From the NCBI RefSeq assembly GCF_000378965.1, contig NZ_KB900536.1, forward strand, positions 2,729,407-2,793,406: a stretch of 64,000 nt of DNA. The letters run 5' to 3'. This stretch comes from Thioalkalivibrio thiocyanodenitrificans ARhD 1 (GTDB taxonomy: Bacteria; Pseudomonadota; Gammaproteobacteria; Ectothiorhodospirales; Ectothiorhodospiraceae). Below are positions 1 through 64,000 of this stretch, one piece after another; within the stretch, counting starts at the first letter, position 1; each line of letters starts with the position of its first letter. The notes under the pieces are model-generated. The model was not told the DNA's origin. It made no database searches and saw nothing but the letters and a program-made list of their open reading frames with translations. Made by a program: the position numbers and the translations under genes.

Positions 1-586
1 GCTCGATATCCCGCGGGCTCCGGCTGTTCTCCAACGCGAACAGCGCCGAGACCAGATTGCGCAGCTCCGGCAGGGGATCGTCCCGGTAGCGGCCCTCATC
101 AAGCAGCAGGTAACGCATCCGCGGCCGGTAGCGCTCCAGACCACCCGGGATCTCCTCGATCAGATCCGAAACCTCAACCGCCGCCCTCCAGCGCCGGGAA
201 CCGCTGTAGAGCACCACCGGTAATACCGGCGGCAGCCTTCCCGAGGGCGTCAACTGTCCACCCTTGCGCAGATCCTCGTAGAGCAGCCCCGCGTAGGTGA
301 GCACCCGCAGCGCCATGAACGGATCGGGGCGGGACTGAAATTCCAGCAGCAGATAGATGTAGAGCCAGTGGTCGTCGCCCTGCCAACGGACCCGCCAGAC
401 CACGTCGTCCTCGCGCTCGCGCAGGTCGTCGCTGACATAGCCGTCGCCGACACGGTGCAGCGTGGAGAAATCGAGCTTCTCGACCCACGGCTCGCATACA
501 TAACCCCGGATCAGGTCGGCCACCATCTCCGGATGGCTGAACAGCAACTTGTATCCGTGGTCGTGTCCTTTGGATCTGCGGCCCAT
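1..586 (-). CDS. Rpn-family recombination-promoting nuclease / putative transposase (3' end cut by window)
   Basis: Translating the minus strand from ATG 586 gives an open frame of 195 residues that runs off the left edge. It begins MGRRSKGHDHGYKLLFSHPE and contains 'WLYIYLLLEFQSRPDPFMALRVLTY', the pattern of the Rpn/YhgA-like (transposase_31, PD-(D/E)XK) family, in which the E-F-Q stretch belongs to the nuclease core. An AAGGAGG ribosome site lies 7 bases before the ATG, which fixes the start. Rpn proteins of E. coli are DNA endonucleases that raise RecA-independent recombination; the same role here is inference. The C-terminus is not visible, so intactness cannot be judged. Confidence 0.85.
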   Translation of the reverse strand, partial: MGRRSKGHDHGYKLLFSHPEMVADLIRGYVCEPWVEKLDFSTLHRVGDGYVSDDLREREDDVVWRVRWQGDDHWLYIYLLLEFQSRPDPFMALRVLTYAGLLYEDLRKGGQLTPSGRLPPVLPVVLYSGSRRWRAAVEVSDLIEEIPGGLERYRPRMRYLLLDEGRYRDDPLPELRNLVSALFALENSRSPRDIE

Positions 587-927
587 TCCATGGCCTCCTT
601 CCGTGGCGGCGTGGCGTTGTGCCCGCAAGCATAGCGACCGGGGAGCCGTGTACTCAAGGCCGACGGATCCGCGGCGGCCACGGGTTGCCGCAACACCGTG
701 GGCGAGGCGGCCGCGCCACGAATGGTGCGGCTCCACCCTTCGGCCCGTGGTCGGACCTCGTGCCGAAAGGGGTGAAGGTGGCCTTGTGCCAAGATGCAGC
801 AGTGGTTCGCGACGATTCCATCCTCTGCCGGGGCGCCGGGAAAGGTACACTAGTGGCCTGTCGGACCCGTTACGATTGCCAGGACCGACAGGCGCCCAAG
901 TCGATGAATTAAGGTCTCCAGCCCGGC
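587..927. other. Intergenic region, divergent between rpn-like gene and polysaccharide operon
   Basis: About 340 bases with no convincing gene; overlapping open frames here have no family-like sequence. A TACACT hexamer at 846-851 (context GGTACACTAG) could be a -10 element for the polysaccharide operon, but no good -35 is visible. The same GGTACACTAG-type context occurs before the aldehyde dehydrogenase gene. Confidence 0.35.
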
Positions 928-1812
928 ATGCAAATTCCCCTTTGTTCCGTCATCGTGGTCAGTTACAACAGCGGTCCCGCCCTGCACGAATGCGTGCGCT
1001 CGGTGCTGGCGTCCTCGGTGCCGGTGCAGGTGCTGGTCTCCGACAACGGTTCCGCGGACGGCAGCCTGGAGGCGCTGGCGGCGGCGGTCGGGGACGATTC
1101 CCGGGTGACCCTGGTGGAGAACGGCGAGAATCTCGGTTTTGCCGCCGCCTGCAACCGGGTCCTGCCCCGGGCGGAAGCCCCGTGGCTGCTGTTTCTCAAT
1201 CCGGACTGCGTGCTGCAGCCGGACACGCTGGCGCGCATGCTGTCCGTGCTGGATGGCATGGAGGACGTGGGCATGGCGGGCTGCCTGCTGCGCAACGATG
1301 ACGGCACCGAACAGGCCGGATGCCGCCGGCGCGAACCCACGCCCGGCCGGAGTCTGCTGCGCGTGCTCCACCTGGGCGGGCTCTCGCGCCGGCTCTTGAT
1401 GCCGGGGGATTTCAACATGCATCGCGAACCGCTGGCATCGGCGCCGGTGGACGTGGACGCCATCTCCGGGGCATTCATGCTGGTGCGCCGCGCGGCCCTG
1501 GAGGCGGTGGGCCCACTGGACGAGGGCTACTTCCTGCACTGCGAGGATCTGGACTGGTGCCGGCGTTTCCGTGACGCGGGGTACCGGGTGCTTTTCGTGC
1601 CCGGGGTGGAGGTGCTGCATCACAAGGGTCTCAGCAGCGGCGCGCGGCCGGTGCGGGTGGAATGGCACAAGCACCGGGGCATGATGCGCTACTACCGCAA
1701 GTTCTTCTCCGGACGTTATCCGCGTCCGCTTCTGTGGCTGGTGGCCGGCATGATCTGGTGCCGTTTCGGTGTCCTTGCCCTGTATCACACGGCCCGGCGG
1801 GCGCTGCCGTGA
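928..1812 (+). CDS. Glycosyltransferase family 2, rhamnosyltransferase-like
   Basis: This 294-residue protein opens with the GT2 nucleotide-sugar fold: SVIVVSYNSG at about 7-16, the VSDNGSADGS stretch at about 37-46, and NPDC as the DXD-type metal site near residue 93. The FLHCEDLDWCRRFRDAGYRV segment near 200 is typical of WbbL/rhamnosyltransferase-like GT2 enzymes. It would transfer a sugar from a nucleotide donor to a lipid-linked glycan at the cytoplasmic membrane. A hydrophobic C-terminal stretch could anchor it. The stop overlaps the GTG start of the next gene (GTGA), so the two are translationally coupled. The exact donor sugar cannot be read from sequence. Confidence 0.9.
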   Translation: MQIPLCSVIVVSYNSGPALHECVRSVLASSVPVQVLVSDNGSADGSLEALAAAVGDDSRVTLVENGENLGFAAACNRVLPRAEAPWLLFLNPDCVLQPDTLARMLSVLDGMEDVGMAGCLLRNDDGTEQAGCRRREPTPGRSLLRVLHLGGLSRRLLMPGDFNMHREPLASAPVDVDAISGAFMLVRRAALEAVGPLDEGYFLHCEDLDWCRRFRDAGYRVLFVPGVEVLHHKGLSSGARPVRVEWHKHRGMMRYYRKFFSGRYPRPLLWLVAGMIWCRFGVLALYHTARRALP

Positions 1813-2663
1813 CCCGGGCGCTGGTGACCGGCGCGGCGGGCATCGTGGGGCACTACCTGGTGCCCCGCCTGCGCGAGGCGGGTCTCGACGTTCACTGCGT
1901 CAGCAGGAGTGTCCGTGACGGCGGGGGGGTCGCATGGCACGTGACGGACCTGGCGCAGGACGGCTGGCACGAGAACCTGCCGCCGGTGGATGTGGTGCTG
2001 CACCTCGCCCCGCTCTGGCTGTTGCCGCCCGCGTTGGACGGTATCCGCGCCCTGGGCGCCGGGCGCCTGATCGCGTTCGGCTCCACGAGCCTGCATACCA
2101 AGATGGATTCTCCCAGCGCGGCCGAGCGTCGGCTGGCCGCGCGGCTGGCCGACGCGGAGGCGGCCCTGGCACGCGACGCCGGGCGCATGGCATGGACCGT
2201 CTTCCGTCCCACCATGATCTGGGGCGGCGGGCTGGACCGGAACATATCCACCATCGCCCGGTTCATCGAACGCTTCGGGTTCTTTCCCCTGGCCGGGCGG
2301 GCGCCGGGCCTGCGCCAGCCGGTGCACGCGGACGACCTGGCGCAGGCGTGCATGGCGGCGCTGGACAGGCCGGCGTCCCATGGGTGTTGCCTGGACCTGG
2401 GCGGCGGTGAAGTGCTGAGTTACCGTGACATGGTGATGCGCATCTTCGAGGCCCTGGGCCGGCCGCCGCGCCCGGTGCGTCTGCCCCCGGGACTGTTCCG
2501 TGCGCTGGTGTCCCTGGCCGGTCCCCGGACCCGGCTGGACCCGGCCATGGTGGATCGCATGGCCCGTGACATGGTCTTCGATCCGGAACCGGCGCGCCGG
2601 ATCATCGGCTATGCGCCCCGGCCGTTTCATCCCTCCCGCGACGACCTGGGGGTGGGTGCGTGA
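1809..2663 (+). CDS. NAD-dependent epimerase/dehydratase (SDR family)
   Basis: This is an extended short-chain dehydrogenase/reductase of 284 residues. The N-terminal ALVTGAAGIVGHYLV carries the GxxGxxG nucleotide-binding motif at about residues 7-13. The frame is open further upstream, but GTG 1809 overlaps the previous stop by four bases and places the Rossmann motif at the normal position. The usual YxxxK catalytic pair is not obvious; 'FGSTSLHTKMDSPSAAERRL' sits where Tyr would be expected, so activity may differ from classical epimerases. Position between a GT2 and a polyprenol-P sugar-1-P transferase suggests sugar-nucleotide or lipid-linked sugar modification. The family is secure; the substrate is unknown. 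Confidence 0.82.
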   Translation: MTRALVTGAAGIVGHYLVPRLREAGLDVHCVSRSVRDGGGVAWHVTDLAQDGWHENLPPVDVVLHLAPLWLLPPALDGIRALGAGRLIAFGSTSLHTKMDSPSAAERRLAARLADAEAALARDAGRMAWTVFRPTMIWGGGLDRNISTIARFIERFGFFPLAGRAPGLRQPVHADDLAQACMAALDRPASHGCCLDLGGGEVLSYRDMVMRIFEALGRPPRPVRLPPGLFRALVSLAGPRTRLDPAMVDRMARDMVFDPEPARRIIGYAPRPFHPSRDDLGVGA

Positions 2664-3673
2664 TCCTGCTGGCGGGGCTGACCGGTTTCGTGCTGGCGTG
2701 GGTGCTGACCGCATATCTGGCGAGACCCGATGCGCGGCTGCGCTGGATGGATCATCCGAACGCGCGGTCCCTGCATGAGCGTCCCGTGCCGCGAACCGGA
2801 GGCCTGGCGATCCTGGCCGGCATACTGGCCGGTGGACTCGTGGCGGTGTTGCTCCTGGGACCTCCTGCCCTGTCGCCATGGACAGGGCTGGCCCTGTTGC
2901 TGGTGATCCTGGCCGCGCTTTGGGATGACGTTCGGGGCCTGGGGGTGGTGCCGAGGTTGTCGGTGCAGTTCCTGGCCGCCGGCCTTGCGGCGGGAACCGG
3001 CCTGCTGCCGGGGCTGGTGTCGCTGCCCGGGTTCGAGTGGGTGTGGCCCGGCTGGGCGGCCCTGGTGCTCGGTGTGCTCTTTCTGGTGTGGATGACCAAC
3101 CTCTACAACTTCATGGACGGCATGGACGGTTTTGCCGGGGGCATGACCGTCATCGGTTTCGCGTTCATGGCCTGGCTGGGGTGGCGGGCCGGGGCGCCGT
3201 TGTTCTCCGCGCTTGCTCTGTGCGTGGCGTTGTCCGCATCGGGGTTCCTGCGCTGGAATCTTCCGCCGGCAAGGATCTTCATGGGCGACACCGGCGCCTC
3301 GGCCCTGGGGTTCCTGGCGGCCGTGTTCATCCTGTGGGCGGAGCGCGACGGGGTGTTCCCCCTGTGGGCCGGGTTGCTGATCTTTTCCCCGTTCATCGTG
3401 GATGCCACGGTGACCGTGCTGCGCCGGGCGCTTGCGGGCGAGGCGGTGTGGCGCGCGCATCGCACCCACCATTATCAACGCCTGGTGGTCCTGGGCTGGG
3501 GGCATGGCAGAACCACGTTTGCCGGGTACGTGCTGATGCTCTTGGCGGGCGGTTCGACGCTGGTGATGATCGAGGCGCAAAGCACGCCGCTTCAAGTGAC
3601 GGGTTTCACTATATGGCTGTTTGTTTATGCAATAATAGCCGCTTTGATTCGACGACTTGAGTTGCGTCAGTAA
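2660..3673 (+). CDS. Glycosyltransferase family 4, WecA/WbpL-like initiating sugar-phosphate transferase
   Basis: This polytopic protein of 337 residues has about ten hydrophobic segments. It matches the MraY/WecA superfamily: an HPNARSLHERPVPRTGG segment near 32-48, WMTNLYNFMDGMDG near 145-158 (the N-x-x-N-x-x-DG-D-G active site), and IFMGDTGASALGF near 208-220. Such enzymes load a sugar-1-phosphate from UDP-sugar onto undecaprenyl phosphate, the first membrane step of O-antigen or related glycan synthesis. The GTG start overlaps the previous TGA. A HRTHHYQRL stretch near 270 corresponds to the conserved cytoplasmic His motif of WecA-type enzymes. The specific sugar is not inferable. Confidence 0.92.
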   Translation: MILLAGLTGFVLAWVLTAYLARPDARLRWMDHPNARSLHERPVPRTGGLAILAGILAGGLVAVLLLGPPALSPWTGLALLLVILAALWDDVRGLGVVPRLSVQFLAAGLAAGTGLLPGLVSLPGFEWVWPGWAALVLGVLFLVWMTNLYNFMDGMDGFAGGMTVIGFAFMAWLGWRAGAPLFSALALCVALSASGFLRWNLPPARIFMGDTGASALGFLAAVFILWAERDGVFPLWAGLLIFSPFIVDATVTVLRRALAGEAVWRAHRTHHYQRLVVLGWGHGRTTFAGYVLMLLAGGSTLVMIEAQSTPLQVTGFTIWLFVYAIIAALIRRLELRQ

Positions 3674-3683
3674 GGAGATTGCC

Positions 3684-5582
3684 TTGCCCATGCACCTGCT
3701 GCGGCTCCTGCTCAACCGATGGGCCGCGTTCTTTCATGATCTCCTGTGGGTGCCAGCCGCACTGGCGCTGGCGTTCATGTTGCGGCTGGAAGGGCAGTTT
3801 TTCGGATCGGAACCCTTCTCTGCGTTCCTCCTGATGGTGGCGGTCTGCCTGCCGGTGCAGGCGGCGGCCTATCTGTATTTCGGCCTGTATCGGGGCATCT
3901 GGCGGTTCGCCTCGATGCCCGACCTGATGCGTATCCTGCGTGCCGTGTGGGTGGGCGCCGGGTTTACCACCCTGCTGCTTTTCCTTGTGGGACGCGTCGG
4001 GGACGTGCCGCTGCCCGTGCTCGTGGCCTATCCGGTCCTGCTGACCATGGGCCTCACCGCGCCCCGGCTGTTCTACCGCTGGTTCAAGGACCACATCATG
4101 CCCCTGGGCAACCGCCGCCGCGCCCTGATCATCGGTGCCGGCCGTGCCGGGGAAATCCTGGTCCGGGACCTGCTACAGTCGCGCGAGTACCTGCCGATCG
4201 GCTTTCTTGACGATGATCCCGGGAAGCTGGGCCGCGACATGCACGGGGTGCCGGTGCTCGGCGGCGTGGACGAGCTGGACAGGCTCCTGCGGGGGCTCGA
4301 GGTGGACATCGTGCTGATCGCCATGACGCGGGCCGGGCCTGAACTCATGCGCCGGGTCGTGGATACCGCCGCGCATCATTCCGTTCCGTGCGTGACCCTG
4401 CCGTCCCTGAGTGAGCTGGCGGACGGCCAGGCCAGCGCGCTGCGCCTGCGCGAAGTGAAGCTGGAGGACCTTCTGGGCCGCGACGTGATCCGGCTGGATG
4501 ACGCCGGCCTGCGTGCCTTCCTGGAGAACAAGCGCGTGCTGGTCACCGGGGCGGGCGGTTCCATCGGGTCCGAACTGTGCCGCCAGGTGGGCCGCTATCA
4601 TCCCGCGTGCATCCAGATGCTGGATCATTGCGAGTACGGCCTGTACACCACCGAACAGGCGATGCATCAGCAGGCGGCCGGCGTGAACTGCGTGCCGCTG
4701 CTGGCGGACGTCACCGACGTGGTTCGCATGAAGCATATCTTTGCCAGCCACCGCCCCGATGTGGTCCTGCACGCGGCCGCGTACAAGCATGTGCCCCTCC
4801 TGGAAGGGAATACCGTGGAGGGCGTCAAGACCAATGTGCTTGGGACCCGGGTGGTTGCGGATCTTGCCGCGGAATTCGGTTGCGAGAAGTTCGTGCTGGT
4901 TTCCACCGACAAGGCGGTCAAGCCGACCAACGTCATGGGCGCCAGCAAGCGCGTGGCGGAGGTCTACTGTCAGACGGTCAGCGGCGACAGCGACACCGCA
5001 TTCGTGGTGACGCGGTTCGGCAATGTCATGGGCTCCACCGGGTCCGTGGTGCCGCTGTTTCGCAGCCAGATCGAGCGCGGCGGACCGGTGACCGTCACGC
5101 ATCCGGACGTGACGCGTTACTTCATGACCATTCCCGAGGCGGTCAGCCTCATCCTGGAGGCGGCCGCGATGGGCAGCGGCGGCGAGATCTTCGTGCTGGA
5201 CATGGGGGCGGCGATTCGCATCCAGGACCTGGCCGAGGAGATGATCCGCCTGTCGGGGCACGAGCCGGGCCGGGACATCCAGATCGAGATCATCGGTCTG
5301 AGGCCCGGGGAAAAGATGCACGAGGAACTGTTTCACGAGTTCGACAACCCGGTGGGGACCCGTCATCCGAAGATCCTTCGCGCCGAGGCCCGCCCCGTGA
5401 ACAGGACTGCCTGGCAGCCCCGCATGCATCGACTCGAGCAGGCCTGCAGTCACCACGACGATGCGGCTGTCAGGCGGCTGCTGCACGAGATGGTGCCCGA
5501 GTTCAGTTCCGACACCGAACTGCCGGACAATGTGCTGATCGCCTCCGATCTCTTTGGCGAGGCCGCGAAGGGGCATCACTAG
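3684..5582 (+). CDS. Membrane-bound nucleoside-diphosphate-sugar 4,6-dehydratase, CapD/WbpM/PglF type
   Basis: A protein of about 632 residues with an N-terminal block of four transmembrane segments, a CoA-binding-like Rossmann domain (ALIIGAGRAGEILVRDLL) and a C-terminal SDR domain starting VLVTGAGGSIGSELCRQV. Later motifs ASKRVAEVYCQ and VVTRFGNVMGSTGSVVPLF match the WbpM/FlaA1 family, which converts UDP-GlcNAc to a 4-keto-6-deoxy sugar; this form often lacks the catalytic Tyr and has Met, as seen here in 'TNVMGASK'. Ribosome site TAAGGAG (3671-3677) suits TTG 3684 (6-base gap) better than ATG 3690 (12-base gap); either is possible. It is the last gene of the four-gene glycan operon. Confidence 0.93.
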   Translation: MPMHLLRLLLNRWAAFFHDLLWVPAALALAFMLRLEGQFFGSEPFSAFLLMVAVCLPVQAAAYLYFGLYRGIWRFASMPDLMRILRAVWVGAGFTTLLLFLVGRVGDVPLPVLVAYPVLLTMGLTAPRLFYRWFKDHIMPLGNRRRALIIGAGRAGEILVRDLLQSREYLPIGFLDDDPGKLGRDMHGVPVLGGVDELDRLLRGLEVDIVLIAMTRAGPELMRRVVDTAAHHSVPCVTLPSLSELADGQASALRLREVKLEDLLGRDVIRLDDAGLRAFLENKRVLVTGAGGSIGSELCRQVGRYHPACIQMLDHCEYGLYTTEQAMHQQAAGVNCVPLLADVTDVVRMKHIFASHRPDVVLHAAAYKHVPLLEGNTVEGVKTNVLGTRVVADLAAEFGCEKFVLVSTDKAVKPTNVMGASKRVAEVYCQTVSGDSDTAFVVTRFGNVMGSTGSVVPLFRSQIERGGPVTVTHPDVTRYFMTIPEAVSLILEAAAMGSGGEIFVLDMGAAIRIQDLAEEMIRLSGHEPGRDIQIEIIGLRPGEKMHEELFHEFDNPVGTRHPKILRAEARPVNRTAWQPRMHRLEQACSHHDDAAVRRLLHEMVPEFSSDTELPDNVLIASDLFGEAAKGHH

Positions 5583-5620
5583 CCTGTTGCCGATGGTGCG
5601 TACGACAATACCCCCTTAGC

Positions 5621-5695
5621 GTAGGAGCCCGGTCCTCCGGGCGAAGAACGACCCACCGGAGTCGGGCCGGATCGCCCGGAGGACCGGGCTCCTAC
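5621..5695. repeat. REPIN copy 1, family A (GTAG-headed palindrome pair)
   Basis: An arm starting GTAGGAGCCCGGTCCTCCGG is followed by a roughly 27-base spacer and its reverse complement. Each arm is itself a hairpin (GCCCGG-TCCT-CCGGGC) headed by GTAG, the tetranucleotide typical of REP sequences mobilised by RAYT/TnpA-REP proteins. Three more copies lie at 11789, 14882 and 33062. It sits between the dehydratase gene and uppP. Confidence 0.85.
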
Positions 5696-5743
5696 TTGCC
5701 ACTGATCCTGTGACACTCCCGGCGCAACGGAGACACACAAGAC

Positions 5744-6556
5744 GTGGAGCCCCCATTGGATCTGTTTCAAACCCTCGTGCTCGCCCTGGTTCAGGGGCTC
5801 ACGGAATTCCTCCCCATCTCCAGCGCGGCCCACCTGATCCTGGTGCCGGAACTCACCCACTGGGACGACCAGGGGCTGAGCTTCGACGTGGCCACCCACG
5901 TGGGCACCCTCGCGGCGGTGATGATCTATTTCCGACGCGAGCTGCGCCGCATGACCATGGAGTGGCTGGGATCGCTCCGGGGGCGAGGCCTTACTCCCGA
6001 CGCGAAGCTCGCCTGGGCGGTGGTTTTCGGCACCATCCCCGCGGCGCTGTCCGGTCTGCTGTTCCATGACGTAATCTCCAATCACCTGCGCTCGGCGCAG
6101 GTGATTGCCATGACCACCATCGGCTTCGCGGTGCTGCTGTTGTTCGCCGACACCACGGGCAGGCGCGTGCGCGATGAGCATGGCGTCAACTGGAAGGATG
6201 TGCTGGTGATCGGCGTGGCCCAGGCCCTGGCCCTGATCCCCGGCACCTCCCGCTCCGGCATCACCATCACCGCCGCCCTGCTCATGGGCTTCACCCGGCA
6301 GGCGGCGGCGCGCTATTCCTTTCTGCTGTCCATTCCCATCATCGCCCTGGCGGGGGGCTACGAGACGCTGGGCCTGGTGCGCGAGCCGGAGGAGGGGGTC
6401 CGGTGGGGCCTCATCACACTGGGCGCACTGGTTTCCGGCGTGAGCGCCTACCTGTGCATCCATTTCTTCCTCAAGCTGCTGGCGCGTATCAGCATGCTGC
6501 CGTTCGTGATCTACCGCCTGCTGCTCGGGATGTTCCTTCTGTTCCTGTTCCGGTAG
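5744..6556 (+). CDS. uppP: Undecaprenyl-diphosphatase UppP (BacA)
   Basis: This 270-residue integral membrane protein dephosphorylates undecaprenyl diphosphate to recycle the carrier lipid for peptidoglycan and O-antigen. The two signature blocks are present: LVQGLTEFLPISSAAHLIL near residues 12-30 with the catalytic E-F-L-P-I-S-S region, and IPGTSRSGITITAALL near 165-180 with the PGxSRSG loop. Length equals the family norm (about 265-275). GTG 5744 is used here; TTG 5756, preceded by GGAG, is an alternative that removes four residues. Location after a lipid-linked glycan operon fits its job. High-level bacitracin resistance is a known effect of overproduction in other bacteria. Confidence 0.96.
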   Translation: MEPPLDLFQTLVLALVQGLTEFLPISSAAHLILVPELTHWDDQGLSFDVATHVGTLAAVMIYFRRELRRMTMEWLGSLRGRGLTPDAKLAWAVVFGTIPAALSGLLFHDVISNHLRSAQVIAMTTIGFAVLLLFADTTGRRVRDEHGVNWKDVLVIGVAQALALIPGTSRSGITITAALLMGFTRQAAARYSFLLSIPIIALAGGYETLGLVREPEEGVRWGLITLGALVSGVSAYLCIHFFLKLLARISMLPFVIYRLLLGMFLLFLFR

Positions 6557-6575
6557 GCGTGTCCGGGGCCCGGCA

Positions 6576-6694
6576 TGTTGGGGTTCGTTCCTCACCCCAA
6601 CCTACGACTGCTTTGTTGCCACAGAGGTCACAGAGGGCACAGAGAAAAAAGCCAACAGGATTGTAGGTTGGGGTGAGCACAGCGAACCCCAACA
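6576..6694. repeat. REPIN-like pair, family C (TAGGTTGGGGTGAG type)
   Basis: Two inverted copies: 6576-6605 on one strand and 6663-6694 on the other, the second beginning GTAGGTTGGGGTGAGCACAG. Each arm can fold on itself (TTGGGGT...ACCCCAA). Between them is a short repeat with a 9-base period, (GTCACAGAG)(GGCACAGAG). This type is a third GTAG-headed palindromic family in the window. Confidence 0.7.
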
Positions 6695-6857
6695 ATGACG
6701 AGGCTGATCGAAATCCCGTTGGGGTTTGCTCCGCTCGCGCCGACCTACCGATGCTGCCATGGCAGCCATTTGATACGAACCCGCACCCTGTTCGACGCCT
6801 CGGCGCTGTTCAGCGATCAACACCTCAACAAGGCTTGACCGGGAACGGAGTATCAAC

Positions 6858-7141
6858 GGCCTGCGGGCCGCCCCATGGATCGGGCCCGGCAGTAGGATGG
6901 GTCAAGCGAAGCGGACCCATGCTGTGCGGTCAGTCGAGGAGGCAGGAGTCAGGATGAGCGGGAGGCCCGCATGGGCACGCTGCGCTTTGCCCATCCTACG
7001 GCCTGCGGGGCGCCCCACGGATCGGGCCCGGCAGTAGGATGGGTCAAGCGAAGCGGACCCATGCTGTGCGGTCAGTCGAGGAGGCGGGAGTCAGGATGAG
7101 CGGGAGGCCCGCATGGGCACGCTGCGCTTTGCCCATCCTAC
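6858..7141. repeat. 142-bp tandem direct duplication, each unit holding a family B REPIN
   Basis: Unit 1 (6858-6999) and unit 2 (7000-7141) are nearly identical; differences are seen at the GGCCGCCCCATGG/GGGCGCCCCACGG junction and at one A/G position. Each unit contains an inverted pair starting GTAGGATGGGTCAAGC (6892 and 7034) and ending GCCCATCCTAC (6999 and 7141). The rest of the 6557-7186 gap shows no gene. Confidence 0.88.
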
Positions 7142-7186
7142 TCACCCCTACGCCTCTGCCTTTGAGTGCTCCTGCGGCGGGCAAAC

Positions 7187-8431
7187 TCAGTGCGCGGGCT
7201 CGTGATCCGCCCATTCGGCCTTCAATTCACTGAGCGCCTGCACCCGCCGGGCATGCAGGGCCTCTCCGATGGCCTTGCCCTCGAGTCCTTCCGCCGCGAG
7301 GTCCCGGGCGGAGAGCGCCTGGCAGCGCGCGAACGCCGCGCGCAGGTAGTCGGCCTGGGCGTAGTGCAGGTCCTCGAACCCGGTACGCCCGCGGTAGTCG
7401 GCCTCGCAGGCCAGCAGAAAAGGCTCAAGGCGCTCCGGGCGCCGGAATGCGTCAAGCCCTTCCAGGGTCTGGAGCACGGTGGCGGGGCGAAGCTCGAAAG
7501 CCCTGTGGGCATGGCCGTGCCAGCGCGCCACGATCACGGCCAGATCCCGGTAGGCATTGGGTATGCGGTAGCGGTCGCACAGTGCGTGCACCAGATCCAC
7601 GCTGCGCGCCTCGTGGCCCCGGTGGCTGGGCAGGATCTCCTCGGGCGTGGTGCCCTTGCCCAGGTCATGGGTCAGTGCGGCGAAACGTACCGTCGGGTCG
7701 TCGCTCAACTGCGCGCTCTGGGCCAGCACCATCAGGGTGTGCACACCGGTGTCGATCTCCGGGTGATACCTGGCCGGCTGCGGCACCCCGAACAGGCGCT
7801 CGATCTCCGGAAACAGCACGGCCAGGGCACCGCATTCCCGCAGCACCTCGAAGAAACGTGCCGGGACCGCCTCACCAAGCGCGCGTCCGGTCTCCTGCCA
7901 GACGCGTTCCGGCACCAGGGCATCCACCTCGCCCGCCCGCACCATGTCCGTCATGAGCGCCAGGGTCTCGTCCGCCACCCGGAAACCCAGCGGGGCGAAC
8001 CGGGCAGCGAAGCGGGCCACGCGCAGTACGCGCACCGGGTCCTCGGCGAAGGCCGGGGAGACGTGGCGCAGCACGCGGGCGTCCAGGTCCGCCCGGCCGT
8101 TGAAGGGGTCGATGAGCGCGCCGTCGGCCGCGCGTGCCATGGCGTTGATGGTGAGATCCCGGCGCAGCAGGTCCTGCTCCAGGGTGACCTCGGGCGAGGC
8201 ATGCACGATGAAGCCGTGGTATCCGGGCGCGGATTTGCGCTCCGTGCGTGCCAGGGCATGCTCCTCGTGGGTTTCCGGGTGAAGAAATACCGGGAAGTCG
8301 CGTCCCACCTGGCGGTATCCCTGTTCCAGCATCTGCTCCGGCGTGGCGCCCACCACCACGTGATCCCGCTCGTTCACGGGCAGCCCCAGGAGCTCGTCAC
8401 GTACGGCACCGCCGACCAGGTAGGTTTCCAT
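7187..8431 (-). CDS. cca: Multifunctional CCA-adding tRNA nucleotidyltransferase with HD domain
   Basis: The protein (414 residues from [16 protein letters not shown]) adds or repairs the 3' CCA end of tRNA. The N-terminal class II nucleotidyltransferase head contains GGAVRD (about 6-11). Then come the [10 protein letters not shown] segment, [13 protein letters not shown] and the ERVWQE region, the substrate-recognition motifs. A C-terminal HD phosphohydrolase domain with 'TGVHTLMVL' and 'ALTHDLGKG' is typical of the gammaproteobacterial enzyme, which also has phosphatase and 2',3'-phosphodiesterase activity. The open frame extends 37 codons upstream of METYLV, but that part has no family similarity, so ATG 8431 is preferred. 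Downstream lie the family B repeats. Confidence 0.96.
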
Positions 8432-8589
8432 GAATGCAGTGTATGGCGGCGCGTATCCGGGTTCAAAAAGTCCCGGCCCCATGGGGGAAATGATCCGATG
8501 GACAGGATGAAGACAAACGACATCGGACAGGACCCGGGGCAAGGGCGCGTTGCATTCCCGTGAATCCCGTCGGTTTCCTCCCTGCGTTT

Positions 8590-9561
8590 CTATCCTGAAA
8601 AGCCCTGTCCATCCGGTTCAGTCCGCCCCGCAAGGGTGCGCAGGCGCTGAATGCGGGCCTCCCGGCCCCGTCGGCCCAGGTACTGCGGGGCGATGGTCTC
8701 GAGCGCGGTGGGGCAGGTGCCGCCGCCGGGGCAGACGCTGTCGCGCTGCAGGGAACGGTAGTTGTCCAGGGAGAAGGGCTTGCCCGGCAAGTACTCGAAG
8801 ATGGTGGCCTGGAGCGCCGATGCCCAGTCGGGCAGGCCGATAATGATACGCCGCACGCCGATGGTGCGGGCGGTGTAGCGCACCAGTTCCATGAGCGTGT
8901 ACACCCGCGGGCCGCACAGGTCGTAGCGCTGGCCGAAGGTGGCGCGGTCCTCCAGACTGTCCACGAACCGATCCACCACGTCGCCCACATAGACCGGGGC
9001 GAAACGGGCCCCGGGGCAGGCCAGCGGCAGCACCGGCGAGATTCGCAGCAGGCCGGCAAAGCGGTTGAGGAAGCCGTCACCCGGGCCGAAGATCACGGAG
9101 GGGCGGAACACCGTCACACGGGTGTCCGGCGCGTGGGTGCGCACCATGTTCTCCGCCTCACCCTTGGTGCGCAGGTACAGACTCGTGCCGGTGCCGGAAT
9201 CCGCGTTCAGTGCGCTCATGTGCAGCAGGCGTGCGACCCCGGTGGCGCGGCAGGCCTCCACCACGTGCCGGGCCAGATCCACATGGGCGCGCCGGAAGCC
9301 GCTGCCGTTGTGGCCCCGCTCGTTGAGGATGCCCACCAGGTTGATGACGGCCTCGCAGCCGCGGAAATGCCGCTTCAGCGTGGCGGGGTCGTGCACATCC
9401 CCCTCGACAAGCTGCACGCCGGGCAGCACCAGTAGATCACGGTGGCGCTGGAGGTGACGGGTAATGACCTTGATGCGCCGGCCATCGGCGATCAGCCGTG
9501 CCACGAGGTGACTGCCCACGAAGCCCGTGCCCCCCAGCACGCAAATGGTGTCGATCTTCAT
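8590..9561 (-). CDS. NDUFA9-like NAD(P)-binding SDR protein (atypical epimerase)
   Basis: This 323-residue atypical SDR starts [20 protein letters not shown] (GxxGxxG at about 10-16). Blocks [28 protein letters not shown] and [20 protein letters not shown] match the complex I NDUFA9 subunit-like/YcgI-type family. There the active Tyr is displaced and the protein binds NADPH; the function in free-living gammaproteobacteria is not established. ATG 9561 is preferred over an upstream extension because the Rossmann strand begins only a few residues in. It is divergent from the aldehyde dehydrogenase gene. No complex I genes are in the window. Confidence 0.85.
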
Positions 9562-9717
9562 GTCTCCCGGTTCTCCGGTGAGGGTTGGCATGGAGAGGTC
9601 CAGTGTACCCCGCCACCGGGTTCCATGACATTCTGTAGGCATTCCCCGGCGCGCCGAATGCCAGAATCCAGGGGACGGGGTACACTAGAACCGATGAATT
9701 CTGAAGGAGGGCAGGTC

Positions 9718-11082
9718 GTGACCATGGATTCCGTGAATCCGGCCAACGGCTCCGTACTGGGCCGTTTTGACACCTGGGATGCGCCGCGTGTCAGCAAGGC
9801 TCTGGACCTTGCCGGGCGCGCCGCCCCGGAATGGGCGCGCATGGATATTGCGGACCGCGGCACGTTGCTGCGCCGGGCGGGCGAGGTGCTGCGCCAGCGT
9901 CAGGCGCATTTCTCGCAGATCATTACCCAGGAGATGGGCAAACTGGCCGCGGAGGCGTACGCGGAGATCGACAAGTGCGCCAGGGTCTGCGATTACTACG
10001 CGGAAGAAGCCCCGCGCTTTCTGGCCGACGAGGTGATGGAATCCGACGCGGCGCGGTCGCTGGTGGCATGGCAGCCGCTGGGCACCGTGCTGGCGGTGAT
10101 GCCCTGGAATTTCCCCTTCTGGCAGGTGTTTCGTTTCGCCGCCCCGGCGCTCATGGCGGGCAATACGGCCCTGCTCAAGCACGCATCCAACGTGCCCCGC
10201 TGCGCGCTGGCCATCGAGGAGGTGTTTCACGACGCAGGATTTCCCGCAGGCGTGTTCCAGACCCTCATGATCGGCGCCCCCCGCGTGGCTGACGTGATCC
10301 GCGACCGGCGGGTTCACGCGGTCACCCTGACCGGGAGCGAACCGGCGGGCCGAGCCGTGGCGGCGGTGGCCGGCGAGATGCTCAAGAAGACCGTCCTGGA
10401 GTTGGGCGGCTCGGACCCCTTCGTCGTGCTGGAGGACGCGGACCTGGATCTCACCGTGGAACAGGCGGTGGCCTCGCGCTTCATGAACGCGGGCCAGAGT
10501 TGCATCGCCGCCAAGCGATTCATCGTGGTGGAGCCGGTGGCCGAGGCCTTTCTGGGCCGTTTCCGGGAAGCGGTGCGTGCCCTCCGGCCCGGAGACCCCT
10601 CCAGCGACGCCACCACCCTCGCCCCCATGGCCCGCGAGGACCTGCGCGACGCGTTGCATGCGCAGGTGCGTGACTCCATCGCCGCCGGTGCCGTGCCGCT
10701 GGAAGGCTGCGAACCCGTGCCCGGCAAGGGGATGTGGTACCGGGCATCCATTCTCGATCGGGTCGCCCCGGGCATGCCGGCGTACGAGGAGGAGATGTTC
10801 GGTCCCGTGGCGGCCGTCATCCGCGCCCGGGACGAGGACGACGCAGTGCGGATCGCCAACGACACCCGCTTCGGACTGGGTGGCAGCGTCTGGACCCGGG
10901 ATACTGCCCGCGGGGAGGCCCTGGCCCGCCGTCTCGCCTGCGGCTGCGCCTTCGTCAACGGCCTGGTGAAGAGCGATCCCCGGCTGCCGTTCGGCGGCAT
11001 CAAGGATTCCGGCTACGGCCGTGAGCTCTCCCTGCTGGGTATCCGCGAATTCGTCAACGCCAAGACGATCTGGATCCGCTAG
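9718..11082 (+). CDS. NAD(P)-dependent aldehyde dehydrogenase, succinate-semialdehyde dehydrogenase-like (Sad/GabD type)
   Basis: This cytosolic aldehyde dehydrogenase has about 454 residues. Visible motifs are PWNFPFWQVFR (about 122), LTGSEPAGRAV (NAD clamp), LELGGSDPFVVL with the general-base Glu (about 225-236) and NAGQSCIAAKRF with the catalytic Cys (about 258-269), followed by EEMFGPVAAV. The short 450-460 length and sequence style resemble E. coli Sad (YneI), which oxidises succinate semialdehyde to succinate. GTG 9718 has AAGGAGG seven bases upstream and is chosen over ATG 9694 and ATG 9724. TACACT at 9681-9686 may be its -10. Substrate assignment within the ALDH superfamily is tentative. 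Confidence 0.88.
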   Translation: MTMDSVNPANGSVLGRFDTWDAPRVSKALDLAGRAAPEWARMDIADRGTLLRRAGEVLRQRQAHFSQIITQEMGKLAAEAYAEIDKCARVCDYYAEEAPRFLADEVMESDAARSLVAWQPLGTVLAVMPWNFPFWQVFRFAAPALMAGNTALLKHASNVPRCALAIEEVFHDAGFPAGVFQTLMIGAPRVADVIRDRRVHAVTLTGSEPAGRAVAAVAGEMLKKTVLELGGSDPFVVLEDADLDLTVEQAVASRFMNAGQSCIAAKRFIVVEPVAEAFLGRFREAVRALRPGDPSSDATTLAPMAREDLRDALHAQVRDSIAAGAVPLEGCEPVPGKGMWYRASILDRVAPGMPAYEEEMFGPVAAVIRARDEDDAVRIANDTRFGLGGSVWTRDTARGEALARRLACGCAFVNGLVKSDPRLPFGGIKDSGYGRELSLLGIREFVNAKTIWIR

Positions 11083-11134
11083 TGTTTCGCGTGTCCGAAC
11101 GCCCGGTACCGCCGGATGACGGCGGGAGGCCATC

Positions 11135-11737
11135 ATGAGCGTCGCCGGATTCGCCGGTGATACGGTGGAGCGGATGAGCTACCTGGGCCTCGGGGTATCC
11201 ATGCTGGCGGTGGCTCCCGAGTTTCTCATGCCCTTTGCCGGCTTTCTGGCGCATCAGGGCAACCTGCACCTGTTGGGCGTGATCATCGCCGGCAGCCTGG
11301 GCGGCACCCTGGGCTCGACCATTCTTTATCTGATCGCCCGCCGCGTGGGCGAGCAACGCGTGCGGCGTTTCTTTCAGCGCCGGGGACGGTTCCTGCTGCT
11401 GCGTGAATCGGACCTGGACGTGGTCCTCGGCGTCTTTGAGCGGCATGGTGAATGGCTGGTACTGGTCGGCCGCTTCGTGCCCACGGTGCGAAGCCTCGTT
11501 TCCCTGCCGGCGGGCCTGCTTCCCATGCCGTTTCCGCGGTTCCTGCTGTTCACCCTGGCGGGTACGACCCTGTGGTGCGCGGCGCTCTCCGTTGGCGGTT
11601 ACCTGCTCGGTGTGCAGTGGCGCGTGCTGGAGAAATGGCTCGGATTCTACGGCACGACCGCCGTCTCGCTGGTGGTGCTGGCGGTGGCGGGGTTCACCCT
11701 GTACCGCTTGAAGGAATTCGTCTACGAGCAGCGCTAG
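11135..11737 (+). CDS. DedA/VTT-family membrane protein
   Basis: The gene encodes a 200-residue protein with about five hydrophobic segments. It carries the DedA (SNARE-associated, VTT) signature: E-F-x-x-P-F-A-G-F-L near residue 29, the G-S-x-x-G-x-x-G-S-x-x-Y block (IAGSLGGTLGSTILYLIARRVG), and GRFVPTVRSLVSLPAGLLPMPFPRFL near 112-133 with the conserved G-R-F-x-P-x-x-R. Members act in lipid flipping, membrane homeostasis and proton-motive-force-linked resistance; some transport undecaprenyl phosphate. The exact cargo here is unknown. It starts 52 bases after the aldehyde dehydrogenase stop, so co-transcription is possible. Confidence 0.9.
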   Translation: MSVAGFAGDTVERMSYLGLGVSMLAVAPEFLMPFAGFLAHQGNLHLLGVIIAGSLGGTLGSTILYLIARRVGEQRVRRFFQRRGRFLLLRESDLDVVLGVFERHGEWLVLVGRFVPTVRSLVSLPAGLLPMPFPRFLLFTLAGTTLWCAALSVGGYLLGVQWRVLEKWLGFYGTTAVSLVVLAVAGFTLYRLKEFVYEQR

Positions 11738-11788
11738 CCCGTAGGTCGCGAAGCAGAATGCCTGCGCATTGTGTAGCCCGGATTGATC

Positions 11789-11858
11789 GTAGGAGCCCGG
11801 TCCTCCGGGCGAAAGGGGCTTGGTTTGGGGAGGATCGCCCGGAGGACCGGGCTCCTAC
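11789..11858. repeat. REPIN copy 2, family A
   Basis: The arms match the copy at 5621, with a shorter spacer of about 23 bases that differs in sequence. It lies in the convergent gap between the dedA-like gene and moaA. Confidence 0.85.
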
Positions 11859-11956
11859 GGGGGGCGGCGGGTGCCTGGCCCACGGGTGAGCCGGGATTCG
11901 CTCATTCGGGACGCGTCACGGAACGGATCAGCAAGTCCCTTGACCGGACTCGCCTT

Positions 11957-11984
11957 TTGAATCTTGAATCTTGAATCTTGTCTC
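11957..11984. repeat. Heptamer tandem array TTGAATC x3 plus one variant
   Basis: Three perfect TTGAATC units are followed by TTGTCTC, immediately downstream of the moaA stop. It belongs to the 7-base-period repeat class seen at many gene ends in this window. Confidence 0.85.
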
Positions 11985-11998
11985 TAAATCCTTCCTTC

Positions 11999-12982
11999 CT
12001 ACCCGCCCGTCATCGACATGAAGCGCAGGAGCTTCTCGGGGCGGTCGCGGAACTCGTGGCGTTCAGGCTTCAGGTCCACGGCACGCCGGATGGCGTCGAA
12101 CAGTTCCGTGTCGCTGCAGCCGGCACGCAGCAGGGGGCGAAGCTCAAGGTTGTGCTCCTGACCCAGGCAGGTGTAGATGGTGCCGTCCACGGACAGGCGC
12201 ACCCGGTTACAGGTCTCGCAGAAGTGCTGGGAAATGGGGGTGATGAAACCGATCCTGAGGTCCGTGCCCACCACCTGCATGTAGCGGGCCGGGCCGCCGC
12301 CGGGCATCACGCCGGGCACCAGGTCGAAGCGTTCTTCCAGTCGGGCCCTGACGGTCTGCAGGTCCAGGTAGTGATCCCGGCTGGCATGGCGGCCCGTGTC
12401 GCCCATGGGCATGGTCTCGATGAAGCGCAGCGTGAACCCGTGCTCCAGGCAGAATTCCACCATGTCCTCGAACTCGCCGTCGTTGACGCCCTTCATGGCC
12501 ACCATGTTGATCTTGATGGGGGAAAGGCCCGTGTCCCTTGCTGCCATAAGCCCGTCCAGGACCTTTTCCAGCTTGCCCCCGGTGACCTGCTTGAAGACCT
12601 CCGGCTTGAGGGAGTCGAGGCTTACGTTGATGCGGGATACGCCCGCGTCCCTGAGCGCCCGCGCGTGCTTGCGCATGCGCGTGGCGTTGGTGGACAGGGA
12701 GATGTCGTTGATGCCGGGGAGGGCGGCAAGCCGTGAGACGAGGTCGGGAAGGTTCTTGCGTACCAGCGGTTCGCCCCCGGTCAGGCGCACGCGCTGCACG
12801 CCGAGCCGGCCGAAGGCGCCCATGACCCGGGTGATCTCGTCGAAGGTCAGCCAGTGCCCGGGTTCCTCGAAATCCCTGAACCCCCGGGGCATGCAATAGA
12901 AGCAGCGCAGATCACACTGGTCCGTGACCGAAAGGCGTACGTATTCGATCTGCCTGCCGAAACGATCTGTCAGTTGCGCCAT
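11999..12982 (-). CDS. moaA: GTP 3',8-cyclase MoaA (molybdenum cofactor biosynthesis)
   Basis: This radical-SAM enzyme of 327 residues catalyses the first step of molybdopterin synthesis, from GTP to 3',8-cyclo-GTP. The N-terminal cluster motif is CDLRCFYC (C-x3-C-x2-C, residues about 22-29), followed by RLTGGEPLVRKNL. The C-terminal second [4Fe-4S] motif reads FCETCNRVRLSVDGTIYTCLG. The protein ends MTGG, keeping the conserved C-terminal Gly-Gly needed for activity. All expected parts are present. Its neighbourhood fits, since soeA, 5 kb away, encodes a molybdopterin enzyme. No other moa/moe genes are in the window. Confidence 0.97.
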   Translation of the reverse strand: MAQLTDRFGRQIEYVRLSVTDQCDLRCFYCMPRGFRDFEEPGHWLTFDEITRVMGAFGRLGVQRVRLTGGEPLVRKNLPDLVSRLAALPGINDISLSTNATRMRKHARALRDAGVSRINVSLDSLKPEVFKQVTGGKLEKVLDGLMAARDTGLSPIKINMVAMKGVNDGEFEDMVEFCLEHGFTLRFIETMPMGDTGRHASRDHYLDLQTVRARLEERFDLVPGVMPGGGPARYMQVVGTDLRIGFITPISQHFCETCNRVRLSVDGTIYTCLGQEHNLELRPLLRAGCSDTELFDAIRRAVDLKPERHEFRDRPEKLLRFMSMTGG

Positions 12983-13259
12983 GTCAGTGCCACTCCAGGC
13001 TGCTTATTATAGCGTGCCGATCATGGCGCCCCGGTTCACCGGGGCCGTGGCCCATGGGCGGCCGTGGCGGTCATAGACGCAGGATACGCCAAACAGGACC
13101 CGGAAATCCATGATATAAAGGCCGTTGCTTTTCCGGCCCGGCACGCGATAACTTCCTGTAATATCAATCGCTTGGGTCATCTGAAGTCGAATTCCGGCGC
13201 CGGGGCGGGAAGGTTCCGAACCCGCTGCCGGGCAGGTACACGGTCATGGAGCAATGCAA

Positions 13260-14426
13260 ATGGCGTCCGGCCCGCGAGAAATTGTCACCCCCTTCCGTCC
13301 CATCCCGCTGGAGGTCCCGGAGGGGATGAAGCCCAACGAGTTCTTCAACAGCACCGAGAATCTGGCCGACCTGGCCCACAACAACGGCCTGCTGGCGAAC
13401 CCGGAAAATCTGCTGCTTTACCGAAAGGCGCTCGGTCACAGCAACGAGTTCGACACGTCCATCATCTACAACACCTCCAAGTGCATCCTGGACCCACTGG
13501 CGCGCCCGGTGCGCCGCACCCAGGTGCCGGAGCCGGTCCGTCACGCGTGGAACAGGATGAACGGCATCATCATAGATTACATGCTCGAGCAGTACCCGGA
13601 CCCCGGCGAGGCACTGGTGCTGGCCGGCGAGGCGAGCCTGGATGCCACGTGGCCGTTGACCTCCCCCGGCGTGCCCAGCATCCGCATGCTGCACAACCAC
13701 TTCATCGTCTTCCCCATGGAGGACCTCAGGGGCGCGCCCCTGGCCGATCCCAAGAACCCGAACCTGACCGATGGCGGGCAGCACAGTCTCTTTCAGGCCT
13801 ACATGCGCGAGGTCTACCGGGAATTCTTCACCCGCGCCCTGGATCTGAAGGTGCTCGCGCCCGCCGCCGACGAAGATGCCCGGATCGATCTCACCGGCTA
13901 TCCCCAGGGTCTGCCCAGCTGGGAGATCCGGGGCGGCGCGGATGCCCTCAAAGAAGTGCGTTTCTGGAAGGAGTACGACGAGATCCTGAAAGGCTTCCTG
14001 GATTTCTACCGCACCTTCTTCACCCAGGTGTCCACCCGCGGCGCACCCATGCCGGAGGGCGTGCACTTCCCCGATCAGGTGGAGGAGGTGCTGCTGTTCA
14101 ACAACGATTTCCTGCGCACCGCAAAGAAGGTGCGCGATCGCTGCATCACGGATGCGCGGTATGCCCACGCCATCCGCTGGCAGCCGGCGTTCAAGCAGAT
14201 CATCTACCGCAACGACGACGGCAAGCTGATCGTCACCATCAGCCAGAATTCCATCGGCAACGCCATCACGGAATTGCTGGGTGTCGTGGTGAAACGCGTG
14301 CCCGATGCCGAGGCCTATGAGCGCTTCGAACCGCGGCTCATCGAGCGGCTGCTGGAGGTACGCCGGCGGCTCATCGAGGCGGATCTGGGGGACGGGGTGG
14401 CGACGGATTACTGGGGGGCGGAGTAG
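13260..14426 (+). CDS. Conserved protein of unknown function, 388 residues
   Basis: I do not recognise this family. The protein is soluble-looking, with no signal peptide or membrane segment. Notable are the segment SIRMLHNHFIVFP (about 143-155), which resembles the HxHxx pattern of HIT-type nucleotide transferases but is too short to assign, and a charged middle region with FWKEYDEILKGFLDFYRTFF. A conserved-looking 'IIYRNDDGKLIVTISQNSIGNAI' lies near the C-terminus. ATG 13260 is chosen over ATG 13254 because GGAG at 13248-13251 sits eight bases before it and only two before the other. It lies between moaA and soeABC, which hints at sulfur or Mo-enzyme metabolism, but that is only context. 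Confidence 0.7.
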   Translation: MASGPREIVTPFRPIPLEVPEGMKPNEFFNSTENLADLAHNNGLLANPENLLLYRKALGHSNEFDTSIIYNTSKCILDPLARPVRRTQVPEPVRHAWNRMNGIIIDYMLEQYPDPGEALVLAGEASLDATWPLTSPGVPSIRMLHNHFIVFPMEDLRGAPLADPKNPNLTDGGQHSLFQAYMREVYREFFTRALDLKVLAPAADEDARIDLTGYPQGLPSWEIRGGADALKEVRFWKEYDEILKGFLDFYRTFFTQVSTRGAPMPEGVHFPDQVEEVLLFNNDFLRTAKKVRDRCITDARYAHAIRWQPAFKQIIYRNDDGKLIVTISQNSIGNAITELLGVVVKRVPDAEAYERFEPRLIERLLEVRRRLIEADLGDGVATDYWGAE

Positions 14427-14529
14427 GGCGTGGGTTGCGGCCCATGGCCTTTTTGGATCAATGGGGTTGCAATCCGGGCGGCAGACTTTGGGTCAAGTTT
14501 CAGCTTGAGGCAAAGGATAAAGACAACTT

Positions 14530-14615
14530 CAAAGGCTTTCGATCCCCGTTGCACGGGGCTCGAGTTACTTTCTTTGCTTGTCCAAAGAAAGTAACCAAAG
14601 AAAAGACACCCGGAT
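14530..14615. repeat. Dispersed hairpin element, copy 1 (GTTACTTTCTTTG type)
   Basis: A perfect 13-base-pair hairpin (GTTACTTTCTTTG, loop CTTGTC, arms 14564-14576 and 14583-14595) is preceded by a second small hairpin with CCCCGTTGCACGGGG. An inverted copy lies at 16465-16555, beyond the IS element. No gene is seen in 14427-15160; this gap holds repeats only. Confidence 0.8.
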
Positions 14616-14660
14616 GTCTCGCCCCTGTCGGGGTTCCCTGCGCGCGGGGGTGTTGCGGGG

Positions 14661-15089
14661 AGGTCGATCGACAGGCCGTCCCTGGCCTGACGATCGACGC
14701 GCCGCGTCCCTGCGGCGCCCCTTCGGGCTTTGACCCCGCAACACCCCCGTGCTCGGCGAGCCATACGGAGCAGGTCAAAGACAGCAACCCCTTGGCTTTG
14801 GGTGACCAAGAGTGGATGTGGGAGACGCGTCTGCCATGGGCATACCCGATGCGCTACGCTGATCCGCTCTATCTCCGCCTTGTAGGAGCCCGGTCCTCCG
14901 GGCGATCGGCCGGCCCCGACGGGATCGCCCGAAGGACCGGGCTCCTACAGGAGATCATCGAAGCGGGTTTGACCTTTCCACCCTATGCCGCACCGAGTAG
15001 CGCAGGCTTCGAGGGATCAAGCCCGAAGGGGCGCCGCAGGGACGCGGCGCGTCGGCAGTCAGGCCATGGACGGCCTGTCTGCCGACCCC
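14661..15089. repeat. Long inverted repeat, arms about 75 bp each
   Basis: The left arm 14661-14735 and right arm 15014-15089 are near-reverse complements, sharing the core GCGCCGCGTCCCTGCGGCGC. The roughly 280-base interior carries REPIN copy 3. No coding function is evident. Confidence 0.75.
14882..14948. repeat. REPIN copy 3, family A
   Basis: Same arms as copy 1, but the right arm has CCGAAGG in place of CCGGAGG, a single mismatch in the pairing. It lies inside the long inverted repeat. Confidence 0.85.
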
Positions 15090-15160
15090 CTCGAAGCCGA
15101 GCAACGCAGGGCACCCGCTACAGCGGGTGCGGCATCGGGGTTGTACGAGTCAAGGACATG

Positions 15161-16435
15161 GGTAACACATCAGTCCAAGGACATGGGTTACAGTCTCAGC
15201 GTCCAGTAAGGGGTCTTGCCGCCTTGTTTTTCACGTAGATCCACTGCCCCCAGGCGCAGGGGACCGAAGTGGATCTCCCAGACCCCATCATCGATCTCCT
15301 CCAGACCCACCCTTTCTCCCGCGAGCAGGTGCGAGAGGTAGATCTGCCCACCATGGGCATAGACAACACCGCTGTGGCTCACCACCTTGACCTGGACATG
15401 GCCCGGGTACAACAACTGCGGCAGGCGCTCAGGATAGGGCCGGGGTGAATCGCAGTAGTGGCGCGCGGGTACCTCCTGGCCCAGGGCCTCATGGGGGCGG
15501 TGGTGGTTGTAATGATCCCGAAACTGATCAAAGAGGCGCTGCTGCGCCCTGCGGTTGGCACTGGCCGGGCGGGCGGTGGCCTGCTTAAGGGTGCGGTGCA
15601 TGCGTTCGTGACGCCCATTTTGCTGCGGCTTGCCCGCCTCGATGCGCTCGGGGACGATGCCCAGACGGATCCACCAGATCGACAGACGGCTCAGCCCTGC
15701 CGCAGCGGTGCTGGCAAAGGGCGCACCGTTGTCGCTGCGGATACGCCTGGGCAGGCCATGCTCGCGGAACAGGCGGCGCAAGTAGCGCTGCGCCGAGGCG
15801 GTATCGGTGGCCTGCTCACCCCGACAGCCCAGCAGATAGCGACTGTGGTGATCCATCACGGTCAGTGGATAACACCACTGAGCGTTGCCCAGGCGAAACT
15901 GGCCCTTGTAGTCGGCACTCCAGAGCTCGTTGGGCTTATGGACCGGGCCGAACGGCTGGGGATAGGGGCTGACCCGCCGGCGTCGGCGTCGGGGCTCGGT
16001 CAGGCCCGCGGCCCTGAGGATGTTGTAGATGGTGCTCTTGGACGGCACCCGCTCAGCGGGGAAGCGCGCACTGAGCTGGGCCTGGATCTTCTTCGCCCCG
16101 GGTGCATCACGTCCCTGCTGGCGTAGCTCGATGATGGCCTTGCGTAGCGTGTACGGGATGGCCTCAGGGCTGTGCAAGGGGCGGCGGCTGCGCTCTTGGA
16201 GCCCCTCGAGCTGCTGGGCCTGGTAGCGGCAAATCCACTTGTAGCCGGTCTTGCGGCTGATGCCATAGCGCTCACACAGCTCGCTGTGGCTGTACAAACC
16301 ACGCAGGTGCTCGCCAATAAACAAGATCTTTTCATCCATCGGTCTCAGATCTCTCCAGGGCATGGGCCACCTCCTGTACGTCGGTGGCCTGAGCATAGGT
16401 AATCTGTTACCTATGTCCTTGGACTGATGTGTTAC
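15161..16435 (-). mobile_element. IS481-family insertion sequence
   Basis: An element of about 1275 bp with one transposase gene. The terminal inverted repeats share GGTAACACATCAGTCCAAGG and about ten further bases (left 15161-15193, right 16401-16435 on the opposite strand). The left end carries an extra direct copy of CAAGGACATGGGT just outside (15151-15163). No clear target duplication was found, so the exact outer borders are uncertain by a few bases. Confidence 0.85.
15188..16363 (-). CDS. IS481-family DDE transposase
   Basis: This 391-residue integrase-core transposase has an N-terminal helix-turn-helix (HSELCERYGISRKTGYKWICRY). The catalytic rve domain has the DDE residues in WSADYKGQF, IRSDNGAPF and NGRHERMHRTLK. 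The frame is intact and the stop lies inside the left terminal repeat, as is common in compact IS elements. ATG 16363 follows AGGAGG by six bases, so the longer open frame to 16396 is not used. It inserts into a repeat-filled gap between an unknown gene and soeC and disrupts no visible gene. Confidence 0.95.
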   Translation of the reverse strand: MPWRDLRPMDEKILFIGEHLRGLYSHSELCERYGISRKTGYKWICRYQAQQLEGLQERSRRPLHSPEAIPYTLRKAIIELRQQGRDAPGAKKIQAQLSARFPAERVPSKSTIYNILRAAGLTEPRRRRRRVSPYPQPFGPVHKPNELWSADYKGQFRLGNAQWCYPLTVMDHHSRYLLGCRGEQATDTASAQRYLRRLFREHGLPRRIRSDNGAPFASTAAAGLSRLSIWWIRLGIVPERIEAGKPQQNGRHERMHRTLKQATARPASANRRAQQRLFDQFRDHYNHHRPHEALGQEVPARHYCDSPRPYPERLPQLLYPGHVQVKVVSHSGVVYAHGGQIYLSHLLAGERVGLEEIDDGVWEIHFGPLRLGAVDLREKQGGKTPYWTLRL

Positions 16436-16464
16436 CGATGCCTATAACCCGTACAGGTGTCCTT

Positions 16465-16555
16465 CTTTTGGTTACTTTTCTTGGACAAGCAAGAAAAGTA
16501 ACTCGATCCGCCTGCAAGGCGGATCGAAACGCCTTTGACCTTAATTTCAGCTTCC
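16465..16555. repeat. Dispersed hairpin element, copy 2, inverted relative to copy 1
   Basis: The arms GTTACTTTTCTTG (16471-16483) and CAAGAAAAGTAAC (16490-16502) enclose loop GACAAG, the reverse complement of the loop of copy 1. The adjoining small hairpin is also present but with a different stem sequence (GATCCGCC...GGCGGATC). Confidence 0.8.
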
Positions 16556-16614
16556 CGCGAATCGAACGCGTTCTCCTTGAAACGCCCACTGCAAGACAAA
16601 CGCCCAGATCCCAG

Positions 16615-16640
16615 CTAAGAGAAAAGGGCCCGAAGGCCCT
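16615..16640 (-). terminator. Rho-independent terminator of the soe operon
   Basis: Read on the minus strand: AGGGCC, TTCG tetraloop, GGCCCT, then TTTTCTCTT. It lies 70 bases downstream of the soeC stop. Confidence 0.75.
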
Positions 16641-16709
16641 CTTCATATACGCCACGATCCTATGCCGCCCCGCAGTTCGGGCGTCAGCCCGACCCGCCAT
16701 CAACGGCCC

Positions 16710-17693
16710 TCAAGCAACCGACTGATAATAAAGATTCTGCGGATGCCGCGCCTGGGCAAAGAAGAACCACCGCTCCGCCACCAGCCCCAGGTACTGGACC
16801 ACGAAGGCCGTGGCCAGCAGGGCGGAGACATCGCCGCGCATGAGCAGCGCGGTCACCAGCAGTACGGTGGGGATCAGGAATACCCCGATCAGGAAGATCC
16901 ATTTCACCGATCGGACGAACATCTCCGACATGCCGTGGAAGAACTCGCGCGTGTTGAACGAGCCGCCCATGAAGCCCTGGGATTTCTGCACGATGTTGGG
17001 GTGCTTGATGCCGGTGGCGGTCTGGAGCGTCGATTTGGCCTTGAGGCGGGCGTTGCGGATCAGCGAAGCCGTACGGCTGATCAGGCCCAGCAGCGTGAAG
17101 ATCACCGCCCCCGCGGCCAGAAAGTGCACCAGTTCCACGGCCATGTAGGCCGCATGGGCGGCGGCCAGGGTGAAGCCCGATGCCAGGCCCAGAAGGGTGT
17201 AGTTGGCGACGGTGAGCGGCGAGTGCCATTCCTGCAGGAAGCGCAGGCAGGCGTAGATCATGGCGGTGGTCACGTACAGGATGACTGCCGCCAGCGCGCC
17301 GATCGCGGCCAGCAGCAGGGTAACCGGCACGGCCACGTTGCCGGGCAGGGTGAACAGGACCGGGTTGATGCCGATCAGGTGCACGGCGCCGTACAGGAAC
17401 ACGATGCCCATCATCACCGGCAGCACGATCACCTCGCGCGAAAGCCATGAGGTGCGCCACATGGCCGCCGCGCGCCAGGCCCGCTCCGGGTGCCCCAGGT
17501 GGAAGAACGAGGCGAGCAGGCCCAGCGCCAGCAGTGCCAGGGACATGCCCGCGCCCACCGCGTAGTACGGCGAGGCGTGTTCGGGCAGCAGCCGCAGGGC
17601 GGCATAGAACTCGACGATGGACAGTGCGATGAACAGGCCCTGTCCGGCGCCGATCAGGGTGGTCAGGAAGATGACTGAGAATGCGGGATGCAT
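16710..17693 (-). CDS. soeC: Membrane anchor subunit of sulfite dehydrogenase, SoeC (DmsC/NrfD-like)
   Basis: The gene encodes a 327-residue protein with eight or so hydrophobic segments, resembling the DmsC-type anchor of molybdopterin oxidoreductases. It would bind quinone and take electrons from SoeB. ATG 17693 is used; it starts MHPAFSVIFLTTLIG and places the first membrane segment at the N-terminus. The longer frame upstream overlaps soeB and lacks similarity. It is the third gene of the soeABC set, 23 bases after soeB. In Allochromatium vinosum SoeABC is the main cytoplasmic sulfite-oxidising complex; the same role here is inferred from subunit order and the lack of a Tat signal on SoeA. 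Confidence 0.9.
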   Translation of the reverse strand: MHPAFSVIFLTTLIGAGQGLFIALSIVEFYAALRLLPEHASPYYAVGAGMSLALLALGLLASFFHLGHPERAWRAAAMWRTSWLSREVIVLPVMMGIVFLYGAVHLIGINPVLFTLPGNVAVPVTLLLAAIGALAAVILYVTTAMIYACLRFLQEWHSPLTVANYTLLGLASGFTLAAAHAAYMAVELVHFLAAGAVIFTLLGLISRTASLIRNARLKAKSTLQTATGIKHPNIVQKSQGFMGGSFNTREFFHGMSEMFVRSVKWIFLIGVFLIPTVLLVTALLMRGDVSALLATAFVVQYLGLVAERWFFFAQARHPQNLYYQSVA

Positions 17694-17716
17694 GATGCGT
17701 TCGTCCGTAGTTTCCG

Positions 17717-18448
17717 TTACCAGCTGGTGACGTCGTCGAGGGAGGGCTCGTCGCGGCCCGGGCGTGGCAGCTTGGAGTCGATCTTGAGCGGGTTGTCGCT
17801 GCGCTCCAGTTCCTCCTCGCGGATGGTGATGCGGGTCTTGCGCCGGGGCAGGTAGTGATTGGCCGGTTTCGTGCCCCACTCGGGCATGAGCTGGTAACCG
17901 CCTGCCTCGCGGATGGCCTGGGAGACCACGGAATCCGGGTCGTGGATGTCGCCGTAGAGCCGCGCATTGGTGGGGCAGGCCTTCACGCAGGCGGGCTGAC
18001 GGTCGGCCTCATCCATCTGCGGGTTGTGGATGCGGTCGACGCACAGGGTGCACTTGGTCATCTCCTTGCGTTCCTCGTCGATCTCGCGCACGCCGTAGGG
18101 GCAGGCCCAGGAACAGTACTTGCAGCCGATGCACTTGTCGTAGTCCACCAGCACGATGCCGTTCTCGGGGCGCTTGTAGGAGGCACCGGTGGGGCACACG
18201 GGAACGCAGGGCGGCTCCTCGCAGTGCAGGCAGGACTTGGGGAAGTGGACCGTCTCGGTATTGGGGAATTCGCCCACCTCGTAGGTCTGCACCCGGTTGA
18301 AGAAGGTGCCGGTGGGGTCTTCGTCGTAGGCGTTCCTGTCCGCCAGGGGGCCGGCGCCGCCGGAGGTGTTCCACTCCTTGCAACTGGTCACGCAGGCCTG
18401 GCATCCCACGCACACGTTGAGATCGATCACCAGGGCGAGCTGGGTCAT
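17717..18448 (-). CDS. soeB: Iron-sulfur subunit of sulfite dehydrogenase, SoeB
   Basis: This ferredoxin-like electron transfer subunit (243 residues) has four cysteine clusters: CVGCQACVTSCKEWN, CLHCEEPPCVPVCP, CIGCKYCSWACPYG and CTLCVDR with a later CVKACP. These are the ligands of four [4Fe-4S] clusters, as in DmsB/PsrB/SoeB. It passes electrons from SoeA to SoeC. The ATG overlaps the soeA stop (ATGA), so the two are translationally coupled. No export signal is visible, consistent with a cytoplasmic-facing complex. Confidence 0.93.
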   Translation of the reverse strand: MTQLALVIDLNVCVGCQACVTSCKEWNTSGGAGPLADRNAYDEDPTGTFFNRVQTYEVGEFPNTETVHFPKSCLHCEEPPCVPVCPTGASYKRPENGIVLVDYDKCIGCKYCSWACPYGVREIDEERKEMTKCTLCVDRIHNPQMDEADRQPACVKACPTNARLYGDIHDPDSVVSQAIREAGGYQLMPEWGTKPANHYLPRRKTRITIREEELERSDNPLKIDSKLPRPGRDEPSLDDVTSW

Positions 18449-21354
18449 TTCTTGAGTCCCTTGTTTGCGAAAAAGCGCACCACCCGCCGGGCCAGTGGCT
18501 GGCCGGGGTAGGGCTGCATGGGTTTGAACTGGGGCGAGGTCTGCGCGGGTTCGCCTTCGTCGGCTTTGTAGATGCGTACCCGTACGTCATACCAGCCGGC
18601 CTGGCCGGTGACGGGATCCGAGTTCGAGATGGTGCCGTGGTCGTCCGGCAGTTCCTCGGTGAGCACGTGATTGAGCAGAAAGCCTTTGCGCGACTCGTTG
18701 GCCCGCGGGCTCAGCCCCCACGCGCCGGCGGCCTTTCCGATGGCGTTCCAGGTCCACACGGTGCCCGGTTCCACCGCCTCGGAGTGCTTGGCGATGCAGC
18801 GCACCTTGCCCCACTGACTCTCCACCCAGACCCAGTCCTCGTCCTTGATGCCCGCGGCCACCGCGGTCTTCGTGTTGACGAACAGCACGTTGTGGGCGTG
18901 GATCTGGCGCAGCCACGCATTCTGGGAGTCCCAGGAGTGGTACATGGCCATGGGCCGCTGGGTGATGGCCGCCAGCGGGTAGCTCTGCTTGCTGGTGACC
19001 TGTGCCTCCAGCGGCTCGTAGTAGAAGGGCAGCGGATCGAAGTAGGTCTCCACGCGCTTTCTCAGGTGCTCGGGCGGTTTGCGCGACAGGCCCTTGCCCT
19101 GGGCGGCGGCACGGAAGCGCATCAGCACCTCGGAGTAGAGGTGGATCAGGATGGGTTCGGCATAGCGGGTGATGCGGTTTCTGAGCGACCACTCCAGGTA
19201 GCCCTTGTTCCAGTTGCGCATGTACTGGTAGCTCTTGGGCAGTTCGTAGTGGAACACGCAGTTGTTCTTGGCGTACATCTCCCACTGGTTCGGGTTGGGT
19301 TCCCCGCGCATGGATTTCTCGCCGCCCTTGCCTCGCCATCCGGCCAGAAAGCCGATGCCGGAACCCGGCTCGGACTCGTGGTTGACAACGAAATCCGGAT
19401 AGTCGCGGTACTTGCGCTTGCCCTCGGGTGTCACGAAGGCGGGCAGGCCGAGACGCGAACCCAGCTCGATAAGCACCTCCTGGAAGGGTTTGCACTCGCC
19501 CTTGGGCGGCACCACCGGGATGCGCACCGAATCCACGGGACCATCGAATTCCGAGATGGGGCGGTCGAGCATGGACATCACGTCGTGGCGCTCGAGATAC
19601 GTGGTGTCCGGCAGGATCAGGTCCGCAAACGCGGTCATCTCCGACTGGAAGGCATCGGCCACCACGATGAACGGGATCCTGTACTCGCCGTTCTCATCCT
19701 TGTCGTTGAGCATCTTGCGCACCTCGACCGTGTTCATGGTCGAGTTCCAGGCCATGTTGGCCATGAAGATCAGGAGCGTGTCGATGGGGTAGGGATCACC
19801 GCGCCAGGCGTTGGTGATCACGTTGTGCATCAGTCCGTGCACGGACAGCGGATACTCCCAGGAGAATCCCTTGTCGATGCGCACCGGCTTGCCCTGGTCG
19901 TCCACGAACAGGTCGTCCGGATCCGACGGCCAGCCCAGTGGCATGCCGTCCAGCGGCGTGTTGGGCCGCACGGCACGCGGATCGTTGGGCGTGCGCGCAC
20001 AGGGCGGGATCGGGCGCGGGAAGGGCGCCTTGTGGCGGAAGCCGCCGGGGCGGTCGATGGTGCCCAGCAGCGACATGAGGATTGACAGGGCGCGGATGGT
20101 CTGGAATCCGTTGGAGTGGGCGGCCAGCCCGCGCATGGCGTGGAACGACACCGGGTTGCCGGTGACCGATTCGTGCTCCACGCCCCAGGAGTCCGTCCAG
20201 GCGATGGGCAGCTCGATCTTCTGGTCGCGGGCGGTCACGCCCATTTCGTGGGCCAGGCGGCGGATGGTCTCGGCGGGAATGCCGGTGATGCCGGCGGCCC
20301 ACTCGGGCGTGTAGCCCTTGACGCGATCCTGCAGCAGCTGGAACGAGGGCTTGGTGGGGGTGCCGTCCTCGAGCTTGAATTCACCGAGCAGGTAGGGATC
20401 TGTGTCCGGCGTGTGGGTGACCACGGCCCGGTTGGTCCTGCGGTCCCACCACAGCTTGTTCTGGGGTTCGTAGCAGCCTTCCTCCTCCGGCACCTCGGTG
20501 CGCAGGAACATGCCGAACTCGTCGCTGGCCTCGTCCGTGTTGATGAGCTGGCCGGCGTTGGTGTAGCGCACCAGGAAGTCCCGGTCGTACAGCCCCTGGG
20601 CGATGATCTCGTTGATGATGGCCAGCAGCAGTGCACCGTCGGTGCCGGGGCGGATGGGCACCCACTCGTCGGCCACGGCGGAGTAGCCGGTGCGCACCGG
20701 GTTGATGGAGATGAAGCGCCCGCCCTGGCGCTTGAATTTCGAGAGAGCCACCTTGAGCGGGTTGGAATGGTGGTCCTCGGCGGTGCCCAGCATGATGAAG
20801 AGCCTGGAGCGCTCCAGGTCCGGGCCGCCGAACTCCCAGAAGGAGCCGCCGATGGTGTAGATCATGCCCGCGGCCATGTTCACGGAGCAGAAACCGCCGT
20901 GGGCGGCGTAGTTGGGTGTGCCGAACTGCTTGGCGAACAGGCCGGTCAGCGCCTGCATCTGGTCACGGCCGGTGAACAGCGCGAACTTCTTCGGATCGGT
21001 CTTGCGGATCTTGCCAAGGCGTTCCGCCAGAGTGGAGAATGCCTCTTCCCACGAGATGGGTTCGAACTGCGCATCGCCGCGCTCGGCACCTTCCTTGCGG
21101 CGCAAGGGCTGCGTAAGGCGCGCCGGCGAGTACTGCTTCATGATCCCCGAGGAGCCCTTGGCGCAGATAACCCCCTTGTTGATGGGGTGATCCGGGTTGC
21201 CGTCGATGTAGCGGATTTCCCCGTCGCGCAGGTGCACGCGGATCCCGCAGCGGCAGGCGCACATGTAGCAGGTGGTCTTCTTGATTTCCTGCGCCGGCTG
21301 TTTTGCCTCGGAAAGCGTCGGATCCGACGTGGGGCGGGGTTGTCTGGGTTGCAT
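18445..21354 (-). CDS. soeA: Molybdopterin catalytic subunit of sulfite dehydrogenase, SoeA
   Basis: A molybdopterin oxidoreductase of 969 residues in the DMSO reductase superfamily. The N-terminal [4Fe-4S] motif is CYMCACRCG (C-x2-C-x3-C, residues about 29-36), with the fourth Cys in GVICAKGSSG. The MGD-binding C-terminal domain is present (QRPMAMYHSWDSQNAWLRQI, then WVWVESQWGKVRC). No twin-arginine signal precedes the cluster motif, so the enzyme should stay in the cytoplasm. This separates SoeA from exported polysulfide or thiosulfate reductases of similar sequence. Predicted reaction: sulfite to sulfate, with electrons to quinone through SoeBC. Related PsrA-type enzymes are the main alternative; length and context favour SoeA. 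Confidence 0.9.
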   Translation of the reverse strand: MQPRQPRPTSDPTLSEAKQPAQEIKKTTCYMCACRCGIRVHLRDGEIRYIDGNPDHPINKGVICAKGSSGIMKQYSPARLTQPLRRKEGAERGDAQFEPISWEEAFSTLAERLGKIRKTDPKKFALFTGRDQMQALTGLFAKQFGTPNYAAHGGFCSVNMAAGMIYTIGGSFWEFGGPDLERSRLFIMLGTAEDHHSNPLKVALSKFKRQGGRFISINPVRTGYSAVADEWVPIRPGTDGALLLAIINEIIAQGLYDRDFLVRYTNAGQLINTDEASDEFGMFLRTEVPEEEGCYEPQNKLWWDRRTNRAVVTHTPDTDPYLLGEFKLEDGTPTKPSFQLLQDRVKGYTPEWAAGITGIPAETIRRLAHEMGVTARDQKIELPIAWTDSWGVEHESVTGNPVSFHAMRGLAAHSNGFQTIRALSILMSLLGTIDRPGGFRHKAPFPRPIPPCARTPNDPRAVRPNTPLDGMPLGWPSDPDDLFVDDQGKPVRIDKGFSWEYPLSVHGLMHNVITNAWRGDPYPIDTLLIFMANMAWNSTMNTVEVRKMLNDKDENGEYRIPFIVVADAFQSEMTAFADLILPDTTYLERHDVMSMLDRPISEFDGPVDSVRIPVVPPKGECKPFQEVLIELGSRLGLPAFVTPEGKRKYRDYPDFVVNHESEPGSGIGFLAGWRGKGGEKSMRGEPNPNQWEMYAKNNCVFHYELPKSYQYMRNWNKGYLEWSLRNRITRYAEPILIHLYSEVLMRFRAAAQGKGLSRKPPEHLRKRVETYFDPLPFYYEPLEAQVTSKQSYPLAAITQRPMAMYHSWDSQNAWLRQIHAHNVLFVNTKTAVAAGIKDEDWVWVESQWGKVRCIAKHSEAVEPGTVWTWNAIGKAAGAWGLSPRANESRKGFLLNHVLTEELPDDHGTISNSDPVTGQAGWYDVRVRIYKADEGEPAQTSPQFKPMQPYPGQPLARRVVRFFANKGLKK

Positions 21355-21401
21355 ATGGTGGTTAACCTATCGACTTTAGAGAATTCGGATATTCTTGTTT
21401 A

Positions 21402-21415
21402 TTGATTTTCGTCAA
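21402..21415. promoter_or_regulatory. Candidate FNR/CRP-family box upstream of soeA
   Basis: TTGATTTTCGTCAA matches TTGAT-N4-ATCAA except at one position. It lies about 50 bases upstream of the soeA start and also upstream of the divergent phosphoesterase gene, in a locally AT-rich stretch. Sequence match only. Confidence 0.4.
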
Positions 21416-21529
21416 TCTACAGGCGTATTGGCAAGTCGGAAGTTTTTATCCCGCCATTAGGTGGCGTGGAAAACCCCTGAAATCGGACGTAATGAGGCCA
21501 ATAAGGGTGAAAAATAGCGAATACTTCCT

Positions 21530-22045
21530 ATGAAGATCTGTATCGTCTCCGACAGTCACGATCGTGGTCCGATGCTGGCCAGAGCCGTTGAGGCGGCGGT
21601 CGCCGACGGTGCTGCCCTGGTCATCCACTGCGGCGATCTGATCGGCGGGAATACGATCAGGGCATCGCTTGCCCTGGGTGTGCCCATTCACGCGGTGCAT
21701 GGCAACAATCTGGGCGATCCGGTCGCGATTGCACGCATCGCCCACAACTCCAAGGGCATGTTCACCTATCATGGACTGGACGCCGACTTCACCGTGGCGG
21801 GGCGCAGGATCTTCGTGACCCACTACCCCCATTACGGCCACGCGATGGCCTGTACCGGAGACTTCGACCTGGTGTGCTGTGGTCACAGCCACGAACCCGA
21901 GATCCGACAGCAGGTGACCGTGCGAGACAGCCATACCTGGCTGGTCAATCCGGGCACCGTTGCAGGTCTGGGCGCCCCCGAGGCAACGTGGATACTCGGT
22001 GACCTGGAGACCATGAAATTCGAGTTGCGCACCACGCCTGAGTGA
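21530..22045 (+). CDS. YfcE/MJ0936-type metallophosphoesterase
   Basis: This small calcineurin-like phosphoesterase (171 residues) shows the metal-binding blocks in order: DSHD (about 8-11), IHCGDLIGG (GD motif, about 33-41), HGNNLGD (about 58-64), FVTHYPHYGH (about 94-103) and CCGHSHEP (about 118-125). Relatives hydrolyse phosphodiesters or phosphomonoesters with Mn or Ni. The substrate is not inferable. It is divergent from soeA and 64 bases upstream of the CBS-domain gene, so those two may form an operon. Confidence 0.9.
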   Translation: MKICIVSDSHDRGPMLARAVEAAVADGAALVIHCGDLIGGNTIRASLALGVPIHAVHGNNLGDPVAIARIAHNSKGMFTYHGLDADFTVAGRRIFVTHYPHYGHAMACTGDFDLVCCGHSHEPEIRQQVTVRDSHTWLVNPGTVAGLGAPEATWILGDLETMKFELRTTPE

Positions 22046-22109
22046 GCGGGGTTGCAGCCGGCCAGGATGGCCGAACGAACACTGACCGTCACAGAGGACC
22101 GTATTCAGA

Positions 22110-22712
22110 ATGACAGCCGAAACCTCCCGCAAGCCCCTGCCACCGTTCAAGGCCCCGGCGGGTCTTGGATACGTTGAGCCGGGCACCTACGAACGCGTAT
22201 CGGCCGCATCCCCGGCCATCAGGGTCATGACCAGCCTGCGCCAGGTGAGCGCGGGCACGATCCGTCCGGATGCCACGATCGCCGAGGCGACCCAGACCAT
22301 GATTGCCCGGGGCGTACGGCTGCTGCTGGTGGTGGACAGGGATAACCTGGTGGTGGGCCTGATCACGGCGCGCGACACCCAGGGCGAGCGTCCCGTCCGG
22401 CTTGTTCACGAACAGGGCGGGCGCTTCGAGGACCTGCAGGTGCGCGATGTCATGACCCCGCGTGACGCCATTGACCTGATCGAGATCCGGGACGTGATGC
22501 GTGCCGAAGTCCGTGACATCGTCGCCACGCTGAAGGATCAGGGTCGCCAGCATGCCCTGGTGGCCGACACCGATCCGATCACCGCTCAGATCCGCATCTG
22601 CGGGATCTTCTCCGCGACCCAGATCGGCCGCCAGTTGGGCCTGCCGGTTCAGACCTTCGAGGTCGCCAAGACCTTCGCTGAGATCCAGGCTGCTCTTGCC
22701 AAGGAATACTGA
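22110..22712 (+). CDS. Tandem CBS-domain protein
   Basis: This 200-residue cytoplasmic protein is made almost entirely of two CBS motifs. The first runs from VSAGTIRPDATIAEATQTM to LVVGLITARD (about 45-90). The second runs from LQVRDVMTPRDAIDLIEI through GRQHALVADTDP to RICGIFSATQIGRQLG (about 108-180). Such pairs form Bateman modules that sense adenine nucleotides. The protein has no attached effector domain, so it would act on a partner. Since the neighbourhood turns over AMP and ATP in sulfite oxidation, energy-charge sensing is an attractive but unproven idea. Confidence 0.88.
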   Translation: MTAETSRKPLPPFKAPAGLGYVEPGTYERVSAASPAIRVMTSLRQVSAGTIRPDATIAEATQTMIARGVRLLLVVDRDNLVVGLITARDTQGERPVRLVHEQGGRFEDLQVRDVMTPRDAIDLIEIRDVMRAEVRDIVATLKDQGRQHALVADTDPITAQIRICGIFSATQIGRQLGLPVQTFEVAKTFAEIQAALAKEY

Positions 22713-23087
22713 CGGCGGTTGCCGGGAACCACGAAGATCACCACGCGATTGTCACGAACCTGCCTTCGGGCCGGCCGACCGGGCGGTCGTTCTGAAGCCC
22801 GGATCGCTGCTCTGAAAGGCGCGCGCCCAGCGCGGATCAACCGAACACCGGCCGCGACTCGACCGTATGACGACGTGGATTATACAGGGTGGTTCTCGGG
22901 CGGGTCGCTCAGGATGTCGGTTTTCCAGGGCGCCCCGATCCCGGTCCGTGTTCCGGCATCAACTGCGCTCAACAAGCGGCCTGCACGAGCCACTGGCCGT
23001 GCAATCGACGCCACAATGCGCTGATGATCAGCGGGGGTGGGCCGGGAGTGGCGGTTTATGAGCTACCCGCGTTGGAGTCGTGCAGGA
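22713..23087. other. Intergenic region, no gene seen
   Basis: About 375 bases between the CBS gene stop and a strong palindrome. Short open frames are present but lack ribosome sites and family-like sequence. Confidence 0.5.
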
Positions 23088-23115
23088 CCTTATGGGGGGG
23101 AGCCCCCCCATAAGG
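23088..23115. repeat. Perfect 13-bp-arm palindrome with G7/C7 run
   Basis: CCTTATGGGGGGG-AG-CCCCCCCATAAGG. It lies 17 bases downstream of the 53-codon minus-strand gene and may be its terminator or an mRNA-stabilising structure. There is no T-run on either strand. Confidence 0.7.
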
Positions 23116-23132
23116 CGAAACATCGGTAAGAC

Positions 23133-23294
23133 TCAGGGGCGCTTCGGAGTGGTGTACTCCGCCACTTTATGAAAGGATTCCCAGATCGTGTCGTATCCTA
23201 CGAAGCCCTTTTCATTGGGCTCTCTCTGACGGGTCGTAACGAAACGGGCCTTGCCTTCAGGCACCTTTGGTCTGGTCTTGGGTTGTCCGCTCAT
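23133..23294 (-). CDS. Small hypothetical protein, 53 residues
   Basis: A coherent short frame starts MSGQPKTRPKVPEGKARFVT and ends VAEYTTPKRP. It is basic and hydrophilic, with no membrane segment. An AAGGTGA ribosome-like site lies four to five bases before the ATG. An extended -10 (TGGTATAAT, hexamer at 23388-23393 on the minus strand) is found about 95 bases upstream, and a strong palindrome lies downstream, so the unit looks like a complete small gene. I do not recognise the family. Confidence 0.6.
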   Translation of the reverse strand: MSGQPKTRPKVPEGKARFVTTRQREPNEKGFVGYDTIWESFHKVAEYTTPKRP

Positions 23295-23387
23295 AAGTCA
23301 CCTTTGGCTTCAAGGTCGGGATGGCCGCGGCGATTTGTTCGCAGCTGAAAACCATCACGATGAAAACAGTCAGTTGACGCAACGGAA

Positions 23388-23393
23388 ATTATA
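23388..23393 (-). promoter_or_regulatory. Extended -10 promoter for the 53-residue gene
   Basis: TGGTATAAT on the minus strand; no strong -35 is visible. The rest of 23295-23816 holds no convincing gene. Confidence 0.5.
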
Positions 23394-23816
23394 CCAGAAA
23401 CCGTTAAGCGGCCAGCAACTCCCTGGGCGTCTTAGATATTTTTATGTCTGGATAAGGCAAAAGAATCCCGCCCGAGCTTCTGCGGCAGCGGGCCTGCCAG
23501 CTTCAACCGGCCCCGCTGTCGTGCCTTTCGGTTCAACGGGGGGGGTGGGGTGTCGAAGGCCTCGCATTCGCGCGGCTACCGCCTGCTGCGGGACCGGCGA
23601 GTTCCGGCCGCGGCTGCCTGGGGCCTTCGCCATTCGCGTGTGGAGGCCGGACCGCTTAAGGCCGGAGCAACGCGCTCGTGGCAGGTCACCCCCTGATCGG
23701 GGCGGGCCGTCTGTCCTCGCGACCCACTCCCTGTGCGTCGTTCATCGCGTGAATTCGTGCAACAACCGGGTTAAGATCAGCGCAACGTTCCCACTTTTAC
23801 ATGAAGATTCCATCGT

Positions 23817-24167
23817 ATGCCGCAATATATATTTGTCTATCTCGGGGGTGAGTATCCCTCCGATCCGGAGGAGGCGCAAAGGCATCTGAGAAAATACGAG
23901 CAGTGGCTGATGTCGCTGGGCCAGGCGGTCGTGAGCCCGGCCGTGCCTTTCAAGGACACGCATGCAGTGCAGCCTGATGGCTCGGCTACCCGCGGAACCG
24001 TCTCGGCGATGTCAGGACTGAGCATCATGAGCATGGATTCCATGCAGGAAGCCATTGCTGCAGCACAAGCCTGTCCGTTCCTTGAAATAAACGGCACGCT
24101 GGAGGTATCCGAGATGATCGAGATGCCGGGCGGTCCCCGGAATGGCGGCAGTGAAACGGTAAACTGA
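23817..24167 (+). CDS. YCII-related domain protein
   Basis: This 116-residue protein begins MPQYIFVYLGGEYPSDPEEA. It has the YCII/DGPF-like ferredoxin fold pattern: an N-terminal strand with 'YIFVYLGG', a helix with 'HLRKYEQWLMSLGQAVVSP', then 'SIMSMDSMQEAIAAAQACPFLEINGTLEVSEMIEMP'. The last segment matches the ending typical of this family (A-x-x-CP-x-L-x-x-x-x-x-V-x-E). The family has mostly unknown function; some act as hydrolases or dehydrochlorinases. It is the first gene of an AT-richer four-gene group. Confidence 0.75.
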   Translation: MPQYIFVYLGGEYPSDPEEAQRHLRKYEQWLMSLGQAVVSPAVPFKDTHAVQPDGSATRGTVSAMSGLSIMSMDSMQEAIAAAQACPFLEINGTLEVSEMIEMPGGPRNGGSETVN

Positions 24168-24173
24168 TGCCGC

Positions 24174-25253
24174 ATGAAGTTTGTCTGTTACGCCGGATGG
24201 AATCAGTTGCCAGAGAGTGCCGGACCCCTGTTTGCACGGGCGGCCGAAGACAGCGCCTTTTTTTCGCGCACCTGGTTTGAAAACCTGCTCAGCCACGCAC
24301 CTGCCGATCGTCAAAGTATTCTGCTGGCATGTGTGGTTGAGGATGGTAACGTCCTGGCGCTGCTTCCCCTCGAGATGCGCGGCAGCCGGCACTGGTACGC
24401 GCTCACCAATCTGTACTCCTCGCTTTACTCGCTGCTGCTTGTCGAGCACAGGCAGTCGGACGTCGTCCAGTGCCTGGCCAGGGGATTAAGCCAGATGCCC
24501 TTCTCCTTGTTACGCCTGGATCCGATCGCCACCGATGACAGAAACCTGCAGGCTTTTCAGCAGGCCATGGAGGCTGTTGGCATTTCCTGTCATCGTACGT
24601 TTCGTTTCTACAACTGGATTCATCGCACTCGGGGGCAATCATTTCATGACTATATGGCCGCACGCCCCGCCAGAGTGCGCAACAGCATTGCACGTAAAGA
24701 GCGAAAACTCGCCCGTGAACATGGCTATACGATTCGTCTCTATACTCGTAGTGGTCTGCGGCAGGCTATGGCAGACTACAATGCCGTCTACCATAGGAGT
24801 TGGAAGGCCAGGGAGCTGTATGGTGGCCTTGTCGAAGGTCTGGCTTATGGCTTGTCCAGACAAGGCTGGTTGAGACTCGCCATCCTCTATGTTGATAAAC
24901 TGCCTGTTGCCGCACAACTCTGGTTTGTGGCGCACGGCAAGGCAAGCATTTTCAAGCTGGCCTATGACGAGACCTGGAGGCGCTACTCCCCCGGTTCGAT
25001 TCTCACCAAGCATCTGATGAAGCATGTCATCGACAATGACAAAGTCACGGAGATAGACTTTCTGACCGGAAACGATGCCTACAAGCAGGACTGGATGTCA
25101 GAACGCAGGGAGAGATGCGCTTTGTACTGCATCAACAGGCCAAGACCCAGGCAGGGCATCGGCAGAATGTTTAAGTGGCTGGACCGTTTGAAGGCACATT
25201 CAAATTCACGAAAACCGCAGGATAACCCAAGTGCAACTGAAAGCCGATCCTGA
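24174..25253 (+). CDS. GNAT-fold acyltransferase, CelD/BcsL-FemAB-like
   Basis: The gene encodes a 359-residue protein. The C-terminal half carries the double-GNAT pattern: 'RPARVRNSIARKERKLAREHGYTIRLYT' near 165-192, 'LRLAILYVDKLPVAAQLWFVAHGKASIFKLAYDETWRRYSPGSILTKHLMKHV' near 240-290, and 'TEIDFLTGNDAYKQDWM' near 300. These blocks are typical of the CelD/FemAB-like acetyltransferase_6 family, linked to cellulose or exopolysaccharide modification. The ATG lies six bases after the previous stop. Base composition is clearly AT-richer than the flanking genes, suggesting transfer. Substrate unknown. Confidence 0.82.
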   Translation: MKFVCYAGWNQLPESAGPLFARAAEDSAFFSRTWFENLLSHAPADRQSILLACVVEDGNVLALLPLEMRGSRHWYALTNLYSSLYSLLLVEHRQSDVVQCLARGLSQMPFSLLRLDPIATDDRNLQAFQQAMEAVGISCHRTFRFYNWIHRTRGQSFHDYMAARPARVRNSIARKERKLAREHGYTIRLYTRSGLRQAMADYNAVYHRSWKARELYGGLVEGLAYGLSRQGWLRLAILYVDKLPVAAQLWFVAHGKASIFKLAYDETWRRYSPGSILTKHLMKHVIDNDKVTEIDFLTGNDAYKQDWMSERRERCALYCINRPRPRQGIGRMFKWLDRLKAHSNSRKPQDNPSATESRS

Positions 25254-25542
25254 TCAATTCGATCAGCTCCAGCAGATCTTTATCCGCGAGATTATTGAGC
25301 AAATAAGGCTCAAGCTTGTCGAGGCAGGATACCAGGGCGAGAACTTGCGGGAGGTAACCGGAAATATCGCGTTCAGCGTTGCCAGTACGATCGACGATAC
25401 CGCCAGGATTGAATCTGATGGGATTGAAGTCAGACCTTACCTGACTTTTTTAACCGAGGACGATCAGCTCATTCATGGTGAAGAAAAATCCTATTCGCAT
25501 GAGTATGTCGCCGACCTCATGAGTGAGATTTTCGATAATTAG
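25231..25542 (+). CDS. Hypothetical acidic protein, 103 residues
   Basis: Starts at GTG 25231 inside the end of the previous gene (23-base overlap), which implies translational coupling. It is acidic and hydrophilic, with an N-terminal helix 'FDQLQQIFIREIIEQIRLKLVEAGY' and a strand-rich rest including 'GIEVRPYLTFLTEDDQLIHGEE'. No signal peptide, membrane segment or known motif is seen. I cannot assign a family. Confidence 0.7.
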   Translation: MQLKADPDQFDQLQQIFIREIIEQIRLKLVEAGYQGENLREVTGNIAFSVASTIDDTARIESDGIEVRPYLTFLTEDDQLIHGEEKSYSHEYVADLMSEIFDN

Positions 25543-25565
25543 TCCCCTGACAGCCGGCACAGATC

Positions 25566-26204
25566 ATGAAGCTCACACAAAAGCGCCTATTCAAGGGTTA
25601 TCAGGAATTCGAAATCATTGACGATTACGTCAGGATTCGCTGCAAAGCGCCGTTCAGGGATGTAGTGGAGCTGACAGTGATGCTGACAATATTGAATCCG
25701 GAACCCGTAATCACCCGGTCATGCCTGAGTTTCACGAGCCGCGTCAATGGTGAAGCTCTGCTCACACTCCACCTGGGAAGGCCCGATACCGAAGCGTTCA
25801 ATGCCTTCGTCAATGCCCTGAAACAAAGAGCCATGGACGAATATCAGGCCTTTGCCGGACTCAAGCCCGTCATGCGCTCCACAGGGCTTGAGACGATCGT
25901 ATACGAGGAGCCGCCGGATCTGGATGATACGTTTCAGGATAAGCCGGCGAAGGTCAGGAACGACCTCGATATTGCGAGGATCGACGAGGCGATTCAGATG
26001 CTGGTGACCTATCTGGATCCGGATGATATCCGGCCATTTGTGACAGCGATGGAAGCGCTGAAAACCGATCCAAAGAATGCAGACCTTCAGTTGCAGGTGG
26101 TAAACGCCTTCAACGATCTGGGTTCCAGGCAGGGCGCCGTCTTGACCTACGCACCGTATATTGGCGTCCTGCTGTCAGACGGGCCGGCCGGGGCCCCCTA
26201 TTGA
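25566..26204 (+). CDS. Hypothetical protein, 212 residues
   Basis: Unrecognised. The N-terminal half looks like a PH- or lipocalin-like beta-rich region ('YQEFEIIDDYVRIRCKAPFRDVVELTVMLTIL'). The C-terminal part (about 128-190) is helical, with 'RIDEAIQMLVTYLDPDDIRPFVTAMEALK'. It follows the 103-residue gene by 23 bases and ends the AT-richer group. No membrane segment is visible. Confidence 0.7.
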   Translation: MKLTQKRLFKGYQEFEIIDDYVRIRCKAPFRDVVELTVMLTILNPEPVITRSCLSFTSRVNGEALLTLHLGRPDTEAFNAFVNALKQRAMDEYQAFAGLKPVMRSTGLETIVYEEPPDLDDTFQDKPAKVRNDLDIARIDEAIQMLVTYLDPDDIRPFVTAMEALKTDPKNADLQLQVVNAFNDLGSRQGAVLTYAPYIGVLLSDGPAGAPY

Positions 26205-26291
26205 TGAGCCTTCCGGCGATCTGATTCGCCCCCTGCAAGTACTTTCTTTATGGTCCAGGCGGGGCCATCCGGGGAGAGCGGCTGCCTTGTG

Positions 26292-26801
26292 TCAGATCGG
26301 GACAATTCGATCCGGATCAATATCCGGACCATCTACGACTTTGGTCCCCGCCTCGATCTCCTCCGGGGTGGCATCCCTTACGGTCAGTATCTCAAGCCTG
26401 AAGATCAGATCTCTGCCGCAGAGCGGGTTGTTACCATCGACGGTCAGGGTTTTGTCATCCATGCGCGTCACGATGAACTCCTTTCGGTCACCCTTCTCGC
26501 CTTCCATCAGAATGATCTTGCCGACTTCGCGGTACTCTTCCGGCACATTCTCGATGCTGTCGGTGAACACCAGGCTTTCGTCCCGGGATCCGTAAATCGC
26601 ATTGCCGTCGATAGGGACCTCGATCACGTCGCCTTGTGAGCGACCTTCCAGATCGTCGGTCACCTGCTTTGCCAGAACCGGGTCCGTGCCGTGCACGTAA
26701 CTCAGGGGGAACTGGACGTTTGCCAGAACCTGTCCGGATTTTTTATCGACGACCTCGTAGGTCAGTTCGACAAGCTTGTTGTCCTGTATTGTTTCGCTCA
26801 T
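26292..26801 (-). CDS. SlyD/SlpA-like FKBP-type peptidyl-prolyl isomerase
   Basis: This 169-residue cytoplasmic FKBP carries an IF-type chaperone insert. It starts with 'VELTYEVVDKKSGQVL' and 'PLSYVHGTDPVLAKQV' (FKBP core entry). The insert region is 'VPIDGNAIYGSRDESLVFTDSIENVPEEYREVGKIILME'. It returns to the core with 'LTVDGNNPLCGRDLIFRLEILTVRDATPEEI', a diagnostic SlyD/SlpA ending. The His/Cys-rich metal tail of SlyD is absent. It may assist folding of Fe-S or metalloproteins; adjacency to apr genes is suggestive only. Confidence 0.88.
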   Translation of the reverse strand: MSETIQDNKLVELTYEVVDKKSGQVLANVQFPLSYVHGTDPVLAKQVTDDLEGRSQGDVIEVPIDGNAIYGSRDESLVFTDSIENVPEEYREVGKIILMEGEKGDRKEFIVTRMDDKTLTVDGNNPLCGRDLIFRLEILTVRDATPEEIEAGTKVVDGPDIDPDRIVPI

Positions 26802-26807
26802 GTTCTT

Positions 26808-27158
26808 CTAGAAAACCGATGCCGCGAAGATCTTGACTTCGCCTCTTTCGTAACCGACGACCATACGCCCCAGCCACTCTCCCGCCCTTTGCGTGCTGCG
26901 TACCCTGAACAGGCAGGTGACATGCTCTCCGCGACGGATGAAGCCAAGAAAGTCGTAGTCCTTTGAGAGATTCCGGGTGAGTTCGCTCTTCGCGAACTGT
27001 TTTCCAAGCTCTACTTCATTCAGACCCAGCAGAAGATCATAGGAGAAGTTGCGAATGAACTTCCCGTAGTTTCCCTTGTTGGAATACTTGATCAATTCAT
27101 CCCACATGGGGAGGACGATCTCCAGCAGCTCCTCGTCCGTCTTCTCAATGATGTTCAT
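26808..27158 (-). CDS. Hypothetical protein, 116 residues
   Basis: Starts MNIIEKTDEELLEIVLPMWD. It has a mixed helix/strand pattern, ending 'GRMVVGYERGEVKIFAASVF', reminiscent of small SnoaL/cystatin-fold proteins, but not assignable by eye. Its stop is six bases upstream of the SlyD-like start, so the two form a probable operon, separated from aprA by a strong terminator. Function unknown. Confidence 0.7.
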   Translation of the reverse strand: MNIIEKTDEELLEIVLPMWDELIKYSNKGNYGKFIRNFSYDLLLGLNEVELGKQFAKSELTRNLSKDYDFLGFIRRGEHVTCLFRVRSTQRAGEWLGRMVVGYERGEVKIFAASVF

Positions 27159-27237
27159 GGAATGCTCTCTGAAAATTCCGCTTGTTGGTCACAGGTTGCT
27201 CACTTTCGGTTGACAGGTCAATACGATATCGCTTTGC

Positions 27238-27302
27238 AAAAAAAAGACCAACATGTCGTTGGTCTTTTCAGGTCGCACAGGGAGGCGTAACCAACGCCTC
27301 CC
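27238..27302 (-). terminator. Double hairpin and Rho-independent terminator after aprA
   Basis: On the minus strand, right after the aprA stop, comes hairpin GGGAGGCGT/ACGCCTCCC. A second hairpin, GACCAAC-GACAT-GTTGGTC, is followed by eight T residues. This should end sat-aprMBA transcripts. Confidence 0.88.
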
Positions 27303-27316
27303 TGATGCGAAGGGTC

Positions 27317-29185
27317 TTACTCGTCGTCGCCCACAAGGTGGTAGCACGGCGCCTTTTCCATGGTGTATTCGCCGGTCTTCGGATCACGACGGGAAACGGT
27401 CAGTACATGCCAGTTCTCATCGTCCAGCTTCAGGGCGTCACCACGGTAGTAATACCCGGGCCAGCGGGTTTCCTTGCGGAAGAGGGTGTGATGGAAGACC
27501 GACTCGGCGGCACGATGACGGTGCTTCAGCTCCCATGCGCGCAGCAGCTCATGGACATTCTCCGCTGCGACCTTCTCCAGATCCTCCTCCAGGATCTTCA
27601 TCTTCTTCAGGCCGATGCTGAGCAGCTTGTCGTTGGTCACGTAGTTGACCGTAACGCCGCCGCAGTACTCATCCATCAGCTTCTGCAGGCGATCCAGGCC
27701 CTGGCGCGGATTGATGTAGTTGGGGTTGACGCTACCCGCAACGATCTCATTGCGGTAGATCGTGTAGTGTTCCATCGGCTTGTAGATCTCGGCCTTGCGG
27801 CGGTCGATCTGCTCCTGGGAAACACGAATCCCCTCGGCCTTGCCATCGTCGATGTACTTGCAGGCAGCCTTGGCAGCCAGTCGCCCTTCGGTGAAGGAAC
27901 CGGAGGAGAAGGCATGCGGCGTACCGCCGACGGCATCGCCGGCACCGAACAGACCCTCAACCGTGGTCATGCGGTTGTAGCCCCAGAAGTACTCGGGAGG
28001 AGAGATGTCCTCGGGGCCGGAGCACCAGGCACCACAGCCGGTGGCATGTGAGCCCATGACGTACGGCTCGGAGGTGGTCAGTTCCGGGTTCTCGTACTTC
28101 GGGTTGACGTCGGTCGCAGCCCACAGGACGGCCTGACCAACGGTCATGCCCAGGAAGTTGTGCCAGCCGATCTCCTCGAGATGCGGATCCTGGAAGGCCT
28201 CCATGGTCACCATGTGGATCGGACCGCGACCGGCGTTCACCTCATTGATGAGCGCGTGGTTGCGCAGACAGGTCGGGATGGGGCGATGGGTTGCGTGCGA
28301 AACCTCGGGGTCCAGATACTCCTTGCCGACCATTTTCTGGAGTTCCGGGAACCAGTTGGACTCGTACTCTTCGCCATAGGCGTTCTGGGTGTAGGTCTTG
28401 AGGTGCAGGAAGTAGGCGCCCACCGGACCGTAACCGTCCTTGAAGCGGGCCAGAACGATGCGATTCTCCATTTGGGTCATCTTCGCGCCGGCCTCGATCA
28501 ACAGGCCATAGGCGGAGCCCGATGACCACGGTGCATACCATACACGACCGGCACCTTCACCCACCGAGCGCGGCTTGAAGATGTTGGAGGCACCACCCGC
28601 GGCGACGACGACGGTCTTGGACTTGAACACGTGGTAATCACCGGTGCGGACATTGAAGCCGACAGCGCCTGCGACACGGTTCTCCTTGGCGTCATCCATC
28701 AGCAGGTGGGTGACACAGACGCGGTTGTAGACCTTGTCAGCAGACTTCTTGGCAGCCTCGGCCACGATCGGCTTGTAGGATTCGCCGTGAATCATGATCT
28801 GCCAACGGCCCTCACGCTGGTAGGCGCCGGTCTTGGGGTTGCGCATAATCGGCAGGCCCCACTCCTCGAACTGGTGAACAGCCGAGTCCACGTGGCGCGC
28901 CATATCGAACAGCAGGTCCTCGCGCACCATGCCCATCAGGTCGATACGGGCGTAACGGACGTGATCCTCGGGGTTGTTCTCACCGAAGCGGGTCCCCATG
29001 TAGCAGTTGATCGCGTAGAGGCCCTGTGCCACGGCGCCGGAACGGTCGATGTTGGCCTTTTCGGCGATCACGATCTTCTTGTCCTGACCCCAGTAACGAG
29101 CCTCCCACGCGGCACCTGTACCGCCCAGGCCGGCACCACAGACCAGGATATCAATGTTGTCTTCTACGACTGTTTTGTAAGCCAT
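27317..29185 (-). CDS. aprA: Adenylylsulfate (APS) reductase alpha subunit, AprA
   Basis: The FAD-containing catalytic subunit (622 residues, normal length) converts sulfite plus AMP to APS in the oxidising direction, in the cytoplasm. The N-terminal dinucleotide motif is ILVCGAGLGGTGAAWEA (about 13-29). 'VVVAAGGASNIFKPRS' and 'GRLAAKAACKYIDDG' are further flavin-domain blocks of the fumarate-reductase-like fold. 'FGENNPEDHVRYARIDLMGM' and 'HATGCGAWCSGPEDISP' are typical AprA stretches. The stop of aprB overlaps the ATG by one base, so A and B are coupled. With aprM and sat upstream, this is the oxidative sulfur operon of phototrophic and chemotrophic sulfur bacteria. Confidence 0.98.
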   Translation of the reverse strand: MAYKTVVEDNIDILVCGAGLGGTGAAWEARYWGQDKKIVIAEKANIDRSGAVAQGLYAINCYMGTRFGENNPEDHVRYARIDLMGMVREDLLFDMARHVDSAVHQFEEWGLPIMRNPKTGAYQREGRWQIMIHGESYKPIVAEAAKKSADKVYNRVCVTHLLMDDAKENRVAGAVGFNVRTGDYHVFKSKTVVVAAGGASNIFKPRSVGEGAGRVWYAPWSSGSAYGLLIEAGAKMTQMENRIVLARFKDGYGPVGAYFLHLKTYTQNAYGEEYESNWFPELQKMVGKEYLDPEVSHATHRPIPTCLRNHALINEVNAGRGPIHMVTMEAFQDPHLEEIGWHNFLGMTVGQAVLWAATDVNPKYENPELTTSEPYVMGSHATGCGAWCSGPEDISPPEYFWGYNRMTTVEGLFGAGDAVGGTPHAFSSGSFTEGRLAAKAACKYIDDGKAEGIRVSQEQIDRRKAEIYKPMEHYTIYRNEIVAGSVNPNYINPRQGLDRLQKLMDEYCGGVTVNYVTNDKLLSIGLKKMKILEEDLEKVAAENVHELLRAWELKHRHRAAESVFHHTLFRKETRWPGYYYRGDALKLDDENWHVLTVSRRDPKTGEYTMEKAPCYHLVGDDE

Positions 29186-29667
29186 TAGTAGTACACCCCT
29201 GCTTTCATTCTCAAGCCATTGGATTCCAGCGTATGCAGGCCACCCTCATCCAGACGAATGTATTTCGGCTCGTTGAAGAGTAATTCGCTGTCCCGCATTT
29301 CCTTGCTGGGTGCAGGCGCGTCGGCCAGTTTGGGAATGTACTCGCCCCAGGGCTTGGTCGTGATGGGGGCGAGCAGATTCAGGTCCGTTTCGCCATTACG
29401 CGACTTGATACGCCAGGCAATAACACCCTTTTGCTCGTCACGGATAACCCGTACCGAGTGACCCAGCGGCGCAAAATCCGCATAGCCACGCACGTCAATC
29501 GCGTGGTGAGGGCAGGCCTTGACGCAGGAGTAACACTCCCAGCACATGTTGGGTTCGATGTTGTAGGCACGGCGCACGATCGGGTCGATGTGCATGATGT
29601 CCGAAGGACAGATATCAACACAGGCTCCACACCCGTCACAACGCGTCATATATACGAAAGTTGGCAT
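29185..29667 (-). CDS. aprB: APS reductase beta subunit, AprB
   Basis: This 160-residue ferredoxin-type subunit carries two [4Fe-4S] clusters: CDGCGACVDICPSDIMHIDP (about 9-28) and CWECYSCVKACPHHAIDV (about 42-59). The second matches the low-potential cluster of AprB. The remaining C-terminal tail wraps AprA in known structures. It transfers electrons between AprA and the membrane partner. Start ATG 29667 gives MPTFVYMTRCDGCGAC, the usual N-terminus. Confidence 0.97.
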   Translation of the reverse strand: MPTFVYMTRCDGCGACVDICPSDIMHIDPIVRRAYNIEPNMCWECYSCVKACPHHAIDVRGYADFAPLGHSVRVIRDEQKGVIAWRIKSRNGETDLNLLAPITTKPWGEYIPKLADAPAPSKEMRDSELLFNEPKYIRLDEGGLHTLESNGLRMKAGVYY

Positions 29668-29706
29668 GTCGGTCCTCTCTTATAAATGTTGGTCAACGGC
29701 AACCAC

Positions 29707-30552
29707 TTAGTAGTGGCGTGGCGGTTCACGGGTGATGCCAGACCCCATGCTGGGCGGGTTGGTGCCCATGTATTCGGGGATGTCGGGATACCGTGCCTGC
29801 AGGGTGGGATCGGTGAGCTCACCCAGATCGGGCAGGTTCTCCTGAGAGCCATCCGCCATGACGACCTTCTTCTGGTAAGCGGCGGCAGGCTTGAAGAACA
29901 TATGGGCAAACTTGGACCACAGCACCGTGCTGAACAACGTGGTGCTGGCGGCGACAAACAGGGCGAAGAACAGCCAGCCGATGGCGGTGCCCTGGGCGAT
30001 AGACCACAGCAGCCCAAACGTCGCCATAGCCAGCAGGGACACGATAAACAGATCGGCGCGCACGACGCGGTACCAGGGATTACCCTCGGCGGAGACATCC
30101 ACGCGGATAAAGAACCAGAACCAGTAGCCACCGAAGGCCAGGCTCAGCGCGCCGAGGTGCCACAACAACGGCCAGATGCCGGCTGAAGCCTCGGCAGCAT
30201 ACCCAAAGATCAGGACCGCTGTGGATACCACGAAGATGATGAATCCGTACATGGTGAAAAGGTGGGAGATGCGACGCTGTTCCTCGCCCTTGTGGGCAAA
30301 CTCGGATGAAGTCAGCACTTCACCGGCGATCGTCTGGACAGCAAGCCCGAACTTCTGGCCACTGCTGACGCTACGTCTTGCGTTCTTCTCCGCTTTCTTT
30401 GCGTTCTCGAAAAAATACTTGGCGCTTTTCTTGTGAGCCATGTCGAGGATCGTGCCGCCAATCACCAGCAGAATCATCACCACGACGTAAATCTGCATGG
30501 CGATCGGCGGTATGAATCCAGACAGCTCGCTAAACGGGTTGGTACCAATCAT
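29707..30552 (-). CDS. aprM: AprM, putative membrane anchor of APS reductase
   Basis: A membrane protein of 281 residues with about five hydrophobic segments: one near 14-36, then after a basic loop segments near 100-120, 128-148, 168-185 and 190-210. Its gene sits directly before aprBA, the arrangement described for aprM in gammaproteobacterial sulfur oxidisers, where it is proposed to link the Apr complex to the quinone pool. No heme or Fe-S motif is evident. The ATG has an AGGAG site upstream. Other electron acceptors (Qmo complex) are not seen in the window. Confidence 0.9.
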   Translation of the reverse strand: MIGTNPFSELSGFIPPIAMQIYVVVMILLVIGGTILDMAHKKSAKYFFENAKKAEKNARRSVSSGQKFGLAVQTIAGEVLTSSEFAHKGEEQRRISHLFTMYGFIIFVVSTAVLIFGYAAEASAGIWPLLWHLGALSLAFGGYWFWFFIRVDVSAEGNPWYRVVRADLFIVSLLAMATFGLLWSIAQGTAIGWLFFALFVAASTTLFSTVLWSKFAHMFFKPAAAYQKKVVMADGSQENLPDLGELTDPTLQARYPDIPEYMGTNPPSMGSGITREPPRHY

Positions 30553-30673
30553 CGTCTACTCTCCTAATCCTGTCCCGAGTTTTTAATTAAAGGAGGCGAA
30601 CCTCGCGCAACCCTTTGACATCATTGGGGTTACATCGAATTCGCTTCATGCGAAACCTGGCGGCTAGCGTCCG

Positions 30674-31882
30674 TCAGCGGGCGGAATGCCCGGAAAGCTT
30701 CACCTCGACCTTCTCGGTGAGGTTGTTGTAGTAGTCGCGCAGGATCTCCAGCACTTCCGCCCTGGAGAATTCCGCCGGCACGTCCGTGCCCTCGGAGAGT
30801 GCCTTGCGCAACTTGGTCCCCGACAGCAGGAGCCGGTCCTCGGGTTCGTGCGGGCAGGTCCGGTTGGAGGCCATGCCACCGCACTTGTAGCACCAGAAGG
30901 TCCAGTCGATCTTGAGCGCCTGGGTCTCCAGGGCGCCCTTGGGGATCTCGTCGAAGATGTGATGGGCGTCGAAGGGCCCGTAGTAGTCGCCCACGCCCGC
31001 ATGGTCTCGGCCCACGATCTGGTGGGAGCAGCCGTAGTTCTGACGGAACAGCGCATGCAGCAGGGCCTCACGGGGCCCCGCGTAGCGCATGTCCAGCGGA
31101 TAGCCTGCCTGGACGATGGTGTTCTTGACGAAGTATTTCTCCACCAGGGTATTGATGGCCTTGGCGCGCACGTCGGCGGGGATGTCGCCGGGCTTGAGGT
31201 TGCCGAGCAGCGAGTGGATCAGTACGCCATCGCAGGTTTCGATGGCGACCTTGGCGAGATACTCGTGGGAGCGGTGCATGGGATTGCGCGTCTGGAATGC
31301 CGCCACCTTGCTCCAGCCCATGGATTCGAAAAGCGCGCGGGTCTGCTTGGGCGACATGAACATGTCGCCGTACTTTTCCGGGAAATCGCTCTGGGAGAGC
31401 ACCTTGATGGGGCCGGCCAGGTTCATGTCACCCTGCTCCATCACCATCTTGACGCCCGGGTGCTCCATGTCGGTGGTCTTGAACACCGTGGCACATTCAT
31501 GGGCCTTGTCGATCTGGTATTTCTCGGTGACCGTCATGGTGGCGAGGATCTCGCCGTTGTCCGGGTCCACCAGCGCGATGTCACTGCCCGTCTTGATGCC
31601 GTCGGCGACTACCTCGTCGGTGGAGAGTGTGATGGGGATGGGCCAGAACAGGCCGCTGGTGGTCTTCATGCCGTCGCAAACGCCCTGCCAGTCCGCGTGG
31701 CTCATGAAGCCCTCGAGCGGGGTGAATCCGCCCAGGCCCAGCATGATGATGTCGCCCTTCTCCCGTGAACTCACGGTTACCTTGGGCAATGACTGGGCGC
31801 GGTTTCGCTCCGTCTCCAGTGCTGCGCCTTCCAGCAACAGGGGTTTCAGCGGGCCGCCACCGTGAGGGTTCACCAGTGCCAT
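30674..31882 (-). CDS. sat: Sulfate adenylyltransferase (ATP sulfurylase), dissimilatory Sat
   Basis: This homo-oligomeric ATP sulfurylase (402 residues), in the oxidative direction, turns APS plus PPi into sulfate plus ATP, giving substrate-level phosphorylation. Motifs: [12 protein letters not shown] (the HxxH phosphate-binding site) near 195-205, [16 protein letters not shown] near 290-305, and a metal-binding cysteine set [15 protein letters not shown] (about 340-354) found in many prokaryotic Sat proteins. ATG 31882, with AGAGG eight bases before it, is preferred over the 25-codon upstream extension. It is the first gene of sat-aprMBA. Confidence 0.97.
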
Positions 31883-31928
31883 TCGTCTGTCCTCTTTAAG
31901 CTTCGGGAATGCAATATAAAGACCGGGA

Positions 31929-31934
31929 ATTATA
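31929..31934 (-). promoter_or_regulatory. -10 element of the sat-aprMBA operon
   Basis: TATAAT on the minus strand, about 47 bases upstream of the sat start, giving a leader of roughly 40 bases. No strong -35 is visible at the expected spacing, so an activator may be required. The rest of 31935-32316 shows only an 18-base palindrome at 32175-32192 (GCGCCACGATCGTGGCGC) in front of adk. Confidence 0.55.
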
Positions 31935-32229
31935 TAGGGTTCCGGTCGGAGATCCACGACACTAGCACTCCCCGGGGCGGGCTAGGAATCGTAATTTTCG
32001 ATCTCCGAATAAGCTGCACTGATCAGCGCATATCCCCAATGGGGGGGGTGCGTATCGAGACCCCGCACGCAAGTGCTTGATCTGTAGTCTCTGTTCTGAC
32101 TTGCCCGAGAGGTCTGAGTCGAATACGGCGGCATCGGGTCTGCGCGCGCACGGACTTGTGCCTTGATCCCGAATGCGCCACGATCGTGGCGCCGCGAAGA
32201 TCGCGGCCTGATCCAGCCCCATAACATAG

Positions 32230-32976
<747 letters not shown>

Positions 32977-33061
32977 CGTATGAGGGGGCAGGCGTGAGAA
33001 GTCCCGGGTCACGCCCCGCCTGGCCCGTATGCTACAGCATCAACGGTTTACGAGCCCTCCC

Positions 33062-33124
33062 GTAGGAGCCCGGTCCCCCGGGCGATCCCATGCATGGACA
33101 TCGCCCGGGGGACCGGGCTCCTAC
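33062..33124. repeat. REPIN copy 4, family A variant
   Basis: The arms read GTAGGAGCCCGGTCCCCCGG and its exact complement. Compared with the other copies the hairpin tip changed from TCCT to TCCC on both arms, a paired change that keeps the overall palindrome. Confidence 0.85.
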
Positions 33125-33221
33125 GGGGCGTGGGTGGTCCGCCATGACCAGGGATGCTGAACGCCGGCCCACGGGACACGACTCCAGGGGACTTCACCGG
33201 GCCTTGCTCCGAACCCGAAAG

Positions 33222-33253
33222 AAGGAAGGGGCAGCCATGGCTGCCCCTTCCTT
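33222..33253. terminator. Bidirectional 16-bp perfect palindrome between adk and pfp
   Basis: AAGGAAGGGGCAGCC-AT... forms a perfect stem of 16 base pairs, flanked by T-rich sequence on the right. It can end transcripts from both converging genes. Confidence 0.7.
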
Positions 33254-33281
33254 TCTATTCACACTTCCAGATTCCCACTTC
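33254..33281. repeat. Heptamer array CTATTCA-CACTTCC-AGATTCC-CACTTCC
   Basis: Four 7-base units between the palindrome and the pfp stop codon, one of the gene-end heptamer arrays. Confidence 0.7.
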
Positions 33282-34493
33282 CTACTTGTTCAACACCTTG
33301 GGCACCAGGTTCTGCCGCAGGCGGTAGGCGTCGGGCATGCCGGACCCCAGCAGCGGGCGAAGGTACATGCGGAAGGCGTCGGTCACGTCGGTGCCCGAGT
33401 CCGAAATGAACTCGTCGGCCATCACCTTGGTTTTGCCGGCCACGACCTCCAGCGGGACGAGGCGGTAATCCACCGAGTAGAAGCCCGTACGGTCGATCAC
33501 CACCGAGCCGTCCATGCCGCCCCAAAGGGCGAACTGCGCCGCCTTCTCGCCCACTTCCCGGGCCTCGCGCTGGTCCACGTCGGAGACGCAGCCCACGAAG
33601 GAGCGCTGCAGGTAACCGAAGGTGTCGCCGCGCACCCGTTTGTATCCCAGTTTGTTCTTGATCTCGTCGCAGAGCATGTCGGCCAACTGACCGGTGCCGG
33701 AGAGCTGCACGTTGCCGTGGGCGTCCTTCTCCACTTCCTTGGCCAGCTTGACGGCGATGGGCGTTCCCTCGGCGTCATGGATGCCCTCGCTCACCGCGAT
33801 CACGCAGCGGCCGTAGCGCTCCATGGTGGCCTTGACGTCCACAAGGAACCGGTCGATGTCGAATACCCGTTCCGGCAGGTAGATCAGGTGGGGGCCGTCG
33901 TCGGGGAACTTCTTGCCCAGCGCCGAGGCCGCGGTGAGAAAGCCCGCGTGCCGTCCCATCACCACCCCGATATACACGCCGGGCAGCGACCAGTTGTCCA
34001 GGTTCGCCCCCATGAACGCCTGGGCGACGAAGCGCGCCGCCGAGGGAAAGCCGGGGGTGTGGTCGTTCTCCACCAGGTCGTTGTCGATGGTCTTGGGGAT
34101 ATGGATGCAGCGCAGTTCGTAGTTGGCCTTGCGGGCCTCTTCGTTGACGATGCGCACGGTATCGGAGGAGTCGTTGCCGCCGATGTAGAAGAAGTAGCCG
34201 ATCTCGTGGGCCTTGAGGACCTTGAAGATCTCCTGGCAGTACTTGAGATCGGGCTTGTCCCGGGTGGAGCCCAGCGCCGAGGACGGTGTTTGCGCCACCA
34301 GTTCCAGGTTGTGGGTGGTTTCCTGGGTCAGGTCCAGAAACTCCTCGTCCACGATGCCGCGAACGCCGTGGAAAGCGCCGTAGATCAGGTCCACGTCCAG
34401 GAACTTTCTGGACTCCGTCACCGCGCCCACCATGGACTGGTTGATTACGGCCGTAGGGCCGCCCCCCTGGGCGACCAGCACCTTGTTCGCCAT
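33282..34493 (-). CDS. pfp: PPi-dependent 6-phosphofructokinase
   Basis: The protein has 403 residues and belongs to the PfkA superfamily in its pyrophosphate form. The N-terminus VLVAQGGGPTAVINQSMVG is typical of PPi enzymes. YIGGNDSSDT (about 104-113) has GGNDS in place of the ATP-type GGDGS; the Asp blocks ATP and marks PPi use. PKTIDNDL (about 133-140) and MGRHAGF (about 181) are the catalytic and substrate blocks. The reaction is reversible, so in an autotroph it can run from fructose 1,6-bisphosphate to produce PPi. It sits near sat, which consumes PPi. Confidence 0.95.
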   Translation of the reverse strand: MANKVLVAQGGGPTAVINQSMVGAVTESRKFLDVDLIYGAFHGVRGIVDEEFLDLTQETTHNLELVAQTPSSALGSTRDKPDLKYCQEIFKVLKAHEIGYFFYIGGNDSSDTVRIVNEEARKANYELRCIHIPKTIDNDLVENDHTPGFPSAARFVAQAFMGANLDNWSLPGVYIGVVMGRHAGFLTAASALGKKFPDDGPHLIYLPERVFDIDRFLVDVKATMERYGRCVIAVSEGIHDAEGTPIAVKLAKEVEKDAHGNVQLSGTGQLADMLCDEIKNKLGYKRVRGDTFGYLQRSFVGCVSDVDQREAREVGEKAAQFALWGGMDGSVVIDRTGFYSVDYRLVPLEVVAGKTKVMADEFISDSGTDVTDAFRMYLRPLLGSGMPDAYRLRQNLVPKVLNK

Positions 34494-34790
34494 GCCATCC
34501 TCCTTTCACTCGTTGGATTTGGAGCCTTGAAAAACCCTCGAAAAACGGATGCCCGTTTCGGACTTTGCGGGACTATACGCCATACGCGGCAGACGGGGTA
34601 GGCAGGGATATTCTTATGGGCCCATCCACGGAATTTGGGTTTCGCGTGGATCTGCGGCGCGCTCTTCGAGGAGGCCGTATTGTTCAGGCGCCCGTGGCCA
34701 ATGGCCATTGGCCGGGTGAGGACGACGGCGCTCATGGCGCGATGGACGGATTCGCGGCAGGTGCACGCCCCGCCAGGAGGGGCGCGCGGA
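34494..34790. other. Intergenic region with an 18-bp palindrome
   Basis: No gene is seen. GGCCAATGGCCATTGGCC at 34696-34713 is a perfect palindrome about 80 bases downstream of the rhlB stop; no T-run follows. Confidence 0.45.
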
Positions 34791-36065
34791 TCAGGTGCGT
34801 TCGCGCCGCCGGTGGCGGGGCGGTCCGCCCCGGGGAGCGTCGCCGCGCCCGCCCGGCGGGCGGCGGACCTCGCGTCTGGCCGGCGGGGAGGGTTCCACCA
34901 GCAGGGAGCGGTCGATGGCCTCTGATTCGATCTTGAAGCCGATGTACTGCTCGATCTCCGGGAGGCTGAAGGCCGACGCCTCGCAGGCGAAGCTGATGGC
35001 ATCGCCCTCGGCGCCGGCCCGGCCCGTGCGCCCGATGCGGTGCACGTAGTCCTCGCCCGACTGGGGCAGGTCAAAGTTGAACACATGGGACACGTCCGGG
35101 ATATGCAGACCGCGTGCTGCCACGTCGGTGGCCACCAGCACGTGAAACTCGTCGCGCTCGAACTGCCCCAGCAGACGCTGGCGCTTGTCCTGTGGCACGT
35201 CGCCGGAGAGCACCGCGGCCTTGATGTCGTTTCCCTTCAGCCAGGCCAGGAGCTTGTCCGCCATGTGCTTGGTGTTCACGAAGACCATGGAGCGGTGGGG
35301 CCCGAGGCGTTTCAGCAGTCCCAGCAGCAGCGGGATCTTCTCCGGGTTGGACGGGTAATAGATGACCTGGCGCACCTTCTCGGCGGTGACCTGCTCGTCC
35401 TCGGTCTGTACCTTCTCGGGGTTGTTCATATGTTCGTAGGCCAGTTCCATCACCCGATGGGAGAGGGTGGCGGAGAACAGCATGGACTGGCGTTCGGCGG
35501 GCGGAGTCATGCGCCGCAGCAGGAACCGGATGTCCTTGATGAAGCCCAGATCGAACATGCGGTCCGCCTCGTCCAGCACCATGACCTGGACGTGCTTCAT
35601 GTCGAACACCTTCTGCTTGAAGTAGTCGATGATGCGCCCCGGGGTGCCAATCAGGACGTCCACGCCGTCGGCAATCTGCCGGCGCTGCTTGTCATAGTCG
35701 GTGCCCCCGTAGGCCAGGCCCAGCTTCAGGCCCGTGTACTTGCCGAGGGTGACGGCATCCTTGTGGATCTGGATGGCCAGCTCCCGGGTGGGCGCCAGGA
35801 TCAGGGCGCGGATCTGGTTGGGCCGGCGCCGTTCGTCCGCCGGTTCCCGGAGCAGCCGGTTGTAGATGGCGATCAGAAAGGCGGCGGTCTTGCCGGTCCC
35901 GGTCTGGGCCTGGCCCGCCACGTCGCGGCCCTGGAGCGCGTCGGGCAGGGCAAGCGCCTGAATATGCGTGCAACGTTGGAATCCGGCATCCTCGATTCCC
36001 CGGCGAACGGGCTCGGGCAGGTCGAACTGGCTGAAGGTGGTTTCCGATAGGTGGGTATCCGTCAT
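34791..36065 (-). CDS. rhlB: DEAD-box ATP-dependent RNA helicase, RhlB
   Basis: This 424-residue helicase has all DEAD-box motifs: F upstream of 'THIQALALP' (Q motif), [11 protein letters not shown] (I), APTRELAIQ (Ia), GTPGR (Ib), VLDEADRM (II), FSATL (III), VFVNTKH (IV), [21 protein letters not shown] (V) and [10 protein letters not shown] (VI). The basic, proline- and arginine-rich C-terminal tail is typical of RhlB, the degradosome helicase in E. coli. The gene is divergent from trxA, as in many gammaproteobacteria (rhlB / trxA-rho). Confidence 0.95.
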
Positions 36066-36217
36066 GGGATCCTGATCTCTGGATTGGGCTTGAAATGGTG
36101 GGCGGAATGGGCTCCAATTGACTTATCATCCGCCGTCGCCAGCCGGACATTTACGCCGGCCCGGGGCCCGCTCGGATCGCATGCCCCAAAATCCTATTCT
36201 AACCGGAGGTCACCGTT

Positions 36218-36544
36218 GTGAGTGAGAACATCCATCATGTCACCGATGCCAGCTTCGACGACGAGGTGCTCAAGGCCGAGCAGCCCGTACTGGTGGATTA
36301 CTGGGCCGAGTGGTGCGGTCCCTGCAAGATGATCGCTCCGATCCTGGACGAGATCGCCACCGAATACGGTGACCGCATCAAGGTGGCCAAGCTTAACATT
36401 GATGAGAACCCCGGTACGCCTCCCAAGTACGGGATTCGTGGCATCCCCACCCTCATGCTGTTCAAGGGGGGCAATGTGGAGGCCACCAAGGTGGGTGCCC
36501 TGTCAAAATCGCAGCTCACCGCCTTTCTGGACCAGAATATCTGA
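36218..36544 (+). CDS. trxA: Thioredoxin 1
   Basis: This 108-residue protein has the classical active site [10 protein letters not shown] (Cys about 33 and 36), the cis-proline in [11 protein letters not shown], and normal length. It is a cytoplasmic dithiol reductant. Initiation is at GTG 36218, with GGAGGT seven bases before it. It is followed by rho, the usual order. Confidence 0.98.
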
Positions 36545-36758
36545 ACGCCCGACAGCCGGCCCGGTGGATGTCTCTTCCGGGCTGGACGTGCCCCATCCAA
36601 AGTGCTAGATTACGGACAATAACGATGATCAGACCTCGGCCGTCGTTCTGGCGCCCGATGCTTTCCTAAACCGATTTTCCAGCGTTTCCGGTAGCCCCCA
36701 GGGCCCGTCCCGTACGCCTGTAACCCCCTCCCTGCCCGCCATCCGACACATATGACGC

Positions 36759-38018
<1,260 letters not shown>

Positions 38019-38022
38019 GAAG

Positions 38023-38115
38023 GCGTCCGAGGCAAGAGACAAGTTGTAAAGACGAAAGGCCGGTGGAAACCGGCCTTTCGTGTTCTGGGGTTTACTGGTC
38101 TCTTGCCTCGGACGC
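38023..38115. terminator. Nested inverted repeats between rho and glgP
   Basis: The inner hairpin is ACGAAAGGCCGGT-GGAA-ACCGGCCTTTCGT (38052-38081), a bidirectional terminator. It is enclosed by an outer perfect 18-base inverted repeat, GCGTCCGAGGCAAGAGAC at 38023-38040 and its complement at 38098-38115. The outer arms include units of the gene-end repeat class (GAGGCAA-GAGACAA). Confidence 0.85.
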
Positions 38116-38132
38116 TCCAATTCTCTGGCGCT

Positions 38133-40607
38133 TCAGATCCAGCACTCCGGGTTCACGCCCCACACTTCCTCCGCATACTGCTGCACGGTCCGGTCGATGG
38201 AGAAGTAACCCATGCGGGCGGTGTTGAGCATGGCGCGCCGGGTCCATTCCTCGGGATTCCGGTACAGGGCGTCCGCCCGTTCCTGAGCCTCCACGTAGGC
38301 GGCGAAGTCGGCCAGCACCAGAAAAGCATCGTTGCCGAGCAGGTCGTCCACCAGGGCCCGGTAGCGCCCCCGCTCGTCGGGCGAGAAAAAGCCCGAACGG
38401 ATCATGTCCAGGACCTCGCGCAGCTCCGCGTTCTCCTCGTAATGCGTGCGCGGCCGGTAGCCCCGTTGCCTGGTTTCGGCCACCTGTTCGGCGGTCAGCC
38501 CGAAGATGAAGATGTTCTCCTCGCCCACCGCCTCGCGGATCTCCACGTTGGCTCCGTCCAGGGTGCCGATGGTAAGCGCGCCATTGAGGGCCAGTTTCAT
38601 GTTGCCCGTGCCGGAGGCCTCCATGCCTGCGGTGGAGATCTGCTCGGACAGGTCCGCCGCCGGGATGATCACGGCCGCGGAGCTGACATCGTAGTTGGGG
38701 TAGAACACCACCTTCAGCCAGCCGTCCACCACCGGGTCGTGATTGATCACATCGGCCACGTCGTTGATCAGGCGGATGATCTGCTTGGCCCGCATGTAGG
38801 AGGGCGCCGCCTTGCCGGCGAACAGCACCACCCGCGGGGCCTGTTGCGCGGCCTCGCCCCGGCGGATGCGGTTGTAGAAGGCGACCACGTGCAGGAGGTT
38901 GAGCAATTGGCGCTTGTACTCGTGAATGCGCTTGACCTGCACGTCAAACATGGCCGTGGGGTCGATGTGTATGCCGGTGCGCTCGAGCACCAGACTCGCC
39001 AGATGACGCTTGTTGGCCTCCTTCACCGACCGGAACTCCGCCCGGCACCTGGCGACATCCGCGAAGGATTCCAGAGCCTTGAGTTGGGAGAGATCCATGA
39101 CCCAGTCCCGGCCGATGTGCTCGCTGATGAGATCGGACAGGGCCGGGTTGGCCTGGTTGAGCCATAGGCGCGGGGTGATGCCGTTGGTGATGCTGACGAA
39201 GCGCTCGGGCCACAGGCGGTAGAAATCATTGAACAGGGTGTCCTTGAGGAGCGCCGTATGCAGGGCGGCCACCCCGTTGATCTTGTGGCTGCCCACCACC
39301 GCCAGATGCGCCATGCGGACCTGGCGCCCGTGGTCTTCGTCGATGATGGACAGCCGTCTGACGATCTCCGTATCGCCCGGGAAGGTGTGGCGCACCTCGT
39401 TCATGAAGTGGAAATTGATGTCGTAGATGATCTGCATGTGGCGCGGCAGAACGCGCTCCATCACCGCCACCGGCCAGGTCTCCAGGGCCTCCGGCAGGAG
39501 TGTGTGGTTGGTGTAGCCGAACACCGATTTGGTGATCTCCCAGGCGGTCATCCACGGGAGTTCATGCTTGTCCAGCAGCAGGTGCATGAGTTCCGCCACG
39601 GCGATGGCCGGGTGGGTGTCATTGAGCTGCAGGGCCACTTTGTCGGCCAGTTCAGAGATCCGGTAGCCCATCTCCTCGTGATGCTGGAGGATGTCCTGGA
39701 TGGAGGCGGAAACGAAAAAATACTCCTGCTTCAGGCGCAGCTCCCGGCCGATGGCCGTGGCATCGTTGGGATACAGCACCATGGAGATGGTCTCGGTCTC
39801 CGCCTTCTTCTGGATGGCCCCGATGTAATCGCCCTCGTTGAAGTAGTTGAGATCGAAGTCCCGCGTGGCCTTGGCCGCCCACAGCCGCAGGTTGTTCACG
39901 TTCTTGTTGCCATAACCCGGCATGGGGTAGTCGTAGGCCATGGCGATGACCTCTTCACAATCCTGCCAGTGATGCCGGATGTTGCCGTTGTCCCTGTGGG
40001 TGATCACCCGGCCGTAGAAGCGCACCCGGAAAAGTTTTTCCGGGCGGGCAAATTCCCAGTTGTTGCCGTAGCGCAGCCAGTTGTCGGGGTGTTCCACCTG
40101 CTGACCGTGCTCGATCTGCTGCTGGAACATGCCGTACTCGTAGCGGATGCCGTAGCCGTATCCGGGCATGCACTGACTGGCCATGGAATCGAGGATGCAG
40201 GCCGCCAGGCGCCCCAGGCCGCCGTTGCCCAGCGCGGCGTCGGGTTCCAGTTCGGCGATGGTCAGCAGGTCGACCCCCATCTCCGAAAGCGCCTCCCGGG
40301 TGGGATCGTAGAATCCCAGGTTCAGGAGGCTGTTGATGAGCATGCGTCCGATCAGGTACTCCATGGACAGGTAGTAGACGCGTTTGGCGTGTTCCCGATT
40401 GAACAGTCGCTGGGTGAACATGCGGCGCTCGATCATACGCTCGCGCACGGCATAGGACACGGCCTCCAGCCAGTCCCTGGGCGTGGCCTCCAGGGGGTCC
40501 TTGCCCGCCTGGTGGATCAGGGCGTCACGGATGGACTTCTTGAGCCCCTCCTTGTCGCAGGGGCGGGGATGGTGTTCGAGTTCGTGCAGGATATCCGCAA
40601 TTGCCAT
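38133..40607 (-). CDS. glgP: Glycogen/alpha-glucan phosphorylase
   Basis: This 824-residue PLP enzyme of GT35 releases glucose 1-phosphate from glycogen. The PLP-lysine block EASGTGNMKLALNGALTIGT lies near 660-680. Other conserved stretches are 'ALGNGGLGRLAACILDSMA' (about 126-144), 'YGYGIRYEYGMFQQ' and 'LQLNDTHPAIAVAELM'. Length fits the family (about 800-830). It is convergent with rho. Glycogen storage fits an autotroph with fluctuating reductant supply. No other glg genes are in the window. Confidence 0.97.
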   Translation of the reverse strand: MAIADILHELEHHPRPCDKEGLKKSIRDALIHQAGKDPLEATPRDWLEAVSYAVRERMIERRMFTQRLFNREHAKRVYYLSMEYLIGRMLINSLLNLGFYDPTREALSEMGVDLLTIAELEPDAALGNGGLGRLAACILDSMASQCMPGYGYGIRYEYGMFQQQIEHGQQVEHPDNWLRYGNNWEFARPEKLFRVRFYGRVITHRDNGNIRHHWQDCEEVIAMAYDYPMPGYGNKNVNNLRLWAAKATRDFDLNYFNEGDYIGAIQKKAETETISMVLYPNDATAIGRELRLKQEYFFVSASIQDILQHHEEMGYRISELADKVALQLNDTHPAIAVAELMHLLLDKHELPWMTAWEITKSVFGYTNHTLLPEALETWPVAVMERVLPRHMQIIYDINFHFMNEVRHTFPGDTEIVRRLSIIDEDHGRQVRMAHLAVVGSHKINGVAALHTALLKDTLFNDFYRLWPERFVSITNGITPRLWLNQANPALSDLISEHIGRDWVMDLSQLKALESFADVARCRAEFRSVKEANKRHLASLVLERTGIHIDPTAMFDVQVKRIHEYKRQLLNLLHVVAFYNRIRRGEAAQQAPRVVLFAGKAAPSYMRAKQIIRLINDVADVINHDPVVDGWLKVVFYPNYDVSSAAVIIPAADLSEQISTAGMEASGTGNMKLALNGALTIGTLDGANVEIREAVGEENIFIFGLTAEQVAETRQRGYRPRTHYEENAELREVLDMIRSGFFSPDERGRYRALVDDLLGNDAFLVLADFAAYVEAQERADALYRNPEEWTRRAMLNTARMGYFSIDRTVQQYAEEVWGVNPECWI

Positions 40608-40700
40608 AGTGATTTCAACGTACTCGCGATGAATCGGACGAACGGCCGCCCGATGAAGAATGCAAGGGGGGGTGCCAGGATCCCGGTGCGTGACCGCTGC

Positions 40701-41993
40701 TCAGCCCCGGTCCTGTTCCCGGGCCACGGCCCGGTGACCGATGTCCCGCCGACAGTATACGCCGTCCCAGTGAATCCGGTCCGAAACACCGTAGGCCCTG
40801 TCCCTTGCGGTAGCCACGGTCTCGCCCAGGCCCACCACGCACAGCACCCGTCCGCCATTGGTGCGCACCGCATCGCCGTACTGCACGGTACCGGCATGAA
40901 ACACCTTGGTGTCCGGCGCGTCGTTCCCGGGCAGTCCCTCGATCACGTCACCCCGGCGGTAGTCGCCGGGATACCCGCCCGCGGCCAGCACCACGCCCAG
41001 GGCGGGGCGGGGATCCCAGTCGGCACGGACCTGATCGAGCCGTCCGGCCAGTGCCGCTTCCAGCAGTTCCACCAGATCCGAGCGCAGGCGCATCAGGATC
41101 GGCTGTGTTTCCGGGTCGCCGAAGCGGCAGTTGAACTCCAGCACCTTCGGAGAGCCGTCCGGGCCGATCATCACGCCGGCATACAGGAATCCGGTGTAGG
41201 GATGGCCCTCGGCGGCCATGCCCCGCACCGTGGGTTCCATCACCTCACGCATGATACGTTCATGGATCTCTTGGGTGACCACCGGCGCGGGGGAATAGGC
41301 CCCCATGCCGCCCGTGTTGGGGCCGCGGTCTCCCTCGTCCCGGGCCTTGTGGTCCTGTGAACTGGCCATGGGCAGGATGTGCTCGCCATCCACCATGCAG
41401 ATGAAGCTGGCTTCCTCGCCGGTGAGGAATTCTTCGATCACCACCCGGTGGCCCGCCTCGCCGAAGGCGTTGCCGGCGAGCATGTCGTGTACGGCGGCTT
41501 CGGCCTCCTCCACGGTCTGCGCCAGGATCACGCCCTTGCCGGCTGCGAGCCCGTCGGCCTTGACCACGATGGGCGCACCCTGTTCGCGCACGTAGGCGAG
41601 CGCGGCGTTCAGCTCAGTGAAATTGGCATAGGCGGCGGTGGGGATGTGGTGGCGGGCCAGGAAATCCTTGCTGAAGGCCTTGGATCCTTCGAGCTGAGCG
41701 GCCGCCGCCGTGGGTCCGAAGATGGCCAGCCCCGCCTCCCGGAAGGCGTCCACCACGCCCGCCACCAGCGGCGCCTCGGGGCCCACCACGGTCAGATCAA
41801 TACCCTGTGTCTGTGCAAAATGCACCAGCGCCGGCAGGTCGGCGATGTCCACGTCCACGTTCGCGCAGCGGGGCTCCAGCGCCGTCCCTGCGTTGCCCGG
41901 GGCCACGTACACCGTCTCCACGCGGGGCGACTGCGCCAGTTTCCACGCCAGCGCATGCTCGCGGCCACCGCCGCCGATCACCAATACCTTCAC
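40701..41993 (-). CDS. purD: Phosphoribosylamine-glycine ligase PurD
   Basis: This ATP-grasp enzyme (430 residues) catalyses the second step of purine synthesis. The start is MKVLVIGGGGREHALAWKLAQSP, a fingerprint of PurD. Then come 'GPEAPLVAGVVDAF', the ATP-grasp core 'PIVVKADGLAAGKGVILAQT' (about 142-161) and 'EFNCRFGDPETQPILMRL' (about 286-303). It lies downstream of purH in the same direction, the normal gammaproteobacterial order. Confidence 0.98.
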   Translation of the reverse strand: MKVLVIGGGGREHALAWKLAQSPRVETVYVAPGNAGTALEPRCANVDVDIADLPALVHFAQTQGIDLTVVGPEAPLVAGVVDAFREAGLAIFGPTAAAAQLEGSKAFSKDFLARHHIPTAAYANFTELNAALAYVREQGAPIVVKADGLAAGKGVILAQTVEEAEAAVHDMLAGNAFGEAGHRVVIEEFLTGEEASFICMVDGEHILPMASSQDHKARDEGDRGPNTGGMGAYSPAPVVTQEIHERIMREVMEPTVRGMAAEGHPYTGFLYAGVMIGPDGSPKVLEFNCRFGDPETQPILMRLRSDLVELLEAALAGRLDQVRADWDPRPALGVVLAAGGYPGDYRRGDVIEGLPGNDAPDTKVFHAGTVQYGDAVRTNGGRVLCVVGLGETVATARDRAYGVSDRIHWDGVYCRRDIGHRAVAREQDRG

Positions 41994-42038
41994 TGTGATG
42001 CCTCGTTGGTTATCTGGTCAGTCAAAGTCAGAAGCTTT

Positions 42039-42202
42039 GACGCAAAGGCGCAAAGGCGCAAAGGCGCAAAGGCGCAAAGACGCAAAGACGCGAAGACGCG
42101 AAGGGGCGCAAAGCGTATTGAATTGAAAACCGATCAATCCCGGCGTGGGTTCTTCGATCGGGAATTCTTTGCGTTTCTCTGCGTCTTTGCGCCTTTGCGT
42201 CG
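42039..42202. repeat. Octamer tandem array (GGCGCAAA type) with inverted counterpart
   Basis: About nine 8-base units (GACGCAAA, GGCGCAAA x4, GACGCAAA, GACGCGAA x2, degenerate end) run from 42039 to 42113. Reverse-complement units TCTTTGCG and CCTTTGCG lie at 42166-42202, so the purD-purH gap can fold into a long imperfect hairpin. This array has no long unique spacers and is not CRISPR. Confidence 0.85.
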
Positions 42203-42213
42203 CGGTTCCGTGC

Positions 42214-43794
<1,581 letters not shown>

Positions 43795-43837
43795 GGTTGA
43801 TTTCTGTAGTATTGGTTGGGCGTGGCGCGGATTATAG

Positions 43838-43905
43838 AGGAAGTCAGAAGTGTGAATTGGGAAGTGGGAAGGAAGGCCGGTTCGCACCTCCCAATTCACA
43901 CTTCT
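43838..43905. repeat. Heptamer-based inverted repeat between fis and purH
   Basis: AGAAGTGTGAATTGGGAAGTG at 43847-43867 is mirrored at 43885-43905 with one mismatch. The purine-rich side runs on as 7-base units. It can form a hairpin after the fis stop and overlaps the region upstream of the purH -10. Confidence 0.8.
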
Positions 43906-44155
43906 AACTTAAGCCATGCTGTTTCAGCTTCTTTCTCAGGGTGCCGCGGTTGAGGCCCAGGTACTGGGCGGCGCGGCTCTGGTTGCCGTCGCAGTGGCGC
44001 AGGACGCATTCCAGCAGGGGACGTTCCACCTCGTCCATCACCATGCGGAACAGGCCGTCGGGTTCATGGCCGTCCAGGCGGGCAAAGTAATCCTCCAGGG
44101 ACTGATGCACGGCCCTGGAGAGAGGTTCCGCCTCGCCGTTGATGCGCTGGCTCAT
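43904..44155 (-). CDS. fis: DNA-binding protein Fis
   Basis: The nucleoid protein has 83 residues. The C-terminal helix-turn-helix is [25 protein letters not shown]. '[13 protein letters not shown]' matches the Fis core helix. The start overlaps the dusB stop (ATGA), the dusB-fis operon arrangement found across gammaproteobacteria. It is shorter at the N-terminus than E. coli Fis (98 residues), as is usual outside enterics. Confidence 0.95.
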
Positions 44156-45138
44156 GCCGCCATGGCCTCCCCGTCGATCCGCCCGAGACACGCCTGCACC
44201 CGGCGCATCTGTGTGCAACTGTCCTCGGCGGCCATGATGCCGGGGCGGAATCGCGCGGCATCGGGATGGGCACGCAGATACCAGCCGATGTGCTTGCGGG
44301 CCACCCGCACGCCGGTGTGCTCCCCGTAGAGGGCGTACAGGCCCTCCAGGTGCTCGCGCAGCAGGGTGGAGACCTCGTCGGCGCCGGGGGCGGGGAGGTG
44401 CTCCCCGGTGGCCAGGAAGTGGGCCGTCTCCCGGAAGATCCAGGGCCGCCCCTGGGCGGCGCGGCCGATCATCAGGGCGTCGGCTCCGGTGCGCTCCAGC
44501 ACGGTCCGGGCCTGTTCAGGGGTCGTGATGTCGCCATTGGCAATGACCGGGATGCTGACGTGGCGTTTCACGGCGGCGATGGCGTCGTAGTCCACGGGGC
44601 CGGTGAAGCGGCAGGCCCGGGTACGCCCGTGCACCGCCAGCGCCCGGATGCCCGACTGTTCCGCGATGCGGGCGATGCCGAGGGCGTTCAGGCGGTCCCG
44701 ATCCAGGCCCAGACGTATCTTGAGTGTGACCGGCACATCCACGGCGGCAACCACCGCCTCCAGGATGCGCCCGACCAGGATCTCGTCGCCCAGCAGGGCG
44801 GAGCCGGCGGCCCTGTTGCACACCTTCTTGGCGGGGCAGCCCATGTTGATGTCGATGATCCGTGCGCCGTTGTCCACGTTGCGCCGCGCCGCTTCGGCCA
44901 GCATGGCCGGCTCTGCGCCGGCGATCTGCACACTCACCGGGTCCGGCTCGCCTTCGTGGTCCATGCGCCGGCGGGACTTGGGCGTATGCCACAGGCGGGT
45001 GTTCGCGGTCACCATTTCCGATACGGCCATGTCCGCGCCCAGGCGTCTGCACAGCAGCCGGAAGGGGCGGTCGGTGACCCCCGCCATGGGAGCGAGGATC
45101 AGACCGTGCGGCAATGTGTGGTCACCAATGCGCAGCAT
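44152..45138 (-). CDS. dusB: tRNA-dihydrouridine synthase B
   Basis: This 328-residue FMN enzyme reduces uridine to dihydrouridine in the tRNA D-loop. It has 'LAPMAGVTDRPFRLLCRRLGA', the catalytic Cys in 'DINMGCPAKKVCNRAAGSALL', and 'IPVIANGDITTPEQA' with 'DALMIGRAAQGRPWIF' for FMN binding. It is coupled to fis by an ATGA overlap. Confidence 0.97.
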   Translation of the reverse strand: MLRIGDHTLPHGLILAPMAGVTDRPFRLLCRRLGADMAVSEMVTANTRLWHTPKSRRRMDHEGEPDPVSVQIAGAEPAMLAEAARRNVDNGARIIDINMGCPAKKVCNRAAGSALLGDEILVGRILEAVVAAVDVPVTLKIRLGLDRDRLNALGIARIAEQSGIRALAVHGRTRACRFTGPVDYDAIAAVKRHVSIPVIANGDITTPEQARTVLERTGADALMIGRAAQGRPWIFRETAHFLATGEHLPAPGADEVSTLLREHLEGLYALYGEHTGVRVARKHIGWYLRAHPDAARFRPGIMAAEDSCTQMRRVQACLGRIDGEAMAA

Positions 45139-45238
45139 CGCGGGGCCGGGGGGTGTGCGGAATGAACAGGCATGATAACGACACTGCCCCCCGGGTTAAA
45201 GCGTGAACCGGCCGGCAGGGTGAGAATCATCAGGAAAT

Positions 45239-46192
45239 TCAGTGAAAGCGGAACTCGTAGGCGACGGCCCGTGGGCCGGGGTCCTCGATCTCCAGGTGCA
45301 CATGGATCTGATCGCCGGGCGCGACCTGGCCGGTCTGTCCGCCGCGTTGCAGATACTCCTCCGGCGCGAAACGCCGTACGGCAAGCAGTTCACCCTGCAG
45401 ATCCCGGAAGCTGAGTTCCACCAGGGGATGGGGTTGGGCGAAGTCGGCCTGGTTGGCCAGCGTGGCCTGGACCATCAGACCCCCGGGTGTATTGGGATGA
45501 GAGTAAATGTTGCGGTTGCTGAGCCGGAAGGCGTCCGGATCGCGCCGCGGCGGAAGATCGCAGTCCAGCCGATTGCACATCCACTGGAGCAGCGGGGAGA
45601 CCTCGGGGTAGGCGGCCAGGCGGTTGCGCTCGTGGTAGATGACCTGGCCGGCCAGCAGGGAGATGAGCATCAGGCTGAGCACCCCCAGGGACAGGGTGCC
45701 CAGCACATATCGCGGTTTGCGCGGGGCCGCGGCGGATGCCACTTCGTCGCGGATCACCAGGGGCACCCGGTCCGGTGTTCCCGCGCCCTCCGGTTCCTTC
45801 GGGGCGGCATCCCCGGGGGGGGGCGGCTCTCCGCCGGCGCGGCTGGCCGGGTGGATGGCCCCCAGCATCGGTGCGGCATCCGGTTCGGGCGAGACGGGCG
45901 CGGGCGGATCGACCGCCACGGGAAGGTCGGGCGGGGGGTCCGGGTCATGGGCCTCGACCGTTGGTTTCGGGCCGTCATCCTGCCGCGTATCCGGCCAGGT
46001 GAAGTCCAGGGTGTCGGGTCCGGGGCGGTACGCGGATCCCGTGTCCGCGCCTTGCGGTGCAAGTACGCTCAGGGTCTCCAGTCCGTTGAACACCTGCCCG
46101 CATTCCCCGCAGCGCACGTTGCCGTCAGACGCGGTCAGCTCCGCGGTGGTGACCCGGAATACGGCCTCGCAATGGGTGCACTGTGTGTACAT
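45239..46192 (-). CDS. Zinc-ribbon DUF3426 membrane protein
   Basis: This 317-residue protein has three parts: an N-terminal zinc ribbon (CTHC at 5-8, CGEC at about 28-31, MJ0042 type), a long proline-rich linker, and one membrane segment (about 155-178, 'VLGTLSLGVLSLMLISLLAG') with a C-terminal DUF3426 domain outside the cytoplasm. Function is unknown, but the gene is regularly found between prmA and dusB. ATG 46192 is directly preceded by a CACTTGC heptamer array and no ribosome site. A TTG at 46231 would read through the array and add the repeat-encoded PLATCHL. Confidence 0.85.
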   Translation of the reverse strand: MYTQCTHCEAVFRVTTAELTASDGNVRCGECGQVFNGLETLSVLAPQGADTGSAYRPGPDTLDFTWPDTRQDDGPKPTVEAHDPDPPPDLPVAVDPPAPVSPEPDAAPMLGAIHPASRAGGEPPPPGDAAPKEPEGAGTPDRVPLVIRDEVASAAAPRKPRYVLGTLSLGVLSLMLISLLAGQVIYHERNRLAAYPEVSPLLQWMCNRLDCDLPPRRDPDAFRLSNRNIYSHPNTPGGLMVQATLANQADFAQPHPLVELSFRDLQGELLAVRRFAPEEYLQRGGQTGQVAPGDQIHVHLEIEDPGPRAVAYEFRFH

Positions 46193-46234
46193 GCAAGTGG
46201 CAAGTGGCAAGTGGCAAGTGGCAAGTGGCAAGGA
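46193..46234. repeat. Heptamer array GCAAGTG x5 plus GCAAGGA, abutting a start codon
   Basis: Five perfect units and one variant start at the base next to the ATG of the DUF3426 gene. The array occupies the position where a ribosome binding site would be expected. Confidence 0.92.
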
Positions 46235-46305
46235 TGGTATCCGGTTGGGGCGGAGGTTTCACCCCGGGCCTGGTGCCCGCCGTACGGTGGCCGGCTGATG
46301 CCGGA

Positions 46306-47310
46306 TCAGTCGTTGAAGACCAGCACGAGCTTGCCGGTGGTGGAGCCGGTCTCGATGGCGCGGTGGGCCCGGGCGGCCTCGGCGAGGGGGAAGGTGTCGC
46401 TGACCACCACGCGCAGGCGGCCGGCATCAAACAGGGCACCGCAGCGTTCGAGAATCGCCGCCTGCCGCATGCGCTCCCCGTGCATCCCGTAGTACATGGG
46501 GGACAACATCAGTTCCAGCCCGATGCGCAGGTTGCGCAGCCGTGCCTCGGCCCAGTCGGTGTCCGGGGGCGGCTGCAGTACCGTGATCAGCTCCCCGTAC
46601 GGGCGCATCGCCGCAAAGGTGCGCGTGAAGGTCTCGCCGCCCAGCACGTCGAGTGCAACGTCCACCCCGGTGCCCCCTGTCCAGTCGCGCGCCGCTGCGG
46701 CGAAATCCGTGGTCTTGTAGAGGATGGGGGCCTCGGCGCCCAGTTCTGTCGCGAGTGCGGCCTTCTCGGGACTGCCGACAGTGGTCGCCACGCGGGCGCC
46801 GCCCTCGCGGGCGAGCTGAATGGCCACGTGCCCCACACCGCCCGCCCCGGCGTGAATCAGCACCCGGTGGCCGCTCGCCGTGCGGGCGCGTTCAAAGAGC
46901 GATTCCCACGCGGTCAGCAGCACCAGCGGTGCGGCCGCCGCCTCCACGAAGCTCAGGGAATCCGGTTTGCGTGCGCAGTAGCGTTCGTCCACCACGGTGT
47001 ACTCGGCATAGGTGCCGGGGGCGTCGCCGATGCCGCCGGAGCAGAAGTACACCGCGTCACCGGGGGCGAAACGCTCGCAGTCGGTCCCGGCTTCCTCCAC
47101 GACGCCGGCGGCATCACAACCGAGAATGACCGGCATCTCGCCGCTCTTGTATGGCCCGCGTACGCGCTGCTTGGCATCCACGGGGTTGACTCCGGCGGCC
47201 TGGATGCGCACCAGGATCTCGTGTCCGTGGGCAAGACGGGGTTCAGGGACGTCACTCTGGGCGAGGACTTCGTCCGCGCTGCCCCTGGCAGTCATGAGGA
47301 TGGCTTTCAT
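46306..47310 (-). CDS. Zinc-independent quinone oxidoreductase-like protein (MDR superfamily)
   Basis: This 334-residue medium-chain dehydrogenase/reductase has an N-terminal GroES-like domain ('AAGVNPVDAKQRVRG'), a nucleotide motif 'HAGAGGVGHVAIQLAREGGARVATTVGS' (about 153-180) and a C-terminal 'HRAIETGSTTGKLVLVF'. It lacks the catalytic zinc cysteines, so it belongs with NADPH:quinone reductases (QOR/zeta-crystallin group). It follows the 46-residue peptide gene by six bases in the MarR-controlled group. Substrate unknown; a role in detoxifying quinones or enals is a family-level guess. Confidence 0.88.
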   Translation of the reverse strand: MKAILMTARGSADEVLAQSDVPEPRLAHGHEILVRIQAAGVNPVDAKQRVRGPYKSGEMPVILGCDAAGVVEEAGTDCERFAPGDAVYFCSGGIGDAPGTYAEYTVVDERYCARKPDSLSFVEAAAAPLVLLTAWESLFERARTASGHRVLIHAGAGGVGHVAIQLAREGGARVATTVGSPEKAALATELGAEAPILYKTTDFAAAARDWTGGTGVDVALDVLGGETFTRTFAAMRPYGELITVLQPPPDTDWAEARLRNLRIGLELMLSPMYYGMHGERMRQAAILERCGALFDAGRLRVVVSDTFPLAEAARAHRAIETGSTTGKLVLVFND

Positions 47311-47316
47311 GGCGTT

Positions 47317-47457
47317 CTACAGGCACCCGGGCAGCATGTGGATGTAAGCAAGCGCCATGCCCGGGGAACGATAGGCAGCGAAGGCGGCGCCGGCCATGAG
47401 ACCCGAAGCGGCAACCGCGCCGAGGGCGATGAGGAGCCGTGAACCCGGTGTCGTCAT
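47317..47457 (-). CDS. Small membrane peptide, 46 residues
   Basis: The frame starts MTTPGSRLLIALGAVAASGL, continues MAGAAFAAYRSPGMALAYIH and ends MLPGCL. One hydrophobic alanine/glycine-rich helix (about 8-29) makes it a single-span membrane or signal-like peptide. Its ATG overlaps the MFS stop (ATGA), and its stop lies six bases before the oxidoreductase start, so the layout argues that it is translated. No family recognised. It could be an accessory peptide of the transporter. Confidence 0.6.
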   Translation of the reverse strand: MTTPGSRLLIALGAVAASGLMAGAAFAAYRSPGMALAYIHMLPGCL

Positions 47458-48659
47458 GTGCGCTCTCCGGCGGTTCGGTGAAGTGCCTGCTCACGTACGG
47501 GCAGGTTGAGCAATGCCGCCACCGCGGCGAGACCGACGGTGATCAGCCAGACCGTCTGGTAACTGCCGGTTACGTCATAGACATAACCGCCGAGCCATCC
47601 GCCCGCGAAGGCACCCAGCTGGTGGAACAGGAACACGACTCCGCCCAGCATGGCGAAGTTTCGCACCCCGAAAATAGTGGCCACCGCGCCATTGGTCAAC
47701 GGTACCGTGCTGAGCCACAGCAGGCCCATCAGGGCGCCGAAGGCGTAAGCGGTCCATTCGCTCATGGGCACCAGGAAGAACGCGCCGATGACCACAAGGC
47801 GAAGCGCGTAGATCCCGGAGAGCATGAGCGGCTTGCTGAGAAAACCGCCCCACCATCCCGCCAGCAGGGAACCGGCGATGTTGAACAGTCCGATCAGGCC
47901 GAGCACGGTGGCGCCAACGGCCGGGGATAGGCCGTTGTCCGCAAGATAGGCGGGGAGGTGGGTCGCGATGAACACCACGTGGAAGCCGCAGATGAAAAAG
48001 CCCAGGGACAGCAACCAGAACCCCCGGTGGGATAACGCCTCCCCGAGCGCGGTGCGCAGCGGTATCGCCACCGGCCGCACGTTGCCGGCCGGCTCCCTGA
48101 ATGCCAGGGCCAAAGGCAGGATCAGCAGGCCCACGCCGGCGAGCAGCCACAGGCTCTGCGCCCAGCCCAGGCCGGTGATCAGCGAATGGGTCAGCGGCAG
48201 GAACACGAACTGGCCGAAGGACCCCACGGACATGGCAATGCCGAAGGCCGCGCTGCGTTGCGAGGGCGGCACGGCCCGGCTGATCGCCCCGTAGATCACC
48301 GGGTACGTGGTGCCGCTCAGGCCCAGTCCCACGATCACGCCGGCACTCAGGATCAGGGCCGACCCGCTGCCCGGCTGTCCCATCATGGCAAGTCCGGCGA
48401 CGTAGAGCACCGCGCCGGCCAGCACGATGCGGGACGAACCATAGCGATCGGCGAGCCGGCCGGCGAAGGGCTGTGAAACGCCCCACACGAGGTTCTGTAC
48501 CGCAATGGCCAGGGAGAACACCTCACGTCCCCAACCCATGTCGACGGACATGGGCTGCAGGAAGAGTCCGAAGGCATGGCGGATCCCCAGTGAGATGCAC
48601 AGCACCAGGGATCCGGCCGCCAGTACGACGAGGGGTGTGCGCAGTCCGGCCGGCCTCAT
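47454..48659 (-). CDS. Major facilitator superfamily transporter
   Basis: About 401 residues with twelve membrane segments. The MFS motif A-like loop 'GRLADRYGSSRIVLAGAVLY' lies near 65-85. The first helix region 'GIRHAFGLFLQPMSVDMGWGREVFSLA' is typical of the OFA/monocarboxylate-like branch (oxalate, formate, aromatic acid carriers). ATG 48659 starts MRPAGLRTPLVVL; an ATG six codons earlier is possible. It is next to the MarR gene in the same direction, so substrate-induced efflux or uptake control is likely. Confidence 0.9.
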   Translation of the reverse strand: MRPAGLRTPLVVLAAGSLVLCISLGIRHAFGLFLQPMSVDMGWGREVFSLAIAVQNLVWGVSQPFAGRLADRYGSSRIVLAGAVLYVAGLAMMGQPGSGSALILSAGVIVGLGLSGTTYPVIYGAISRAVPPSQRSAAFGIAMSVGSFGQFVFLPLTHSLITGLGWAQSLWLLAGVGLLILPLALAFREPAGNVRPVAIPLRTALGEALSHRGFWLLSLGFFICGFHVVFIATHLPAYLADNGLSPAVGATVLGLIGLFNIAGSLLAGWWGGFLSKPLMLSGIYALRLVVIGAFFLVPMSEWTAYAFGALMGLLWLSTVPLTNGAVATIFGVRNFAMLGGVVFLFHQLGAFAGGWLGGYVYDVTGSYQTVWLITVGLAAVAALLNLPVREQALHRTAGERT

Positions 48660-48698
48660 TCCGCAACCCCGGTGCATGTGCGGCTGTCGGTATACAGG

Positions 48699-49115
48699 TC
48701 AGTCGGCATGTTTCAGGAGCCGGTCCAGAAGCCCGGACAGCGCGTTCAGATCCTGTTCTCCGAGCGTCGCTGCCAGCCTCCGTTGCGCCATGAGCCATCG
48801 CCGTTTTGCGCCATCGAGCCGTTTTCGGCCGGCGGCGGTCAGTCGGACGGTGCGCGAGCGCCGGTCGTCACTACCGGTGATCGCCACCAGCCCGTCGCGC
48901 TCCAGGGGCCGCAGGTTGCGCCCCGCCGCGCTGCGCTCGAGGCCGGTGGCCTCGGCCAACTCGCTGATCGAGGCCTCTCCGAGTCGCTCGACGGCCCGCA
49001 TCAGCGAGTACTGCGTGACCTTGAGCCCCGATCCGGACAGCACCTCGTCGTAGATACGGGTGGCCAGACGCGCGGCCCGTCGCAGGCGGGTGCAATGGCA
49101 CAGGGTCGGTAGCAT
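48699..49115 (-). CDS. MarR-family transcriptional regulator
   Basis: This 138-residue regulator has a winged helix-turn-helix: 'YSLMRAVERLGEASISELAEATGLERSAAGRNLRPLERDGLVAITGSDDRRSRTVRLTAAGRKRL' contains the HTH and the D-x-R-S/R wing typical of MarR. ATG 49115 is chosen because the family begins about here; the longer frame adds 33 unlikely residues. A 26-base palindrome spans its start codon, a likely autoregulatory operator. It should control the downstream MFS-peptide-oxidoreductase group and perhaps the divergent methyltransferase. Confidence 0.88.
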   Translation of the reverse strand: MLPTLCHCTRLRRAARLATRIYDEVLSGSGLKVTQYSLMRAVERLGEASISELAEATGLERSAAGRNLRPLERDGLVAITGSDDRRSRTVRLTAAGRKRLDGAKRRWLMAQRRLAATLGEQDLNALSGLLDRLLKHAD

Positions 49116-49138
49116 TTGCGTGTATATACACGTAAATG
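49113..49138. promoter_or_regulatory. Candidate MarR operator, 26-bp palindrome over the start codon
   Basis: The core CGTGTATATACACG (49119-49132) is a perfect palindrome; with CATTT/AAATG outside, only one base pair mismatches. It includes the ATG of the regulator, and no ribosome site lies between. A dimeric winged-helix protein would fit this symmetry. Confidence 0.65.
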
Positions 49139-49383
49139 CCCGATCTCGCCAGATGATCCCGCGGCACGCAACAGGTCGATGGGGCGCCGATGACCGCAGC
49201 CACCCGATTGCCAAACGTGCACAGTGCGCCTACGCTCACCGGGTGGCGGTTGCTCGCGTCAAGCGCGCTTCCGGCCATGGGCTCGTCGCCGGATCCGCGG
49301 CAACCGGGGGGATGCGACGACCCGCCGCCCGGACGACCGGGCTTTTAAAACCATAAGGAGGTCTGAGCACCAGGAGGACGACT

Positions 49384-50166
49384 ATGGATATGGCTTGTGA
49401 TTTGACGTTCGACCGGGAACGGTTGAAGGACGAGATCCGAACGACCTACGGGCGCGTTGCGGAAGAGCCCGGCGGCGACTTTCATTTTCATCGCGGCCCG
49501 GATTACGCGGCATCTGTGCTCGGTTACGACCGGGCCGAACTCGGCGAACTGCCGGATTTCGTGACCGCGCCGTTCGCCGGTGTGGGCAATCCCTACCTTG
49601 CCGGTACACTGCCCTCCGGAGCAAGGGTGATCGATCTGGGCTCAGGGAGCGGCATGGACTGCCTGCTGGCCGGCCGGCAGGTCGGGGCGCGGGGCGAGGT
49701 GATCGGGTTCGACATGACCGACGCCATGCTCGAGAAGGCAAGGGCGGGGTCATCCGCCGCCGGCATGGATCATGTGCGCTTCGAAAAGGCCGACATCTCC
49801 CGACTGCCGGTCGATGACGAATCCGTGGATGTGGCAATCTCGAACGGTGTCATCAACCTCAGCCCGGAAAAGCCGCAGGTCTTTGCCGAACTCTATCGGG
49901 TCCTGCGTCGCGGCGGGCGCGTGCAGTTCGCCGATATCGTGATCGAGGCCGAGCTGTCGGCCGCCGCGCGCAACGATATTGAACTCTGGGTCGGCTGAAT
50001 CGCGGGAGCTCTGCAGTCTGCAGGCTATCTCGCGGCACTGTCCGAGGCAGGTTTTTCGCGCGCGGAGGTCGTCGGTTATTTCGATTCGTTTGCCGGCACG
50101 AGCAAGGAGGACACGGCGCGCCAGTTTGGTGTGCGCGGTGCGAGTTTCATCGCCTTCAAGGATTGA
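49384..50166 (+). CDS. ArsM-like SAM methyltransferase, predicted selenoprotein (TGA = Sec205)
   Basis: The frame from ATG 49384 (AGGAGG six bases before) reads 204 codons, then TGA at 49996-49998, and continues without break for 55 codons to TGA 50164-50166, giving 260 residues if TGA is read as selenocysteine. SAM motif VIDLGSGSGMDCLLAG is at about 82-97, then 'SNGVINLSPEKPQVFAELYRVLRRGG'. The TGA stands in 'ELWVG-U-IAGALQSAGYLAALSEAGF', where ArsM-type relatives have a conserved Cys (WxGCxAGA) that binds arsenite. The second ArsM cysteine (N-C-V) is Gly156 here, so arsenite may not be the substrate. A SECIS-like hairpin follows. The alternative is a nonsense-mutated pseudogene, ending at 49998. 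Confidence 0.8.
50007..50026 (+). promoter_or_regulatory. Candidate bacterial SECIS element
   Basis: Structure: lower stem AGC/GCU, bulged U (50010), upper stem CUGC/GCAG, loop AGUCU (50015-50019) with GU. The loop begins 16 bases after the UGA. The E. coli fdhF element has the same design: a bulged U, a UGC/GCA upper stem and loop AGGUCU at almost the same distance. Confidence 0.75.
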
Positions 50167-50359
50167 CCGCGCCGGAATCAGAGGGGCCGTGGGTTGACCT
50201 CCGGCCGGTGACGGATTGAACCAATCCGCGGCCCCCTCCCGGCCGGGTGAGGGCCGCGCATCCGGCGTCGACGTCCGGCGCCTCGCAGTCTCCCGTCAGT
50301 TCAGAATGGCTGGTGGCCATGGCCGACGTTGGCGCTACGCGCCCGCGATGGATTCCGGG

Positions 50360-51118
50360 TCACGCCGGCTTGATGCCGATGAATGCCCGCATGGGGTATG
50401 CCGCCTTGCCCAGGATGAACGGATCGTAGAGGCCGTCCAGTCCGGCCTGCCGGACTTCCAGGCCGGCATCCGCCAACGCGGCAAGCCACGCCTGTTGCCC
50501 GAAAAGCCCCAATGTATGGCGATCAGTATGGATGCCCAGTCTCCCCTGGTCCCTGATCAGGTAGACCAGCGTCGCCTCATAGATTGAAGGGTTGTCCGGA
50601 GGGATATAGTTGTTCTCGAAGAGGGTGATCTGTATGTCGCCCTTGGTGCCCGTGTAACAGAAGTTGTTCTCCCGGAACGCTTCGCGCGTCTTTGCAACGA
50701 TCAGCAGTACGCCGCCGGGCTTCAGATGCCTGCAGGCCACGGCAATCGCACGATGCAAATCCTGCAGTGTCACCATGTAGTCGATGGCATCGGGGATGGC
50801 CACGGCATCAAAGCGCTCGGTCAGATCGATGCTGCGCATGTCGCCATGCACGTAGGTGAGCTCCGGATTGGTCCGTCTCGCGATCTCGAGCATCCCTTCA
50901 CTGATATCCACCCCCGTCACCCTGAAGTGCTCTTTGAAAGTGAAATCGTTGCCGCCTGCGCCGCAGCCCAGATGCAGCAGCGTGTGGATCCCCGTCCTGG
51001 CATGTTCTTTCAGGAGATCCACATAGTGTCCGGTCTCTTCCGCCTGCACCGCAGGAGACGCGAGGATCGTTTCGGTCCACGCGAGTTCACCATAGCTAAG
51101 CCACTTGTTTCCGTGCAT
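50360..51118 (-). CDS. SAM-dependent methyltransferase (class I)
   Basis: This 252-residue protein starts MHGNKWLSYGELAWTETILA. SAM motif I is LLHLGCGAGGNDFTF (about 47-61). Motif II/III segments are 'VTGVDISEGMLEIAR' and 'LTYVHGDMRSIDL', then 'HLKPGGVLLIVA'. ATG 51118 has GGAG nine bases upstream. It converges on the predicted selenoprotein gene. The acceptor substrate is unknown; the C-terminal part with 'FENNYIPPDNPSIYEATLVYLIRDQGRLGIHTD' is shared with SAM methyltransferases of uncharacterised type. Confidence 0.85.
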   Translation of the reverse strand: MHGNKWLSYGELAWTETILASPAVQAEETGHYVDLLKEHARTGIHTLLHLGCGAGGNDFTFKEHFRVTGVDISEGMLEIARRTNPELTYVHGDMRSIDLTERFDAVAIPDAIDYMVTLQDLHRAIAVACRHLKPGGVLLIVAKTREAFRENNFCYTGTKGDIQITLFENNYIPPDNPSIYEATLVYLIRDQGRLGIHTDRHTLGLFGQQAWLAALADAGLEVRQAGLDGLYDPFILGKAAYPMRAFIGIKPA

Positions 51119-51249
51119 GACGGCTCTCCGGAGCATGATACGGATCACGCCTGAGCGCATCTCCGTGACCCGGCATGAGCGGCAGTAAAGTCGCCGCCCG
51201 ACCCCCGGGCTGCGGACGCGACGTGTCTCACCCGCCGCGCCCCGACGGA

Positions 51250-51270
51250 TTCATCCTTCATCCTTCATCC
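51250..51270. repeat. Heptamer array TTCATCC x3 covering the prmA stop
   Basis: Three perfect units. Read on the minus strand (GGATGAA), they encode the final residues and the stop of prmA. Confidence 0.88.
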
Positions 51271-52135
51271 TTTCGCCTTCCAACAGCGCCCATCCCTCCC
51301 TGAACACCGGCTCTTTCATTGTGAACCCTCGGGCATAAGCGGCGGCCACGTCCCCGGCCTGCTGCGCCAGGAGCCCTGACAGGACCAGTTGCCCGCCAGG
51401 CCGCACCAGCCCGGTCAGCGCCGGTGCCAGGTCCACCAGCGGCCCACTCAGGATGTTCGCCATGACCAGGTCTGCCGGTGCCGCATCGAGGCTCCCGGGG
51501 AGATACACGGGCAGTTGGGCATCGGGAATGCGGTTGCGCCGCGCGTTGTCCCGGGTGGCGGTCAGTGCCTGGGGATCCAGGTCCACGCCCACGGCGTGGC
51601 GGGCGCCCAGCTTGAGGGCGGCGATGGCCAGCACGCCGGAGCCGCAGCCGTAGTCGATGACGGTGGCGTCCACCGGCGGATGGGCGTCGAGCCATTCGAG
51701 GCACAGGGCGGTTGTCGGATGGGTGCCGGTCCCGAAGGCGAGACCGGGGTCGAGCAGCAGGTTGACGGCGTCCGGGTCGGGGGGCTCGAAGCCCGTCGGG
51801 CAGATCCACAGGCCTGTACCGAAACGCATGGGCCTGAAATCGTCCATCCAGGCCCGCACCCAGTCCCGGTCTTCCACGTCTTCCCGCGTGATGGCTTCGG
51901 GGGACACGGCCAGCCGCGTGCACAGCGACAGCATTACGCATGCGGCTTCCACGTCTTCCCCGAACAGCCCGCTCACCGCGGCCTCGGGCCAGACCGGGGT
52001 CTCGCCGGGCAGCGGCTCCAGCAGGGGGTGATCACCGGCATCCTCCAGTGACGTGGACAGGGCGCCCAGTTCAAGGAACAGGTCCTCGACGGACGCCACC
52101 TGGTCGCCGGCAACGGTGAGTTTGAGTTTGTACAT
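51251..52135 (-). CDS. prmA: Ribosomal protein L11 methyltransferase
   Basis: The enzyme has 294 residues and trimethylates L11. It has an N-terminal substrate-recognition domain and the catalytic domain with 'LLLDPGLAFGTGTHPTTALCLEWL' (about 140-163), 'VIDYGCGSGVLAIAALKLG' (about 172-190) and 'DLVMANILSGPLVDLAP' (the N-I-L motif). The last codons, R-M-K-D-E-G, and the TGA are supplied by a GGATGAA heptamer array (51250-51270 on the plus strand as TTCATCC), so the tail beyond 'EGWALLEGE' is repeat-derived. Confidence 0.96.
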   Translation of the reverse strand: MYKLKLTVAGDQVASVEDLFLELGALSTSLEDAGDHPLLEPLPGETPVWPEAAVSGLFGEDVEAACVMLSLCTRLAVSPEAITREDVEDRDWVRAWMDDFRPMRFGTGLWICPTGFEPPDPDAVNLLLDPGLAFGTGTHPTTALCLEWLDAHPPVDATVIDYGCGSGVLAIAALKLGARHAVGVDLDPQALTATRDNARRNRIPDAQLPVYLPGSLDAAPADLVMANILSGPLVDLAPALTGLVRPGGQLVLSGLLAQQAGDVAAAYARGFTMKEPVFREGWALLEGERMKDEG

Positions 52136-52158
52136 GAGGGCGCCGGATGCAAGTGGAA

Positions 52159-52208
52159 AGAGGCAAGATACAGGAAAAGGCCCCTTGCCTTTAACCTGTA
52201 TCCTGCCT
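52159..52208. repeat. Inverted repeat of gene-end type between accC and prmA
   Basis: AGGCAAGATACAGG and its near complement CCTGTATCCTGCCT enclose a G/C-rich middle. This may act as a weak terminator after accC. Confidence 0.65.
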
Positions 52209-52218
52209 CCGCGCCGTC

Positions 52219-53565
52219 CTATCCTTCTGCCTTGAGCTTCTTCTCCAGATAATGGATATCCGTGCCGCCGGCCCGGAAGGCCGCGTCGTTGAGCAGGTCA
52301 CGCTGCAGGGGGATGTTGGTCCGGATGCCTTCCACCACGATCTCGGAGAGTGCGCCGCGGGTGCGGGCGATCGCGATGTCGCGGGTGGAGCCGTAGCCGA
52401 TCAGCTTGCCGATCATGGAATCGTAGTAGGGGGGCACCCGGTAGCCGTTGTAGATGTGGGTGTCCACCCGGATGCCCGGACCGCCGGGGCTGTGGTACTG
52501 GGTGATGGTGCCTGGGGACGGCACGAAGGTGCGCGCGTCCTCGGCGTTGATGCGGCATTCAATGGCATGGCCGCGGATCACCACCTCGTCCTGGGAAAAG
52601 CTCAGGTGCTGGCCGGCGGCGATACGGATCTGTTCGCGCACGATATCGATGCCCGTGACCATCTCGGTGACCGGGTGCTCCACCTGCACGCGGGTGTTCA
52701 TCTCGATGAAGTAGAATTCGCCGTTCTCATAGAGGAACTCGAACGTGCCCGCGCCGCGGTAGCCGATGTCGCGGCAGGCCTGGGCGCAGCGTTCGCCCAT
52801 GCGCATGCGTTCCTCGTCGGTGATGCCGGGGGCCGGCGCCTCCTCCAGCACCTTCTGGTGGCGGCGCTGCATGGAGCAGTCGCGCTCGCCCAGGTGCACC
52901 GCGTTGCCGTGCTCGTCGGCCAGCACCTGGAACTCGATGTGCCGCGGGTGCTCCAGGTACTTCTCCATGTACAGCATGTCGTTGTTGAATGCGTTGCGGG
53001 CCTCGTTGCGGGTAAGGCTGATGGCGCTCAGCAGCGACCCTTCCGTGTGCACCACGCGCATGCCGCGCCCGCCGCCTCCGCCGGCGGCCTTGATGATCAC
53101 CGGGTAGCCGACTTCCCGGGCCGTGCGCAGGTTCTCGTCCGGATCATCGCCAAGCGCCCCAACGGAGCCGGGCACGCAGGGCACGCCGGCCTTCATCATG
53201 GCGTCCTTGGCGGAGACCTTGTCACCCATGAGCCGGATGGTGGCCGCGCGCGGACCGATGAACACGAAGCCGCTGGACTCGACCCGCTCGGCGAAATCCG
53301 CGTTCTCGGAGAGAAAGCCGTAGCCCGGGTGGATGGCCCCGGCGTCCGTGAGCTCGGCGGCACTGATGATGGCGGGGACGTTCAGGTAGCTCTCCGTGGA
53401 ACTGGCCGGCCCGATGCACACGGACTCATCGGCCAGGCGCACATGCTTGAGGTCCCGGTCCGCCACCGAGTGCACGGCCACCGTCTGGATGCCCATCTCG
53501 CGGCATGCCCGGAGGATGCGAAGGGCGATCTCGCCCCGGTTGGCAATCAGTATCTTGTCGAACAT
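52219..53565 (-). CDS. accC: Acetyl-CoA carboxylase, biotin carboxylase subunit
   Basis: This 448-residue ATP-grasp enzyme carboxylates the biotin of AccB at the cost of ATP. It starts [20 protein letters not shown]. The glycine-rich loop '[16 protein letters not shown]' (about 158-173), '[18 protein letters not shown]' (about 236) and '[17 protein letters not shown]' (about 286) are all present. The ATG overlaps the accB stop by one base (TGATG). Normal length. Confidence 0.98.
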
Positions 53566-54017
53566 CACTCGATGATGAACATCGGCTGGCCGTATTCCAC
53601 GGGCTGGCCGTTTTCGATCAGGATGGCCTTGATCACGCCCGCCTTGTCGGCCTCGATCTGGTTGAGCATCTTCATGGCTTCGATGATGCAGAGCGTGTCA
53701 CCGGCGGAGATGGACTGGCCCACCTCCACAAAGGGTTTGGCACCCGGCGAGGCGGCCCGGTAGAAGGTGCCCACCATGGGTGCGATCACCGTGTGACCGT
53801 CCGGCGTCGCGGGCTCGACGGGCCCCGGGCCATCGGATACCGGCGCCGGGGCCTCCGGTGCGGCCGGGGCCATCTGGGGCGGCATCATGAAGGCCTGCTG
53901 GTTGCCGGGCGCGCTGCGGGTGATGCGCACCGATTCCTCGCCTTCACGGATCTCGATCTCATTGATGCCGGATTCCTCCAGCAGTTCTATCAGCTTCTTG
54001 ATCTTTCGAATATCCAT
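53565..54017 (-). CDS. accB: Acetyl-CoA carboxylase biotin carboxyl carrier protein
   Basis: This 150-residue carrier has an N-terminal helical region ([23 protein letters not shown]), an Ala/Pro-rich linker (about 55-75) and a lipoyl/biotinyl domain with the biotin-accepting Lys in [12 protein letters not shown] (about 111-122). It precedes accC in an operon. Confidence 0.97.
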
Positions 54018-54024
54018 GGAGTGG

Positions 54025-54468
54025 TCAGTTCTTCTTGGTCAGGTGAATGGCTGCCTGCAAACCCAGTTCGTATCCCTTGGGTCCGAGTCCGGTGATCACA
54101 CCCACCGCCACATCGGACAGGAAAGAATGCTGCCGGAAGTCCTCCCGGGCGTGCACATTGGAGAGATGCACCTCGATAAAGGGGATGGCCACGCCCAGCA
54201 GGGCATCACGCAGGGCGATGCTGGTGTGGGTAAAGGCGCCGGGATTGAAGAGGATGAAGTCGATGCCTTCCTTGCCGGCCCGGTGCACGCGGTCCACCAG
54301 TTCGTGCTCCGCGTTGGACTGGAAGTCCTCCAGACTGTGGCCCTCGTTGCTCGCCTGTTCACGCAGGCCGTCGCAGATCTCGGCAAGCGTCCGGGTCCCG
54401 TAGATGTGGGGTTCCCGCGTGCCGAGAAGGTTTAGGTTGGGGCCGTTGAGAACCAGTAACTTTGCCAT
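54025..54468 (-). CDS. aroQ: 3-dehydroquinate dehydratase, type II
   Basis: This 147-residue dodecameric enzyme of the shikimate pathway starts with [21 protein letters not shown], including the flexible-loop Arg and the catalytic Tyr region. '[17 protein letters not shown]' and '[17 protein letters not shown]' give the active-site Asn/His and substrate-binding blocks. It is seven bases upstream of accB in the same direction, the common aroQ-accB-accC operon. Confidence 0.97.
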
Positions 54469-54667
54469 GATTTTTCACGAAACTTCGGGAAATGAGCCGG
54501 AAACTTGTTTGTTTATGCAGTTTGTCCGGTAGGCCATGGCATTGTGCCTGATGCTTTTGGGGGTGTCCAGTGAGCATCGGACGGAAGGGCGGTAGACGCG
54601 GAAGATAGGCGCCGGATCGCGGAATTTGGCCGAAAGATTACGACACGAGGAATAGAAGGGCATTCAG

Positions 54668-54768
54668 AGTTCAAGGTTCAAAGTTCAAGGTTCAAGGGGG
54701 TGGCCAACCGGGCCTCGGCGCGAGCCGAAACGGTTTCCCCTTTGAACCTTGAACTTTGAACTTTGAAT
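54668..54768. repeat. Heptamer inverted repeat (AGTTCAA/GGTTCAA) after tlpA-like gene
   Basis: Units AGTTCAA-GGTTCAA-AGTTCAA-GGTTCAA (54668-54695) face the complementary units at 54741-54768. They lie between the TlpA-like gene stop and the aroQ upstream region. The rest of the 54469-54774 gap holds no gene. Confidence 0.88.
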
Positions 54769-54774
54769 CGCCTT

Positions 54775-55380
54775 TCAAAGCAGCGGCCGGAGTTCCCGCT
54801 CCAGGGTGTCCTTGTGCAATTCACCTGCCTGGACGAAGCGGATCCTGCCGTCGCGGCCCAGCAGGACGCTGTAGGGCAGGGCGCCCTGCCGGTTGCCGTA
54901 GTCACGGGTCACTGCCATGCCGCCGGACTGGCCGAGCAGCACCGGGAAGTTCAGATCATGGGTGTCCGCGAAATCGCGCACGGCCTGTTCATCGTCGATG
55001 GCCACGGCCACGATGGTCACGCCCCGGTCCCCGTAGGCATCCTGTACTTCCACGAAGGCGGGCATCTCCCTGAGGCAGGGCGGGCACCACGTTGCCCAGA
55101 AATTCACCAGCACCACGTCCCCGTCCCAGTCGCCGATGTGGCGCAACTCGCCGGCCAGGTCCGGCAGGGTGAAGTCCGGGCGCATCGTGCCCTTCACATC
55201 CCCGCTGCGCGGTGCCTCGGCACGCAGCGGGGCGGATTCGGGGGCCGTGCCCGTCAGGTGGTAGAACCCGAATCCGCCCATGCCCGCCAGCAGGGCAACC
55301 ACCACCAGCAGGATCAGAAAGGCCGGCTGGCTCAGGCCCGTGCTTCGCCGGGGGCGTGAGGTGGGTGCGGCCGTATGCAT
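54775..55380 (-). CDS. TlpA/ResA-like membrane-anchored thioredoxin
   Basis: The gene encodes a 201-residue protein with one N-terminal membrane segment (about 18-38) and a periplasmic thioredoxin domain. 'LVNFWATWCPPCLREMPAFVEV' carries the CPPC active site (about 107-110), preceded by 'DFTLPDLAGELRHIGDWDG', the AhpC/TSA-like entry typical of TlpA/ResA. 'ALPYSVLLGRDGRI' holds the cis-Pro. It is next to dsbD, its likely electron donor. The likely role is reduction of disulfides in cytochrome c or Sox proteins; not provable from sequence. Confidence 0.9.
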   Translation of the reverse strand: MHTAAPTSRPRRSTGLSQPAFLILLVVVALLAGMGGFGFYHLTGTAPESAPLRAEAPRSGDVKGTMRPDFTLPDLAGELRHIGDWDGDVVLVNFWATWCPPCLREMPAFVEVQDAYGDRGVTIVAVAIDDEQAVRDFADTHDLNFPVLLGQSGGMAVTRDYGNRQGALPYSVLLGRDGRIRFVQAGELHKDTLERELRPLL

Positions 55381-55383
55381 CGG

Positions 55384-57624
55384 TTAGCCGCCGATGGCGC
55401 TGTTGACGTGTTCGGTAAACCGGCCCGCGGGGGAATACCCCACCAGGCGGTAGTTGCGCAGCTCATTTCCGTCGCTGTCGTAGAAGATGATGGCCGGCGG
55501 GCCGAACAGGTTGAAGTGGCGCATCAGCTCCCGGTGGTCCGCGTTGTTGTCGGTGACGTCCGCCTTGAGCAGCCGCGTCCCGGCCAGGGCCTGTATCACC
55601 CCGCGATCCTGGAAGGTGGTGCGCTCCATGCGCACGCAGTCCACGCACCAGTCCGCGTAGAAATCGACCATCACCGGCTGCCCGGTTTCGCGGGCCTGCG
55701 CCACCTCGCGTTCCAGGTCGGCCAGGCTGTCGATCTTGCGGAACTCGAGGCCGACGGCCTGCGCCGTGCCGTTGGCGCTGGTGATGGCTGCGGTGGGCAT
55801 GATGCCGCGCAGCGGCTGGAACACGTCGCGCCCGCCGGAGGCGGAACCGATCATCAGCAGGATGCCCCACACCAGAATCACCAGGCCCAGCCCCTTCCAC
55901 AGGGTCCGCCAGCCGCTGGCGTCCGGCGCCAGGGAATGAAGCGCGCCCATGTAGATGCCGGAGACGATGAACAGGGAACCCCACAGGAACATGGCCACCG
56001 GCATGGGAATGACCCGCTCCAGGAGCCAGATGCCCATACCCAGCAGGGCCACGCCGAACACGGCCTTGACCGCATCCATCCAGCCCCCGGCCCGGGGCAG
56101 GATCTTGCCGCCGGCGGTGCCGATGATCAGCAGCGGCACACCCATGCCCATGGACAGGGCGAACAGGGCCAGACCGCCCAGGAAGGCGTCGCCGGTCTGG
56201 CTGATATAGAGGAGGGCACCGACCAGCGGGGCTGTCACGCAGGGGCCGACGATCAGCGCCGAGAGGAAGCCCATGATGCCGGCGCCGATGAAGGTGCCGC
56301 CTTCCTGGCGGTTGCTGATATTGGACAGCCGGGTCTGGATGCCCGATGGCATCTGCAGGTCGTAGAAACCGAACATGGACATGGCCAGCGCAATGAAGAT
56401 CGCCACGAAGGTGCCGATGATCCAGGGGTTCTGGAAGGCCGCCTGCAGATTGGCGCCCGCAAGGCCGGCGAACACCCCCGCCACCGTGTAGGTGAGCGCC
56501 ATGGCCAGGACGAACACCAGCGAGATGAAAAAGGCCTTTCGGGTGGTGAGGTTCTTCTGCCCGATGATGATGTTGGACAGGATGGGGATCATGGGGAACA
56601 CGCAGGGCGTGAAGGTCAGCAGCAGCCCGAAGCCGAAGAAGGCCAGCGCCACCAGCCAGATGCGCCCGTCGGCCAGCTGCGCGGCGATGCGGTCCTGCTC
56701 GGAAACCGGCGCGGCGGGGATGTCCGCGCGCTCGGCCAGGCCGTCCGTGAACTCGAAGCTCGCCGTCTGGACCAGGGGCGGGTAGCACACGCCGAGGTCC
56801 GCGCAGCCCTGGTAGTCCGCCTCCAGGGTGACCCGGTTGCTGGCGCCGTCCTCACGCAGGATAGGCACCATGATCTCCACTTCATGGCGGTAGGTCTCGG
56901 TGAGTCCGAAAAACTCATCCTCCACCTTTTCGCCTTCAGGCGGATTGACCGGGCCCACCCGGTTGCCCTCACCCTCGATGACCCGGAATCCGAGCTTGTC
57001 CCGGTAGAGGTAATAGCCGTCCGCGATGGTCCAGCGCACCAGCAACGCGTTCCGGCTGATGGGTTCCACCGACAGCTGGAACGCCTTTTCCGGCTCCAGC
57101 AGTTCATCGGCGCCGCCGCCCAGGCTGCCCGCGAGTCGGCTCAGGAGCCCCATCGCCCCGCCGCGTTCCTGTTCCGCGGCGGGTGCCGCGGGTGCGGCGG
57201 GCAGATCCAGGGAGGCGGTCTGGAACAGGGGCGGATAACATACCCCGATGTCGGCACAGCCCTGGGAACGGGCCTTGAGATCGAGGCGGTCCGGCGCGCC
57301 GGAAGAGCGTTCGATGGGCACCTCGATTCGGATGAAGTCGCGGTAGGTTTCCACCCGGCCGAAGAACTCGTCCTCCTTGACGGTGCCGTCGGGGATGCGG
57401 GGCGTGCCCAGTCGGACCCCGTCGGTCTCGGACTCGAAGTCGAACTGCTCCTTGTACATGTAATAGCCGTCGGCAATGCGCCATTCGGCCACCAGGGTGT
57501 CGTCCTGGATGCTCGCCTGGAGGGCAAAGGCCTTTTCCGGCTCCAGCAGTTCATCGTCGCCCAGAAGAGCGAGCGCGGGGGCCGTGAAAAGTACAAGGAT
57601 GAGGGCGAGCAGTCGGTTCATCAT
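55384..57624 (-). CDS. dsbD: Thiol:disulfide interchange protein DsbD with duplicated alpha domain
   Basis: The protein is about 746 residues, against roughly 565-600 normally. After a signal peptide come two successive DsbD-alpha-like domains: each begins 'DELLEPEKAF', contains 'IADGYY', 'EDEFFG' and ends 'GCADxGVCYPPLxQTAS' (about 10-145 and 170-315). Then come eight membrane segments of the beta domain with 'LLTFTPCVFPMIP' and 'LIVGPCVTAPLVGALLYIS', and a C-terminal thioredoxin domain with 'YADWCVDCVRME'. It moves electrons from cytoplasmic thioredoxin to periplasmic partners. The ATG overlaps the cutA stop. Two alpha domains could serve two clients. Confidence 0.95.
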   Translation of the reverse strand: MMNRLLALILVLFTAPALALLGDDELLEPEKAFALQASIQDDTLVAEWRIADGYYMYKEQFDFESETDGVRLGTPRIPDGTVKEDEFFGRVETYRDFIRIEVPIERSSGAPDRLDLKARSQGCADIGVCYPPLFQTASLDLPAAPAAPAAEQERGGAMGLLSRLAGSLGGGADELLEPEKAFQLSVEPISRNALLVRWTIADGYYLYRDKLGFRVIEGEGNRVGPVNPPEGEKVEDEFFGLTETYRHEVEIMVPILREDGASNRVTLEADYQGCADLGVCYPPLVQTASFEFTDGLAERADIPAAPVSEQDRIAAQLADGRIWLVALAFFGFGLLLTFTPCVFPMIPILSNIIIGQKNLTTRKAFFISLVFVLAMALTYTVAGVFAGLAGANLQAAFQNPWIIGTFVAIFIALAMSMFGFYDLQMPSGIQTRLSNISNRQEGGTFIGAGIMGFLSALIVGPCVTAPLVGALLYISQTGDAFLGGLALFALSMGMGVPLLIIGTAGGKILPRAGGWMDAVKAVFGVALLGMGIWLLERVIPMPVAMFLWGSLFIVSGIYMGALHSLAPDASGWRTLWKGLGLVILVWGILLMIGSASGGRDVFQPLRGIMPTAAITSANGTAQAVGLEFRKIDSLADLEREVAQARETGQPVMVDFYADWCVDCVRMERTTFQDRGVIQALAGTRLLKADVTDNNADHRELMRHFNLFGPPAIIFYDSDGNELRNYRLVGYSPAGRFTEHVNSAIGG

Positions 57625-57965
57625 GATGAGGTGCAGTCCTGGATCCAACGGAGGTATGGCGGCAGGCCCTGAGTAATTGGAACCGCAATAATCTCCGGAA
57701 GTTCATAGGGATGCAGTTCCAGCAGGGCGGCCTGGAGCTGGGCATAACCCGTTTCCGTGGTCTTGATCAGTAATACGTGCTCCGGGTCCTGATGGATCTC
57801 CCCCTGCCACTCGTATACAGACGTCCCGGGCGGGAGAATATTCACACAGGCCGCCAGGCGGCGCGCCACCAGCGCCGAAGCCACCGTCCCGGCGCTCTCG
57901 GCGTCGGGCAGCGTGGTGAGTACCAGCAGGGTGCCGGGGGCGTCGTTGCCGGGCCGTTCAGTCAT
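57621..57965 (-). CDS. cutA: Divalent-cation tolerance protein CutA
   Basis: This small trimeric protein has 114 residues. 'TLLVLTTLPDAESAGTVASALVARRLAACVNILPPGTSVYEWQGEI' and 'VLLIKTTETGYAQLQAALLELHPYELPEIIAVPI' are near-diagnostic. It lies between dsbD and the membrane-fusion gene with overlaps on both sides, so it is co-translated. Linked to copper tolerance in E. coli; its true function is unclear. Confidence 0.97.
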   Translation of the reverse strand: MTERPGNDAPGTLLVLTTLPDAESAGTVASALVARRLAACVNILPPGTSVYEWQGEIHQDPEHVLLIKTTETGYAQLQAALLELHPYELPEIIAVPITQGLPPYLRWIQDCTSS

Positions 57966-58761
57966 TGCCCGGTATCAGGGCGGCTCGCTGGCCGGCCCGC
58001 AGATTGTGGTCCGCGGGCGCGGTGAACTGCACCGTCACCGGATATCGCGGCGTCTCAGAGGTCATGTCCAGGGGTTCCAGACCCAGGGCGCGCAGTTTGC
58101 CATCGTAGCGCCGCTCCCCCACGCGCACTTCCACGTTCTGCCCCACGGCGAGACCGGCCAGGCCGTCCTCCTCCACCTGCCCGCGCGCGAGCATGGGTTC
58201 GGCGGAAACCAGCGTCACCATCGGCGTGACCTGCAGTTCATTGTTGACGGTCTGGCCCGCGCGCACGTGCCGGGCCAGCACCAGGGCATCGAAGGGGGCC
58301 CGCACCTGGCTGTACTCCAGATCCAGGCGGGTGCGGGTCAGCCTGGCCCGGGCTGCCACGAACTCCGCATCCGCCATGGCAAACGCGATCTCCGCGAGAC
58401 TCAGGTCCCGCTGGGAGATGAGCGTGCGGTCATACATCTCCTGCTGGCGCTCATACTCCAGTTCCGCCTCGGCACGGGCGATCTCCAGGCGTCGTACCTG
58501 GGCCTCGTCTTCCTCGATCTGCGCGCGGATGCCCCGGTCATCCATTCGTACCAGCACCTCGTTGCGCTTCACCCGCTGGCCCGGCTCGGCGTCGACGCCT
58601 GCCACGACGCCGGAGACCGGAGTGCCCAGTTCCACCCGTTCGGCCCAGTCGAGACGGGCGGGTATCTCCCGGGCGAGGGCCATGGGAGCCGCGAGCCCCA
58701 GGCAGAGGGTCAGGACGGGCAGCAGTACGGTGATCCGGGGTGTGATGGCATGGCTTTGCAT
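57958..58761 (-). CDS. RND/HlyD-type periplasmic adaptor (membrane fusion protein)
   Basis: The gene encodes 267 residues with a signal peptide (about 1-32). The N-terminal 'SGVVAGVDAEPGQRVKRNEVLVRMDD' is the biotinyl-lipoyl half. A coiled-coil hairpin (about 70-140) contains 'QIEEDEAQVRRLEIARAEAELEYERQQEMYDRTLISQRDLSLAEIAFAMADAEFVAARARL'. A beta barrel follows ('LEYSQVRAPFDALVLARHVRAGQTVN'). It is small for the family. It would link an inner-membrane pump to TolC, but no pump gene follows. ATG 58761 is preferred to the longer frame. Confidence 0.88.
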   Translation of the reverse strand: MQSHAITPRITVLLPVLTLCLGLAAPMALAREIPARLDWAERVELGTPVSGVVAGVDAEPGQRVKRNEVLVRMDDRGIRAQIEEDEAQVRRLEIARAEAELEYERQQEMYDRTLISQRDLSLAEIAFAMADAEFVAARARLTRTRLDLEYSQVRAPFDALVLARHVRAGQTVNNELQVTPMVTLVSAEPMLARGQVEEDGLAGLAVGQNVEVRVGERRYDGKLRALGLEPLDMTSETPRYPVTVQFTAPADHNLRAGQRAALIPGND

Positions 58762-58775
58762 GGACGAAGACTCCC

Positions 58776-60107
58776 TCAGGGTGTGCCCATGGCGCGTGTG
58801 GCGTAGACAGGGCTGAAGGCGGGTTGGCCGGTGAGCAGAGCCAGACGCTCCCAGGCCAGCGCCAGTTCGAATTCCGCCTGTGCCGCGAACAGCATGGCGG
58901 CGGACCACTGGGTCATGGAATCGCCCAGGTCCGTCTGCACCTCCAGCTCGTACAGGGCACGGCTGCGGTCAAGGTACAGTTCGCGGTAATCACTCCTCAC
59001 CCGCGCCTGTTCCCGGCGCGTCCTGAGCCGCTGGATCTCGAGCCAGGTCTCCAGCACCGCCTGGCGCAGATCCAGTTCGTGCTGCCGGATCCGGGCATGG
59101 GTGTCGTAGAGTTCCGCCTGCTGCCGGGCCACCGAGGCGTCCACGCGCCGGCCGCTGTACAGGGGGATATCCAGCACCAGCCCTGCTGCCAGCGGGTCGC
59201 GGCTGCCGAGCAGGCGTTCATAATGCGTGGCCTCCACCTCCGCGCTGAGTGTCGGGCGCCGCTCGGCGCGGCTGGCCGCCAGGCGCTGACTGACCGCCTG
59301 GGCCTCCAGGCGCAGGCTGGCCAGCCTGCGGTTGCCCGCTTCTGCCAGGGCGTAGAGTTCGTCCAGGTCGGGCAGTTCCCGGTCATTGCCGGGCAATTCG
59401 GGGCGCAGGAGGTCCGCGGGCACATTCTCCGGGCGATTGAGGGCCATGGCCAGCCGGTTGCGGGCGCTGCGCGTCTCCTGCAGGGAGGCCATGCGCCGCA
59501 GGCGGGTCTCCTGGAAGTGGTCCTCCAGGGCCAGCAGGTCGATATCCGAGACCTGGCCGAGCTCGTTGCGGTGACGGGCCCGGTCGAGTGAGACGAAGGC
59601 GATGGCCATGGCCTCGTTGTCGCGGGTGTAGGCCAGGTCCGCCAGCAGCACCTCGAAGTAGCGGCGCATGATCTCCACGCGCTGGCGTGCCATGAGGCCG
59701 AGATACTGCTCCTCGCTGCTGCGCAGGGCGGTGTCGGCGGCCTCCAGGGCGTGGCTTGTGCGGCCGAAGTCGTAGAGGGGTTTGCTCAGGCGCAGAATGG
59801 CCTGGGAGTCGTTGTGACTCTGGTCCGGGGCCACGTCATTGGGGTCCACCCAACGCGCGTTGAGCCTGAGGCCCACCAACAGGTCGTTGGCGCTGTCGGC
59901 GGCAAGCCGCTCCGCCTCGCCCCGCAGCACATCGGCCCGCCCGCGCGCCACGGCGGGGTGCTCCTCGTCGGCGAACGCCAGGGCGTCCACGAGCGAGAGC
60001 GGCTGTGGCAGGCGGGTCTCGGCCATGGCGACCGACGCCAGCCCCAGGGCCAGTCCGAAAAGCGCGCGCCCCCACGCCCGCCGCATGTGCCCCCCTGCCG
60101 GATTCAT
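58776..60107 (-). CDS. TolC-family outer membrane efflux protein
   Basis: The protein (443 residues, with a signal peptide ending near 'SVAMAE') is a helical outer-membrane channel. It shows two repeats of the OEP pattern with long coiled coils ('LRRMASLQETRSARNRLAMALNRPE', 'LRTRREQARVRSDYRELYLDRSRALYELEVQTDLGDSMTQWSAAMLFAAQAEFELALAWERLALLTG'). 'DIPLYSGRRVDASVARQQAE' is the conserved GG/SG-R block. The ATG overlaps the stop of the SoxW-like gene (ATGA). Together with the adaptor it would make part of a tripartite exporter. Substrate unknown. Confidence 0.88.
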   Translation of the reverse strand: MNPAGGHMRRAWGRALFGLALGLASVAMAETRLPQPLSLVDALAFADEEHPAVARGRADVLRGEAERLAADSANDLLVGLRLNARWVDPNDVAPDQSHNDSQAILRLSKPLYDFGRTSHALEAADTALRSSEEQYLGLMARQRVEIMRRYFEVLLADLAYTRDNEAMAIAFVSLDRARHRNELGQVSDIDLLALEDHFQETRLRRMASLQETRSARNRLAMALNRPENVPADLLRPELPGNDRELPDLDELYALAEAGNRRLASLRLEAQAVSQRLAASRAERRPTLSAEVEATHYERLLGSRDPLAAGLVLDIPLYSGRRVDASVARQQAELYDTHARIRQHELDLRQAVLETWLEIQRLRTRREQARVRSDYRELYLDRSRALYELEVQTDLGDSMTQWSAAMLFAAQAEFELALAWERLALLTGQPAFSPVYATRAMGTP

Positions 60108-60682
60108 TGTCGCGCCTGGGCCTGCCGTTCGCGCTTGTAGCGGTTGAAATTGGTGTCCTTGTGGTGGCCTTCCGCCACGAATTCACCCAGCCACATGAAT
60201 TCCTCCACGCCGGAGGTGGCGCCGGTGAATCGGACGATGGGTTCGCCCTCGGCGTCGTAGAACTGGAATACGGGAGTGGCGCGGACGCGGTTCTCGCGGA
60301 AGGCGAAATCCGCCTGCCGCATGGTCTCGCCCTGGAAGTTGACGACTTCCACGTCACCGCTCACGTCCACGCTCAGGACGCGAAAGTGCTCCCGGTAGTA
60401 GGCCTGGACCTCCGGCTGGTTGAGCACGGTCTGTTTCATGCGGTGGCAGAAGGGGCATTCGTCCATCTCGAAGAAGATCATCAGCGCCTTCTTGTTCTCG
60501 TCGCGGGTGATCTCCAGTTCCTCCCGGAAGTCCCCGAAGGTGGTCTCGAAGAAATGATCGTACGGATCGAGGCCGCCCGCGGCACGTGCCACGGCGCCCA
60601 GCACCAGCGCGGTGGCGAGTGCCAGCGCGAGGGCGGGTCCCCAGCGCCGGGGGTTGGATTCGAACGACTGGACGCGGATCAT
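60104..60682 (-). CDS. soxW: SoxW-like periplasmic thioredoxin
   Basis: This 192-residue secreted thioredoxin has a signal peptide (about 1-36) and the active site 'FFEMDECPFCHRMKQTVLNQPEV' (CPFC at about 76-79), cis-Pro in 'RATPVFQFYD', and ending 'FVAEGHHKDTNFNRYKRER', typical of SoxW. SoxW reduces the SoxYZ carrier and gets electrons from CcdA/DsbD-type proteins. It is upstream of the TolC-MFP-cutA-dsbD-tlpA run in the same direction, so the reductant and its carrier may be co-expressed. No soxXYZAB gene is visible. Confidence 0.85.
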   Translation of the reverse strand: MIRVQSFESNPRRWGPALALALATALVLGAVARAAGGLDPYDHFFETTFGDFREELEITRDENKKALMIFFEMDECPFCHRMKQTVLNQPEVQAYYREHFRVLSVDVSGDVEVVNFQGETMRQADFAFRENRVRATPVFQFYDAEGEPIVRFTGATSGVEEFMWLGEFVAEGHHKDTNFNRYKRERQAQARQ

Positions 60683-60947
60683 GACCTTTTCCTCGGTGGT
60701 GCGTCTTGCGGTGCCAGGGCCTTGCGGCGGCCGTGCCCCCGGATAGAATGCCGGACGCGGTCTTTCCTGTTGCGCTCAGACCGGCGCAGCCGGTGTAGAG
60801 TTCCACAATCCGTTGAGGATTTCCCGCCGTGTGCCGCCTTCCTGGCCGGGACTTGCCCGAAGTCAATGCAAAGGCCGCATAAAATACCTTGAATCGGGTC
60901 CGCGGGCTACCATGGCGGGGCCCTTTGTTCAGTCATGAGGCGAGATC

Positions 60948-61463
60948 ATGAAGGCATGTTTCGATCGTTGCGGATGGTGGTTTGCGGGATGCCTGCTCCT
61001 GCTGCTGGCCGGCCCGCTGGCAGCCGACGCCCCGGACGGCTATCCGTTTGTCAGCTATGACGAAGGTCTCCGCCTGGCGGCCGAACAGGAGCGCTACGTG
61101 TTCATGTATTTCGGACGCTACGGTTGCGGGTGGTGCGAGAAGACCAACAAGGAGAGCTTCTCCGACCCGGATCTCCGGACCCTGTATACGGACAACTACG
61201 TGCTGGTCTATGTGGATGCCGAGAGCGGTCGGCGCATGACGCTGCCGGGCGGCGAGCGGATCACCGAGATGGAACTGGGGGCGCGCATGAACGTGTACGC
61301 CACGCCGGTGTTCGGTTTTCTCCAGCCCGGCGGCGAGACCATCTTCACCGTGCCCGGTTTCAAGACCGCGGATGAGTTTCGCGATTACCACCGTTTCGTG
61401 GCCGGCGGGCATTACCGGGAGCAGGGGCTGTTCGAGTTCCTGGCGGCGGGCGGGTCCCGATGA
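60948..61463 (+). CDS. Second SoxW-like periplasmic thioredoxin-fold protein
   Basis: This 171-residue protein has a signal peptide (about 1-27) and a thioredoxin fold with CGWC in 'FMYFGRYGCGWCEKTNKESFSD' (about 60-63), cis-Pro in 'YATPVFGFLQPGG', and the ending 'DYHRFVAGGHYREQGLFEFLA', which parallels SoxW endings. It is divergent from soxW and overlaps the next gene by four bases (ATGA). It is probably a periplasmic disulfide reductase; the partner is unknown. Confidence 0.85.
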   Translation: MKACFDRCGWWFAGCLLLLLAGPLAADAPDGYPFVSYDEGLRLAAEQERYVFMYFGRYGCGWCEKTNKESFSDPDLRTLYTDNYVLVYVDAESGRRMTLPGGERITEMELGARMNVYATPVFGFLQPGGETIFTVPGFKTADEFRDYHRFVAGGHYREQGLFEFLAAGGSR

Positions 61464-62662
61464 GGGGGCTGTGGCTGATGGCGGCGGCTGTGCTGGCCGC
61501 GCCCCTGCAGGCCCAGTGGCAGTTCGGTGAGCCCCGGTGGCCCGGAGGGGAACCCCGTGCCGGCATTTTCCACCAGCTCGACGGCACGGCGAGGCGGCAC
61601 GTCGCGGTCGACGAGGGTCACGCGGCCGTTGTGTGGTCCGACAACCGCGACGGCGGGTACCAGGTTCGCGCTGCGTTCCGCCCCTTGTCGGACGGCGGAG
61701 CCTTCGGCGATGTGGAAACCCTGAGCGAGGGCGACGAGGCCTACCACCCGGTGGTGGTGGCCCTGGGTGACGGGCGGTTCGGCTTCGCCTGGGAGCAGGA
61801 TGAGCGCGTCTGGATGCGGATTGCCGGGCCGGGCGGGGCGGGCCCCGCGGTGCGGGTGGACGAGGCCGAATCCACACAGCCGGCTCTTGGGGCGCATCCG
61901 GAGCACGGCGTGGTGGCTGCGTGGACGCGGCGCGAGAACGGCGTGTTGCGGGTGGTGTCGGCGCCGGTCGCCGTGGATGCGGACGCCGTGGTGCGCATCG
62001 GCGAGGCCGCGCCCGTGGATCCGGAGCCCGCCGCGCGCGACCAGATCTATCCCACCGTGGCGGTGACCCACGCCGGTGTGGTGGTGGCCTGGGAGGATCG
62101 TCGCGAGGGACACACCCGCCTGCACTATGTATTTCGTGCCCATGATGGCGACTTCGGATCGTTGCAGGATCTCAACGACCGCCGCGAAGGTCCCCGAAGC
62201 CAGATCTACGGTGCCGGCTCGGGGGTCACGCGGGTGGCCCTGGCGGCCCGGGGTGACCGGGTGGCGGCGGTATGGATGGACAAGCGTGATTATCAGTCCG
62301 GCTACGACGTGTTCTCGGCCCTGAGCGACGACGGCGGCCGCAGCTTCGGCGCCAACGAGATGGTGCAGGATCTGTTCGGTGCCGAAATCCCCCAATGGCA
62401 TCCCGCCATCGCCGTGGATCCCGATGGTCTGCCCGTGGCCCTGTGGGACGACCCCCGGGAAGACACTCCCGATGTCTGGATGTCCTGGCGGGCGTCCGGC
62501 GGATGGAGCGACGACGTGGAAGTGGCGCCCGCCTACGGCCCCGGCGCCCATACCCGCCCCGCCGCCGCCTTCGGCCCCGACGGGCGGCTGCATATTGTCT
62601 GGACTTCGCGAACAGAGGACGGCCTGAGCCGTCTCGGCTACGTGGAAGCAGAAAGTCACTAG
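61460..62662 (+). CDS. Secreted beta-propeller protein, BNR/sialidase-like fold, unknown function
   Basis: A 400-residue protein with a signal peptide ending at LQAQ (about 19). The rest holds about six repeats of the pattern 'xxAVxWxDxRDGxxxV' (for example 'HAAVVWSDNRDGGYQVRA', 'GVVVAWEDRREGHTRLHYV', 'RVAAVWMDKRDYQSGYDVF', 'LPVALWDDPREDTPDVWMSW'), as in exo-alpha-sialidase-type propellers. The FRIP and full Asp-box catalytic set are not seen, so enzymatic activity is doubtful. Translational coupling to the SoxW-like gene suggests the two proteins work together in the periplasm. Confidence 0.75.
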   Translation: MRGLWLMAAAVLAAPLQAQWQFGEPRWPGGEPRAGIFHQLDGTARRHVAVDEGHAAVVWSDNRDGGYQVRAAFRPLSDGGAFGDVETLSEGDEAYHPVVVALGDGRFGFAWEQDERVWMRIAGPGGAGPAVRVDEAESTQPALGAHPEHGVVAAWTRRENGVLRVVSAPVAVDADAVVRIGEAAPVDPEPAARDQIYPTVAVTHAGVVVAWEDRREGHTRLHYVFRAHDGDFGSLQDLNDRREGPRSQIYGAGSGVTRVALAARGDRVAAVWMDKRDYQSGYDVFSALSDDGGRSFGANEMVQDLFGAEIPQWHPAIAVDPDGLPVALWDDPREDTPDVWMSWRASGGWSDDVEVAPAYGPGAHTRPAAAFGPDGRLHIVWTSRTEDGLSRLGYVEAESH

Positions 62663-62702
62663 AGGCAAGACACAAGATGCAGGATTCAAGAGGCAGGACA
62701 CG
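62663..62702. repeat. Heptamer array AGGCAAG-ACACAAG-ATGCAGG-ATTCAAG-AGGCAGG
   Basis: Degenerate purine-rich 7-base units start right at the stop codon of the beta-propeller gene. Confidence 0.8.
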
Positions 62703-62826
62703 GCCTTGCAATAGGGGCCTGCAGCCCCCACCCTCCTACTGACGGCCATTCCCGGTCCGTACGACCCCGAGGCGCCTCGTGGTGCCCCGGGGTTTATTCA
62801 TCCTTCCACCTTCATCGTTGTCGCCA

Positions 62827-63309
62827 ATGCGCTCATTCCCCGTCCTCGCCCTGCTGTTCCTTGCCGTGCCCCTGCTGGAGATCTTCCTGTTCATCCAGGT
62901 GGGCGGCTGGATCGGGGCCTGGCCCACCATCGGGCTGGTGGTGCTCACGGCCATTGCCGGGGCGTTCCTCCTGCGTTGGCAGGGCCTGGCCACCCTGGGT
63001 CGGGTACGCCGCAGCCTGGACCAGGGGCAGATCCCGGCGCGGGACATGCTGGAGGGTGTGTTCCTGGTGTTCGGCGGGGCGCTGTTGCTGACGCCGGGCT
63101 TTTTCACCGATGCGGTCGGATTTGCATGCCTGCTGCCTCCCACCCGCCGGCTCATGGCGGTCTGGCTGATGTCGAAGGGGGTGTTCATCGTGCGTTCGTC
63201 CCGGGGCGGTCCGCCCCCCGGCGGCCCCGCCGGCCCCCGGCCCGGCGGCGGGCGTACCATCGAGGGGGAGTATTCAAAGGATGAAGGGGGAAGGATGAAG
63301 GACGAGTAA
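62827..63309 (+). CDS. fxsA: FxsA-family membrane protein
   Basis: A protein of 160 residues with three to four hydrophobic segments, starting MRSFPVLALLFLAVPLLEIFLFI. It matches FxsA with 'EIFLFIQVGGWIGAWPTIGLVVLTAIAGAFLLRWQGLATLGRVRRSL' and 'MLEGVFLVFGGALLLTPGFFTDAVGFACLLPPTR'. The Gly/Pro-rich tail ends 'KDEGGRMKDE', encoded by GGATGAA heptamer units, so the last part is repeat-derived. The E. coli homologue overcomes phage T7 exclusion when overproduced. It is upstream of groES, as often seen. Confidence 0.92.
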   Translation: MRSFPVLALLFLAVPLLEIFLFIQVGGWIGAWPTIGLVVLTAIAGAFLLRWQGLATLGRVRRSLDQGQIPARDMLEGVFLVFGGALLLTPGFFTDAVGFACLLPPTRRLMAVWLMSKGVFIVRSSRGGPPPGGPAGPRPGGGRTIEGEYSKDEGGRMKDE

Positions 63310-63310
63310 G

Positions 63311-63393
63311 TGCGAAGTGGGAATTGGGAAGTGCGAATGGTCCTCAATTCCTACTTCCCGATTCCTACTTCCCAATTCCTACCTCCCAATTCG
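63311..63393. repeat. Heptamer array forming inverted repeat upstream of groES
   Basis: The left part is GTGCGAA-GTGGGAA-TTGGGAA-GTGCGAA. The right part is CAATTCC-TACTTCC-CGATTCC-TACTTCC-CAATTCC-TACCTCC. It ends a few bases before the groES -35. Confidence 0.88.
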
Positions 63394-63395
63394 AC

Positions 63396-63423
63396 TTGAC
63401 ATCCCCCGCTTCGTCACTATTAT
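63396..63423 (+). promoter_or_regulatory. Sigma-70-type promoter of groESL
   Basis: TTGACA (63396-63401), 16-base spacer, TATTAT (63418-63423). Confidence 0.8.
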
Positions 63424-63449
63424 TGGCACTCACCTGGGGTGAGTGCTAA
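63423..63449. promoter_or_regulatory. CIRCE element, HrcA operator of groESL
   Basis: TTGGCACTC-N9-GAGTGCTAA, one base off the TTAGCACTC-N9-GAGTGCTAA consensus. It starts at the end of the -10, so HrcA would block initiation when cold and release on heat stress. Confidence 0.93.
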
Positions 63450-63509
63450 CAGGCCTCACCCGGCGCTGAAAATACAATCAACCCCCTGATTTTCAAGGAG
63501 CTCACACTC

Positions 63510-63800
63510 ATGAATATCCGTCCGTTGCATGATCGCGTGATCATCAAGCGCATGGAGGAAGAACGTACCACCGCTGGTGGCATCGTGATCCCCGATTCCG
63601 CCGCCGAGAAACCGATCCGTGGTGAGGTCCTGGCCGTGGGCAAGGGCAAGATCATGGACAACGGCGAGACGCGCCCCCTGGACGTCAAGGTGGGCGACAA
63701 GGTGTTGTTCGGAAAGTACTCCGGCACCGAGATCAAGGTCGACGGCGAGGACGTTCTCGTGATGCGCGAGGAAGACGTCATGGCCGTATTCGAGGGCTGA
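63510..63800 (+). CDS. groES: Co-chaperonin GroES
   Basis: A 96-residue heptameric lid of GroEL, starting [20 protein letters not shown]. It has the mobile loop '[21 protein letters not shown]' and ends '[11 protein letters not shown]'. Length and sequence are standard. First gene of the groESL operon after a CIRCE operator. Confidence 0.99.
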
Positions 63801-63891
63801 TCCCTCAAGCAAGGCCGAATTTTCCTGACGGGACGGACCGCCCCACGGTTCGCCCCATGACAGAACCGAACCTGAAAGAGGAAGCACACCA

Positions 63892-64000
63892 ATGAGCGCG
63901 AAAGAAGTCCGCTTCAGCGATGACGCCCGTGCCCGCATGGTCAAGGGCATCAACATTCTGGCCAACGCCGTGAAGGTCACCCTCGGGCCCAAGGGCCGCA
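63892..64000 (+). CDS. groEL: Chaperonin GroEL (5' end only)
   Basis: The frame from ATG 63892 reads [20 protein letters not shown] and continues [16 protein letters not shown], the GroEL N-terminus. The window ends after 36 codons. GAGG lies about ten bases upstream. Confidence 0.98.

Follow-up and report, generated by a model that had tools for sequence, protein, structure and literature searches.

A seven-base tandem repeat across stop codons supplies a common C-terminal tail to unrelated proteins in Thioalkalivibrio

The prmA gene of Thioalkalivibrio thiocyanodenitrificans ARhD 1 ends inside a tandem array of the heptamer GGATGAA, which codes for the final RMKDEG of the protein and for its TGA stop codon. 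Arrays of the same kind end unrelated genes elsewhere in the genus, in all three codon phases, and give their products the same tail or a part of it. The tail of PrmA is probably a by-product of a heptamer array that has come to lie across the stop codon and is tolerated there, and this is the explanation that best fits the evidence. A seven-base repeat would be able to straddle stop codons harmlessly, because its unit length gives a frame-independent end and makes copy number silent. The arrays would also give a simple reason for unrelated annotated proteins to end in the same C-terminal tail, which might otherwise be taken for a conserved motif. The window referred to throughout is the whole stretch of DNA analysed, 64,000 nucleotides of contig NZ_KB900536.1 (positions 2,729,407 to 2,793,406); G000 is the genome to which it belongs, and G001 to G004 are four congeners.

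The 3' end of prmA

Two features define the end of the gene:
51251 to 52135, minus strand: prmA, ribosomal protein L11 methyltransferase, 294 residues, C-terminus ERMKDEG (open reading frame and TIGR00406)
51250 to 51272, minus strand: GGATGAA array of 3.3 units, coding for the last residues and the TGA of prmA

The minus-strand reading frame at 51251-52135 terminates with LLEGERMKDEG and a stop codon. Its identity as PrmA is given by TIGR00406 (254 bits, cut-off 183), whose match stops at residue 282 of 294, and Thioalkalivibrio provides the closest named records with PrmA, a MAG (92%) and T. sulfidiphilus (76%). Tandem Repeats Finder reports 3.3 copies of TTCATCC at 51250-51272 with 100% matches, and the minus-strand reading of this unit is GGATGAA. 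With at most one mismatch, GGATGAAGGATGAA has two matches in the window, both within the prmA array, against a mean of 0.03 in shuffled sequence; the repeat exceeds chance. The first-pass annotation had proposed that GGATGAA units encode the last six residues and the stop of PrmA, and the array does so. It is a solitary array: no inverted partner was seen downstream, and the strand downstream of prmA has an RNA fold z of -0.84, no better than shuffles.

The comparison of PrmA homologues covered 110 loci, from which 107 distinct proteins of known stop position were obtained. A KDEG end is present in two of them, RMKDEG in the window and RIKDEG in congener G001, and these are the same two that have two GGATGAA units at the stop; the other 105 have neither. 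The tail therefore tracks the repeat, as no homologue among the 107 has the tail without it. Both G000 and G001 have three units in the prmA array. PrmA length was predicted to differ at the repeat among relatives, and it does: the protein has 294 residues with the repeat, 290 in G003 and G004, where it ends LLAGTRR, and 305 in G002, where the end is unrelated.

The 3' end of fxsA

A second gene of the window has a similar end, with these features:
62827 to 63309, plus strand: fxsA, from ATG, C-terminus EYSKDEGGRMKDE, stop TAA (open reading frame and profile match)
63277 to 63302, plus strand: degenerate AAGGATG array of 3.7 units in the 3' end of fxsA (Tandem Repeats Finder)
63308 to 63391, plus strand: inverted heptamer-like arms, 63308-63338 and 63361-63391, directly after fxsA (RNA fold z = -4.45)
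62797 to 62817, minus strand: degenerate stretch, TTCATCC-like on the plus strand, directly before the fxsA start codon (by eye)

FxsA ends KDEGGRMKDE in G000 and G002, KDEGGRMKDD in G001 and GEYRKDDP in G003 and G004. Since the last two species have GEYRKDDP, the first K-D is native and the first KDE largely so, and the addition is GGRMKDE only. The stop codon is a TAA within GACGAGTAA, outside any GGATGAA unit. The statement that FxsA ends in the same way as PrmA thus holds for the letters of its end, but not for the first KDE, which is largely native, or for the stop. FxsA also supplies the argument that coding sequence may seed an array, which would favour a reading in which the tails are native and the repeat-like DNA is a chance product of coding KDE-rich ends. 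Such a reading is hardly credible: for PrmA it is contradicted by the 105 homologues of 107 that have no tail, and at many loci the repeat runs on into non-coding DNA.

At the fxsA start (62797-62826), a pyrimidine-rich TTCATCC-like stretch precedes the ATG and no Shine-Dalgarno site is evident by eye. Several genes with arrays at their starts resemble this region.

Reading frame and unit number

Since seven and three are coprime and each GGATGAA unit carries one TGA, at least three units end every frame, as G, DEG or MKDEG followed by the stop. Read in silico, arrays of 3, 4 and 8 units have these three ends in the three phases, with an R before MKDEG if the preceding codon is AGG. One unit leaves two frames open in silico and two units leave one, while the opposite strand of the array has no stop. 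The end in each frame is the same with 3, 4 and 8 units, which sets the array apart from phase-variable contingency repeats, and beyond three units extra copies should leave the protein end unaltered. The 5-formyltetrahydrofolate cyclo-ligase gene (MTHFS) provides a natural example. G000 and G001 are four bases apart just upstream of its array, so that the array is entered in different frames, and despite this difference the proteins end GRMKDE and GRKDEG, respectively.

An array that absorbs a frame change in this manner might be kept as a fail-safe stop, a cassette ending translation in all frames, and GGATGAA, GGTTGAA, GGAAGTA and GGCGTGA do stop every frame on the listed strand. However, the units that overlap stop codons in the unsorted sample include some that are stop-free on that strand (GGTTCAA, GTTGTCA), and gene starts are also adjoined by arrays. 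Selection for a fail-safe stop is accordingly held to be unlikely.

Shared tails in other genes

Across the loci retrieved from the genus, the stop codon falls within a GGNNGAA array, or at its edge, in 41 called genes (22 in G002, 14 in G000, two each in G001 and G003, and one in G004). These genes are a catalogue and not a rate, since most loci were fetched for their arrays and some of the genes are orthologous. Sixteen of the proteins end KDEG, eight of these RMKDEG, and seven more end KVEG or KAEG. The earlier suggestion that a non-coding repeat extends unrelated proteins with one tail is supported by these ends. All three codon phases of the array are used, by 15, 14 and 12 genes. In about 11 of the 41 the array contributes no more than G or EG besides the stop, and the shared tail is accordingly short or absent. 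A Pfam scan of 20 of these proteins found families that include HrpB, MTHFS, phosphatidylserine decarboxylase, formyl transferase, TilS, ZnuA, an IF-2B family protein (MtnA by NCBIfam) and a PLD-family protein. The tail lies beyond the HrpB equivalog match, which stops at residue 826 (of 835), and beyond the RimO match, which stops at residue 439 (of 445); a second HrpB profile, below its cut-off, extends to residue 830 of 835. Samples drawn without regard to repeats show a heptamer array, whatever its type, across the stop codon in 13 of 375 genes of G000 (those of the window among them) and in five of 112 genes of G004. The prmA gene is the only GGATGAA case among the 13.

The presence of the tail on many unrelated proteins, in full as RMKDEG in 8 of 41, and its retention at both prmA and hrpB in G000 and G001 would be expected of a common C-terminal tag, for example one setting protein stability, that had been spread by the repeat. 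Against a functional tag, the tail varies in length and sequence (KDEG, KVEG, KAEG, DEG, EG, G), and most relatives of these proteins have no tail, as in PrmA. The RimO end differs in each of five species (RMKVEG, GEVGIGK, VRREA, SVN and KRKG). Because the tails vary and are exchanged between species, a tag was set aside as very unlikely.

Heptamer arrays as a genomic class

Three perfect GGATGAA units have 71 overlapping matches in G000, which form 16 separate arrays, against one match for the reversed control pattern. Among the 40 genomes searched, the pattern is present in all five of the genus (that of the window included) and is absent from the 35 genomes of other genera. A scan of 461 kb of G000 gave 33 perfect arrays of period 7, 32 of them intergenic, 11 of period 9 and 10 of period 14, and every other period from 2 to 30 has at most four; a looser test for period 7 found 46 arrays against none in one shuffle. 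Two other genera of the family, when sampled, showed zero and three perfect arrays, the three being in genes. Units vary by locus and include GGTTCAA, GGCAAGT, GTTGTCA, GGCGTGA and GGAAGTA, among others. The GGATGAA of the first-pass annotation is one member of a broader class of heptamer arrays at gene edges, in which inverted pairs are numerous. Two further members lie in the window:
46193 to 46232, plus strand: GCAAGTG array of 5.7 units, directly next to the start of gene 45239-46192, which is on the minus strand (Tandem Repeats Finder)
11957 to 11980, no strand assigned: TTGAATC array of 3.4 units, intergenic (Tandem Repeats Finder)

Several individual sites have features of their own. 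An upstream TTG of gene 45239-46192 would read the GCAAGTG array as MPLATCHLPLATC, ahead of the likely start MYTQCTHCEAVF. The longest array has 24 GGATGAA units and lies between convergent genes (G000:C1:907302-907469; L121:9303-9473), and 30 bases of its gap recur exactly next to the array in L137. At 42041-42104 of the window, eight copies of the octamer array CGCAAAGG have an inverted partner at about 42167-42201 (42039-42201 in all), which is the same design with an eight-base unit. A 142-base tandem duplication, in two copies that are 97% identical, is located at 6856-7141.

The position and polarity of the GGATGAA arrays were compiled from the three-unit matches (all of them for G000, the matches listed for the other genomes) and the listed two-unit matches. 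Paired arms were counted as two arrays, and gene starts are approximate, since genes were called by our own codon-usage script. The matches listed contain 73 arrays, of which 67 with both flanks known were used; three strictly within called genes and three with no known flank were left out. Two of the three gene-internal arrays are antisense, in reading frames that are possibly false calls. Among the matches listed, the closer of the two flanking gene edges lies to the 5' side, as read on the GG strand, for 64 of the 67 arrays, all 22 overlaps with a gene edge involve the 3' end of a gene in the sense direction, and the GG strand is antisense in the arrays that adjoin gene starts. An inverted partner is on the 3' side in 44 cases and on the 5' side in none, again among the matches listed. 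No array of these 67 lies between divergent genes; the three other classes of gap have 27, 21 and 19. Unsorted samples also have few arrays of any type in divergent gaps, 1 of 56 against 28 of 225 other gaps in G000 (p = 0.014) and 0 of 21 against 19 of 67 in G004 (p = 0.005). The strand rule has the same sign for other heptamers in the unsorted samples, where the counts of 13 to 7 and 7 to 2 fall short of significance, and is significant for other heptamers next to GGATGAA arrays (25 to 7, p = 0.002). The arrays share with the published intergenic heptamer repeats of bacteria (PMC4692102, PMC4679880) a seven-base unit in head-to-tail copies, a dispersed and mainly intergenic distribution, a strand rule at gene edges (for GGATGAA) and a shortage in divergent gaps.

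Fixed sites and changing units

Some sites have an array in several species while the unit differs between them. One of them lies in the window:
54670 to 54767, no strand assigned: inverted TTCAAGG-type arms, 54670-54700 and 54737-54767 (RNA fold of 54640-54785, z = -6.53)

At this site, after gene 54775-55380, the arms of G000 are of one type, and in G002, G003 and G004 both arms are of a related but different type. The rimO end has GGATGAA/GGTTGAA units in G002, GGAAGTA/GGAATTG in G003, GGCGTGA in G001, a degenerate GGAAGTG/GGAATT kind in G000 and another palindrome in G004. A long stem-loop is predicted there in all five species, at -62.6 to -104.6 kcal/mol in folds of differing length that had no shuffle control. 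The G000 site, compared with shuffles on the strand opposite to these folds, has z = -2.45, and 3 of 200 shuffles were as good. The hrpB end has GGATGAA in G000, G001 and G002 and the GGAAGTA/GGAATTG kind in G003 and G004; no pairing of the G000 and G001 arrays was found in the predicted folds.

For the 47 genes of the window that have orthologues, species share array sites in 21 pairs, where permutation gives 5.8 (p = 0.0002), or 9.3 if only G000 gaps of at least 80 nt are used (p = 0.001). This sharing supports fixed sites and not replacement as such, since shared descent contributes (G003 and G004 are close). Units count as different in 13 cases and as the same in 8, by a crude consensus in which some of the 'different' units are one or two bases apart. 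It is possible, and proposed here only tentatively, that gene-end stem-loops keep their place and shape while the heptamers of both arms are swapped between sister species, recasting the tail; this would involve concerted replacement, a selected 3' hairpin and active copying. Fixed sites with changing units are a natural test of the origin of heptamer arrays and of the preference for seven.

The arrays might instead be the ends of a palindromic mobile element, inserted at gene edges and bringing a stop codon. When the arrays are masked, 32 of 58 distinct regions have a core in common with at least one other region, in groups of 12, 6, 5, 3, 2, 2 and 2, and one core motif has 35 matches in G002. 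GTAG REPs, which are known suppliers of TAG stops, have moreover been reported in Thioalkalivibrio (PMC3733652). However, the remaining 26 regions, that of prmA among them, have no shared core, and matches to the core motif are few in the other four genomes of the genus (4, 2, 1 and 0). With seven core groups and 26 singletons among the masked gaps, the idea of one mobile element was set aside, and a mobile origin of the arrays is considered rather improbable. A link to Y1 transposases was rejected, since these are not specific: they are found in 21 of 24 genomes searched, and 16 of these are outside the genus, where the three-unit pattern is absent.

The largest of these groups has a core starting TGAAACCACCCC between the arms, in 12 of the 58 regions (G002 gaps, for example L144:2563-2722). 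The distribution of its entry motif, 35 matches in G002 against 4, 2, 1 and 0 in congeners, suggests recent spread in one species. Some cores between arms are REP-like, by eye only.

Origin of the tail

The sequence of the tails, their link to the arrays, the use of three phases, and the position, strand rule and pairing of the arrays are direct observations, and the tolerated by-product is the reading that would join them. Heptamer arrays of several sequences lie in the intergenic DNA of the genus, beginning at gene edges and often forming two inverted arms. Those of the GGATGAA type would halt translation in every frame on one strand, the one that is sense where genes end. Whatever the frame in which a gene arrives, translation would enter the array for a few codons and end as a suffix of RMKDEG. 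Because the protein stays the same when units are gained, or lost down to three, the array would be tolerated at the stop. The arrays may grow by slippage, although copy number was not seen to vary within a species, the second arm of paired arrays could be produced by template switching, and the tail itself is presumably neutral. The likeliest function of paired arms would be as RNA stem-loops at transcript ends. The prmA gene is a poor case for this role, as its array is solitary and its fold z is -0.84, in contrast to two paired sites of the window (z = -6.53 and -4.45).

Comparison with known systems

Polar, paired and stop-supplying heptamers are already in print, so the class itself is known. 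The TAACTGA repeats of marine Beggiatoaceae are dispersed intergenic tandem heptamers like the arrays described here, and their forward repeats stop all three frames, 13 sets lying over stop codons (PMC4679880). In that system one heptamer dominates and is mostly just upstream of start codons in the forward direction (PMC4679880), whereas here each genome has several units, the strand that carries the stop is the sense strand where genes end, and arms are frequently paired in inverted orientation. The 22 edge overlaps among the matches listed, all with gene 3' ends, separate GGATGAA from the TAACTGA type. A shared tail is not described for TAACTGA repeats in the part available (PMC4679880). 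According to work cited in the same source, heptamers are the most frequent long repeats of most genomes, and contact with the polymerase may favour seven.

The GGGNATC repeats of Xanthomonas and Nostoc are near stops on the sense strand and near starts on the antisense strand, with few between divergent genes, and convergent pairs number 70 and 75 in two Xanthomonas genomes (PMC4692102). GGATGAA has the same strand rule, the same scarcity in divergent gaps and convergent pairs. GGGNATC differs in having runs of at least three G and has been studied as quadruplexes (PMC4692102); the runs of two in GGATGAA do not form the four runs of at least three G that define a G-quadruplex motif. GGGAATC has no stop on either strand in silico. 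Long Xanthomonas repeats are not bound to the same genes in two species (PMC4692102).

Reading frames that flank GTAG REPs often take their TAG stop from the ends of the repeat, and Thioalkalivibrio is among the carriers of these REPs (PMC3733652). They are short palindromes and not tandem heptamers, and the trait in common with the arrays here is that both are dispersed and supply stops. In Geobacter metallireducens, tandem heptanucleotides of consensus GGACCGG or MTYCTGA, some within genes, are annotated as regulatory elements or binding sites (PMC2700814); they are dispersed and tandem like the present arrays. No report of a shared tail, or of one unit replacing another at a fixed site, was found in a literature search that had most subscription journals outside its coverage. 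Within a known class of repeats, the features that seem to be new are therefore the shared, frame-independent tail and the replacement of units at a fixed site.
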